Source: a virus. From it: a stretch of DNA of 36,385 nt. Under the pieces are notes generated by a model that was given only the letters and a program-made list of their open reading frames with translations, made no database searches and was not told the origin of the DNA. The translations under genes and the position numbers were made by a program. This document shows, in pieces, positions 1 to 36,385 of the stretch (its first letter is position 1; every line of letters starts with the position of its first letter). The DNA is taken from positions 1-36,385 of IMG/VR virus record IMGVR_UViG_3300021574_000010; one strand, 5' to 3'.

Positions 1-192
1 GCACTTCATGTATGGGCAGCATGGTCATCTATTAACAGCGAATTATTATTACAAGAAGCATGGCAAGAAATTCAAGCAATAGCAAAACAAGGCAGTAAAA
101 CAAAAATTACTTTTACATCTCAAAGACGTGGTTGGGATAGAAAAGCTCTACAAATGGGTTTTAAACCTTCAACATGGGAATATACACTTTAA
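1..192 (+). CDS. GNAT-like acetyltransferase, C-terminal part (5' end outside window)
   Basis: The frame is open from base 1 to TAA at 190-192, giving 63 residues. The piece contains the ITFTSQRRGWDRKALQMGF stretch, which resembles the last strands of GNAT-fold proteins often found beside phage internal virion genes. The acetyl-CoA binding part would lie upstream of the window. It is followed after 10 bases by the first complete virion gene. The family assignment rests on a short tail only. Confidence 0.55.
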   Translation, partial: ALHVWAAWSSINSELLLQEAWQEIQAIAKQGSKTKITFTSQRRGWDRKALQMGFKPSTWEYTL

Positions 193-202
193 GGAAAGAA
201 AT

Positions 203-1318
203 ATGAAATTACTGAATTTATCTAATTGGCTTACAGGTTTAGTGGAGTCATTTACATTTTATGGTGGTGGTGGAGGTGGCGGTCAGTCACAAACAACGAC
301 TTCTGGTATAGACCCATCTATGAGACCTTATGTAGAAAAAGGTTTATCAGAAGCCCAAAAACTCTACGAAACATATACGCCTAAATACTTTGCAGGTCCT
401 ACATTTGTAGGTCCATCTACACAAACAGAGTCAGCATTACAAATGGCAGAAGCTAATGTTGGTGCTACTACACCTGTTATCTCACAATTATTAGGTCAAC
501 AAAGAAATGTATTAGGTGGTCAATACTTAGGACCTAACCCATATCTTGAAGCTGCTTTAAAACCTGCACAAGATTTAGCTGCAAAACAATATTTTGATGC
601 TATAAATCAAACTAGAAGTAATTTAGCTGGCTCTGGTCGTTTAGGTTCTGGCGCACAAGTAAAACTAGAAGGATTAGCACAAGAAAACTTAGCTGATGCA
701 CTCGCTAACCAAGCAGGTACGGCAGCTTATCAAAATTATGCAACAGAACGTGGTATTCAAGAAAATACAGCTAGATATATACCACAACTTCTACAGTCAA
801 CTTATGCTCCTTCATCACAATTATTAAATATTGGTCAAGCACGTGAAGATTATTCTCAAAGAGCATTACAGTCAGATATTGACAGATTTAACTTTGAACA
901 AAACTTACCATACCAAAGACTTGCACAATTTACATCTACAGTTGCAGGTCAACCATTAACTACTCGTTCAGAAACAACATCTAGTGGTGGTGGTAAGATT
1001 GTATGTACAGCTATGAACGCTGAATATGGTTTTGGTAGCTTCCGTAACGCTATCTGGTTAGCACAGTCTAAAGACTTAGACCCAGCATACGAAAAAGGTT
1101 ATCACACACTATTCTTACCATTAGTCAACTATGCTTATAAGAGTGGTCAAAAGAACGCCCTACAACGCATTTTAAGGGGTGTTTTAGAGCATATCGCAAG
1201 ACATAGGACTGCTGATATATGGAAACAAAAACGTGGTAAAAAACGTGATACTTATGGCATGATTTATCGTGCTATCTTAGAACCCATTTGCTATGTAGTA
1301 GGAAAGGTAGGCAGATAA
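203..1318 (+). CDS. Putative internal virion / DNA-injection protein with conserved C-terminal phage domain
   Basis: 371 residues. The start at 203 is preferred over an earlier ATG at 128 because AAGGAAAG lies just upstream and the earlier start would sit inside the preceding gene. A glycine run at about residues 20-26 is followed by a long alanine/glutamine-rich, mostly helical region, typical of proteins ejected with DNA in short-tailed phages. Residues about 265-371 form a distinct cysteine-containing domain (KIVCTAMNAEYGFGSFRNAI, then HTLFLPLVNYAY), which I recall at the end of many uncharacterised podoviral virion proteins. The stop overlaps the next ATG (TAATG). The role is inferred from composition and context. 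Confidence 0.6.
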   Translation: MKLLNLSNWLTGLVESFTFYGGGGGGGQSQTTTSGIDPSMRPYVEKGLSEAQKLYETYTPKYFAGPTFVGPSTQTESALQMAEANVGATTPVISQLLGQQRNVLGGQYLGPNPYLEAALKPAQDLAAKQYFDAINQTRSNLAGSGRLGSGAQVKLEGLAQENLADALANQAGTAAYQNYATERGIQENTARYIPQLLQSTYAPSSQLLNIGQAREDYSQRALQSDIDRFNFEQNLPYQRLAQFTSTVAGQPLTTRSETTSSGGGKIVCTAMNAEYGFGSFRNAIWLAQSKDLDPAYEKGYHTLFLPLVNYAYKSGQKNALQRILRGVLEHIARHRTADIWKQKRGKKRDTYGMIYRAILEPICYVVGKVGR

Positions 1319-1932
1319 TGAGTGACCCAGTAACAGCCGCAATGGTAGGCGCAGGTATAAGTGGTGGCACATCTTTACTTAGAGGTAAAAGTCTAGGTTC
1401 ATCATTACAAAATGCAGCTATTGGTGGTGCATTAGGTGGTGCAGGTAGTTATCTAGGTGGTGCTATGGGTGGTGCAGGTAATGTAGGTGGTGCTGCAAAA
1501 GGTGGCATTAACTTCTCTAGTCTTCCAGTAAGTGGACAAGGTATTAATCTATCTTCTTTAGGGTATGATGCAACACAAGGTGCTAATTTATTAGGTAATT
1601 TAGGAACTGGAATTACACAAACAACTAATCCATTAATAAATTTAAGTGGCACACCTGGAGTGTTGGATGATGCAATTAATTTAACAAACCCAGTTACTGA
1701 TAGCGTATTTAGTAGAATGGGAAGTTCTGTTATAGATTCAATTAAAGCTAACCCATTTCCAACAGCAAATTTAGGCTTGAGTGTATATGACAGAATGAAT
1801 CAATCACAAGCTCCATTACAACCTTCTCCAATGTTAAGCGCACAACAACTTATGGGTCAACAAGGTCCTGTACCTATTCCACAGTTTAACAGTTTATTAC
1901 AACCATCAAGACGACAAATTTTAATAGGATAA
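1318..1932 (+). CDS. Glycine-rich internal virion protein
   Basis: 204 residues; the start is at the TAATG overlap with the preceding gene. Residues about 10-65 are almost entirely Gly/Ala/Ser with GGA repeats, a glycine-zipper pattern seen in membrane-inserting phage ejection proteins. The rest is Leu/Asn/Gln-rich with no enzymatic motif. Its position between two other virion-type proteins supports a structural or DNA-delivery role. The exact function is unknown. Confidence 0.55.
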   Translation: MSDPVTAAMVGAGISGGTSLLRGKSLGSSLQNAAIGGALGGAGSYLGGAMGGAGNVGGAAKGGINFSSLPVSGQGINLSSLGYDATQGANLLGNLGTGITQTTNPLINLSGTPGVLDDAINLTNPVTDSVFSRMGSSVIDSIKANPFPTANLGLSVYDRMNQSQAPLQPSPMLSAQQLMGQQGPVPIPQFNSLLQPSRRQILIG

Positions 1933-1935
1933 ATC

Positions 1936-3660
1936 ATGGCAATATTTGATAACAACCCATTATCAGCACTTACTAATCCAGTTACATCTGGACTTGGTAA
2001 TTTGTTTGAGGGTATGACACCATTTGGTGGTTCTATTCCTGGCGGTGTTCTTGCTCCAGAACAAGAATCTAAATTACGTAATCAAGCATTAGTTCAAGGC
2101 TTATTAGGAACTGCTGCTACTTACTTAGCAACGCCTAAAAATTTAGGCGCAGGTTCACCATTACCTTATTTAGGAAGAGCTTTCTTAGGTGGTATGGGCG
2201 CATCTCAAGACGTAATAGATAGAGCTATAAGACAACAATTATTAGCAGGTAGAAATGACCCATTTGGTACTTTAGATATTTCTAAATATACACCTGAGTC
2301 TATTAAAGAATTCCAAAAATCAGGCAATAAAGACTATAGTGTATTAAAAGAAAAAACAGAGCAACAAAGATTAGAGTTTGAGCAATTTAGAAAAGGATTG
2401 CCTACTACTACACCTGCTGTTACACAACAAGTAGTACAACCAGGTGGTTATGCTCCTATGCAAGAAGAAGTATTACCTGAGCAAGTTGCACCTAATTTTG
2501 GTTTAACAAAACAACTAGATGTTGTGACTCAAGTAGAAACACAACCTGAAAAACCAGCATCTAATATAGAAGCTCTTAAAAGATTTATTATAGAAAATCC
2601 AACCAATCAATATGCTATGTCAATGTTACCTGCAATTGAATTAATGGAAAAAGAGGCTGCTAAAAAATCTGAACAACAAGCATTTAGTCGTATCTTCCCA
2701 ACTACTACTAGCATAGGTCCTGATGGTCAACCACAAGAAACAGTATCATTTAATCCTTCAGCTGTAAGAGATTATATTGTAAATGCTAGTGACCCAAGTA
2801 AAGCTGCAGATGAAATAAGTAAAACTATTTCAACCATGAAAAAAGAAAATATTTTTGGTAATGTTTCTGCTAATGCTATGACTCCTTTTGATTCTTTAGT
2901 ATCAATAGCATCTGATAATAAAGCAATTCAAGAAAGAGCTAAATATTTACAACAAGCCACTCGTTCTGGAACAATAAGTCAAGAAGATGCAGATAAAGAA
3001 GCATCTAAATTAACTCAATTATATGTTACAGATAGTGAAAAGAGAAATGGTAGAGAATCTGCAAACGCTATTAAACAAACTTTAATTGATTTAAAAACAG
3101 AACAAACCAACTTTCAAAAAGAAGTTAAAACGAATGAAGTTAAAGCAGATATTGGCAATAAAGTAAGTAATTTTAACAATATTATTAATCAAGTAGAGTA
3201 TATTCAAAATCATCCAGGTAGATATAATGGCTTAATTGCTGACCCAAGAGTAGCATTAAAAGTTAGTTTAAGTCCTCAACAATCATATGATTATGCTAGT
3301 GCTGTTACGCAGTTAAAAGACCAAGCATTTTTAAACCAAGTTAATCAATTAAGAGGTTTAGGTGCTTTATCTGATGCTGAAGGTAAAAAGATTCAATCTT
3401 CATTAGCTAATTTAAGTATTAATCAATCTAAAGAAGCATTTGATAGAAACTTAAAAGTTATTTTTGATACTATGAACGCTGGAAAACAAAGAGCAGTTAG
3501 CTTAGGCAAGCCATATGGATTAAAAGAATCTGATTTTGGTATTGTATCTAACAACCAAACACCACAACCAGCTTCAACAGGATTTAAAGAGGGTGCAAAA
3601 ACTAAATCTAAAAGTGGTAAACCAATGGTATTTAGAAACGGTCAATGGGAGTATGAATAA
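1936..3660 (+). CDS. Putative internal virion / ejection protein (574 aa)
   Basis: 574 residues with a hydrophobic Gly/Pro-rich N-terminus (about 1-110), a Gln-rich linker (about 155-200), and a long charged helical C-terminal half likely to form coiled coil. No catalytic motif is visible. It starts 3 bases after the previous stop and its own stop overlaps the next ATG (TAATG), so it is translationally coupled with its neighbours. Size and composition fit the large DNA-injection proteins of P22-like phages. Confidence 0.55.
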   Translation: MAIFDNNPLSALTNPVTSGLGNLFEGMTPFGGSIPGGVLAPEQESKLRNQALVQGLLGTAATYLATPKNLGAGSPLPYLGRAFLGGMGASQDVIDRAIRQQLLAGRNDPFGTLDISKYTPESIKEFQKSGNKDYSVLKEKTEQQRLEFEQFRKGLPTTTPAVTQQVVQPGGYAPMQEEVLPEQVAPNFGLTKQLDVVTQVETQPEKPASNIEALKRFIIENPTNQYAMSMLPAIELMEKEAAKKSEQQAFSRIFPTTTSIGPDGQPQETVSFNPSAVRDYIVNASDPSKAADEISKTISTMKKENIFGNVSANAMTPFDSLVSIASDNKAIQERAKYLQQATRSGTISQEDADKEASKLTQLYVTDSEKRNGRESANAIKQTLIDLKTEQTNFQKEVKTNEVKADIGNKVSNFNNIINQVEYIQNHPGRYNGLIADPRVALKVSLSPQQSYDYASAVTQLKDQAFLNQVNQLRGLGALSDAEGKKIQSSLANLSINQSKEAFDRNLKVIFDTMNAGKQRAVSLGKPYGLKESDFGIVSNNQTPQPASTGFKEGAKTKSKSGKPMVFRNGQWEYE

Positions 3661-5222
3661 TGGCTAGAGTTCCTTTAGAAGACTTGCCTAGTAATTTAGT
3701 ACCATCTAGTGATATGCCACTAGAATTACCTACAATTAATGTTGTACCTGAAGATGACCTACCTACATCTATTCGTAAAAAAGAAAGAAGTGCTATAGAA
3801 AAATTTGGTCGTGGGTTAAGTTCTATTGCTAGAGGTGCAGCAGTTCCTGTAACAGGTGCTATTGCTGGTGGTGCTTTAGCAGGTCCACCAGGAGCAATTG
3901 CAGGTTCTCTTGCTTTGCCAGCAGCAGAACTACTTACAAAAGGAATAAATACATTATTACCTGATAGATATGATATACCTTCACCTACTGCACAAGTAGA
4001 AAAAGGCTTAACTAGACTAGGTTTTCCACAACCAGAAACAAGAACTGAAAGAATGTTGCAAGTGGGTGGTGGTGCATTGGGTGGCGTAGGTGGTCAAGTT
4101 GGTGCATTTGGTCAATTAGCAAAAACAGCAACAAGCCCTGTAACTCGTGGTGTTGCACAAACATTATCACAACAACCTGTTAGACAAGTTGCGGCATCAT
4201 TACCTGCAGGCGCTGTATCACAATACGTTACAGAAGAATCAGGTAGTCCATTAGCTGGAGCAACAGCAGGTATATTAACAAGTATTCCATTTGCTATAGG
4301 CGCTAAAGGTAAAGTACAAGCTCCTACCGTACAGGAATTAAAAGGACAAGCTGGTCAACAATATAAATTTGCTGAAGAAGCAGGTGCTGTATTTAAAAAG
4401 AACTCTTATAACCAATTTGCTAACAAACTAGAGTCAACATTAGCTAAAGAAGGTTTAGATAAAACATTGCAACCTAGAGTATTCGCAGCATTAGAAAGAA
4501 TTAAAGACACTAAAAACTCTAATGTAAGTCTTGAAAATATGGAAATATTAAGACGTATTGGTCAATCAGCAGGTTCAAGTTTAGACGCATCTGAAAGACG
4601 ATTAGCTAGTATTTTAGTAGATAATTTAGATGACTTTGTAGAAAATGCACAATCAGCTCAATTAACCAAAGGCTCTCCAGAAGCTATCAGAGCTTTAACA
4701 GACGCTAGAGAACTATGGAAACGTGCTAAGAAAACAGAAATTATTGATGACTTAGTAGCAAGTGCAGATATTCGTGCAGAAGCAAATTATACGCAATCAG
4801 GCATAGAAAATGCGCTAAGACGTAAATTAGTTAATCTTGCAGATAATCCTAGAAAATTAAGAGCTTTTTCTAAAGAAGAACAAGATTTAATTAAATCAAC
4901 AGCTAAAGGTGGTTCAGTACAAAATGCTTTACGTTTATTAGGAAAATTATCACCAACAGGAGCTATACCTGCTGCTATTTCTGGAGGTGCTGGTTTTGCT
5001 ATAGGTGGTCCTTATGGAGCTATAGGCTTACCACTCATAGGTGGTGCAGCTAGACAAGGTGCTACGCAATTAGGTCTACGCAATATAGAACAATTACGTA
5101 ATAGACTTGCATTAGGATATCAACCGATACCACAAGTATCTACTAGAGGACTTATTGGTTCAAGAGAAGCAATAGCACCTATTATTAACCCTATAACAGG
5201 ATTATTGACAGAGGAACAGTAA
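3660..5222 (+). CDS. Putative DNA-injection protein with glycine-zipper membrane segments
   Basis: 520 residues. Two Gly/Ala-rich hydrophobic stretches stand out, at about residues 55-85 (AVPVTGAIAGGALAGPPGAI) and about 435-470 (GAIPAAISGGAGFAIGGPYG). Both fit glycine-zipper helices that could insert into the cell envelope during genome ejection. The middle is helical and charged. It overlaps both neighbours by a single base (TAATG). Function is inferred from composition and position. Confidence 0.55.
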   Translation: MARVPLEDLPSNLVPSSDMPLELPTINVVPEDDLPTSIRKKERSAIEKFGRGLSSIARGAAVPVTGAIAGGALAGPPGAIAGSLALPAAELLTKGINTLLPDRYDIPSPTAQVEKGLTRLGFPQPETRTERMLQVGGGALGGVGGQVGAFGQLAKTATSPVTRGVAQTLSQQPVRQVAASLPAGAVSQYVTEESGSPLAGATAGILTSIPFAIGAKGKVQAPTVQELKGQAGQQYKFAEEAGAVFKKNSYNQFANKLESTLAKEGLDKTLQPRVFAALERIKDTKNSNVSLENMEILRRIGQSAGSSLDASERRLASILVDNLDDFVENAQSAQLTKGSPEAIRALTDARELWKRAKKTEIIDDLVASADIRAEANYTQSGIENALRRKLVNLADNPRKLRAFSKEEQDLIKSTAKGGSVQNALRLLGKLSPTGAIPAAISGGAGFAIGGPYGAIGLPLIGGAARQGATQLGLRNIEQLRNRLALGYQPIPQVSTRGLIGSREAIAPIINPITGLLTEEQ

Positions 5223-5380
5223 TGATTAACAACGATACAGATTCACGTTTAAGCACACATGAAGAAGTTTGTGCTATTCGCTATGAGCAAATAAACGCAA
5301 GACTTAAACGCTTAGAACAAATCCTTTTAGGCACAGCAGGTTTTGTTATTGTCTTTTTGTTGACACAGCTATCAAAATGA
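5222..5380 (+). CDS. XhlA/holin-like small membrane protein
   Basis: 52 residues, starting at the TAATG overlap after the last virion gene. Residues 1-33 are charged and likely coiled coil (YEQINARLKRLEQ), followed by one transmembrane segment (about 34-50, LLGTAGFVIVFLL). This two-part plan is that of XhlA-type lysis proteins. It opens the lysis region, and its stop overlaps the next start (ATGA). Confidence 0.6.
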   Translation: MINNDTDSRLSTHEEVCAIRYEQINARLKRLEQILLGTAGFVIVFLLTQLSK

Positions 5381-5706
5381 AACAATTTCTCATGGCAGTT
5401 ACTTTAGTATTGCTATGGTTGTTTTTATATGACTATGCAGACGGTAAAGAACTACCTAAAGAAATGTCTATGAAAACAGATGTAGGTGAAGTTGTGCTTA
5501 CTACAGAAGAATGTATCTTTATAAAGATGGGTTTAAGAAACTATCCTTATGCTGCATACGCTACTGAAAAAGGTAAAGCTAACCACGAAGGATGTTGGCG
5601 TAAAGATGATGTCAATGGTATGTCATCTGTCTTAATTTACTTTCCTGAAATAGACTCTACAGCAGTATATAACCCACAACTATTTAGCCCACGTTCAACA
5701 CTATGA
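5377..5706 (+). CDS. Exported or membrane-anchored phage protein in the lysis region
   Basis: 109 residues. The N-terminus (MKQFLMAVTLVLLWLFLYDY) is a clear signal peptide or anchor. The remaining part contains two cysteines (TTEECIF and EGCWRK) that could form a disulphide in the periplasm. I do not recognise a catalytic motif. The ATGA coupling to the upstream XhlA-like gene and to the downstream metalloprotease suggests a lysis-related accessory such as a spanin partner, but the sequence does not prove this. Confidence 0.55.
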   Translation: MKQFLMAVTLVLLWLFLYDYADGKELPKEMSMKTDVGEVVLTTEECIFIKMGLRNYPYAAYATEKGKANHEGCWRKDDVNGMSSVLIYFPEIDSTAVYNPQLFSPRSTL

Positions 5707-6062
5707 CATTTATAACTGAAAACAATATAGCGAACTTGTATGACACACTTATACAATTCCCTGTGTTTGACGAATATAAACTCCCACCAGCATCTAAAGT
5801 GGACTTCGTAGTAGTGCATGACGATACTATCTGTGGTCAATATGAACCACCAGAGTCAGGTGAACCACATATTATCACTATATCTACTGCAAAGTGCGGA
5901 CATTTAGATACTGTCATCAAGACCATCTGTCACGAAATTATCCACATGATATGTTATCTTGAATCCCCTAAAACCGAGAAATACACAAGTCACAAAGGTT
6001 TATTCTTAAAACTACAAAAGAGAGTAGCTAACACACTTGGCTACGACCCTAAAGAACTATAA
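5703..6062 (+). CDS. SprT-like zinc metalloprotease
   Basis: 119 residues with the zinc-binding HExxH signature HEIIH at residues 77-81, in the helix following an ITISTAKCG beta strand as in SprT-like/minigluzincin proteases. A later conserved His lies in TSHKGLFLKL (about residue 96). It overlaps the previous gene by 4 bases. SprT-like proteins are common in phages and their targets are usually unknown. The lysis-region position could mean action on envelope or virion proteins. Confidence 0.7.
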   Translation: MTFITENNIANLYDTLIQFPVFDEYKLPPASKVDFVVVHDDTICGQYEPPESGEPHIITISTAKCGHLDTVIKTICHEIIHMICYLESPKTEKYTSHKGLFLKLQKRVANTLGYDPKEL

Positions 6063-6072
6063 GGAGAATATC

Positions 6073-6438
6073 ATAGACCCTGTAACCATATTAGCAGCAT
6101 TAGGACCATTAGCAGTAGACTTAGGTAAGTCACTTATCAATCGCTTTATAGCACCTGACCAATTCAAACCAGCTACTATAGAACAGTATGCTCAGATGAA
6201 ACAAATTGATTTAGAGTTCTTTAAAGTAATGAATGAAGCTGGTGGTGGTAATCCATCATATCCATGGGTAGAAGCTATTGTAAGACTCATGCGACCATTT
6301 ATTGGTTTATTAGTATTAGCAACATGGGCTACAATGCACCTACAAGGTATCGCAACACCTGAAGTAGATAACTTTGCAAGTGCTGTAGGTTTCTATCTCT
6401 TTGGGGAACGTAGTTTATTCTACATTAAAAAGAAATGA
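6073..6438 (+). CDS. Holin, GTA-type three-transmembrane family (non-standard ATA start proposed)
   Basis: From 6073 the product has 121 residues beginning (M)DPVTILAALGPLAVDLGKSL. It has an amphipathic or hydrophobic N-terminal helix, a central charged helix (QMKQIDLEFFKVM) and a hydrophobic region MRPFIGLLVLATWATMHLQG, then a second hydrophobic stretch ending in a basic tail. This matches the GTA_holin_3TM family. A perfect AAGGAG at 6061-6066 is followed six bases later by ATA rather than ATG. The only standard in-frame start is TTG at 6037, which lies inside the metalloprotease gene, upstream of the ribosome-binding site. The family call is good; the start is uncertain. Confidence 0.65.
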   Translation: MDPVTILAALGPLAVDLGKSLINRFIAPDQFKPATIEQYAQMKQIDLEFFKVMNEAGGGNPSYPWVEAIVRLMRPFIGLLVLATWATMHLQGIATPEVDNFASAVGFYLFGERSLFYIKKK

Positions 6439-6593
6439 TAGTCTTAAACATACTTAACTTTATCGGTTTAGCTATACTTAAATTATTAGTCGTATGCCTA
6501 TTATTCGTGGCTATGGGTTTCTCTATTCTATTTATGTATGCTATGCAATATCTCACACAGGCTCTAACGTATATAGACAAACATGTTAATTGA
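6435..6593 (+). CDS. Small hydrophobic membrane protein of the lysis region
   Basis: 52 residues, almost all hydrophobic from residue 3 to about 40 (LLVVCLLFVAMGFSILFMYA), suggesting one or two membrane helices. The start overlaps the holin stop (ATGA) and the end overlaps the next start by 11 bases. It could be a second holin, antiholin or spanin component. No specific family is recognised. Confidence 0.6.
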   Translation: MIVLNILNFIGLAILKLLVVCLLFVAMGFSILFMYAMQYLTQALTYIDKHVN

Positions 6594-6972
6594 AGTAAAA
6601 AGGTTTGAGTTTAAAGACACATATACTGTAGGAAAAATGTATATAGATAATATATACGAATGTTACACGTTGGAAGATGTTGTTAGAAAAGGAGCTAAAG
6701 TAAATGGACAAACAGCTATTCCTACTGGCACTTATAACCTCATTATTAATCATAGCAATCGTTTCAATAGGGATTTACCTTTACTAGAAAACGTGCCTAA
6801 TTTTACCGGTGTTCGTATTCATGCAGGTAATACATCAGCTCATACAGAAGGATGTATATTAGTAGGCACAACATGGTCAGGTAAAGACTTTATTGGCAAT
6901 TCAAGAGTAGCGTTTAACAAACTATTTGAGAAGCTCAAGAAAGCTAAAAAAGTCACAATTAAGATATGCTAG
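6583..6972 (+). CDS. DUF5675 family protein, candidate peptidoglycan-active enzyme
   Basis: 129 residues. The conserved block VRIHAGNTSAHTEGCILVG (about residues 77-95) is the hallmark of DUF5675. It carries a His and a Cys spaced much as in L,D-transpeptidase-like active sites. An upstream AIPTGTYNL motif is also typical. There is no signal peptide, so holin-mediated release would be needed. It follows the holin and a small membrane protein, the usual place of an endolysin. Enzymatic activity is an inference. Confidence 0.65.
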   Translation: MLIEVKRFEFKDTYTVGKMYIDNIYECYTLEDVVRKGAKVNGQTAIPTGTYNLIINHSNRFNRDLPLLENVPNFTGVRIHAGNTSAHTEGCILVGTTWSGKDFIGNSRVAFNKLFEKLKKAKKVTIKIC

Positions 6973-7073
6973 ATTATCTTATATGCGACATATTGTGCGC
7001 TATTACTCACTTTAAATACGTGTTTCTAATGCTAATTTTATATCTAGTATATAATAAAGTATCTCAACAATAG
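6966..7073 (+). CDS. 35-aa hydrophobic miniprotein
   Basis: 35 residues; the start ATG overlaps the DUF5675 stop (ATGCTAG). The middle (YVFLMLILYLVYN) is a single predicted membrane helix and the N-terminus holds two cysteines. The tight overlap suggests a real, coupled gene, but its small size leaves doubt. Its frame ends ten bases before the exonuclease start. Confidence 0.4.
   Translation: MLDYLICDILCAITHFKYVFLMLILYLVYNKVSQQ
7050..7055 (+). promoter_or_regulatory. Possible -10 box upstream of the exonuclease gene
   Basis: TATAAT lies about 28 bases before the TTG start at 7083, leaving a leader of about 20 bases with AGGGGA as ribosome-binding site. No good -35 box is seen 16-18 bases upstream, so this is only a candidate. 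Confidence 0.3.
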
Positions 7074-7082
7074 GGGAACTGT

Positions 7083-7823
7083 TTGAAGATATTACTTTTA
7101 GATATAGAGTGCGCACCAAATCTTGCAACAGTATGGGGAATATGGCAGCAAAACATTGCTCTTAACCAACTCCTAGAGTCATCATATACATTATGCTATG
7201 CTGCTAAATGGTATGGTGAGAAAAAGATTATGTTTGACTCTGTATATAAGTCAGATAGAAAGTCTATGCTCAAATCTATTCATTCTCTTATGGATGAGGC
7301 TGACGCCATCGTTCATTATAATGGTAATAGGTTTGATATACCCATGCTAAATAAAGAGTTCCTAGAAGCTGGTATGCCGCCACCTAGTCCTGCTAAACAC
7401 ATAGACTTACTGCAAACATCTCGTAGCAAATTTAGATTCGTTTCTAATAAATTAGACTATATTGCACAGCGTTTAGGTCTTGGTAAAAAGACTGCACATG
7501 AAGGTCATGAGTTATGGCTTAAAGTAATGAATAACGATAGGTCAGCATGGAAACGCATGGAAGAATACAATAGGAATGATGTTGTATTATTAGAAAAAGT
7601 ATATGATAAGTTTAAAGGTTGGATAAGTAATCATCCTAATCACAATCACTTTTCAGAAGAAAGAGTATGTCCTAGCTGCGCAAGTCATAAAGTGCAACAA
7701 CGTGGTTATGCTGTATTAACTGGTGGTAAATATCCAAGATTTCAATGTCAAACTTGTGGTTCTTGGTTTAGAGGTAACAAAAAATTAACGACAGATAAAT
7801 CAGAAAAATTTGTTAAAATATAG
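7083..7823 (+). CDS. DEDD-family 3'-5' exonuclease (RNase H-like) with C-terminal zinc ribbon
   Basis: 246 residues from a TTG start preceded by AGGGGA. Exonuclease motif I is DIE (D7, E9), motif II is HYNGNRFD (D85) and motif III is YNRND (Y162, D166), the YxxxD form of DEDDy enzymes. The C-terminus has a four-cysteine zinc ribbon (C196, C199, C222, C225), which may bind nucleic acid. The likely role is trimming of DNA or RNA ends in phage replication or host DNA breakdown. There is no polymerase domain. Confidence 0.75.
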   Translation: MKILLLDIECAPNLATVWGIWQQNIALNQLLESSYTLCYAAKWYGEKKIMFDSVYKSDRKSMLKSIHSLMDEADAIVHYNGNRFDIPMLNKEFLEAGMPPPSPAKHIDLLQTSRSKFRFVSNKLDYIAQRLGLGKKTAHEGHELWLKVMNNDRSAWKRMEEYNRNDVVLLEKVYDKFKGWISNHPNHNHFSEERVCPSCASHKVQQRGYAVLTGGKYPRFQCQTCGSWFRGNKKLTTDKSEKFVKI

Positions 7824-7830
7824 GACAGTT

Positions 7831-8007
7831 ATGCAACTCTCAGAAATAGAAACAATATGCAATCATATGATAGGTAGAGTGATTGTATCTTGTGAACCAT
7901 TACATGGCGATAGCACAATAGTACTTACACTTGATGATGATAGCCTAATAGAAATTAGTGGTGAGGAGCTATCAGTCTATGGCGAGCTAACTCCCATGGA
8001 TGATTGA
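7831..8007 (+). CDS. Small acidic hypothetical protein
   Basis: 58 residues from ATG 7831, preceded by AGGAC. A TTG at 7810 in the same frame would overlap the exonuclease and has no ribosome-binding site. The product is acidic and beta-rich (GDSTIVLTLDDDSLIEISG), possibly a single small barrel. No family is recognised. Its 3' end overlaps a convergent leftward gene by 31 bases, marking the meeting point of the two arms. Confidence 0.55.
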   Translation: MQLSEIETICNHMIGRVIVSCEPLHGDSTIVLTLDDDSLIEISGEELSVYGELTPMDD

Positions 8008-8357
8008 TACCAAGTATTAATAAACTCTTTTAACTTATCTACACCATTACCAAGTATAGCAAGTTTATCTTGACTAACTTTATAAAATTCATTTACTTCA
8101 GTTCCTGTATTATCGCTATATCCATTTATCACTAACACAGTAAACTTATTTTGATTTGCTAATGCTTTTAAAAGTATCTTTTGACCTAAAGATATTTCTT
8201 CATTCTTACGCTTCCATTCTGCAATAAGAAAAGACCCACGTCTTTCAAAAATCATGTCAATATTAGATGGCATGGCTTTTGGATTGTCTAGTATTACACC
8301 TCTTAAAAATCCAAAGTCCGTATGACTAGCATACGCATTACGCATTGCATTAGACAC
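7977..8357 (-). CDS. PD-(D/E)XK-like nuclease
   Basis: 126 residues from GTG at 8357; a second in-frame start is ATG at 8345. Motif SNIDMIFERR...FLIAEWKRK gives D34 and E47-x-K49, the catalytic triad of the restriction-endonuclease fold, followed by a helix with Q59. Small phage proteins of this type act as nucleases or Holliday junction resolvases. The GTG overlaps the end of the upstream small gene by 8 bases. Last gene of the leftward arm. Confidence 0.65.
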   Translation of the reverse strand: MSNAMRNAYASHTDFGFLRGVILDNPKAMPSNIDMIFERRGSFLIAEWKRKNEEISLGQKILLKALANQNKFTVLVINGYSDNTGTEVNEFYKVSQDKLAILGNGVDKLKEFINTWYQSSMGVSSP

Positions 8358-8505
8358 AAACTACAGTACCATTAGGATGTACTTGACATACAGTCACAGA
8401 ACCATCTGGTGCTAGTATAGTCGTAGTTTGAGCTAAAACCTTTTCAGTTCCCCATATAGCTAACGCTGCCATCACTACAATAAATATCCAATATATTTTA
8501 CTCAT
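8350..8505 (-). CDS. Small secreted phage protein with signal peptide
   Basis: 51 residues. A signal peptide (MSKIYWIFIVVMAALAIWG) is followed by a possible cleavage site after EKVLAQ, leaving a short mature region with APDGSVTVC and HPNGTVVCV, whose two cysteines could pair. The start overlaps the DUF3310 stop by 8 bases (ATGAGTAA) and its own end overlaps the nuclease start by 8. Function unknown. Confidence 0.6.
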   Translation of the reverse strand: MSKIYWIFIVVMAALAIWGTEKVLAQTTTILAPDGSVTVCQVHPNGTVVCV

Positions 8506-8773
8506 CATCAAATCTTTCTAAAATAGCTTCTACTTCAGGTGGATTAATAGCATCTTCATCTTTAGTAGCTTCTAATAGTTTATTCTTATACCAATCAGAC
8601 TTCTCTAAATCTTGCTGTGGATTATCTTTAAACGGATAGCGTAAGTCATACTTGAGCTTACATCCTTTTAGATACCCAATATACTCTTCTTTTGTTAAAC
8701 GACTTTTAATCACGTCTATTGCTTCTATACCACCTACCATGTAATGTGGAGGTCTATTCACCATATCTACCAT
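8498..8773 (-). CDS. DUF3310 family protein
   Basis: 91 residues. The motif NRPPHYMVGGIEAIDVI followed by YLKGCKLKYDLRYPFKDN is the core of DUF3310, a small family found in many phages and sometimes annotated as SaV-like or nucleotide kinase. Its biochemical role is not established. It sits in the leftward arm, coupled to a small membrane protein upstream and an exported peptide downstream. Confidence 0.75.
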   Translation of the reverse strand: MVDMVNRPPHYMVGGIEAIDVIKSRLTKEEYIGYLKGCKLKYDLRYPFKDNPQQDLEKSDWYKNKLLEATKDEDAINPPEVEAILERFDDE

Positions 8774-8775
8774 AA

Positions 8776-8892
8776 CTATCCCCTTATAAAAAATAAATCA
8801 ACAACTTGATACGTACCATAAAAAAAGCCAAATATACTACCAATTACTAAAGCCCATATAATATAATCAATTACCTTTTCTAGCAAGTCCAT
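8776..8892 (-). CDS. 38-aa single-pass membrane microprotein
   Basis: 38 residues: a short charged N-terminus (MDLLEKVIDY), a hydrophobic helix (IIWALVIGSIFGFFYG) and a basic end. GGAGAAAG precedes the ATG, inside the end of the upstream gene (26-base overlap). The ribosome-binding site and clean membrane pattern support a real gene of unknown function. Confidence 0.55.
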   Translation of the reverse strand: MDLLEKVIDYIIWALVIGSIFGFFYGTYQVVDLFFIRG

Positions 8893-9088
8893 TTCTTTCT
8901 CCATAAGATAAAGGTTTTGGTAAATGCACAAGACCTTCTTGTTCTAAATATTTAAGTCTATAAAAGTTTGTAATACAATCTTTAGCTATTTTTGTTCTAT
9001 GAGCTGTAGGATTATTCTTTACATAAGCCATAATTTTTAATGCTTGTTCTCTATCGTAGATAACGCTATAGACTTTACCCTTAGCCAT
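8867..9088 (-). CDS. Small basic helix-turn-helix-like protein
   Basis: 73 residues, lysine/arginine-rich. The segment HRTKIAKDCITNFYRLKYLEQEGLVHL resembles a winged-helix core with its recognition helix and wing strand. It could be a phage regulator of the leftward arm. The start overlaps the end of the upstream 48-aa gene by 8 bases (ATGGCTAA). HTH assignment is by pattern only. Confidence 0.55.
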   Translation of the reverse strand: MAKGKVYSVIYDREQALKIMAYVKNNPTAHRTKIAKDCITNFYRLKYLEQEGLVHLPKPLSYGERNGLARKGN

Positions 9089-9227
9089 CTTTTATTCCAT
9101 GAGTCTGTTCTAATAATCTTGCAAATCTAAATATTCTGTCTATTGTAACCAATTGGTCGCCTTTACCAAATGCTTCTTTGTATATCTTAATAATTTCTTC
9201 TTGAGTAAGTGGTTTAGAGTCCACCAT
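9081..9227 (-). CDS. 48-aa conserved-looking phage protein
   Basis: 48 residues from ATG 9227 with ACGGAGG immediately upstream. The sequence LTQEEIIKIYKEAFG then TIDRIFRFARLLE is of a kind seen in many small phage proteins, probably a helical hairpin. It overlaps the neighbours by 14 and 8 bases. No function is known. Confidence 0.6.
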   Translation of the reverse strand: MVDSKPLTQEEIIKIYKEAFGKGDQLVTIDRIFRFARLLEQTHGIKDG

Positions 9228-9450
9228 GTGCCTCCGTTAATCTTTTACTATCATATTTTTTCATATTAGTTACTTTAATAATATTTTTTGTATCTGCAAT
9301 AAGTGGTGTAATAACCCAGTTATGCAATTTATTCTTAATGTCTTTTTCAATCTCTAAAGATGTTGGTTTAGATGACATAAAAGCAGACCATACAAGTTTA
9401 CCTGTATTATCAAATTCTTCTACGAGATAGCCTAATATTTTATCTTTCAT
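9214..9450 (-). CDS. Hypothetical phage protein (78 aa)
   Basis: 78 residues, beginning at an ATGA overlap with the upstream gene. A beta-rich first half (ILGYLVEEFDNTGKLVWSAF) is followed by a lysine-rich helical half. No motif or family is recognised. Part of the leftward operon. Confidence 0.55.
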   Translation of the reverse strand: MKDKILGYLVEEFDNTGKLVWSAFMSSKPTSLEIEKDIKNKLHNWVITPLIADTKNIIKVTNMKKYDSKRLTEAHGGL

Positions 9451-9650
9451 TTATATAACGCTTTTCTAGCATTTTTAATACATGGAACATCATGCCATTG
9501 TGGGTCATTATCTGTAAATACTTCTATTAACCATTCTAAAGCATAAGCTAAATCTTCATTTTCTTTTATAATCTTTTTTCTAATGTGAGCTTCATCCATT
9601 ACATCTTTATGAACTTTAGCTAACCATAGTTTAGTATTATGTTCTTGCAT
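9447..9650 (-). CDS. Hypothetical phage protein (67 aa)
   Basis: 67 residues from ATG 9650, which overlaps the SleB-like stop (TAATG) and has GGGAGG upstream. An earlier ATG at 9701 lies deep in the upstream gene and is less likely. The product is helical and charged, with a LAYALEWLIEVF helix and a PQWHDVPC segment. No family is recognised. Confidence 0.55.
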   Translation of the reverse strand: MQEHNTKLWLAKVHKDVMDEAHIRKKIIKENEDLAYALEWLIEVFTDNDPQWHDVPCIKNARKALYK

Positions 9651-10027
9651 TAGTAAAACACCATCCTCCCTATATGAGTAATCTTTTGATGACCAAACCA
9701 CGAATGTTTTGGCATAATTGAGTCATCATGAAAGTATAGCGCATTTGCCACTGGATTCGCATATTTTCCACGCATAACATCAAGAACAAATAATTCAGTT
9801 TTAAGAAACGTAACTTTGTCAACAGGTGCATGTTTTTCATCCTGTACAGCAAACTGACCAGAAGCATAAATAACATCACATACAGACTTACCCCAGCGAC
9901 CAGATTTAACACGATTATGAATAGTGTAATAGACACCCAATTTCTCCTCTAATGTTCTATTATTAACTTCATGGTAAAGTGCCGTAGCGTAGCACGAAAC
10001 CTCTAATTCTAAGTTATGTATATCCAT
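9650..10027 (-). CDS. SleB-like cell wall hydrolase (Hydrolase_2 family)
   Basis: 125 residues matching the SleB/CwlJ catalytic domain: CYATALYHEVNNRT with the presumed catalytic Glu20, then YYTIHNRVKSGRWGKSVCDV and the ASGQF block. The family cuts peptidoglycan glycan strands. There is no signal peptide, so it would need a holin or act in another way. It lies in the leftward arm, away from the holin/DUF5675 region. It may be the true endolysin or an early wall-remodelling enzyme. Confidence 0.75.
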   Translation of the reverse strand: MDIHNLELEVSCYATALYHEVNNRTLEEKLGVYYTIHNRVKSGRWGKSVCDVIYASGQFAVQDEKHAPVDKVTFLKTELFVLDVMRGKYANPVANALYFHDDSIMPKHSWFGHQKITHIGRMVFY

Positions 10028-10043
10028 GACAGACCTTTCATGG
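10024..10043. repeat. Short inverted repeat at the hydrolase start
   Basis: CCATGA at 10024-10029 and TCATGG at 10038-10043 form 6-base arms around an 8-base centre. The left arm includes the hydrolase ATG (10025-10027, minus strand). It could be an operator or mRNA hairpin, or chance. Confidence 0.3.
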
Positions 10044-10074
10044 TTTTCTTGTGTCTAGTAAACCCATATAAGCG

Positions 10075-10080
10075 TATAAT
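10075..10080 (+). promoter_or_regulatory. -10 box for pqqA
   Basis: A consensus TATAAT lies 33 bases before the pqqA ATG, predicting a leader of about 27 bases that contains AAGGAG. The best -35-like hexamer, TTGTGT at 10049-10054, is 20 bases away, longer than ideal. If used, this promoter reads against the leftward operon. Confidence 0.45.
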
Positions 10081-10113
10081 TCTATTATAAATCTAAAAGA
10101 AAGGAGAAACGCC

Positions 10114-10185
10114 ATGTGGACATCACCATCAGCTACAGAAATGCGCTTTGGATTTGAAGTTACTATGTACGTAATGAACAAGTAA
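10114..10185 (+). CDS. pqqA: PqqA, precursor peptide of pyrroloquinoline quinone
   Basis: 23 codons. The peptide starts MWTSPSATEM and contains GFEVTMY, with Glu15 and Tyr19 in the E-V-T-x-Y motif. Enterobacterial PqqA is also 23 residues with Glu15 and Tyr19. In the known pathway the radical SAM enzyme PqqE, with PqqD, joins this Glu and Tyr; proteolysis and PqqB/PqqC then finish the cofactor. Leading MW, the proline, the G-F/L-E-V-T-M/L-Y core and the N-K/R end all fit the family. AAGGAG lies 8 bases before the ATG and a TATAAT box 33 bases before it. The gene runs opposite to its flanking genes in a 181-base gap. No pqqB-E is present here, so the host must process the peptide. It is short enough to be missed by gene callers. 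Confidence 0.88.
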   Translation: MWTSPSATEMRFGFEVTMYVMNK

Positions 10186-10196
10186 TTATCATGCGA

Positions 10197-10228
10197 ATGG
10201 GGATGCTCCTAGAAAGGAACATCCTCAT
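10197..10228. other. Hairpin between convergent pqqA and SSB-like gene
   Basis: A stem of about 14 pairs is formed by 10197-10210 and 10215-10228 with an AGAA loop, one C/A mismatch and one G/T pair. It spans the SSB-like stop codon (10209-10211). No U-tract follows on either strand, so it is not a classical intrinsic terminator. It could protect the 3' end of the pqqA transcript or slow polymerase. Confidence 0.45.
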
Positions 10229-10445
10229 CTGCACCTTCAACAGCAGGCTTCAATCTTTCCTCAGTTGCTACCATTGCAACAGCACCACTAATAAACTTAC
10301 CATTAGGTCCTTCTCTAACCCAACCTGATAAAGTAAATTCAATACCGTCCACATTTAACTTACCACGATAGTCTGGTCGTTTAGGATTATCACCTTTATC
10401 ATTCTTGTTTAACGTAAACGTGTTCGTATTATCGTATTGCGCCAT
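10209..10445 (-). CDS. Single-stranded DNA-binding-like protein with SSB-type acidic tail
   Basis: 78 residues. The core (NTFTLNKNDKGDNPKRPDY, then GKLNVDGIEFTLSGWVREG) has the strand pattern of a small OB-like domain. The C-terminus ADEDVPF matches the acidic D-D-x-P-F tail by which bacterial SSBs recruit partner proteins. It is next to YqaJ-type exonuclease and DUF1071 annealing genes, which fits a recombination role. It is shorter than typical SSBs, so DNA binding is inferred. Confidence 0.6.
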   Translation of the reverse strand: MAQYDNTNTFTLNKNDKGDNPKRPDYRGKLNVDGIEFTLSGWVREGPNGKFISGAVAMVATEERLKPAVEGADEDVPF

Positions 10446-10448
10446 ATA

Positions 10449-11072
10449 CTACTCCTTTAGTTTAATAATTGTTTGTTCTACCTCTTCTAGAAACTTAATA
10501 ACTTCTGTCTCTAATTCTGCAATGTAATCATCATCTCTGTCAAGACGCTTTATAAAAACTTGTAATTCGTCAGGGAAATTTGGGTTGAAACTTATGAAAT
10601 CAACCCACCTAGCATTTGTACATGCCATTTGCCATTGCATCTGAGGTATGTATTTAGTAGGCACAGACTTACTCATAAGGGTATTAGTATGCGTAGTTTC
10701 TATAGGGCATTTAATCTCTATAAGACCTGCATACTTACCTTCTTCTTCTGAATTAACTGCACCATCTGGACTAGCGCCACTATTCTTAATCACAGGATGG
10801 TCAAAAAAACCTACTTCTGTTACTATAGAATTTGTTTTGCTTTCATATAGTTTTCTTGCAATAGGTTCACGTTCAATCCCATCTTGCATTGCTTGATTTG
10901 TGTATGAGTCTGTTTTTTTACCTGTTAAACGTTCCGATACAAGTTGAATAAGATAGTTTTGACGTGATGTAGATATGCCTGTTTTAGTCTTTGCGATAAC
11001 ATCCGATATTCTGGATGCTGTCACCTTACCTAGTCTTTGTTGAAACCACTCTTCGGTACCTTGGTTTATCAT
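10449..11072 (-). CDS. YqaJ-like (lambda exonuclease family) recombination nuclease
   Basis: 207 residues. GTEEWFQQRLGKVTASRISD at the N-terminus and SPDGAV (D103) with LIEIKCP (E119, K121) are signatures of the YqaJ viral recombinase domain, a PD-(D/E)XK fold. These enzymes resect double-stranded DNA ends 5' to 3' and work with a single-strand annealing protein, here the adjacent upstream DUF1071 gene (4-base overlap). Confidence 0.85.
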   Translation of the reverse strand: MINQGTEEWFQQRLGKVTASRISDVIAKTKTGISTSRQNYLIQLVSERLTGKKTDSYTNQAMQDGIEREPIARKLYESKTNSIVTEVGFFDHPVIKNSGASPDGAVNSEEEGKYAGLIEIKCPIETTHTNTLMSKSVPTKYIPQMQWQMACTNARWVDFISFNPNFPDELQVFIKRLDRDDDYIAELETEVIKFLEEVEQTIIKLKE

Positions 11073-11545
11073 AGGAAATCCTTGCTAGACACAGCTTTTA
11101 ATGTTGGCTGTTCTGACTCTGGAATATCCTCACCACTATAGATATATAAGCCAATACCATGTAACGCAATAGCTTTAGCTAAACAACGCTGCATAGCTGT
11201 ATTAACTGCCATAGCGTCAGGGTTAGGAATAGCTTGGTTTCTAAAGTTAAGCACAGGTAACTGAGCTGTCATAGACTTACCAAAAGCATGAACTGTGCAA
11301 AATACCATAAGCGTTTCACCAAAATGTTTAGGTTCGCCATAAGTCCATGTAGCAGTTGGGTCTTGCTGTAGAAGAGTATCCACAGCCCAAGCCCATGATA
11401 AGTATGATAGACCATTCTTTTTCTCAATGTGGTCTGATACATTAATCTTACGTAGTTCGTTATAGTTCATCTTTCTCTCCTGTTGTTGTAATTCTTGTTG
11501 GTGTTGTTGCATCATTACTTGGTCGTAAAACTGTTGTTGTGACAT
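11069..11545 (-). CDS. DUF1071 (Sak-type) single-strand annealing protein
   Basis: Up to 158 residues. The domain core starts at MNYNELRKINVSDHIEKKNG and includes LSYLSWAWAVDTLL and HGIGLYIYSGED, typical of DUF1071/ERF-like annealing proteins that pair with YqaJ exonucleases. Two starts are possible: ATG 11545 (GGGAGAG upstream; adds a 25-residue glutamine-rich leader) or ATG 11470 (GGAGAG upstream; overlaps the stop of the preceding small gene by 11 bases). The second fits the overlap habit of this genome; both may be used. Confidence 0.75.
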   Translation of the reverse strand: MSQQQFYDQVMMQQHQQELQQQERKMNYNELRKINVSDHIEKKNGLSYLSWAWAVDTLLQQDPTATWTYGEPKHFGETLMVFCTVHAFGKSMTAQLPVLNFRNQAIPNPDAMAVNTAMQRCLAKAIALHGIGLYIYSGEDIPESEQPTLKAVSSKDFL

Positions 11546-11624
11546 TTGCTCTCTCCCATTTATCGTTATCTAATTTAAGTTCGTCATTTAATTGTTTCAG
11601 TATTTTAGCTATATGTTCTAGCAT
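11460..11624 (-). CDS. 54-aa hypothetical protein overlapping the annealing gene
   Basis: 54 residues from ATG 11624 with GGAGA upstream. A helical start (MLEHIAKILKQLNDELKLDN) leads into a threonine-rich tail. The tail is the alternative-frame reading of the CAA-rich leader of the annealing gene, so either the tail or that leader may be secondary. The ATG overlaps the stop of the upstream microprotein (ATGCTAG). Confidence 0.45.
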   Translation of the reverse strand: MLEHIAKILKQLNDELKLDNDKWERANVTTTVLRPSNDATTPTRITTTGEKDEL

Positions 11625-11686
11625 ATAATTCTCCATGTAAAGTATGCTATAAAAATTATCATAAAGCAAATAATATATTTATTCAT
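11618..11686 (-). CDS. 22-aa membrane microprotein
   Basis: 22 residues, nearly all hydrophobic (CFMIIFIAYFTW) after a short MNKYI start. GAAGAG lies upstream. Its ATG overlaps the upstream stop (ATATGA) and its TAG overlaps the downstream start (ATGCTAG). Coupling on both sides and the membrane pattern argue for a real gene, but it is very short. Confidence 0.4.
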   Translation of the reverse strand: MNKYIICFMIIFIAYFTWRIIC

Positions 11687-11877
11687 ATTTGTTTCTCTTC
11701 TAAAGAGTCAACAAGTTTGTCTAATACATTTTTCATAGCTAACTCTACATCTTTTCTTTGCATATTTCTTGCTAGTGAATCAGCTATTTTAACACATTTT
11801 TCTGCTTTTTTATCGTTTGGTGCAGTAATAGCTAACGCTAATGCCAATGTTAATGCTTCTGTGTTATCTGTAATCAT
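11683..11877 (-). CDS. Hypothetical helical protein (64 aa)
   Basis: 64 residues. A Leu/Ala-rich first helix (EALTLALALAITAPNDKKAE) is followed by charged helices. The pattern is common in small phage proteins of unknown function. The start overlaps the upstream microprotein stop (ATATGA). Confidence 0.55.
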   Translation of the reverse strand: MITDNTEALTLALALAITAPNDKKAEKCVKIADSLARNMQRKDVELAMKNVLDKLVDSLEEKQI

Positions 11878-11969
11878 ATTGCACCTGCTAACTTACCCAT
11901 AATATATAGACATAAAGCTACATATGCCCAGAAAGCTATTGCTCCAATAATCATAGTTTTGATTTTCAT
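11874..11969 (-). CDS. 31-aa membrane microprotein
   Basis: 31 residues. The body (MIIGAIAFWAYVALCLYIMG) is a single membrane helix after an MKIKT start. GGAGAG precedes the ATG. It overlaps the downstream gene by 4 bases (ATGA). Function unknown. Confidence 0.5.
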   Translation of the reverse strand: MKIKTMIIGAIAFWAYVALCLYIMGKLAGAI

Positions 11970-11985
11970 ATTATCTCTCCAAAAA

Positions 11986-12162
11986 TTATTTACAAAGTTC
12001 ATTAAACAAATTAACATCACTACTAATTACCTGATATGCAAGTTTTTGATATTTTTCACATGAATCTAAATTATTGTGAATATACATAAATGCTTCTTTA
12101 AAAGTCAAGTTTTTATTTTCTGCAAGCGTTTGAACTACTGAATAAGCACCTGTAATTCTCAT
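11986..12162 (-). CDS. First gene of the leftward arm, 58-aa hypothetical protein
   Basis: 58 residues with AGGAGAG just upstream of ATG 12162. The sequence is helical (VVQTLAENKNLTFKEAFMYI) with two cysteines. It directly follows the divergent promoter region, so it should be among the earliest genes expressed. No family is recognised. Confidence 0.55.
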   Translation of the reverse strand: MRITGAYSVVQTLAENKNLTFKEAFMYIHNNLDSCEKYQKLAYQVISSDVNLFNELCK

Positions 12163-12192
12163 TTTTCTCTCCTAAAGTTAAATACTACAATA

Positions 12193-12223
12193 GTTATATT
12201 AATGATATAAAATTGCATGTCAA
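12193..12223 (-). promoter_or_regulatory. Leftward promoter of the divergent region
   Basis: On the minus strand a consensus TTGACA (12223-12218) is followed after 16 bases by TAATAT (12201-12196), or after 19 by TATAAC. Transcription would begin about 25-30 bases before the first leftward gene at 12162. The surrounding region 12163-12294 is extremely AT-rich and includes the 15-base palindrome ATATAATAATTATAT at 12243-12257. Confidence 0.5.
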
Positions 12224-12242
12224 GTGTTTTTATATAAAAATT

Positions 12243-12281
12243 ATATAATAATTATATTTGCATTTAAAAATTACTTATGAT
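12243..12281 (+). promoter_or_regulatory. Rightward promoter candidates upstream of the replication block
   Basis: TATAAT at 12244-12249 and TATGAT at 12276-12281 are -10-like boxes before the first rightward gene. No convincing -35 was found for either. A rightward promoter must lie here because gene direction diverges, but the exact one cannot be fixed by eye. Confidence 0.3.
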
Positions 12282-12294
12282 AGTGTTTTGCTTT

Positions 12295-12471
12295 ATGAAA
12301 AAACTAAGATATATTGTATTAGATGAATTTGATGAAAAGCCGTTAAGAGCTTTTGCAGATAAGTCTTCAGCTTTGCACTTTTTAGAGAGTAGACCTAACT
12401 GTAAATTAAAAGTTTTGCCTAAAGAAAAGACTGTGCCAATCACAGACCTGTACGAAGAATGTTTATTTTAA
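12295..12471 (+). CDS. 58-aa hypothetical protein, first gene of the rightward arm
   Basis: 58 residues from ATG 12295 (MKKLRYIVLDEFDEKPLRAF). An ATG at 12277 is in frame but overlaps a -10-like box. No clear ribosome-binding site is seen for either, so the message may be nearly leaderless. The fold looks alpha/beta. No family is recognised. Confidence 0.5.
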   Translation: MKKLRYIVLDEFDEKPLRAFADKSSALHFLESRPNCKLKVLPKEKTVPITDLYEECLF

Positions 12472-12480
12472 GGAGAGTAT

Positions 12481-13071
12481 ATGAAAATTAAGAACTGGGA
12501 TAAGTTTCAACATTTTAAGCATAAAAGTGATATGAAATGGTTTAAATGTTATGGTCGTGACTTGTTAAATGACCCTGATTTTATGAAACTAGATGATATA
12601 AAACAGGCAACTTTGTTTAAACTATGGTGTTTAGCAAGTGAGTCAAATGGTGTTTTACCTAATGCCTACGATATTGCGTTTCGTTTAAGAAAACCTATAG
12701 CCTTTATAGAAAAAATGCTTTTAGAATTAGATACTTGGTTTATAAAAAATGAAATTATACAAGAATTATATACAGATTATATAGGAGATAAGATAAGATT
12801 AGATAAGAATATAAAAACCATTGTAAGGTTTGATGAGTTCTGGAATTTATATCCTAATGTTCGTAAGAATAATAAAAAAGGTTGTTTAGAGAAATGGAAA
12901 AATAAAAATCTTGACTTAATAGCTGATAAAGTTATAGGCTATGTAAAGATGATGAAAGAAACTAAACAATGGAAAGAAGGCTTTGTGCCAGCACCTATGA
13001 CATTAATTAACCAAGAGAGATGGGAAGATGGTATTACACAAATTAAAAGAGCATGGGAAGGTGGCATTTAA
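12481..13071 (+). CDS. Replication initiator / helicase-loader-like protein
   Basis: 196 residues, AAGGAG upstream. The N-terminal part (KWFKCYGRDLLNDPDFMKLD, then LFKLWCLASESNGVLPN) resembles the winged-helix domain of phage replisome organisers. The C-terminal part (DEFWNLYPNVRKNNKKG, then WKEGFVPAPMTLINQERWED) is typical of phage primosome components. It directly precedes the DnaB-like helicase (TAATG overlap), as initiator/loader genes often do. Confidence 0.65.
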   Translation: MKIKNWDKFQHFKHKSDMKWFKCYGRDLLNDPDFMKLDDIKQATLFKLWCLASESNGVLPNAYDIAFRLRKPIAFIEKMLLELDTWFIKNEIIQELYTDYIGDKIRLDKNIKTIVRFDEFWNLYPNVRKNNKKGCLEKWKNKNLDLIADKVIGYVKMMKETKQWKEGFVPAPMTLINQERWEDGITQIKRAWEGGI

Positions 13072-13985
13072 TGAACATAGGTGAAGCGTTAAATAAATTA
13101 ACTGTCAATCAGTCAGTTATTACTGATTACTATCAACAGGAGTATGCTCATGCAGAGTTTAAAATTAAGAGTACGGATATTTTTACTGATAATGTGGTCC
13201 AGTATTTTAGTGAAGAAATCCATAGTGGTAAATCGCTTGGTTGGCTTAAAACGGAAGATAAGTTTCGTGTTAGGAATGCCGAGCTAACTATTTTGACAGG
13301 GGTATCAGGGCATGGTAAATCTATGTGGCTTTCACAAGTTATATTGTCTATGATGCGACAAAATACAAAATGTTTAATTGCTTCATTGGAAATGAGACCT
13401 GTGCTTTCATTAGCTCGGATGATTACACAAGCATTAGGCTCACCAGAACCAACAGAAGATTACATCCGTAAATTTTGTGATAGAGCAAAAGAAAAATTGT
13501 ATATTTATGACCAGTTAGGCACCACTACATCTGAAGACATGATAGCTACGTTATATTATGCCAAACATGTCTTAGGTGTTGAAATTTTTATCATTGACAG
13601 TTTAATGAAAATAAGTGATATTAGTGAAGAGTCTTTAGAGTCACAAAAATTATTTACGGATAGACTGGCAGTTACGGCTCGTGATTTAAATATTGCTGTT
13701 TTTTTGGTAGCACATACAAGAAAATTAAAAGACGAAACAGAAATACCTGATGCAACAAATATTATGGGTAGTTCACATATAAGAAACCTATGCGATAACA
13801 TTATCTGTGTATGGCGCAACCGATACAAAGAAAAGTTAGTAGAAGAAGGTAAAACTTCTGATGATGAATTAAAAATTATTCCAGATGCTAAAGTATTTAT
13901 TCAAAAACAAAGAAATGGTCAATGGGAAGGCTCATTTAATTTTTGGTTTAGTCAAAAAACTTTATGTTATAGAGAATCACCATGA
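13071..13985 (+). CDS. DnaB-like replicative helicase (RecA-fold domain)
   Basis: 304 residues from ATG 13071, overlapping the previous stop (TAATG); an ATG at 13053 lies inside that gene. Walker A is GVSGHGKS (77-84), Walker B is EIFIIDSLMK (D176), the sensor is FLVAHTRK (H215), and LIASLEMRP (about 102-110) is typical of DnaB. It lacks the usual DnaB N-terminal helical domain and has only a short leader. No primase or polymerase accompanies it, so host replication proteins are probably recruited. Confidence 0.85.
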   Translation: MNIGEALNKLTVNQSVITDYYQQEYAHAEFKIKSTDIFTDNVVQYFSEEIHSGKSLGWLKTEDKFRVRNAELTILTGVSGHGKSMWLSQVILSMMRQNTKCLIASLEMRPVLSLARMITQALGSPEPTEDYIRKFCDRAKEKLYIYDQLGTTTSEDMIATLYYAKHVLGVEIFIIDSLMKISDISEESLESQKLFTDRLAVTARDLNIAVFLVAHTRKLKDETEIPDATNIMGSSHIRNLCDNIICVWRNRYKEKLVEEGKTSDDELKIIPDAKVFIQKQRNGQWEGSFNFWFSQKTLCYRESP

Positions 13986-14188
13986 CACTTGATAATTTAC
14001 CTTTTACACATTTGACATCTGTTTATAATGCAGTAGAATATGTTATTCAAACACCAGATAAACCTAAAGAGATATTACCATTGCATGTTAGACAAAAGTT
14101 TGATAGATGGAAACGTGAAGACTTTTACAAAGATGACAATTATAAAGAAATGTGGGATAAAAACTGGATAAATAATGACCATAAATGA
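13982..14188 (+). CDS. Hypothetical protein (68 aa)
   Basis: 68 residues beginning at an ATGA overlap with the helicase. Its second half is rich in Trp, Lys and Asp (KFDRWKREDFYKDDNYKEMW). Similar small proteins follow phage helicases, but no function is known to me. Confidence 0.55.
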   Translation: MTLDNLPFTHLTSVYNAVEYVIQTPDKPKEILPLHVRQKFDRWKREDFYKDDNYKEMWDKNWINNDHK

Positions 14189-14348
14189 TTTTATTAAAGA
14201 GTGTAAAAAGCTATTTGGTTCAGATATAGAATACAAAGCAACTTCTAAAGACGGACAAGTATTTAAAACGAAAGGATGGAGAGATGATAAAGTGGGCATT
14301 AACCAAAGACAATTTGCCAATGTTAATAGAGAAGCTAAAAACTCTTGA
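14175..14348 (+). CDS. 57-aa hypothetical protein overlapping NinB
   Basis: 57 residues from ATG 14175, overlapping the previous gene by 14 bases and NinB by 65. The first 40 residues (MTINDFIKECKKLFGSDIEY, then QVFKTKGWRDD) look like a genuine small domain. The last part is shared with the NinB start. The long overlap lowers confidence. Confidence 0.45.
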   Translation: MTINDFIKECKKLFGSDIEYKATSKDGQVFKTKGWRDDKVGINQRQFANVNREAKNS

Positions 14349-14640
14349 CTTTACTAAACGTTGGCGTGTTACAGTCACAGACGCTAAACTAAACAGAAGT
14401 CTTGAGCAAAACGAAAGGTTATGGGAACTATACACAAGCATAGGTCAACATTTAGGCATAGAAAAAGATAAGATACACGAACTCATGGGGTATAAATTCT
14501 TACGCTACCAAACAGAAATAGCAGGTATGCCTGTAGAACTTATAAAGTCAACAACTAAACTAACCACAAGTGAGATGACAGAATACCAACAGCAGATAGA
14601 GGTATGGGCGCAAACAATGGGTTGGGGTTGGGATTTTTAG
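14284..14640 (+). CDS. ninB: NinB-like recombination protein
   Basis: 118 residues with GGATGGAGAG upstream. The block RSLEQNERLWELYTSIGQHL followed by KDKIHELMGYKFL and KSTTKLTTSEMTEYQQQIEV is diagnostic of NinB (lambda Orf family), which binds SSB and single-stranded DNA and assists recombination. This is consistent with the SSB-like, annealing and exonuclease genes of the leftward arm. Confidence 0.85.
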   Translation: MIKWALTKDNLPMLIEKLKTLDFTKRWRVTVTDAKLNRSLEQNERLWELYTSIGQHLGIEKDKIHELMGYKFLRYQTEIAGMPVELIKSTTKLTTSEMTEYQQQIEVWAQTMGWGWDF

Positions 14641-14642
14641 TC

Positions 14643-15050
14643 ATGACAATACAACAAAAATTAGAAATGTTTGATGATAATGAGCAACGTCTTATTGACA
14701 CAACATACACAAAAAAAGTTGATGTGCCTTTATATGTACCTAAATATGAAAAGCCTAACATATATGAATTGTTTGATAATTTAAAAACAATAAAATTAAT
14801 CCAAAAAATTAATCAGTCTAATGTTTCTGAAGATGAAAAGAAATTTTTAATTTTTGCAGCATATAGGCATATTGTATTTAATTTTTCAAAAATTGCAGAT
14901 TACTATGCTCATTCAAATTCTGAAATGCAACAGTTAATGGAACAATCAGCATTAGTCATTGTTGATTTTGATAAAGCTATTGAATATGGTTATGTTGCTT
15001 TAAATAATCAATTATCAAATCAATATCTGGAAGAACAAAGTGAAAGATAA
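14643..15050 (+). CDS. Conserved-looking phage protein, function unknown
   Basis: 135 residues from ATG 14643, three bases after the NinB stop (a start at 14604 lies inside NinB). A proline-rich leader is followed by an all-helical domain (KKFLIFAAYRHIVFNFSKIA and MEQSALVIVDFDKAIEYGYV). I associate this pattern with uncharacterised phage proteins near replication genes. Its end overlaps the next GTG start by 11 bases. Confidence 0.55.
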   Translation: MTIQQKLEMFDDNEQRLIDTTYTKKVDVPLYVPKYEKPNIYELFDNLKTIKLIQKINQSNVSEDEKKFLIFAAYRHIVFNFSKIADYYAHSNSEMQQLMEQSALVIVDFDKAIEYGYVALNNQLSNQYLEEQSER

Positions 15051-15927
15051 TTTTTGTGTTTTTATATTAAGTCATAATAGACATGATAGAGTGTACACTT
15101 ACGACACTTTAAAAGAAAAAGGTTATACAGGTAAAATTTTTATTATTCTTGATGATGAAGATAAATCTCATCATAAATATGTTGAAAAGTATGGTAATCA
15201 AGTAATTACTTTTTCTAAAGATAAAGTTGCAACTACCTTTGACATTGGTGATTGTTTTGATGATAAAAGGGCAGTAGTGTTTGCTAGAAATGCTTGTTTT
15301 GATATAGCTAAACAATTAGGTTATAAATATTTTATTCAACTTGATGATGACTATACTGATTTTAGATGGTCATTTGATAATAATAAAAAATATGTAACGA
15401 ATAAATATATTGAAAACTTAGACAAGATATTTGAAATCATGTTAGATTTTTATAAGAAAACATCTTTTACTTCTATTTGCATGGCTCAAGGTGGTGATTT
15501 TATTGGTGGTGAAAATAGTGGTTTAAGTAAAACATTTTTAGATGGTCAAATATCAAGAAAAATTATGAATAGTTTTTTGTGTTCAGTTGATAGACCTTTT
15601 CAATTTGTAGGTAGAATTAATGAAGATGTAAATGCTTATTGTTATTTTGGTTATAAAGGTTATTTGTTTATGACTATTGCACAATTAAGACTTGAACAAA
15701 AACAAACTCAAAGTAATGCTGGTGGTTTAACTGATATTTATTTAAGTTCTGGCACATACGTTAAAAGTTTTTATTCTGTGCTTTATAATCCATCTAGTGT
15801 AAAAGTAAGACAAATGGGTCAAAACAAAAAAAGATTACATCACAGCATAAATTGGGATGCTACAGTTCCTAAAATTATTTCAGAAAAATTTAAAAAATAT
15901 GATATATCGCAATCAAAAACTAACTAA
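15040..15927 (+). CDS. TAGT-like glycosyltransferase (TET-associated family)
   Basis: 295 residues from GTG 15040. The N-terminus (FCVFILSHNRHDRVYTYDTL, then IFIILDDEDKSHHKY) and the metal-binding LDDDYTDF (Asp102-104) form a GT-A glycosyltransferase fold. The arrangement, with FARNACFDIA before the DDD, resembles the phage TET-Associated GlycosylTransferase family, which attaches sugars to hydroxymethylated DNA bases. No TET/JBP-like oxygenase or base-modification gene is seen in the window, so the acceptor could be DNA modified elsewhere, a protein or a glycan. Confidence 0.6.
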   Translation: MKDNFCVFILSHNRHDRVYTYDTLKEKGYTGKIFIILDDEDKSHHKYVEKYGNQVITFSKDKVATTFDIGDCFDDKRAVVFARNACFDIAKQLGYKYFIQLDDDYTDFRWSFDNNKKYVTNKYIENLDKIFEIMLDFYKKTSFTSICMAQGGDFIGGENSGLSKTFLDGQISRKIMNSFLCSVDRPFQFVGRINEDVNAYCYFGYKGYLFMTIAQLRLEQKQTQSNAGGLTDIYLSSGTYVKSFYSVLYNPSSVKVRQMGQNKKRLHHSINWDATVPKIISEKFKKYDISQSKTN

Positions 15928-16180
15928 ACTTTTAAGACAGTTGCCTTGTCAACATTGTGGTATAATATCTGAAACAGTTTGTGCTGCACACCGTAATGAA
16001 GGTAAAGGTATGGGTATTAAAGTATCAGATGCGTTATGTGCTGCATTATGTTATGAGTGCCATTACACACTAGATATGGGTAAAAACTTAACAAAAGAAG
16101 AAAGACGTGAGATGTGGAACAGAGCTTACGTTACTACAATGCAATATCTTTGGGAACATGAAATGATAGGAATAATATAA
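15899..16180 (+). CDS. DUF1364-like (YbcO) nuclease-domain protein
   Basis: 93 residues from ATG 15899, overlapping the glycosyltransferase end by 29 bases. Cysteine pairs LPCQHCG and ALCYECHYTLD bracket VCAAHRNEGKGMGIKVSD, the HNH/zinc arrangement of DUF1364 proteins found next to phage recombination genes. The likely role is a structure-specific endonuclease in recombination. Confidence 0.7.
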   Translation: MIYRNQKLTKLLRQLPCQHCGIISETVCAAHRNEGKGMGIKVSDALCAALCYECHYTLDMGKNLTKEERREMWNRAYVTTMQYLWEHEMIGII

Positions 16181-16383
16181 TGGGAAAAGGAAGCGCACCA
16201 AGACCGTTTACAGATAGAGCTGTATTTGACGAAAACTTTGATAAGATATTTGGCAAGAAAAAGAAAGATGCTGATACATCACCACATTTAGCTGAATACG
16301 AACTCAACAAGTCTACAGGTGAATTAGAAAGATTATGGGAAGGCACATCTAAACCTAACGAAAGCCAATTTGATGGCAAGTAA
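16180..16383 (+). CDS. Small conserved-looking phage protein (67 aa)
   Basis: 67 residues starting at a TAATG overlap. The GKGSAPRPFTDRAVFDENFD and IFGKKKKD motifs recur in small phage proteins near replication genes. Charged and probably partly disordered. Function unknown. Confidence 0.6.
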   Translation: MGKGSAPRPFTDRAVFDENFDKIFGKKKKDADTSPHLAEYELNKSTGELERLWEGTSKPNESQFDGK

Positions 16384-16693
16384 ATCACCGACTCAATTAA
16401 GTTTAGCTAAATTAAAAGAAGAAGGATATACAGTAGCAATTGTTGAGCATTGGAACGCTTTTGCTAGAATAAGACAAGACCTTTTTGGATTTATAGACCT
16501 TTTAGCTTTAAAGGGTAAAGAAGTATTGGCAGTTCAAACAACCACAGCGTCCAATCTTAATGCAAGATGTAAAAAAATAGCTAACCATGAAAATGTAAAT
16601 GCTGTTCGTGAGGCAGGTTGGACTATTCATGTTCATGGATGGCATCAAGATGAGAAAAGGAAATACCATTGCAAAGTGAAAGATGTATCGTGA
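16373..16693 (+). CDS. PD-(D/E)XK-like nuclease / resolvase-like protein
   Basis: 106 residues from ATG 16373 (an adjacent TTG at 16370 is also in frame). The pattern RIRQDLFGFIDLLALKGKEV then LAVQTTTASNLNARCKKI places an Asp and a Q-x-T where the D and E-x-K motif of resolvase-like nucleases lies. The usual E-x-K reads V-Q-T-T, so catalysis may be altered or lost. It could be a recombination nuclease or an inactive DNA-binding relative. Confidence 0.5.
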   Translation: MASKSPTQLSLAKLKEEGYTVAIVEHWNAFARIRQDLFGFIDLLALKGKEVLAVQTTTASNLNARCKKIANHENVNAVREAGWTIHVHGWHQDEKRKYHCKVKDVS

Positions 16694-17034
16694 AAGAAAA
16701 GATATTAGCTTATCTTACAGAGCCACGAACCATAAACGACATAGCAGAACATATACAATCTAACTATCCTATTACAAAGAACATACTTGTAGAGATGAGA
16801 GATGCAAATGTTATTCATGCTTACAAAGATAATCAAAATAGACTCATGCACTATTACGTGCCACAACCACATCCACTACAAACTATATTTGGGCACACAG
16901 CAAACTTTACAGATGACCAGATAAAAAGCATTATCATACATAATGCAGATGACGCTAAACATAACTTGCAACAAAGAACTACACAAGAAACATTTGGGCA
17001 AAGCGTAGCATATACGCTAACACAATATGATTAG
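16690..17034 (+). CDS. Winged-helix DNA-binding-like protein
   Basis: 114 residues from GTG 16690, overlapping the previous stop (GTGA). Residues about 1-55 (KEKILAYLTEPRTINDIAEH, then KNILVEMRDANVIHAY) look like a winged helix-turn-helix. The C-terminal half is polar with no motif. Its place directly before the Q-like gene suggests a transcription-control role, which is inference. Confidence 0.55.
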   Translation: MKEKILAYLTEPRTINDIAEHIQSNYPITKNILVEMRDANVIHAYKDNQNRLMHYYVPQPHPLQTIFGHTANFTDDQIKSIIIHNADDAKHNLQQRTTQETFGQSVAYTLTQYD

Positions 17035-17356
17035 TATGGAACGTTTATTATCTATCCTAGAAGACTGGGCTAGATGGATGAAGTCGGATAATCACAAATT
17101 AGGTTATCCATCTAAAAGCATAGGTATGTCATCAGGTGGAGAATCAACTTCAGAGGTCTTTGAAGAAATGTGTTCTGCTCAAGACATGAGCAATGTCCGA
17201 ACAATAGATGCTATTATCCATAGTTTAGATTCATCTCAACAACAAGCTATATATGCTAAATACTTAGGTGCTAAACCACCACTTGCTTTTTATTGGCAAT
17301 TAGAGATGGCATACGATAATTTACTTACAATAGCAGGAAGACGGATAAACGCATAA
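17027..17356 (+). CDS. Antitermination protein Q-like late regulator
   Basis: 109 residues, overlapping the previous gene by 8 bases. LEDWARWMKSDNHKLGYPSK at the N-terminus and RTIDAIIHSLDSSQQQAIYA followed by a final helix resemble the Q-type antitermination family of phages 21/933W, although the helix-turn-helix linker (about residues 80-90) is short. Just downstream lie a strong promoter (17362-17390), a -10-like element in the early transcribed region and a strong terminator (17435-17473), which is the gene order of lambdoid Q/pR'/tR'. The family call is moderate; the context strengthens it. Confidence 0.6.
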   Translation: MISMERLLSILEDWARWMKSDNHKLGYPSKSIGMSSGGESTSEVFEEMCSAQDMSNVRTIDAIIHSLDSSQQQAIYAKYLGAKPPLAFYWQLEMAYDNLLTIAGRRINA

Positions 17357-17361
17357 ACTTG

Positions 17362-17390
17362 TTGAAAATATTTATTATATATGATATAAT
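17362..17390 (+). promoter_or_regulatory. Strong sigma70-type promoter, candidate late promoter
   Basis: TTGAAA at 17362-17367, a 17-base spacer and TATAAT at 17385-17390 with a TGA just before it (extended -10). Transcription should start near 17397. GATAAT at 17402-17407 sits in the first transcribed bases, where lambdoid late promoters carry a -10-like pause element. Confidence 0.75.
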
Positions 17391-17396
17391 ATCGTT

Positions 17397-17474
17397 TCTC
17401 AGATAATTCCTGTCCGTTAAAAACGTAATTACATAAAAAGCCTGACTGCACTCTCTCCGTGGTTGGGCTTTTTC
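17397..17474 (+). ncRNA. Predicted short leader RNA between late promoter and terminator
   Basis: Without antitermination, a transcript starting near 17397 would stop at the terminator and be about 77 bases long. It contains a small hairpin CGTTAAAAACG and then the terminator stem. By position it matches the 6S RNA of lambda pR'. Existence depends on the promoter and terminator both working. Confidence 0.4.
17435..17474 (+). terminator. Strong intrinsic terminator (tR'-like)
   Basis: A 15-pair stem pairs 17435-17449 with 17459-17473 (four G-U pairs in its upper part) around a 9-base loop; its 3' arm ends in TTTTT and more T-rich sequence follows. It would end both readthrough from the replication block and the short leader RNA. 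Confidence 0.75.
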
Positions 17475-17480
17475 TTTTAT

Positions 17481-17648
17481 ATGAAGTTATCCATTTGTGA
17501 ACAATGCGGTGAGCCTTTTGATTTTACAGAGTATTCATTATGTAACGATTGTAGGTATGACCACAGATTTATTAAATTAAGGGAAAGCTATGAAGAAACC
17601 AACAACCAAAGCAGGGAAAGAAAAGAAGATGGGCAAAGTGATGCGTGA
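17481..17648 (+). CDS. Small zinc-finger protein (55 aa)
   Basis: 55 residues from ATG 17481. Two cysteine pairs, SICEQCGEPF and YSLCNDCRYD, form a likely zinc knuckle; the C-terminus is charged. No ribosome-binding site is seen because the ATG follows the terminator U-tract directly. Overlaps the next gene by 59 bases. Function unknown. Confidence 0.5.
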   Translation: MKLSICEQCGEPFDFTEYSLCNDCRYDHRFIKLRESYEETNNQSRERKEDGQSDA

Positions 17649-17763
17649 GTTTAAAGCAGGAAAATTACACTCAGGCAAAGGTGGTCCAGTCGTAAAAAAT
17701 AAAAAGCAAGGTATTGCAATAGCTTTATCAGTTAGTGGTCTAGGTAAAAAGAAAGGTAAATAG
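17590..17763 (+). CDS. DUF6496-like basic protein
   Basis: 57 residues with AAGGGAAAG upstream. The segment KVMREFKAGKLHSGKGGPVV then KKQGIAIALS matches DUF6496, a small basic phage family. About a third of residues are Lys/Arg/His, suggesting DNA binding or packaging help. It opens the block of basic miniproteins before the terminase genes. Confidence 0.7.
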   Translation: MKKPTTKAGKEKKMGKVMREFKAGKLHSGKGGPVVKNKKQGIAIALSVSGLGKKKGK

Positions 17764-17765
17764 CT

Positions 17766-17903
17766 ATGATGAAATCTAATGAATATAAAAAATTAGATAA
17801 GCAAGAAGAAGCGATTGAGATGAAAAAGAAGAAGCTCAAACAAGCAGAACTTGATAAGATGATTCGTGAAATTGTACAAAACGAAATGAAAAAAGGGAGA
17901 TAA
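17766..17903 (+). CDS. 45-aa charged coiled-coil protein
   Basis: 45 residues, dominated by Lys and Glu (EEAIEMKKKKLKQAELDKMI), a likely single coiled-coil helix. It starts two bases after the DUF6496 stop. A GGGAGA near its end serves the next gene. Function unknown. Confidence 0.55.
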   Translation: MMKSNEYKKLDKQEEAIEMKKKKLKQAELDKMIREIVQNEMKKGR

Positions 17904-17905
17904 TT

Positions 17906-18037
17906 ATGCCAATGGTCGGAACTAAAAAGTTTGCCTATACACAAAAAGGTAAGAAAGAAGCTAAAGAATACGCAAAGAAAACAGGTAAGAAAGTAGCAGC
18001 AAAATCTATGAAAAAAGGTGCAAAGCGTGGCTACTAA
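17906..18037 (+). CDS. 43-aa lysine-rich protein
   Basis: 43 residues with GGGAGA upstream. MPMVGTKKFAYTQKGKKEAK and a KKTGKK tail recall a small basic protein common in podovirus late operons. Strongly positively charged; DNA binding is plausible but unproven. Confidence 0.6.
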   Translation: MPMVGTKKFAYTQKGKKEAKEYAKKTGKKVAAKSMKKGAKRGY

Positions 18038-18179
18038 ACCAGGCTTATGGGCTAACATCCATGCTAAACGTAAACGTATAGCAGCAGGTAGTGGCGAGAA
18101 AATGCGCAAACCAGGCACTAAAGGCGCACCTACAGCTAAAGCTCTAAAACAATCAGCAAAGCCAGTTAAAAAGAAATGA
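18027..18179 (+). CDS. 50-aa basic protein
   Basis: 50 residues from GTG 18027, overlapping the previous stop by 11 bases. GLWANIHAKRKRIAAGSGEK followed by GTKGAPTAKAL is a pattern I recognise from small basic phage proteins upstream of terminase genes. Function unknown. The stop overlaps the next ATG (ATGA). Confidence 0.6.
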   Translation: MATKPGLWANIHAKRKRIAAGSGEKMRKPGTKGAPTAKALKQSAKPVKKK

Positions 18180-18427
18180 TTAAGAAGGGCAAAGAAACAT
18201 TCTCAGGTTATAATAAACCTAAACGCACACCAAGTCATCCTACTAAGTCACATGCAGTATTAGCTAGAGAAGGTGGAGTAGAAAAACTCATACGCTTTGG
18301 TCAAAAAGGTGTAAGTGGTGACAAAACAAATACAGATAGAGCAAAGTCATTTAAAGCAAGACACGCTAAAAACATTGCAAAAGGTAAAATGTCAGCCGCA
18401 TACTGGGCAAACAAGGTAAAGTGGTAA
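18176..18427 (+). CDS. Conserved basic phage protein (83 aa)
   Basis: 83 residues. The motifs KGKETFSGYNKPKRTPSHPT, VLAREGGVEKLIRFGQKGV and the end KGKMSAAYWANKVKW are shared by many phage proteins located near packaging genes. Highly basic. A role in genome packaging or in the virion is a guess from position. Confidence 0.65.
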   Translation: MIKKGKETFSGYNKPKRTPSHPTKSHAVLAREGGVEKLIRFGQKGVSGDKTNTDRAKSFKARHAKNIAKGKMSAAYWANKVKW

Positions 18428-19128
18428 AGCTAGATATATACGTAGGATATGATGGCAAGGTAGAACCAGTTGCATATCATAACTTTTGCCAGTCAGTTAT
18501 AGAAAAGTCATCTATACCGGTAAGTTTTACACCGTTAGCACTAAATACTTTAAAAGACTACGAAGAAACACATAAAGACGGTAGCAACGCATTTATCTAT
18601 TCACGCTTTTTAGTGCCATATCTAAATAACTTTAAAGGTATCGCACTATTCGTAGATGGAGATATGACTTGCCGAACAGATATTGCAGAGATACTAGCGA
18701 ACTTTGATAATGACGAAGCAGTCAAAGTCGTAAAGCATAACTACACAACAAAGCATCCTATCAAATATCTAGGTGCTAAAAATGAAGATTACCCTAAGAA
18801 AAACTGGTCATCAGTAATGCTATGGAATTGTGGGCATTGGCTCAATAAACAATTAACACCTAAGTTCGTGCAAGAACAAACAGGTAAATACCTACACAGG
18901 TTTGAATGGCTCAAATATCCTGAAGAACAAGTAGGTAAGCTAGACGAAACATGGAACTGGCTAGAAACAGAATACGAATACAACAAAGATGCCAAGTTAG
19001 TGCATCACACATTAGGCACACCATGCTTTAAAGACTATCAGAATACAGACTATAGTCAAGAATGGTTTGAGACGTATCAAAGAATGATATACCCATTAAA
19101 AGGAAAGAATAGAGAGTCAGAACTATGA
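18421..19128 (+). CDS. Glycosyltransferase, GT8-like
   Basis: 235 residues from GTG 18421. The start LDIYVGYDGKVEPVAYHNF, the SRFLVPYL helix and the DxD metal motif ALFVDGDMTC (Asp79, Asp81) fit a GT-A, family 8-like fold; HHTLGTPCF near the end may supply the His of the active site. Such genes beside virion genes may decorate capsid, fibres or host surface. Overlaps both neighbours by a few bases. Confidence 0.65.
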   Translation: MVKLDIYVGYDGKVEPVAYHNFCQSVIEKSSIPVSFTPLALNTLKDYEETHKDGSNAFIYSRFLVPYLNNFKGIALFVDGDMTCRTDIAEILANFDNDEAVKVVKHNYTTKHPIKYLGAKNEDYPKKNWSSVMLWNCGHWLNKQLTPKFVQEQTGKYLHRFEWLKYPEEQVGKLDETWNWLETEYEYNKDAKLVHHTLGTPCFKDYQNTDYSQEWFETYQRMIYPLKGKNRESEL

Positions 19129-19631
19129 ACTTCTTAGACTATTTAGTTAATGCTATGACAGGTGGACAACCTAGCGCACAAGAACTAGAGATGCGTAAAA
19201 TGGCACAACAAGGTGCTAAAGAACAAGCAGCTCAGTCATTATTAAGTACAGGTGAAGCATCTATTCCTAGTCAAGGTGGTTTATTAGCTACTAACTATCC
19301 TAACCCTTATGGTTTACGTGCATTTATGAAAAAAGATGGCACATACGGTGGTGAAATGATGCCAAAGACTTCAGGATGGCAAGGTTTGATTCCTAGTTTA
19401 CAAGGTGGCTACATTACAGAATACTCACTAGGTGGCAATACACCTAAAGAACCATTTTATCCTATGGTAACTCAAGATATGACACCACAGATGATAAAGA
19501 ACATACAATTATTAGAAGCAGGTCTATTATCACAAAATAGTCCTGAAGCAAGAGCATTAAAAGAAAATGCTTATAAACAATACTTAAAGTTAAACAAACA
19601 AGGAAAGTCAGCATTTAAAGATTATAATTAA
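19125..19631 (+). CDS. Conserved-looking late protein of unknown function
   Basis: 168 residues starting at an ATGA overlap. Notable segments are GGEMMPKTSGWQGLIPSLQG, EYSLGG and PFYPMVTQDMTPQMIKNIQL, reminiscent of uncharacterised podoviral proteins upstream of the small terminase. No catalytic motif is visible. It may be a minor virion or packaging factor. Confidence 0.5.
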   Translation: MNFLDYLVNAMTGGQPSAQELEMRKMAQQGAKEQAAQSLLSTGEASIPSQGGLLATNYPNPYGLRAFMKKDGTYGGEMMPKTSGWQGLIPSLQGGYITEYSLGGNTPKEPFYPMVTQDMTPQMIKNIQLLEAGLLSQNSPEARALKENAYKQYLKLNKQGKSAFKDYN

Positions 19632-19662
19632 AGGGCAACCAACCTAATGGAGTTGCAATATT

Positions 19663-19977
19663 ATGGACAAAGAAGAAGAATTAGAGCGTAAAGTAGGCGG
19701 GCAACCAGGAAACACAAATTCTAGTAAAAACAATAGGATATGGGCAAATACGATTCGTAAACTTGCCATACAAGAAGACTATAAGCGTATACATGCTATA
19801 GCAGAAAAGCTATTTGAAAAAGCAGCCGAAGGTGATTTAGGTGCTATGAAAGAAGTAGGCGATAGACTAGATGGTAAAGCTGTAGCTACTCAAGAATTAA
19901 CAGGACCAGATGGTTCTAACTTACCTAGTGGAATAGGAATACTCTTTGTCAAGCCAGACGATAGCAACATTTCCTGA
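19663..19977 (+). CDS. Terminase small subunit
   Basis: 104 residues with GGAG upstream. The GGQPGNTNSSKNNRIWANTI leader and a helical core ending in KEVGDRLDGKAVATQE match small terminase-type proteins in front of PBSX-like large subunits. It recognises phage DNA for packaging. The large subunit starts inside its 3' end (32-base overlap), the usual order. Confidence 0.7.
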   Translation: MDKEEELERKVGGQPGNTNSSKNNRIWANTIRKLAIQEDYKRIHAIAEKLFEKAAEGDLGAMKEVGDRLDGKAVATQELTGPDGSNLPSGIGILFVKPDDSNIS

Positions 19978-21202
19978 TAAGTTACAGTTTCTTTTTGAGC
20001 CATACAGATATAAAGTAAGTTATGGCGGCAGAGGCTCTGGTAAGTCATGGTCTTATGCTAGAGCATTGCTTATAAAAGCAGCTAATGAACCTACACGTGT
20101 CTTATGCGCACGTGAAATACAAAAGTCTATTAAGCAGTCAGTTCATACATTACTTAACGACCAAATACAAGCATTAGGTCTAGGAGCTTTCTATGAAGTA
20201 TTGGAAGCAGAGATACGTGGTCTTAACGGTAGCACGTTCAGTTTTACTGGGTTGGCTACTAATACTGTGGAGTCCATTAAGTCTTTTGAAGGATGTGATA
20301 TTGTCTGGGTGGAAGAGGCACAAACAGTATCAAAGAAGTCGTGGGACATTTTAATACCTACAATACGTAAACCTAATTCAGAGATATGGGTATCATTTAA
20401 CCCTAACATAGATACAGATGATACATACCAAAGATTTGTCGTTAATCCACCAGAGAACGCTAAAGTCGTTAAGGTTAATTACCAAGACAACCCATGGTTT
20501 CCTGAGGTGCTAGAGATAGAACGTCAGCATAGCGAAAAGACTAATCCTGACTATGCAAACATCTGGGAAGGTGAATGTAAAGCTGCTGTAGATGGTGCTA
20601 TCTATGCTAACGAGATAAGAGAAGCACAAGAGAATAACCGTATTACTACTGTACCGTATGACCCAATGTTAAAGGTTCATGTAGTGATGGACTTAGGTTG
20701 GAACGATAGCATGTCAGTTATCCTATGCCAAAAAGGTGTATCAGACTTACGTGTTATTGGTTACATAGAAGATGACCACAGAACATTAGATAGTTATTCA
20801 GCACAGTTAAAAGATATGTCATACAATTGGGGAACTATGTTCTTACCACATGACGGACAGTCTAAAGACTTTAAGCATGGTATATCAGCAGAAGATATTA
20901 TGCGTAAACTTGGTTGGGATGTACGTATTGTTCCTAAACAAGATATAGAGTCTGGTATTAAACTAGCACGTATGAACTTTCATAGAATATACTTTGACAA
21001 GTCAGCACATAGACTTGTTGAATGTTTAAAGAATTATCGCAGAAGTATAAACTCTGCAACTAACGAACCTGGTGCGCCATTACATGACGAATATAGCCAT
21101 GGTGCAGACGCATTTAGATACTTATGTACTTCCATAGAAAACATGAAGAACGAGTCATGGACTACTGGTAAGATACAATACAATAACAGAGGAATAGTAT
21201 GA
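19946..21202 (+). CDS. Terminase large subunit (PBSX / Terminase_3 type)
   Basis: 418 residues from a TTG start with TAGGAAT upstream; no ATG is available near the N-terminus. Walker A is GGRGSGKS (27-34), Walker B and catalytic Glu are IVWVEE (119-124), and SFNPN is the coupling motif. The C-terminal RNase H-like nuclease shows VVMDLGWND and HGADAFRY (D388). It is the ATP-driven packaging motor and nuclease, docking on the portal encoded next. Confidence 0.9.
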   Translation: MSSQTIATFPDKLQFLFEPYRYKVSYGGRGSGKSWSYARALLIKAANEPTRVLCAREIQKSIKQSVHTLLNDQIQALGLGAFYEVLEAEIRGLNGSTFSFTGLATNTVESIKSFEGCDIVWVEEAQTVSKKSWDILIPTIRKPNSEIWVSFNPNIDTDDTYQRFVVNPPENAKVVKVNYQDNPWFPEVLEIERQHSEKTNPDYANIWEGECKAAVDGAIYANEIREAQENNRITTVPYDPMLKVHVVMDLGWNDSMSVILCQKGVSDLRVIGYIEDDHRTLDSYSAQLKDMSYNWGTMFLPHDGQSKDFKHGISAEDIMRKLGWDVRIVPKQDIESGIKLARMNFHRIYFDKSAHRLVECLKNYRRSINSATNEPGAPLHDEYSHGADAFRYLCTSIENMKNESWTTGKIQYNNRGIV

Positions 21203-23205
21203 AGATACAAGACATGGAGATAATTGCACAGATTGAGGCAGAAGAGAATATTGCCTATGGTGTAAATGATAGTGCATTGTCTAATGATAGAGCAGAAGCG
21301 ATTGACTACTACCTAGGACAACCATTCGGTAACGAAGAAGAAGGTCGTAGCCAAGTTGTATCTTATGACGTTCAAGACACGATTGAGTCAGCACTCCCAC
21401 AACTCCTAAAAGTCTTTGTAGCCGGTGATAAGGTTGTTCAGTTTGACCCTAAAGGTCCAGAAGACCAAGACGCAGCAGACCAAGAAACAGATTACATTAA
21501 CCATATCGTGATGGAAAAGAACGAAGGGTTCAAGATATTCTACGTATGGTTTAAAGACGCATTACTCTCTAAAAACGGTTATGTAAAAGTATATGCCGAA
21601 GAAGAAGAGGAAGAAGAAGAATACGAATATAAGGGGTTAACAGACGCCCAGCTCCAAATGTTAGCGTCAGATGAGAATACAGAAGTATTAGAACACGAAG
21701 CATATCCTGACCCAAGTGTCAACATGGATGTTGTTTATCAACAAGCAGCTATCAATGGTGTTGACCCAGCTACAGTTATGCAACCTATGTTACATGACGT
21801 TAAGCTCAAGATTACAGAAAAAGAAACAGAGATTGTCATTGAGAACGTAGCACCTGAAAACATGATGGTATCTGTAGAAGTATCAGGTCCTAACTTACAA
21901 GATGCACGTTTCGTTCAGCACAGAGAAGTTATGCAGTTGTCAGATATTGCAGAAACATTTGACAAGCCACTAGAATACATTAAGTCTATCATGTCAGACC
22001 TTCGTGATACATTTGAAGAAGAGTCTAATGCACGTGATATTTATGACGAAGAATATGACAGAGCTATTGAGTCTAACGAAGCTCTAGTTAAAGACACATA
22101 CATTAAGTTAGAAGGTAAGAGACATAGAGTAGTAGTGTTAGGCAATACTATTCTCTACAAAGAGCCATGCGAGTATGTTCCATTTGCATGTATCACACCA
22201 ATGATAATGCCACATAGACATATTGGTCGTTCTTATGCTGACTTGACTATGGACATTCAACTTATCAAGTCTACACTTATTCGTGGTCAGTTAGATAACA
22301 TGTATCTAGCTAACAATGGTCGTTATGCTATCTCAGACAGAGTAAACCTAGACGATATGCTCACATCAAGACCAGGTGGTATTGTTCGTGTAGAAGGTGA
22401 CCCAGGTGCAGGCATTATGCCTTTATCACATCCACCACTACCAGCATCATCATTCGGTATGGTTGAATACATGGACTCTATGAAAGAAAAGAGAACAGGT
22501 ATCACAGCATATAACCAAGGCTTAGACTCTAACAGTCTTAACAAGACAGCTACAGGCGTATCACAAATTATGAACGCTGCTCAACAAAGAATTGAGCTAG
22601 TAGCAAGAACATTTGCAGAAACAGGTGTAAAAGAGTTATTTAAGTTAGTGCATTATCTTGTAAGAACAACACTTACTAAACCTGACATCACACGCATTAG
22701 AAACAAATGGGTAGAAGTAGACCCAAGAGAATGGAAAGCTCGTAAAGACTTATCTATCTCTGTAGGCTTAGGTGCTGGTAATAAAGACCAACAACTTATG
22801 CACTTAACATCTATCTTGAATATGCAAAAAGAAGCTATCCAAGTAGGTCTTACAAACCCAGAGAAGATTTACAATGCGTTAGCTAAACTTACACAAAACG
22901 CAGGCTTTAAGAACCCTGAAGAGTTCTGGGTAAACCCAGCTAATACACCACAAATGGAAGGTCAGCAAGAAGATAAACCATCTGAAGCTGAGATTGCAGT
23001 TCAAGGTCAATTACAAATAGAACGTGAGAAAGCAGCAGCTCAACTACAACAAGAGCAGTTACGTTCACAAAATGATGTTATAATTGAACGTGAGAAGATA
23101 GCAGCACAAGCAGAGTTAGAAAGATTTAAAGCTCAACTCAAAGCTGAAACAGATTTAGCTATCGCACAAATTAAGGCACAATCAGGAATGATGTATGGCG
23201 GATAA
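21199..23205 (+). CDS. Portal protein, P22-like
   Basis: 668 residues, ATGA overlap with the terminase. The N-terminal region (RAEAIDYYLGQPFGNEEEGR and SQVVSYDVQDTIESALPQLL) and the central VPFACITPMIMPHRHIGRSY are typical of P22-type portals, as is the length. A run of eight glutamates near residue 135 makes a strongly acidic loop. The C-terminal 70 residues form a long Gln/Glu/Lys helix, comparable with the barrel of P22 portal. Confidence 0.9.
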   Translation: MKIQDMEIIAQIEAEENIAYGVNDSALSNDRAEAIDYYLGQPFGNEEEGRSQVVSYDVQDTIESALPQLLKVFVAGDKVVQFDPKGPEDQDAADQETDYINHIVMEKNEGFKIFYVWFKDALLSKNGYVKVYAEEEEEEEEYEYKGLTDAQLQMLASDENTEVLEHEAYPDPSVNMDVVYQQAAINGVDPATVMQPMLHDVKLKITEKETEIVIENVAPENMMVSVEVSGPNLQDARFVQHREVMQLSDIAETFDKPLEYIKSIMSDLRDTFEEESNARDIYDEEYDRAIESNEALVKDTYIKLEGKRHRVVVLGNTILYKEPCEYVPFACITPMIMPHRHIGRSYADLTMDIQLIKSTLIRGQLDNMYLANNGRYAISDRVNLDDMLTSRPGGIVRVEGDPGAGIMPLSHPPLPASSFGMVEYMDSMKEKRTGITAYNQGLDSNSLNKTATGVSQIMNAAQQRIELVARTFAETGVKELFKLVHYLVRTTLTKPDITRIRNKWVEVDPREWKARKDLSISVGLGAGNKDQQLMHLTSILNMQKEAIQVGLTNPEKIYNALAKLTQNAGFKNPEEFWVNPANTPQMEGQQEDKPSEAEIAVQGQLQIEREKAAAQLQQEQLRSQNDVIIEREKIAAQAELERFKAQLKAETDLAIAQIKAQSGMMYGG

Positions 23206-23467
23206 GTCACTAGAAGAAGTAAAACGTGGTGAACAAGCAGCACAGATACTAGATAACCCTATCTACAAAGAAGCATTAGAGAAGGTTCGTGAAAGCATTG
23301 TATCTAGTATGACTAATAGTCCACTAGGTGACGAAAAGACTCATAACAGATTAGTTATCGCATTACAATTACTAAACCAAATTAACAAGCAACTTACTGA
23401 CGTTATGCAAACAGGTAAGCTCGCAGCTATTCAGACGGACAGACCTAAGTTTAAAATATTTGGGTAA
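23195..23467 (+). CDS. Small conserved late protein after portal
   Basis: 90 residues overlapping the portal end by 11 bases. All-helical, with NRLVIALQLLNQINKQLTDV followed by MQTGKLAAIQ. Proteins of this type sit between portal and scaffold in many podoviruses; function unknown. Confidence 0.6.
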   Translation: MADKSLEEVKRGEQAAQILDNPIYKEALEKVRESIVSSMTNSPLGDEKTHNRLVIALQLLNQINKQLTDVMQTGKLAAIQTDRPKFKIFG

Positions 23468-23470
23468 GTG

Positions 23471-23508
23471 TTTCATTCAAAAGCAATTTGTCAGTATTTT
23501 GAGTGAAA
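23471..23508. repeat. Large imperfect inverted repeat after the portal operon
   Basis: TTTCATTCAAAA (23471-23482) can pair with TTTTGAGTGAAA (23497-23508) over 12 bases with one G-U pair and a 14-base loop. It has no U-tract. It lies four bases after the upstream stop codon and could be an RNA processing or stability element. Confidence 0.45.
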
Positions 23509-23514
23509 ACCGTT

Positions 23515-23520
23515 TTGACA
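23515..23520 (+). promoter_or_regulatory. Consensus -35 box upstream of the scaffold gene
   Basis: TTGACA is present, but the region 16-18 bases further on (TAAGGA or nearby) is a poor -10. The terminator at 23554 would also intervene before the scaffold gene. Weak candidate. Confidence 0.2.
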
Positions 23521-23553
23521 TGCAAAAGAATTTAGGTAAGGACAAGCCTACTT

Positions 23554-23575
23554 AAGACTCTTATGAGTCTTTTTT
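23554..23575 (+). terminator. Intrinsic terminator between portal operon and scaffold
   Basis: AAGACTC (23554-23560), TTAT loop and GAGTCTT (23565-23571) followed by a T-run to 23575. A perfect 7-pair stem. It probably lowers readthrough into scaffold/capsid or is passed by Q-type antiterminated polymerase. Confidence 0.75.
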
Positions 23576-23600
23576 ATTGTCTAATTTCAAGGAAAATATT

Positions 23601-23789
23601 ATGAGGGACCAAGTCGCAGAACAGTCACCACAAAGCCGATTAGAGGCTATGCTAGGTGATGATATTGTATCTGATGTGCAAGCTAATTTAGATGCACCTG
23701 AAGAGAAAAAGAAGAAGCAACAGATGATGCACCAGATGACCAAGCTGAAGAAGAAGAACAGTCGGAAGATGAAGTTCCTGCTATCTTAA
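23601..23789 (+). CDS. Scaffolding protein, N-terminal part (frame broken near 23706)
   Basis: ATG 23601 follows an AAGGAAA site. The first 35 residues (VAEQSPQSRLEAMLGDDIVS and on to LDAPEE) are a normal scaffold start. After GAG-AAA-AAG at 23703-23711 this frame becomes lysine-rich and stops at 23787. The -1 frame continues with an acidic, scaffold-like sequence. So the gene reads through only with a -1 shift, by programmed slippage or because one A is missing from the sequence. Confidence 0.6.
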   Translation: MRDQVAEQSPQSRLEAMLGDDIVSDVQANLDAPEEKKKKQQMMHQMTKLKKKNSRKMKFLLS

Positions 23790-24541
23790 AGCTAAAAGTC
23801 AATGGTGAAGAAGTTGAAAAGCCACTAGACGAAGTCGTAGCATTAGCACAACAAGGCTTAGACTACACACAAAAGACACAACAAGTCGCAGAACAACGTA
23901 AAGAGCTAGAAGTCTATGCTGAGCAGATAAAAATGCAAGAGCAAGCCTTTCAAGAGCAAATGCAACTTAACAATGTCTTAATAGAAGATGTAGCTAAAAT
24001 CACAGCACTAGACCAACAACTCAACCAATATGCTAACGTGAATTGGCAAGAGTTATCTGATAGTGACTTTGTGGAAGCGCAAAAACATTTCTTTACATAT
24101 AACCAACTACAGCAACAACGTAGTCAACTCGTTTCACAGTTTGAAGCCAAAAAGCAGGAAGTCGTTAGTAAGCAAACGCAATTGATGGCAGAGAAGATAG
24201 CTAAAGGAAAAGAGATTCTAGCAAAAGAGATACCAAATTGGAGTCCTGAGACTAACCAAGCATTGTTATCTACTGGCAAAGAGTATGGCTTTTCAGATGC
24301 AGAACTCAACGCAATTGTTGACCCTCGTCACGTGAAGGTATTGCATGACGCTATGCAATGGCGCAAATTACAACAAAATTCTACTGTAAAGAAAAAAGTG
24401 TCAAGCGCAAAACCAGTTGTGAAACCTGGAGCTAAAGACACAAAAGCGGAAGCCAATTCTAATGCTCGTCAACTACGTGAGCAATTACGTAAGACAGGCA
24501 AATCAGATATGGCTGCAAAACTCATAGAAAACATGCTTTAA
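23702..24541 (+). CDS. Scaffolding protein, main part in the -1 frame
   Basis: The frame opens after a TGA at 23699-23701 and has no start codon until ATG 23933. It begins with an acidic run (EEATDDAPDDQAEEEEQSED), then VPAILKLKVNGEEVEKPLDE, then long Gln/Glu coiled coils and a basic C-terminus (LREQLRKTGKSDMAAKLIEN), the usual tail with which scaffolds contact capsid protein. It lies directly before the capsid gene. Joined to the N-terminal part it would give about 314 residues. Confidence 0.65.
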   Translation, partial: REKEEATDDAPDDQAEEEEQSEDEVPAILKLKVNGEEVEKPLDEVVALAQQGLDYTQKTQQVAEQRKELEVYAEQIKMQEQAFQEQMQLNNVLIEDVAKITALDQQLNQYANVNWQELSDSDFVEAQKHFFTYNQLQQQRSQLVSQFEAKKQEVVSKQTQLMAEKIAKGKEILAKEIPNWSPETNQALLSTGKEYGFSDAELNAIVDPRHVKVLHDAMQWRKLQQNSTVKKKVSSAKPVVKPGAKDTKAEANSNARQLREQLRKTGKSDMAAKLIENML

Positions 24542-24559
24542 TTTACAAAGGACAAAATC

Positions 24560-25513
24560 ATGGCAACAGCAGCAACCAATAGTTATACCGGTAAAGGTAT
24601 AGCAGAATCATTTGAGGATATCATTTTTGATATTTCTCCAGAAGATACACCATTATTATCACTTGCAAAGCGTATGAGCGCTGGGCAAACCTATCACCAA
24701 TGGCAGACCGACGCCCTCGCAGCAGCTGGTACTAATACATCTGTTGAAGGTGATGACGCTTCATTCGCAACATTACCTGCTACAACAGTATTAGGTAACT
24801 ACACACAAATCTCACGTAAGACAGTTCAAATTTCAAACACATATGACGTAGTACGTAAGTATGGTCGTAAGTCTGAAGTTGCTTACCAACTTATGAAAGC
24901 TGGTAAAGAACTTAAACGTGACATGGAATATGCAATCGTACGTAACCAAGCATCATCAGCAGGTGGTCCAGCAACAGCTCGTTCAACTGCAGGTGTAGAA
25001 TCATGGATTACTAACCGAGTATTAGCAACAGGTTCAACAGCAGGTACAACACCTGGCTTCAGCAATGGCACAGTAGCATCACCAACAGATGGTACTTCTG
25101 TAACATTCATTGAAGCAGACTTAAAATCAGCATTACAATTAGCATGGACAGACGGTGGTGAGCCATCATTAATCCTTATGTCAGCTACAAACAAAGCTCG
25201 TTTCTCAGGCTTTGCTGGTATTGCTACTAAGTTCAACAACGTTCAAGGTACAACACAAGCTACAATTACTGGCGCAGCGGATGTATACGTATCCGACTTC
25301 GGTAATCATACTGTGAAACTTGACCGTTTCATGCGTGACCAAGCTGTTTTATGCGTAGACCCAGGTTATGTTGGCTTAGCTTCATTACGCCCAATGGCTA
25401 AAGAAGAACTAGCTAAAACTGGTGACAGCACAAAATGGTTACTCACAGCAGAATACGCATTAGTGGTTCAAAACCCAGATGCACATGCTAAAGTACAAAA
25501 CGTAGGTGCTTAG
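24560..25513 (+). CDS. Major capsid protein (SU10/DUF5309 type)
   Basis: 317 residues. The N-terminus ESFEDIIFDISPEDTPLLSL with GQTYHQWQTDAL, then GNYTQISRKTVQISNTYDVV and RDMEYAIVRNQAS, is the signature of the SU10-type HK97-fold capsid family (DUF5309). The C-terminal DRFMRDQAVLCVDPGYVGLA block is also conserved. Followed directly by a strong terminator, as expected for the most expressed gene. Confidence 0.9.
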   Translation: MATAATNSYTGKGIAESFEDIIFDISPEDTPLLSLAKRMSAGQTYHQWQTDALAAAGTNTSVEGDDASFATLPATTVLGNYTQISRKTVQISNTYDVVRKYGRKSEVAYQLMKAGKELKRDMEYAIVRNQASSAGGPATARSTAGVESWITNRVLATGSTAGTTPGFSNGTVASPTDGTSVTFIEADLKSALQLAWTDGGEPSLILMSATNKARFSGFAGIATKFNNVQGTTQATITGAADVYVSDFGNHTVKLDRFMRDQAVLCVDPGYVGLASLRPMAKEELAKTGDSTKWLLTAEYALVVQNPDAHAKVQNVGA

Positions 25514-25533
25514 TAATTAGTTATGATATAATG

Positions 25534-25565
25534 GAGGGAGTTAATTCTCCCTCTATTGTATTTTT
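25534..25565 (+). terminator. Intrinsic terminator after the capsid gene
   Basis: GAGGGAG (25534-25540), TTAATT loop and CTCCCTC (25547-25553), followed by TATTGTATTTTT. A GC-rich 7-pair stem in an AT-rich genome, with a T-rich tail. Confidence 0.75.
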
Positions 25566-25567
25566 AT

Positions 25568-25654
25568 ATGCCAATATTATTTGACCATAACAGCGTAACA
25601 GGTGTAAGTCAGTACTTTGACTATGACCCAGCTAAAGATACATATTACAGTTAA
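25568..25654 (+). pseudogene. Truncated phage gene remnant (28 codons)
   Basis: ATG 25568 gives a 28-residue reading with LFDHNSVTGVSQYFDYDPAK, which looks like the conserved N-terminus of a longer late phage protein, then TAA. From 25655 to 25758 another frame carries GIDIYNPDHTKALIKEINEN without a start codon, possibly the end of the same or another gene. The stretch seems to be decayed. Confidence 0.45.
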
Positions 25655-25750
25655 AGTTAAAAGGGATAGATATATATAACCCTGACCATACAAAAGCTTT
25701 AATAAAAGAAATAAACGAAAACTATCCATATCTCAAGTTGACAACAAAGA

Positions 25751-25915
25751 ATGGATGATTACAGTAAAGAGTTTAAATACTGGTATGAAAGAATATACCT
25801 ACAAAGTCCTAGTCTATGCAAACTAGAGTATGATGATGAAAAAATGTGGGAAGCATGGAAAGCAGCACAAACATCATTTGCTACAATGATAAAAGCTAAT
25901 AACGAACAAAACTAG
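25751..25915 (+). CDS. 54-aa hypothetical protein
   Basis: 54 residues (MDDYSKEFKYWYERIYLQSP, then KMWEAWKAAQ), helical and Trp/Tyr-rich. Its stop is immediately followed by the ATG of the TPR-glycosyltransferase gene, so it is probably co-translated with it. Not recognised. Confidence 0.5.
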   Translation: MDDYSKEFKYWYERIYLQSPSLCKLEYDDEKMWEAWKAAQTSFATMIKANNEQN

Positions 25916-27214
25916 ATGGACTTAAACGAAATAAAACAAATACAATTAGCCATACATGACCTTATCAACAAGGAAGAGTATGACAAAGCATTGCCACTTA
26001 TATATTCTGTATTAGAAGAATATCCTAATGACGCTGCTACACTAAACTTTCTAGGTTATATCTGGTTACAAGGCGATAAGCCTGCATTTGCATATCAGTT
26101 CTTCCGTAGAGCATTACAAGAGATGCCAGGCAATAAAGCTATATGGACATCTTTAGGTCGTGCAGCACATGAACTAAACATGTATGAAGATGCTCTAAAG
26201 TATTTCTTAAAGTCAGCAGAATTAGACCCTACATACGCATTAGCTTATTCTAATGCAGCAGCAACATTAGTCCAAACATCTAAATGGGATGATGCAGAGA
26301 AAGCCTGTAAGATGGCTTTAGAATGTAACCCTAACGATATACATGGTCAACTAAACCTAGCACATAGCTATCTAGCTAAAGGTGAATGGGATAAAGGTTG
26401 GGAGTATTGGGGTAAGTCACTCGGTGGTAAGTTTAGAAAAGAATGGGTGTATGGTGACGAAGTAAGATGGGATGGCACTAAAGACAAAACACTTATTATC
26501 TATGGCGAACAAGGTTTAGGTGATGAGATATTCTATGGTAGCTGTATTCCTGACGCTATCAAGTCAAGCCATAAAGTCTATATAGACTGTGACCCAAGAT
26601 TAGAAGGTTTATTTACACGTAGCTTTCCTGAAGCAGAAGTGCATGGCACTCGTAAAGAAGATAGCCCTGAATGGTTAGCAGATAAGAAGTTTGACTATAG
26701 ATGTGCAATAGGTGGATTACCTGAGTTCTTTAGACATACGAATAAAGACTTTCCTGGTACACCTTATCTAAAAGCTGACCCTGAAAGACGCACTATGTGG
26801 CGTGGGTTATTTGACTCATGGGGTAAGAAAGTTATAGGTATTACGACTAAGGGTGGTATTAAACATACTAACGCTAAAGGTCGTGAACTTACACAAGAAG
26901 ATATAGAGCCATTATTAAAGCTCAAAGACTATGTATTAGTCAGTTTAGACTATAGCGTAGAACGCAAATTAGACGGTGTTAAATACTATGATTTTGCGAC
27001 AAACGCAAAAGACTATGATGATACAGCAGCGTTAATAGCTGAATGTGATATGGTCATAGGTGTGAATACTACAGCATTACATTGTGCAGCAGCTATGGGT
27101 GTAAAGACATGGTGTCTAGTTCCTACATGGCATCAATGGCGTTATGCACAAGCAAGTATGCCTTGGTATCGTCACATGAGACTAAGCATGGCATGGTTGG
27201 GAAGAGTTACTTAA
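25916..27214 (+). CDS. TPR-repeat protein with glycosyltransferase-like C-terminal domain
   Basis: 432 residues. Residues about 5-160 are tandem TPR helices (EYDKALPLIYSVLEEYPNDA, LPWAA-type repeats such as ALKYFLKSAELDPTYALAYS). Residues about 185-420 form a GT-B type domain with IIYGEQGLGDEIFYGSCIPD and VIGVNTTALHCAAAMG, as in TPR-linked family 9/41-like transferases. After WYRHMRLSM the frame runs into a different sequence and stops; the next frame holds a second GT9-like end. It may glycosylate virion proteins or alter host glycans. Confidence 0.65.
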   Translation: MDLNEIKQIQLAIHDLINKEEYDKALPLIYSVLEEYPNDAATLNFLGYIWLQGDKPAFAYQFFRRALQEMPGNKAIWTSLGRAAHELNMYEDALKYFLKSAELDPTYALAYSNAAATLVQTSKWDDAEKACKMALECNPNDIHGQLNLAHSYLAKGEWDKGWEYWGKSLGGKFRKEWVYGDEVRWDGTKDKTLIIYGEQGLGDEIFYGSCIPDAIKSSHKVYIDCDPRLEGLFTRSFPEAEVHGTRKEDSPEWLADKKFDYRCAIGGLPEFFRHTNKDFPGTPYLKADPERRTMWRGLFDSWGKKVIGITTKGGIKHTNAKGRELTQEDIEPLLKLKDYVLVSLDYSVERKLDGVKYYDFATNAKDYDDTAALIAECDMVIGVNTTALHCAAAMGVKTWCLVPTWHQWRYAQASMPWYRHMRLSMAWLGRVT

Positions 27215-27569
27215 ACATGACTTACCATGGATACAATTAGGTGATGTTACTACTGAAAAGAAAACAAAATGGGTAGAAACACCAACCTTTAGAAACGCAT
27301 TAGCAATATTAAGCAAAGCAAAGTTATTTGTAGGGACAGATGGTGGTTTACATCATGCAGCAGCAGCATTAGGCATACCTTCTGTAGTTATATGGACAGG
27401 TTTTACTTCACCGAGGCATTTAGGATATGATACCCATAGAAATATACATGACGGTTCAGAGCCATGTGGGACTTATGATAGCGTATGTCAGCATTGCCTT
27501 CTAAAAAGCAAAGCAATAAGCGTAGAACAAGTTTTAGATGCAGTTAATACTGAGTGGCATAGAACGTAG
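27186..27569 (+). pseudogene. GT9 (heptosyltransferase-like) C-terminal half without a start codon
   Basis: The frame is open from 27186 to TAG at 27567 but contains no ATG, GTG or TTG start. It encodes LPWIQLGDVTTEKKTKWVET and LFVGTDGGLHHAAAALGIPS, the nucleotide-sugar binding half of family 9 glycosyltransferases. The N-terminal half is missing. It is offset by +1 from the end of the TPR gene. Either a deletion fused two transferases out of frame or a sequencing error separates one fused gene. Confidence 0.6.
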
Positions 27570-28251
27570 AGATAACGTCTTAAAACGCTTACAAACGCAT
27601 TGTAAGGGCATTTTAACAAAAGAATGGGATGGTAAGTCAATTCCAGTCGTAGTAGGTAATTTACATGGTGCAGATAAGATACAAATATCATGTAGAGAAC
27701 AAAAAATACCATATATTTTGATAGACCATGGCTATTTTCATAGAGAAATGGACTTATCGTGGGCTAGATTCTGTGTAAATAACTATCATTGCACAGATTG
27801 GCGTGAGTCTGATAGAGAAATACCTAAAGTTCACGAGTATCGTAGTGGTGAAAACGTAGTTATCTTACCACCACCAGAAAAAATAGCTTACATTTACCAA
27901 ACTTCTACTTGGTTGGATACAACCATAGAAGAAATTAGAAAGTATACAGAGAGAAAAATTGTCATTAAGCGTAAAGGCGAAGGTGACTTTAAGAAAACAT
28001 TAGAAAAAGCTCATGTTATTGTGAGTTTTGGTAGTGTAGCAGATGTAGAAGCACTTATTCGTGGCGTTCCTGTCATAGGTTCACCATATAGCCCTGCAAT
28101 TCCTGTATCCAATAACATAAAAGACATAGAAAACTTAACACATTTTGATAGAACAGCATGGTTAAGCTCATTAGCTGCGAGTGAATGGCATAAAGATGAG
28201 ATGGACAAGTGCTGGGATAGACTAAAAGGACAATTAGATGGCATTTACTAA
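27538..28251 (+). CDS. Putative glycosyltransferase / surface polysaccharide protein
   Basis: 237 residues. Segments IPVVVGNLHGADKIQISCRE, YILIDHGYFHRE and the C-terminal VIVSFGSVADVEALIRGVPV resemble the nucleotide-sugar side of capsule or GT-B type transferases, where a Gly-Ser-x-x-x-x-E pattern is usual. It overlaps the GT9 remnant by 32 bases and the adaptor gene by 14. The exact family is uncertain. Confidence 0.5.
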   Translation: MQLILSGIERRDNVLKRLQTHCKGILTKEWDGKSIPVVVGNLHGADKIQISCREQKIPYILIDHGYFHREMDLSWARFCVNNYHCTDWRESDREIPKVHEYRSGENVVILPPPEKIAYIYQTSTWLDTTIEEIRKYTERKIVIKRKGEGDFKKTLEKAHVIVSFGSVADVEALIRGVPVIGSPYSPAIPVSNNIKDIENLTHFDRTAWLSSLAASEWHKDEMDKCWDRLKGQLDGIY

Positions 28252-28846
28252 CTATAGTGCGTTTGTAACTACAGTAGAAAACTACTTAGCACGAACAGAC
28301 TTATCATCACAGATACCTGACTTCATTCAGATGGCACAATTCAGAATGACTCGTGATTTAAGAACAGAAAGAATGTTAAAGGTTGCTACTGCTGATACAA
28401 CAGATAGCACAGTAGGCTTTCCTACAGACTTTTTAGAAGTCAGAGAAATACACATGTTAGGAAACCCACCTGTGTTATTAGAGTTTCAGTCACCTGACTT
28501 ATTCTTTAGAGATGGTCAAACAACATTATCAGGAAGACCTCACTATTTCACAATGTTAGGTACAGAGTTTAAGTTTGCACCAGGTCCTGATACAAGCTAC
28601 ACAGTTCAAATTTTATATTATGCTCAACCTACATTTATATCTAGCACAACAGCTAGTAACTTGTTCTTAGCATACTATCCAGATGCTCTACTTTACGCAA
28701 CTCTAGCAGAAGCAGAACCATATCTTATGAACGACCAAAGAATTGCTACATGGTCTGCTTTATACGATAGAGCAATTGCGAATATTAAGAAGAGTGATTT
28801 AGGTGCAACATATCCATACACAACATTAAGCGTAACACCAAGATAA
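28238..28846 (+). CDS. Phage adaptor / head-tail connector protein (P22 gp4-like role)
   Basis: 202 residues. The pattern YSAFVTTVENYLARTDLSSQ, IPDFIQMAQFRMTRDLRTER, FPTDFLEVREIHM and LFLAYYPDALLYATLAEAEP is typical of the podoviral adaptor family that binds below the portal. Order after capsid and before tail genes agrees. Confidence 0.75.
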   Translation: MAFTNYSAFVTTVENYLARTDLSSQIPDFIQMAQFRMTRDLRTERMLKVATADTTDSTVGFPTDFLEVREIHMLGNPPVLLEFQSPDLFFRDGQTTLSGRPHYFTMLGTEFKFAPGPDTSYTVQILYYAQPTFISSTTASNLFLAYYPDALLYATLAEAEPYLMNDQRIATWSALYDRAIANIKKSDLGATYPYTTLSVTPR

Positions 28847-28857
28847 AGGAAAATATT

Positions 28858-29244
28858 ATGGCAGAAATGAGTAACTACCTAGAGAATGCGTTAATTAATG
28901 CAACTCTACGCAACACAACATATACATCAGTCGCAACAGTATATGTATCACTATGGACTTCAGACCCTACAGATGCAGGTAGTGGTACAGAAGTATCAGG
29001 TGGTTCATACGCTAGAACAGCAGTCACATTTGGCGCACCTTCTAACGGTGTAACAACTAACTCTGCTGACGTTACATTCCCAACAGCAACAGCTTCATGG
29101 GGAACTGTAGGTTGGATTGGTATTAATGATGCTTCTACATCAGGTAACCTTCTATACCATAGCCCATTAGATACATCTAAAACAATTGATACTGGTGATA
29201 TATTTAAAATTTCATCAGGCAACCTTTCAGTTACTTTAGCCTAA
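28858..29244 (+). CDS. Tail fibre-associated protein
   Basis: 128 residues with AAGGAAA upstream. SNYLENALINATL, VYVSLWTSDPTDAGSGTEVS, GGSYARTAV and ASWGTVGWIGINDA form a well known phage fibre/tip domain of small beta structure. Followed by further fibre genes in the same operon. Confidence 0.7.
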   Translation: MAEMSNYLENALINATLRNTTYTSVATVYVSLWTSDPTDAGSGTEVSGGSYARTAVTFGAPSNGVTTNSADVTFPTATASWGTVGWIGINDASTSGNLLYHSPLDTSKTIDTGDIFKISSGNLSVTLA

Positions 29245-29253
29245 GGATAACTC

Positions 29254-29745
29254 ATGGCTCTTGTAGTCAAAGATAGGGTACAGGAAACTTCTACCACAAC
29301 AGGCACAGGTACTATTACGCTTGCTGGTGCAGTAAGTGGCTTTCAGTCATTCTCTGTTATCGGCAACGCTAATACTACTTACTACGCTATTGTAGGTGGT
29401 TCAGAATGGGAAGTAGGTCTAGGTACTTACACATCTTCAGGAACTACTTTATCTCGTGATACTGTATTAGAGTCTAGTAATAGTGGTTCTCTAGTCAACT
29501 TTAGTGCAGGTACTAAAAACGTATTTGTCACTTATCCTGCTGAAAAAGCTACATACCAAGACGCTAATGGTACAGCCATAGCACCACAACTATCAGCAAG
29601 TAATGGTCTTGTAGAAAACGCTAATACTGTATCAGCAAACTACACGATACAAACAAACTATAATGCTATGAGTGCAGGACCTGTTACAGTCAATTCAGGA
29701 ATAAGTTTAACTATACCTTCAGGAAGCAATTGGGTGGTCGTATGA
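29254..29745 (+). CDS. Tail fibre protein (beta-rich, 163 aa)
   Basis: 163 residues. ALVVKDRVQETSTTTGTGTI and GSEWEVGLGTYTSSGTTLSR recur in phage fibres. The C-terminus (NYNAMSAGPVTVNSGISLTI then SGSNWVVV) is a common capping module. Ends in an ATGA overlap with the S74-containing fibre. Confidence 0.7.
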   Translation: MALVVKDRVQETSTTTGTGTITLAGAVSGFQSFSVIGNANTTYYAIVGGSEWEVGLGTYTSSGTTLSRDTVLESSNSGSLVNFSAGTKNVFVTYPAEKATYQDANGTAIAPQLSASNGLVENANTVSANYTIQTNYNAMSAGPVTVNSGISLTIPSGSNWVVV

Positions 29746-30665
29746 GTATTACTCTTAATGGTACAACAGGCATTTCAGGTGTAGACGGTTCATCTACAGC
29801 ACCTGCCTTTCAAGGAACAGATACCAACACAGGTTTATTCTACGGAACAGATATTGTAGGTATCTCTACAGGTGGTTCAGAAAGAGTAAGAGTAGACGCA
29901 TCTGGTAATGTAGGGATTGGTACTACGAGTCCTGTTGCTAGTTATCGTTTGTCAATTTATGACCAAACTAATGGTGCAACTAATATTAGTGGATTAGCTC
30001 TAATCGAACCTGGTGCTGCAACAAGTTACTCATATTTTAAAACTACATCTCAAGCATCAGCAGATACTAGAACAATCATTGGGAATGGTGCTGCATCTCG
30101 TGCATTTGCATTTGAAACTGGTGGCACAGAACGTATGCGTATAGACTCTAGTGGTAGATTAATGCTTGGCACAACAACTACAAGTATTTCTTCATTAGAT
30201 GCTAAATATTTTGACGCTGCTGATGGTCAAAGATTATTTTCAGCTAGAGGAAGCACTGCTGCTAGAGAGCATATAATTTTTTTAAACCCTAATGGTGATG
30301 TAGGTTCTATTGACACAACTAGCTCTTCAACTGCATATAATACATCATCTGACTATCGTCTAAAAGAAAACATTACACCAATGACAGGTGCTTTGGCTAA
30401 AGTTGCATTATTAAAACCAGTTACATACACATGGAAAGTAGATGGTTCTGATGGTGAAGGTTTTATAGCCCATGAGTTACAAGAAGTAAAACCAGATTGC
30501 GTAACAGGAACTAAAGATGAAGTAGATGCAGAAGGTAATCCTAAATATCAAGGCGTAGACACATCATTCCTAGTAGCTACTCTAACAGCAGCTATCCAAG
30601 AACAACAAACCATCATCAACGACCTAAAAGCAAGAGTCACAGCATTGGAGGCTAGCAATGTCTAA
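29742..30665 (+). CDS. Tail fibre/spike with S74 self-cleaving chaperone domain
   Basis: 307 residues from ATG 29742 (ATGA overlap). N-terminal shaft modules (TNTGLFYGTDIVGISTGGSE, VRVDASGNVGIGTTSP) lead to a C-terminal intramolecular chaperone with SSDYRLKENI. Ser203-Asp204 is the expected self-cleavage site and Lys208 the partner of peptidase S74. The chaperone helps trimer folding and is then cut off. The final helix (QEQQTIINDLKARVTALEAS) is coiled coil. Confidence 0.85.
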   Translation: MSITLNGTTGISGVDGSSTAPAFQGTDTNTGLFYGTDIVGISTGGSERVRVDASGNVGIGTTSPVASYRLSIYDQTNGATNISGLALIEPGAATSYSYFKTTSQASADTRTIIGNGAASRAFAFETGGTERMRIDSSGRLMLGTTTTSISSLDAKYFDAADGQRLFSARGSTAAREHIIFLNPNGDVGSIDTTSSSTAYNTSSDYRLKENITPMTGALAKVALLKPVTYTWKVDGSDGEGFIAHELQEVKPDCVTGTKDEVDAEGNPKYQGVDTSFLVATLTAAIQEQQTIINDLKARVTALEASNV

Positions 30666-31278
30666 AATTTCGCTAACGCCTAATGCTTCTGGTACAGGTA
30701 ACTTTATAATAGCAAGTCCCAACAGTAATACTGACAGAACACTTACGCTACCAGATAGCACAGGAACTGTAGTAGTCACAAGTGGTGCACAAACAATAGA
30801 GTTTGCTGACGGCTCTGCATCAGCACCATCTATTACTAATTCAGGTGATACTAATACAGGTATATTTTTCTCTGCTGCTGATACTATAGACTTTGCTGAA
30901 GGTGGTGCTGCTGTTGGTCAATTTGACTCATCTGCTAACTTTAAATTTAACTCTGGTTATGGTTCTGTAGCCACAGCATACGGATGTCGTGCATGGGTAA
31001 ACTTTAACGGTACAGGCACACCAGCAATTAGAGCTAGTGGAAATGTAACAAGTCTTACTGATAATGGTACAGGTGATTATTTTATTAATTATACAACAAA
31101 TATGCCTGACGGAAAATACTCATTGGCTGGTAGTGCATCTTCAAGTGGTGGCGGAGTTTTTATTGTATGTACTGACCATGCAGGAGATTACCCAACAAAT
31201 CAAATCAGAATATCCGTAACTAATGGCTCTGGAACATATTCTGATAGAGTTGCTGTCAATGTTGCTATATTCAGATAA
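30658..31278 (+). CDS. Receptor-binding tail fibre protein
   Basis: 206 residues, 8-base overlap with the S74 fibre. The N-terminal half carries fibre modules (SNTDRTLTLPDSTGTVVVTS, SGDTNTGIFFSAADTIDFAE) similar to those of the previous gene. The C-terminal half starts GCRAWVNFNGTGTPAIRASG, a tip domain common in phage fibres. Role in host recognition is inferred. Confidence 0.7.
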   Translation: MSKISLTPNASGTGNFIIASPNSNTDRTLTLPDSTGTVVVTSGAQTIEFADGSASAPSITNSGDTNTGIFFSAADTIDFAEGGAAVGQFDSSANFKFNSGYGSVATAYGCRAWVNFNGTGTPAIRASGNVTSLTDNGTGDYFINYTTNMPDGKYSLAGSASSSGGGVFIVCTDHAGDYPTNQIRISVTNGSGTYSDRVAVNVAIFR

Positions 31279-31287
31279 GGACAAAAA

Positions 31288-31473
31288 ATGAACAAAAGAA
31301 TAGTATATCAAAATGACGAAGGTGGAATTAGTATTATAGTTCCAGCAGACTGCGGTTTAACTATAGAAGAAATTGCTGCTAAAGATGTTCCAACAGGCAA
31401 AGAATATCATATTGTAGACGTATCTGATATACCAACAGACAGAACATTTAGGAACGCATGGACATGGCAATAA
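31288..31473 (+). CDS. Small fibre-region protein (61 aa)
   Basis: 61 residues, AAGGAC upstream. KRIVYQNDEGGISIIVPADC and VDVSDIPTDRTFRNAWTW form a small domain often seen next to phage fibre genes, possibly a fibre assembly factor. Ends overlapping the next gene by 16 bases. Confidence 0.6.
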   Translation: MNKRIVYQNDEGGISIIVPADCGLTIEEIAAKDVPTGKEYHIVDVSDIPTDRTFRNAWTWQ

Positions 31474-31688
31474 TTGTTGACATAAACAAAGCTAAAGACA
31501 TTACTAAAGACAGACTTCGTGCTGAACGTAAACCTTTACTAGAAGCTCAAGATGTAGCTTTTCAACGTGCTTTAGAGTCAGGTGCAGATACAAGTGCTAT
31601 TGTTGCAGAAAAGCAAAGACTTCGTGATATTACTACATTGGTAGACACAGCAAATACTGTAGAAGAATTAAAAGAGATTACAATATGA
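31458..31688 (+). CDS. Small fibre-region helical protein (76 aa)
   Basis: 76 residues from ATG 31458; ATG 31464 is also possible and gives the more typical start MAIIVDINKAKD. AGGA at 31451-31454 fits either. The rest is one or two long charged helices (ITKDRLRAERKPLLEAQDVA). Pairs with the preceding small protein; likely structural or assembly role. Confidence 0.55.
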   Translation: MDMAIIVDINKAKDITKDRLRAERKPLLEAQDVAFQRALESGADTSAIVAEKQRLRDITTLVDTANTVEELKEITI

Positions 31689-32800
31689 CAACAACAGTTA
31701 GCGGCTCACAAATAACGTTTAACGACAATACCACACAAAACACAAGTGCGTATGGTGGTGGCTTTGCGTTCCGTAACCGTATTATAAATGGGGGGATGGT
31801 TATAGACCAGCGTAATGCTGGGGCTAGTGTTACTATTAATAGTTCAACTGGTGCATATACATTAGATAGATGGGAAGGCAGAGGAGAAGCTTCTCAAGGT
31901 GTTTATACAATGCAACAAAGTTCAACCGCACCTACTGGATTTAATAAATCTTTGTTAGTTACAGTTACTACTGCTGACTCAAGTCTTGCTTCAGGAGATA
32001 ATTATTATTTTAGGCAAATTGTTGAAGGTTTCAATATTGCAGATTTAGGATGGGGAACTGCTAGTGCACAAACAGTAACGTTATCTTTTTGGGTTCGTTC
32101 TAGTTTAACTGGCACTTTTGGAGGGGCAATAACAAATGCTTCTACATCAACAAGAGCTTATGGATTTACATATACTATCTCATCAGCAAATACTTGGGAA
32201 CAAAAAACAATAACTATTACAGGCGATACAACTGGTACATGGAATACAGATAATAGCGGTGGTATGTTTATAAATTTCTCTTTGGGAGCTAATGCAGATA
32301 GACAGACTACTGCTAATACTTGGTCTGCTATTTCAAGTGTAATTATAAGTGGAGCAACTGGAGAAGGTTCTATTATAGGCACTAACGGAGCTACCTTCTA
32401 CATCACAGGTGTCCAACTAGAAAAAGGCAGTACTGCTACATCTTTTGACTATAGACCTTATTCTGCCGAACTTGCAATGTGTCAGAGATATTTTCAATTA
32501 ATTAAATTTGGAACAGTGATTGCACAAAATACAACAAATTTATTAAGCAATTTTTCTTTATTGTGCCAAATGAGGTCATCTCCATCTATCGGTAAAACAA
32601 GTGGAAGTATAGCAATAGGAGATATGGTATCTGCTGGATATACCACAACATCAACTCCTACTCTTTCTGCGTATGATAATAATGATATTAGAGTAAATTT
32701 TGCATTAGCAGGATTTACTGGTTTAACTGCTTATCGTTCATATCAACACGAACCTAGTAGTGGTAGCCCATCATTAATAACAGTATCTGCGGAACTATAA
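31685..32800 (+). CDS. Tail fibre with putative carbohydrate-binding domain
   Basis: 371 residues, ATGA overlap. GGGFAFRNRIINGGMVIDQR, then YTLDRW and a jelly-roll-like beta domain ending ATFYITGVQLEKGSTATSFD YRPYSAEL (two adjoining pieces). This arrangement is common in phage tail fibres that bind glycans. The final 110 residues look like a variable tip. Probably a receptor-binding protein. Confidence 0.75.
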   Translation: MTTTVSGSQITFNDNTTQNTSAYGGGFAFRNRIINGGMVIDQRNAGASVTINSSTGAYTLDRWEGRGEASQGVYTMQQSSTAPTGFNKSLLVTVTTADSSLASGDNYYFRQIVEGFNIADLGWGTASAQTVTLSFWVRSSLTGTFGGAITNASTSTRAYGFTYTISSANTWEQKTITITGDTTGTWNTDNSGGMFINFSLGANADRQTTANTWSAISSVIISGATGEGSIIGTNGATFYITGVQLEKGSTATSFDYRPYSAELAMCQRYFQLIKFGTVIAQNTTNLLSNFSLLCQMRSSPSIGKTSGSIAIGDMVSAGYTTTSTPTLSAYDNNDIRVNFALAGFTGLTAYRSYQHEPSSGSPSLITVSAEL

Positions 32801-32801
32801 T

Positions 32802-32972
32802 ATGTATAAATTATATAATAATTATATAACAAAAGAATTAGTTTCAATTATTAAGTTAAATGAAAATAATAATGGTGTATTATCAATACCATTAGACCAA
32901 GATAACACAGACTACCAAACCTATTTAAAATGGTTAGACGAAGGCAATACGCCCTTACCAGCAGATGAATAA
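32802..32972 (+). CDS. 56-aa fibre-region protein
   Basis: 56 residues starting two bases after the fibre gene. A YNNYITKELV start and the end YQTYLKWLDEGNTPLPADE match a small phage family next to fibre genes. No clear ribosome-binding site, so coupled translation is likely. Confidence 0.6.
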   Translation: MYKLYNNYITKELVSIIKLNENNNGVLSIPLDQDNTDYQTYLKWLDEGNTPLPADE

Positions 32973-32988
32973 ATAAAAGGAGAATAAC

Positions 32989-33945
32989 TTGTTTGGCATA
33001 AGTGCATTTTCCCAATCTCCTTTTAGCTCTTTAGCAGGCGGACAAACACTATTAGCTTCTGCTAGTGTAAATGCAACAGCTACGGTTACAGCTTTAGGCT
33101 TTAGAATACTACCATTTAGTGCTGCTATTACAGGAAATGCTACTGTAACAGCTAGTGGCACTAGACTACTATTTGGTAATGCAGTCGTAAACTGCACAGG
33201 TACAGTTACTGCTGACGCTACAAGAGAACGCACAGGTAGTGCAGATATATCTTGCTACGCTATTATTACTGTAGATGGTTTCTCATTTATCTATGGCACA
33301 GCAGATGTAAATGTAACTGCCACAGTAAGTGCTAGTGCTAATACAACATTATTTGGTAGTGGTAGTATATCTGCTAACGCTACAGTCACAGCAGATGGTA
33401 ACAGAGTTCAGTTTGGTATTGGTTCTATTACAGGTAACGCTACAGTTACTGCTAATGCTAATAGCATATTCTCTGCTAACGGTGTTATTACAGCTAACGC
33501 TACAGTAACAGCATCTGCACAACGCACTAGAACAGACTCTGCAAGTATTACAAGTAATGCAACAGTTACAGCAGACGCTAACAGACTTACATTTGATAGT
33601 GCATCTATCACAGGAACTGCCACAGTCACAGCATTAGGTGGTTATGTAGTATCAGGGTTTGCACAAGTAGATGCCTTTGCTACAGTTACAGCAAGTGCTA
33701 ACGCTGTATTAGCAGGTTTTGCTTATGTAGAAGGTATAGGCACAGTAACTGCAATAGGATATATACAAGGTGAAGAATGGACACCTACACCATTTAGCAC
33801 AGATACATGGACAGACTCAACATTATCAACAGATACATGGACTACAATAGCATCATCTACAGACACATGGTCAGATTCAACAGCAAGTTCAGATGTATGG
33901 ACAGAAGTAACACCAAGTAACGATATATGGCTTCGTCAGGGCTAG
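32989..33945 (+). CDS. Repeat-built fibre protein (12 x 20 aa plus 5 x 10 aa)
   Basis: 318 residues from TTG 32989 with AAAAGGAG upstream. After a 23-residue leader come twelve back-to-back 20-residue units (residues 24-263) of the form GSITGNATVTANANxxxFxx, and then five 10-residue units (269-318) of the form SSTDTWSDST. The regular T-V-T/S-x spacing suggests a beta-solenoid or trimeric shaft. It lies between fibre and collar genes, so it is probably a fibre shaft or decoration. Confidence 0.7.
   Translation: MFGISAFSQSPFSSLAGGQTLLASASVNATATVTALGFRILPFSAAITGNATVTASGTRLLFGNAVVNCTGTVTADATRERTGSADISCYAIITVDGFSFIYGTADVNVTATVSASANTTLFGSGSISANATVTADGNRVQFGIGSITGNATVTANANSIFSANGVITANATVTASAQRTRTDSASITSNATVTADANRLTFDSASITGTATVTALGGYVVSGFAQVDAFATVTASANAVLAGFAYVEGIGTVTAIGYIQGEEWTPTPFSTDTWTDSTLSTDTWTTIASSTDTWSDSTASSDVWTEVTPSNDIWLRQG
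33058..33777 (+). repeat. Tandem array of twelve 60-base coding repeats
   Basis: Twelve in-frame units of exactly 60 bases, diverged at the DNA level but conserved in the ATVTA core. Exact phase over 720 bases indicates structural selection. Confidence 0.8.
33793..33942 (+). repeat. Tandem array of five 30-base coding repeats
   Basis: Five in-frame units of 30 bases encoding S-T-D-T-W-type decapeptides, directly before the stop codon. Trp lies at the same place in each unit. Confidence 0.75.
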
Positions 33946-33962
33946 TTAATTAAGGAAAACAA

Positions 33963-34478
33963 ATGGCAAAAACAAAAATTTCAGAATTTAGCTCAACAGC
34001 AGCAGATAATACGGATATTACAAATATCAATATTGCTGAAGGTTGTTCACCAGCTAACTTAAACAACTCCATTCGTAGTTTAATGGCGTTACTAAAAGAC
34101 CAACAAACAGGTGCTAGTGGCGACCCATTTACAGTTGCAGGTACATTAGTATCTTCAGGCACAGTAGACATTACAGGTGCATTTAGACTAGACGGAACTG
34201 CAGGTGCTAGTGGTCAAGTATTGTTATCAGCAGGTGGTAGTAATACTCCTACATGGGGTAATGCGTTTGTAGCTGGTATGATAATGCTATGGTCAGGTTC
34301 TTCAGCAACTATTCCTACTGGTTGGGTATTATGTGATGGCACAAATTCTACACCAGACTTACGTAACCGTTTCGTAGTAGGTGCTACATCTACATACGCT
34401 GTAGGTGCTACAGGTGGTAGTGCTAATGCTCCACAACCATACACCACAAACTTTAGGTTCAGCACAAGCTGGTTCTGA
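33963..34478 (+). CDS. Phage tail collar protein, N-terminal and central part (frame broken)
   Basis: 171 residues. KTKISEFSSTAADNTDITNI starts a fibre N-terminal domain; FVAGMIMLWSGSSATIPTGW then VLCDGTNSTPDLRNRFVVGA is the classical phage collar domain. After GGSANA near 34430 the frame loses sense and stops. The +1 frame continues the domain, so one extra base (probably in CC of GCTCCACAAC) breaks the gene. Confidence 0.75.
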   Translation: MAKTKISEFSSTAADNTDITNINIAEGCSPANLNNSIRSLMALLKDQQTGASGDPFTVAGTLVSSGTVDITGAFRLDGTAGASGQVLLSAGGSNTPTWGNAFVAGMIMLWSGSSATIPTGWVLCDGTNSTPDLRNRFVVGATSTYAVGATGGSANAPQPYTTNFRFSTSWF

Positions 34479-34656
34479 TAATGGTGGCGCACCTGTAGAT
34501 GCAAGTACAGGTTATGGAACAGGTAGAACATCATCTGCTACAAGTAGTTCTACTACAGGTATTACAGTTGCTACATCCATTTCTACAGAAGGTTCAAGTG
34601 GCACTAATGCTAACTTACCTCCTTACTATGCACTTTGCTACATTATGAAGACCTAA
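34405..34656 (+). CDS. Tail collar protein, C-terminal part in the +1 frame
   Basis: The meaningful part begins near 34430 with HNHTPQTLGSAQAGSDNGGA and ends GTNANLPPYYALCYIMKT. The NLPPYYALCYIMK end is the standard end of collar-domain proteins. Together with the upstream piece it would give one protein of about 230 residues. Confidence 0.6.
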   Translation: MLQVVVLMLHNHTPQTLGSAQAGSDNGGAPVDASTGYGTGRTSSATSSSTTGITVATSISTEGSSGTNANLPPYYALCYIMKT

Positions 34657-34657
34657 T

Positions 34658-35308
34658 ATGCCTACACAACGTATAGCATTTAAAGACTGGTTACCAGACC
34701 AACCTAGCATTTTAGACTCTGTATCAGAAGCTAATAATGTTATTCCTGCAGCAGTAGGTTATGGTCCGTTTAAGTCAGCAGTAACATTTTCAGGTACAGC
34801 TTCAGAGAACTTGAATAATTGCTTTGCTGCTAAACTAGACAATGACGTATTCATCTTTGCTGGTGGTAATACTAAACTATTTAAAGTAGATAATACTGAC
34901 TTATCTCTAGTAGACGAGTCTAAAGCAGGTGGATATACAGGTACAAATAGATGGCAATTCTTACAATTCGGTAGTCTTGCATTAGCATCTAATGGCTCTG
35001 AAAAGATACAAGCGTTTGACGTAAACAGTTCTACAGCATTTGCAGACGTTAGTTCAGATGCGCCTATCGCTAAATACATTACAGCAGTTCGTGACTTTGT
35101 AGTAGGTGCTAATATTGGTGCAGGCACATCACCTAATATGGTCCGCTGGAGTGGAATCAACGATGCCACCACTTGGACCACCACAGCGACTTCTCAAAGT
35201 GACTATCAGTTACTCCCTGACGGTGGTGATATAACCGGTATCGTAGGTGGTGAGTTTGGTATTGTATTCCTAGAAAAAGCCATTGACACCTCTTATATTT
35301 CAGTTTGA
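34658..35308 (+). CDS. P22 gp10-like tail stabilisation protein, first part (frame broken)
   Basis: 216 residues (TQRIAFKDWLPDQPSILDSV start, then SLALASNGSEKIQAFDV and MVRWSGINDATTW), matching packaged-DNA stabilisation/hub proteins of P22-like tails. At FLEKAI near 35280 the frame changes by +1: the homologous continuation TPLIFQFDTISRNVG lies in the next frame. Confidence 0.7.
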   Translation: MPTQRIAFKDWLPDQPSILDSVSEANNVIPAAVGYGPFKSAVTFSGTASENLNNCFAAKLDNDVFIFAGGNTKLFKVDNTDLSLVDESKAGGYTGTNRWQFLQFGSLALASNGSEKIQAFDVNSSTAFADVSSDAPIAKYITAVRDFVVGANIGAGTSPNMVRWSGINDATTWTTTATSQSDYQLLPDGGDITGIVGGEFGIVFLEKAIDTSYISV

Positions 35309-36017
35309 CACTATCTCTCGTAACGTAGGATGTATAGAAGGTAACTCTATTGCACAATACGCAGGAACAGCTTATTTCTTATCAGATGACGGTTTTTACG
35401 CCACCAACGGTCAAACGCTAACTGGTATTGGCTCTGAAAAAGTAGATAGATACTTCTTTAACAACGCTAACATTGGTGATATTGACTCTATATCAGCAGC
35501 AGTAGACCCTGAACGTAACCTTGTTATTTGGAATTATACTAACGTATCTGGTAGTCGTTCACTACTTATCTACAACTTTGAAACACAAAAATGGTGTGAA
35601 GCTGATACAGATGTAGACTATTTATCTACACTTGCTACTCCAGGTGCAACATTAGATGGTCTTGACTCTGCTTACAATGTTACAGCAGGTTCATTTACAA
35701 TAGGCAAACAATATACAATTAGAAGTGTAGGCACAACATCATTTACAAGTATTGGTGCAGTTGCTAACACAGTAGGCGTATTATTTACAGCTACCGGTGT
35801 AGGTTCAGGTACAGGTGTAGCTATAGATATGGCAGCATCTGCAGCAGCTTTAAAAACATCTGATACACTCGTAACTACGCTAGACGATAGACTTTACAAA
35901 GGTGGTAAGTTCTTATTTGGTGGTGTTCGTGATACTAGAATTATCACATTTACAGGAACAAACGCTACAGGATACTATTACTTATGGTTCATCTGTATCA
36001 GCAAGTCAAGAAGATAG
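35283..36017 (+). CDS. P22 gp10-like tail stabilisation protein, middle part
   Basis: Continuation of the preceding piece: IFQFDTISRNVGCIEGNSIA, YFLSDDGFYATNG, GSEKVDRYFFNN and NLVIWNYTN are family features (the SRNVGC and DDGFY motifs particularly). Near 35970, after TFTGTNATG, sense moves again by +1 to the third piece. Confidence 0.65.
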   Translation: MTPLIFQFDTISRNVGCIEGNSIAQYAGTAYFLSDDGFYATNGQTLTGIGSEKVDRYFFNNANIGDIDSISAAVDPERNLVIWNYTNVSGSRSLLIYNFETQKWCEADTDVDYLSTLATPGATLDGLDSAYNVTAGSFTIGKQYTIRSVGTTSFTSIGAVANTVGVLFTATGVGSGTGVAIDMAASAAALKTSDTLVTTLDDRLYKGGKFLFGGVRDTRIITFTGTNATGYYYLWFICISKSRR

Positions 36018-36132
36018 ATGCTCTGTAAGAAGTGCAGGTCGTTATCATAGAGTAGCTTTAACACCTACAGGTCCTAACTGGTCATCTGCTATTGGAATGG
36101 ATATAGACTACTCTGAACAAGGAACGAGATAA
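35902..36132 (+). CDS. P22 gp10-like tail stabilisation protein, C-terminal part
   Basis: The meaningful part starts near 35970 with DTITYGSSVSASQEDRCSVR and ends RVALTPTGPNWSSAIGMDID with YSEQGTR, the normal C-terminus of the family. Without the two frame changes the gene would cover 34658-36132 with about 490 residues. Confidence 0.6.
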   Translation: MVSSYLVVFVILELSHLQEQTLQDTITYGSSVSASQEDRCSVRSAGRYHRVALTPTGPNWSSAIGMDIDYSEQGTR

Positions 36133-36385
36133 TGGCTCGTGATATGTACCGTAAACTACCTTGGACAGGTGGTGACCCTAGAAGTGTAGCAGAAATTGTG
36201 AATGGTCTTGTAGAAGGTAAGTCTAACAATACAGGTGACTTTTCTACAGCTACAAGTACTACAACTACTACACTTTATAATGAACGTATAGGGTTTAATT
36301 CAGTTATCTTATTTATGCCTTTAGACCATGACTCATCTCAAGAAATAAAAGACATTTACTTTACAAACTTTGCACAAGGAAGTTG
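36132..36385 (+). CDS. Late tail-region protein, N-terminal part (runs off the window)
   Basis: ATG 36132 overlaps the previous stop (TAATG). At least 84 residues, including KLPWTGGDPRSVAEIVNGLV, EGKSNNTGDFS and NSVILFMPLDHDSSQEIKDI. I recall this pattern from small podoviral proteins between the gp10-like and GNAT-like genes, which agrees with the GNAT-like piece at base 1. Confidence 0.6.
   Translation, partial: MARDMYRKLPWTGGDPRSVAEIVNGLVEGKSNNTGDFSTATSTTTTTLYNERIGFNSVILFMPLDHDSSQEIKDIYFTNFAQGS

Follow-up and report, generated by a model that had tools for sequence, protein, structure and literature searches.

A phage-borne gene for the PQQ precursor peptide PqqA in a podovirus-like genome and its occurrence among phages of methylotrophs

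The pqqA gene and its surroundings

The stretch of DNA analysed here (the window) is the whole, linear record of a freshwater virus, 36,385 bases long, and an SU10-type portal, major capsid protein and adaptor, together with a terminase, Sak and YqaJ, identify it as a bona fide phage record. Judged from these predicted genes, the window fits the genome of a podovirus-like (SU10-type) phage, which agrees with the podovirus guessed in an earlier note made from the sequence alone. On the plus strand, positions 10114–10185 contain pqqA, encoding the PQQ precursor peptide PqqA; the translation of its 23 codons (MWTSPSATEMRFGFEVTMYVMNK, then a stop) bears out the mini-ORF with Glu15 and Tyr19 described in that note. 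The peptide matches PF08042 (Pfam PqqA; E = 8.8e-10, 38.8 bits, cut-off 21.1) and TIGR02107 (NCBIfam equivalog; E = 1.8e-8, 34 bits, cut-off 20), and since both scores exceed the curated cut-offs, its proposed identity as PqqA was upheld. Glu15 and Tyr19 form the E-x3-Y pair expected of PqqA, and the typical length (about 22–29 residues) and the possession of an individual start and ribosome site are likewise satisfied, while no family in PHROGs covers the window peptide.

The gene lies antisense within a leftward operon, in which the flanking genes (9650–10027 and 10209–11545) are all on the minus strand. These encode a cell wall hydrolase (Hydrolase_2; 9650–10027; PF07486, E = 2.6e-16) on one side and, on the other, a single-strand DNA binding protein (SSB; 10209–10445; phrog_7364, E = 3.9e-14), which served as an unbiased anchor for the comparisons below, a YqaJ-like exonuclease (10449–11072; PF09588, E = 4.3e-30) and a Sak-type single-strand annealing protein (11069–11545; PF06378, E = 6e-39). 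Elsewhere in the window, a TET-associated glycosyltransferase is encoded on the plus strand at 15040–15927 (PF20691, E = 3.1e-35), a hint that bases of the phage DNA may be modified with sugars.

Upstream of pqqA, the plus strand contains a promoter-like −10 element, GCGTATAATTCTA (10072–10084), with TATAAT at 10075–10080, and a ribosome-binding site, AAAGGAG (10100–10106), seen directly 7 nt 5′ of the ATG; the TATAAT and AAGGAG noticed earlier are thus both in place. The GCGTATAATTCTA core is located at −39 or about −56 from the ATG in relatives and is retained though two different leaders come after it, the remaining 5′ leader being different. A sigma-70 scan identified no paired promoter and no consensus −35 for the window pqqA, so that promoter activity is only inferred. 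A Shine-Dalgarno-like match within 18 nt of the start was present in all 253 viral pqqA copies found. A strong hairpin 3′ of the stop (10192–10233, plus strand; −22.3 kcal/mol, z −4.55) overlaps the convergent SSB gene at its 3′ end and is likely to be a bidirectional transcript end; relatives contain other hairpins at this site, several with T-runs, and a terminator-like site follows 53 of 121 distinct viral pqqA copies, compared with 0.4 in shuffles. A further terminator-like hairpin with a T-run lies upstream of pqqA (10024–10043, plus strand), extends into the beginning of the cell wall hydrolase gene and may insulate the cassette. With its promoter-like box, ribosome site, 23 codons and hairpin, pqqA looks like a self-contained transcription unit, the activity of the promoter being inferred.

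Retention and distribution of phage pqqA

Relatives of the window were retrieved through the neighbouring SSB gene only, the presence of pqqA not being a criterion (n = 77 loci). An intact pqqA was found in 74 of these 77 loci, directly behind SSB on the opposite strand and in the same antisense place; in two of the remaining three the contig ends inside pqqA, with a partial gene visible, and only one locus (L265) is truly without it. Counting the partial copies, pqqA is therefore present in 76/77 loci, and because the retrieval depended on SSB alone, its retention cannot be attributed to chance; the test that the earlier note had set beforehand, namely retention of the ORF in related phages, was passed. 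Among YqaJ-anchored relatives, pqqA was found at 68–100% identity in all of those whose contig extends to the site, and at 56–60% identity in only 2 of 42. Records anchored by the terminase, a distant gene, contained pqqA in 14 of 17 cases, including 8/8 of those of at least 35 kb.

The 49 distinct coding sequences of the SSB and YqaJ sets gave a pN/pS of 0.158, an approximate value because it is uncorrected and calculated over all pairs, and the purifying selection on codons proposed as a check was thereby detected. Met1, Trp2, Thr3, Pro5, Glu9, Arg11, Gly13, Glu15, Thr17 and Tyr19 are invariant in all 49 copies, whereas the codons of most of these ten positions do vary, with changes at silent sites. 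The anchored set was not selected for Glu15 and Tyr19, and the scoring would still detect copies lacking either residue; substitutions nevertheless spare both in 49/49 copies, as had been predicted, and the E-x3-Y pair is present in all 253 viral PqqA copies found. These results confirm that 10114–10185 encodes a genuine, conserved PqqA.

A tblastn search of 50,697 phage records identified true phage PqqA in nine Methylophilales/Methylophilaceae isolates and one uncultured spring-water podovirus. The nine isolates (Venkman, MEP301, P19250A, MEP401, MEP402 and four Melnitz) belong to several unrelated kinds and are all of the methylotroph-phage isolates found, MEP431–434 and the partial HIM624-A being outside the count. 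A Pseudomonas-type PqqA query against the same 50,697 records returned the same set and no Pseudomonas phage, despite the many in the collection; on this sequence evidence, phage PqqA appears restricted to methylotroph phages among the phage records searched. None of the ten GenBank phage records names pqqA, which is either uncalled or lies under a “hypothetical” call, often on the opposite strand.

The location of the gene varies. The window, Venkman, MEP301 and the spring phage have pqqA next to their recombination genes; in P19250A it is found elsewhere, in MEP402 (Zobellviridae) it stands where the run of tail genes ends, and in the T4-like Melnitz phages (Kyanoviridae) it immediately precedes a tRNA-Leu gene. 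The Melnitz-1 record (L006, 6001–6166), in which the end of pqqA is followed by the same-strand tRNA-Leu, calls an antisense hypothetical ORF over pqqA. Environmental loci were collected by two degenerate DNA pattern scans of IMG/VR, each of which returned at least 120 loci, the true number being larger; among the matches listed, shared neighbour genes define three large groups and many small ones. Some viral pqqA genes adjoin a major capsid gene, either of the T4 type or from other phages; at L118 (1602–2777), pqqA and the gene of a T4-type major head protein (phrog_138) are arranged tail-to-tail, pqqA being antisense to its surroundings. In one environmental phage contig, a tryptophan halogenase-like gene (phrog_2928) is located near pqqA (L089, 5419–6558). 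Divergent PqqA types were also observed in viral contigs L130 (peptide KWETPSFEDLRFGFEVTMYINAS), L010, L024 and L131, in one case with a terminase and portal gene as immediate neighbours; they may come from phages that infect other PQQ-making hosts.

Some relatives encode GMEITAY (Met14, Ile16, Ala18) in place of GFEVTMY at the same cassette site, and a scan identified GMEITAY-type PqqA in 22 viral contigs with varied settings. The phage cassettes with GMEITAY include L494–L515, L149, L161 and L226. A search of 150 Methylophilaceae, 399 Burkholderiales and 274 Gammaproteobacteria genomes did not find GMEITAY. This subtype may have evolved in viruses, although a cellular source outside the genomes sampled is not excluded.

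Hosts, proposed role and alternatives

Among bacterial genomes, nearly all those with the MRFGFEVTMY core are methylotrophs (Methylophilaceae, Methylophaga and others), the exceptions being a few unresolved bins of Burkholderiales type, and the exact 23-residue window peptide occurs in a Methylotenera contig (L442). The nearest phage PqqA sequences are those of Methylophilales isolates. The host of the window phage, as identified by its relatives, is thus predicted with support to be a Methylophilaceae methylotroph, consistent with the AT-rich, PQQ-making methylotroph that had been inferred. All 60 Methylophilaceae genomes tested contain pqqA, in 1–12 copies (median 4.5; at least two copies in 58), some of which could be in prophages. 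Such multiplicity is expected if precursor dose matters, and a PQQ-overproducing methylotroph has five pqqA copies, two of which are strongly expressed during PQQ production (PMC9851590).

Each of the 49 long viral records (the window and 48 others) contains exactly one PqqA, and in none of them was PqqE detected above the cut-off. A full viral PQQ/methanol module (methanol dehydrogenase with a radical-SAM partner), as reported for Lake Baikal, was not found in the window or the 48 other viral records. No convincing methanol dehydrogenase was found in the phages analysed; the single match, G074/L047 (IMG/VR, 34049–41943), was rejected as phage evidence because its PQQ alcohol dehydrogenase and pqqA adjoin a SoxYZ-like quinoprotein carrier and are probably bacterial. 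Two “Acinetobacter phage” matches were also set aside, as the one inspected (L493, CAKLQF020000010.1 108210–108263) has the whole of a bacterial pqqABCDE cluster and looks like bacterial DNA wrongly entered under phages, and a match in Escherichia phage ERS-1 (E = 5, 61% over 18 residues) was taken as chance.

In the established pathway, PqqE acts with PqqD to link the Glu and Tyr residues of PqqA, and methanol dehydrogenase uses PQQ as its cofactor. The reading favoured here, considered probable, is that a Methylophilaceae phage with an orphan pqqA cassette supplies the consumed substrate to host PqqB–E and keeps methanol dehydrogenase provided with PQQ during infection; expression, processing and benefit are inferred, and for expression and usefulness there are only the indirect signs of purifying selection, promoter-like box, ribosome site and terminators. 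In the infected cell the phage would produce PqqA, host PqqD and PqqE would link Glu15 to Tyr19 of the phage peptide, and host PqqB and PqqC would complete PQQ, so that PQQ-dependent methanol dehydrogenase, through which energy and carbon enter the host, would stay supplied as host transcription falls. Because one PqqA is consumed per PQQ and the enzymes are reusable, the substrate would be the only part needing renewal. Against this reading, measurements of the transcript, the peptide or PQQ were found for none of these phages. Overexpression of pqqAB alone in Acetobacter raised PQQ by only 29%, compared with eightfold for pqqABCDE (PMC7936290), indicating that the precursor need not be limiting, and the several pqqA copies already present in hosts also count against it. 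A bolder extension, possible but doubtful at present, is that the PQQ precursor is a general bottleneck in infected methylotrophs, that at least four unrelated phage kinds separately took only pqqA, and that some carry a virus-evolved GMEITAY peptide, which host PqqD/PqqE may use more readily, or under different regulation, than the host peptides.

The same gene could instead act against the host pathway. Unaccompanied by its enzymes, a precursor could titrate the chaperone, and the GMEITAY subtype has so far been seen only in viruses; as a decoy, phage PqqA would saturate PqqD/PqqE or PqqB and cut or redirect PQQ synthesis, thereby throttling or redirecting host methanol oxidation. However, a decoy could lose the reacting residues, whereas the entire R-x-G-x-E-x-T-x-Y frame, including its Glu-Tyr pair, shows no variation, and many viral PqqA peptides are identical to host peptides, so that this function is regarded as unlikely. 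An effect on competing phages is also conceivable, in which leaked extra PQQ occupies a PqqU-like outer-membrane receptor and blocks later phages, as PQQ blocks infection by one PqqU-dependent phage of E. coli (PMC12124388); superinfection exclusion of this kind remains very improbable, as there is no evidence of PqqU use by these phages or of PqqU as a Methylophilaceae receptor, and the pqqA carriers are unrelated and unlikely to have one receptor in common.

Two further explanations dispense with a metabolic role. The cassette is small and self-contained, has many copies in hosts, and exchanges leaders and terminators among relatives, all of which would suit a host pqqA that was acquired and moved between phages without present benefit; purifying selection (pN/pS 0.16), the 76/77 anchored loci and the presence of the gene in all nine isolates found disfavour such a passenger, which is accordingly judged quite unlikely. 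Hardly tenable is the possibility that no protein is made and that what is conserved here is an RNA, antisense or structural, belonging to the leftward operon: the antisense position between two leftward genes and the strong hairpin at the end would fit an RNA, but the changes concentrate at silent sites of the plus-strand frame, and the same peptide is encoded by different DNA in phages with other pqqA places and orientations.

Novelty and relation to known systems

The earlier note had left it open whether a phage PqqA had been described, and one report does exist: phage PqqA itself is not new. In 2020, PqqA was reported together with methanol dehydrogenase and other pathway genes in VP_266, a T4-like virus of Lake Baikal (PMC7678222), and viral pqqA appears as one list entry for reservoir sediments (PMC13188868); beyond these two, no viral PqqA was found in the literature. 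Phage pqqA is not mentioned in the publications that describe MEP301, MEP401/402, Venkman and Melnitz, and a RiPP-mining paper connected a family of bacterial PqqA with defence systems and not with phage genomes. What is new is the presence of pqqA in every methylotroph-phage isolate found, the fact that unrelated phages have captured only the substrate, the self-contained cassette, and the GMEITAY subtype, seen only in viruses so far. Standard gene callers miss phage pqqA because the gene is under 30 codons, and it offers an inexpensive way of recognising from sequence those phages whose hosts are PQQ-making methylotrophs. If expressed, pqqA would be a viral control point on methanol oxidation, and cultured pairs (Venkman or Melnitz on H5P1; MEP301; MEP401/402) make it testable whether a phage must bring the consumed substrate of a cofactor and not its enzymes. 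The medium published for H5P1 includes 1 nM PQQ (PMC9004378), an amount that could mask an effect on PQQ supply.

The window PqqA has the same length and Glu-x3-Tyr pair as PqqA of Methylophilaceae (e.g., Methylotenera), including the identical peptide in L442, but the Methylophilaceae gene is chromosomal, whereas that of the window is in a phage genome without PqqE, antisense in a recombination operon. VP_266 (PMC7678222) resembles the present case in having a virus-borne PqqA with predicted support of PQQ and methanol oxidation in Methylophilaceae; unlike VP_266, the window, which is of the SU10 type, and several other phage groups have the substrate peptide alone.

Auxiliary metabolic genes that encode only a subunit are represented by pmoC in methanotroph phages and psbA in cyanophages. 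The likeness is that the phage contributes to a host energy pathway only the part that is consumed or turned over quickly; the difference is that pmoC and psbA encode enzyme subunits, whereas the 23 residues of phage PqqA make up a RiPP-like precursor, destroyed as it is turned into a cofactor.
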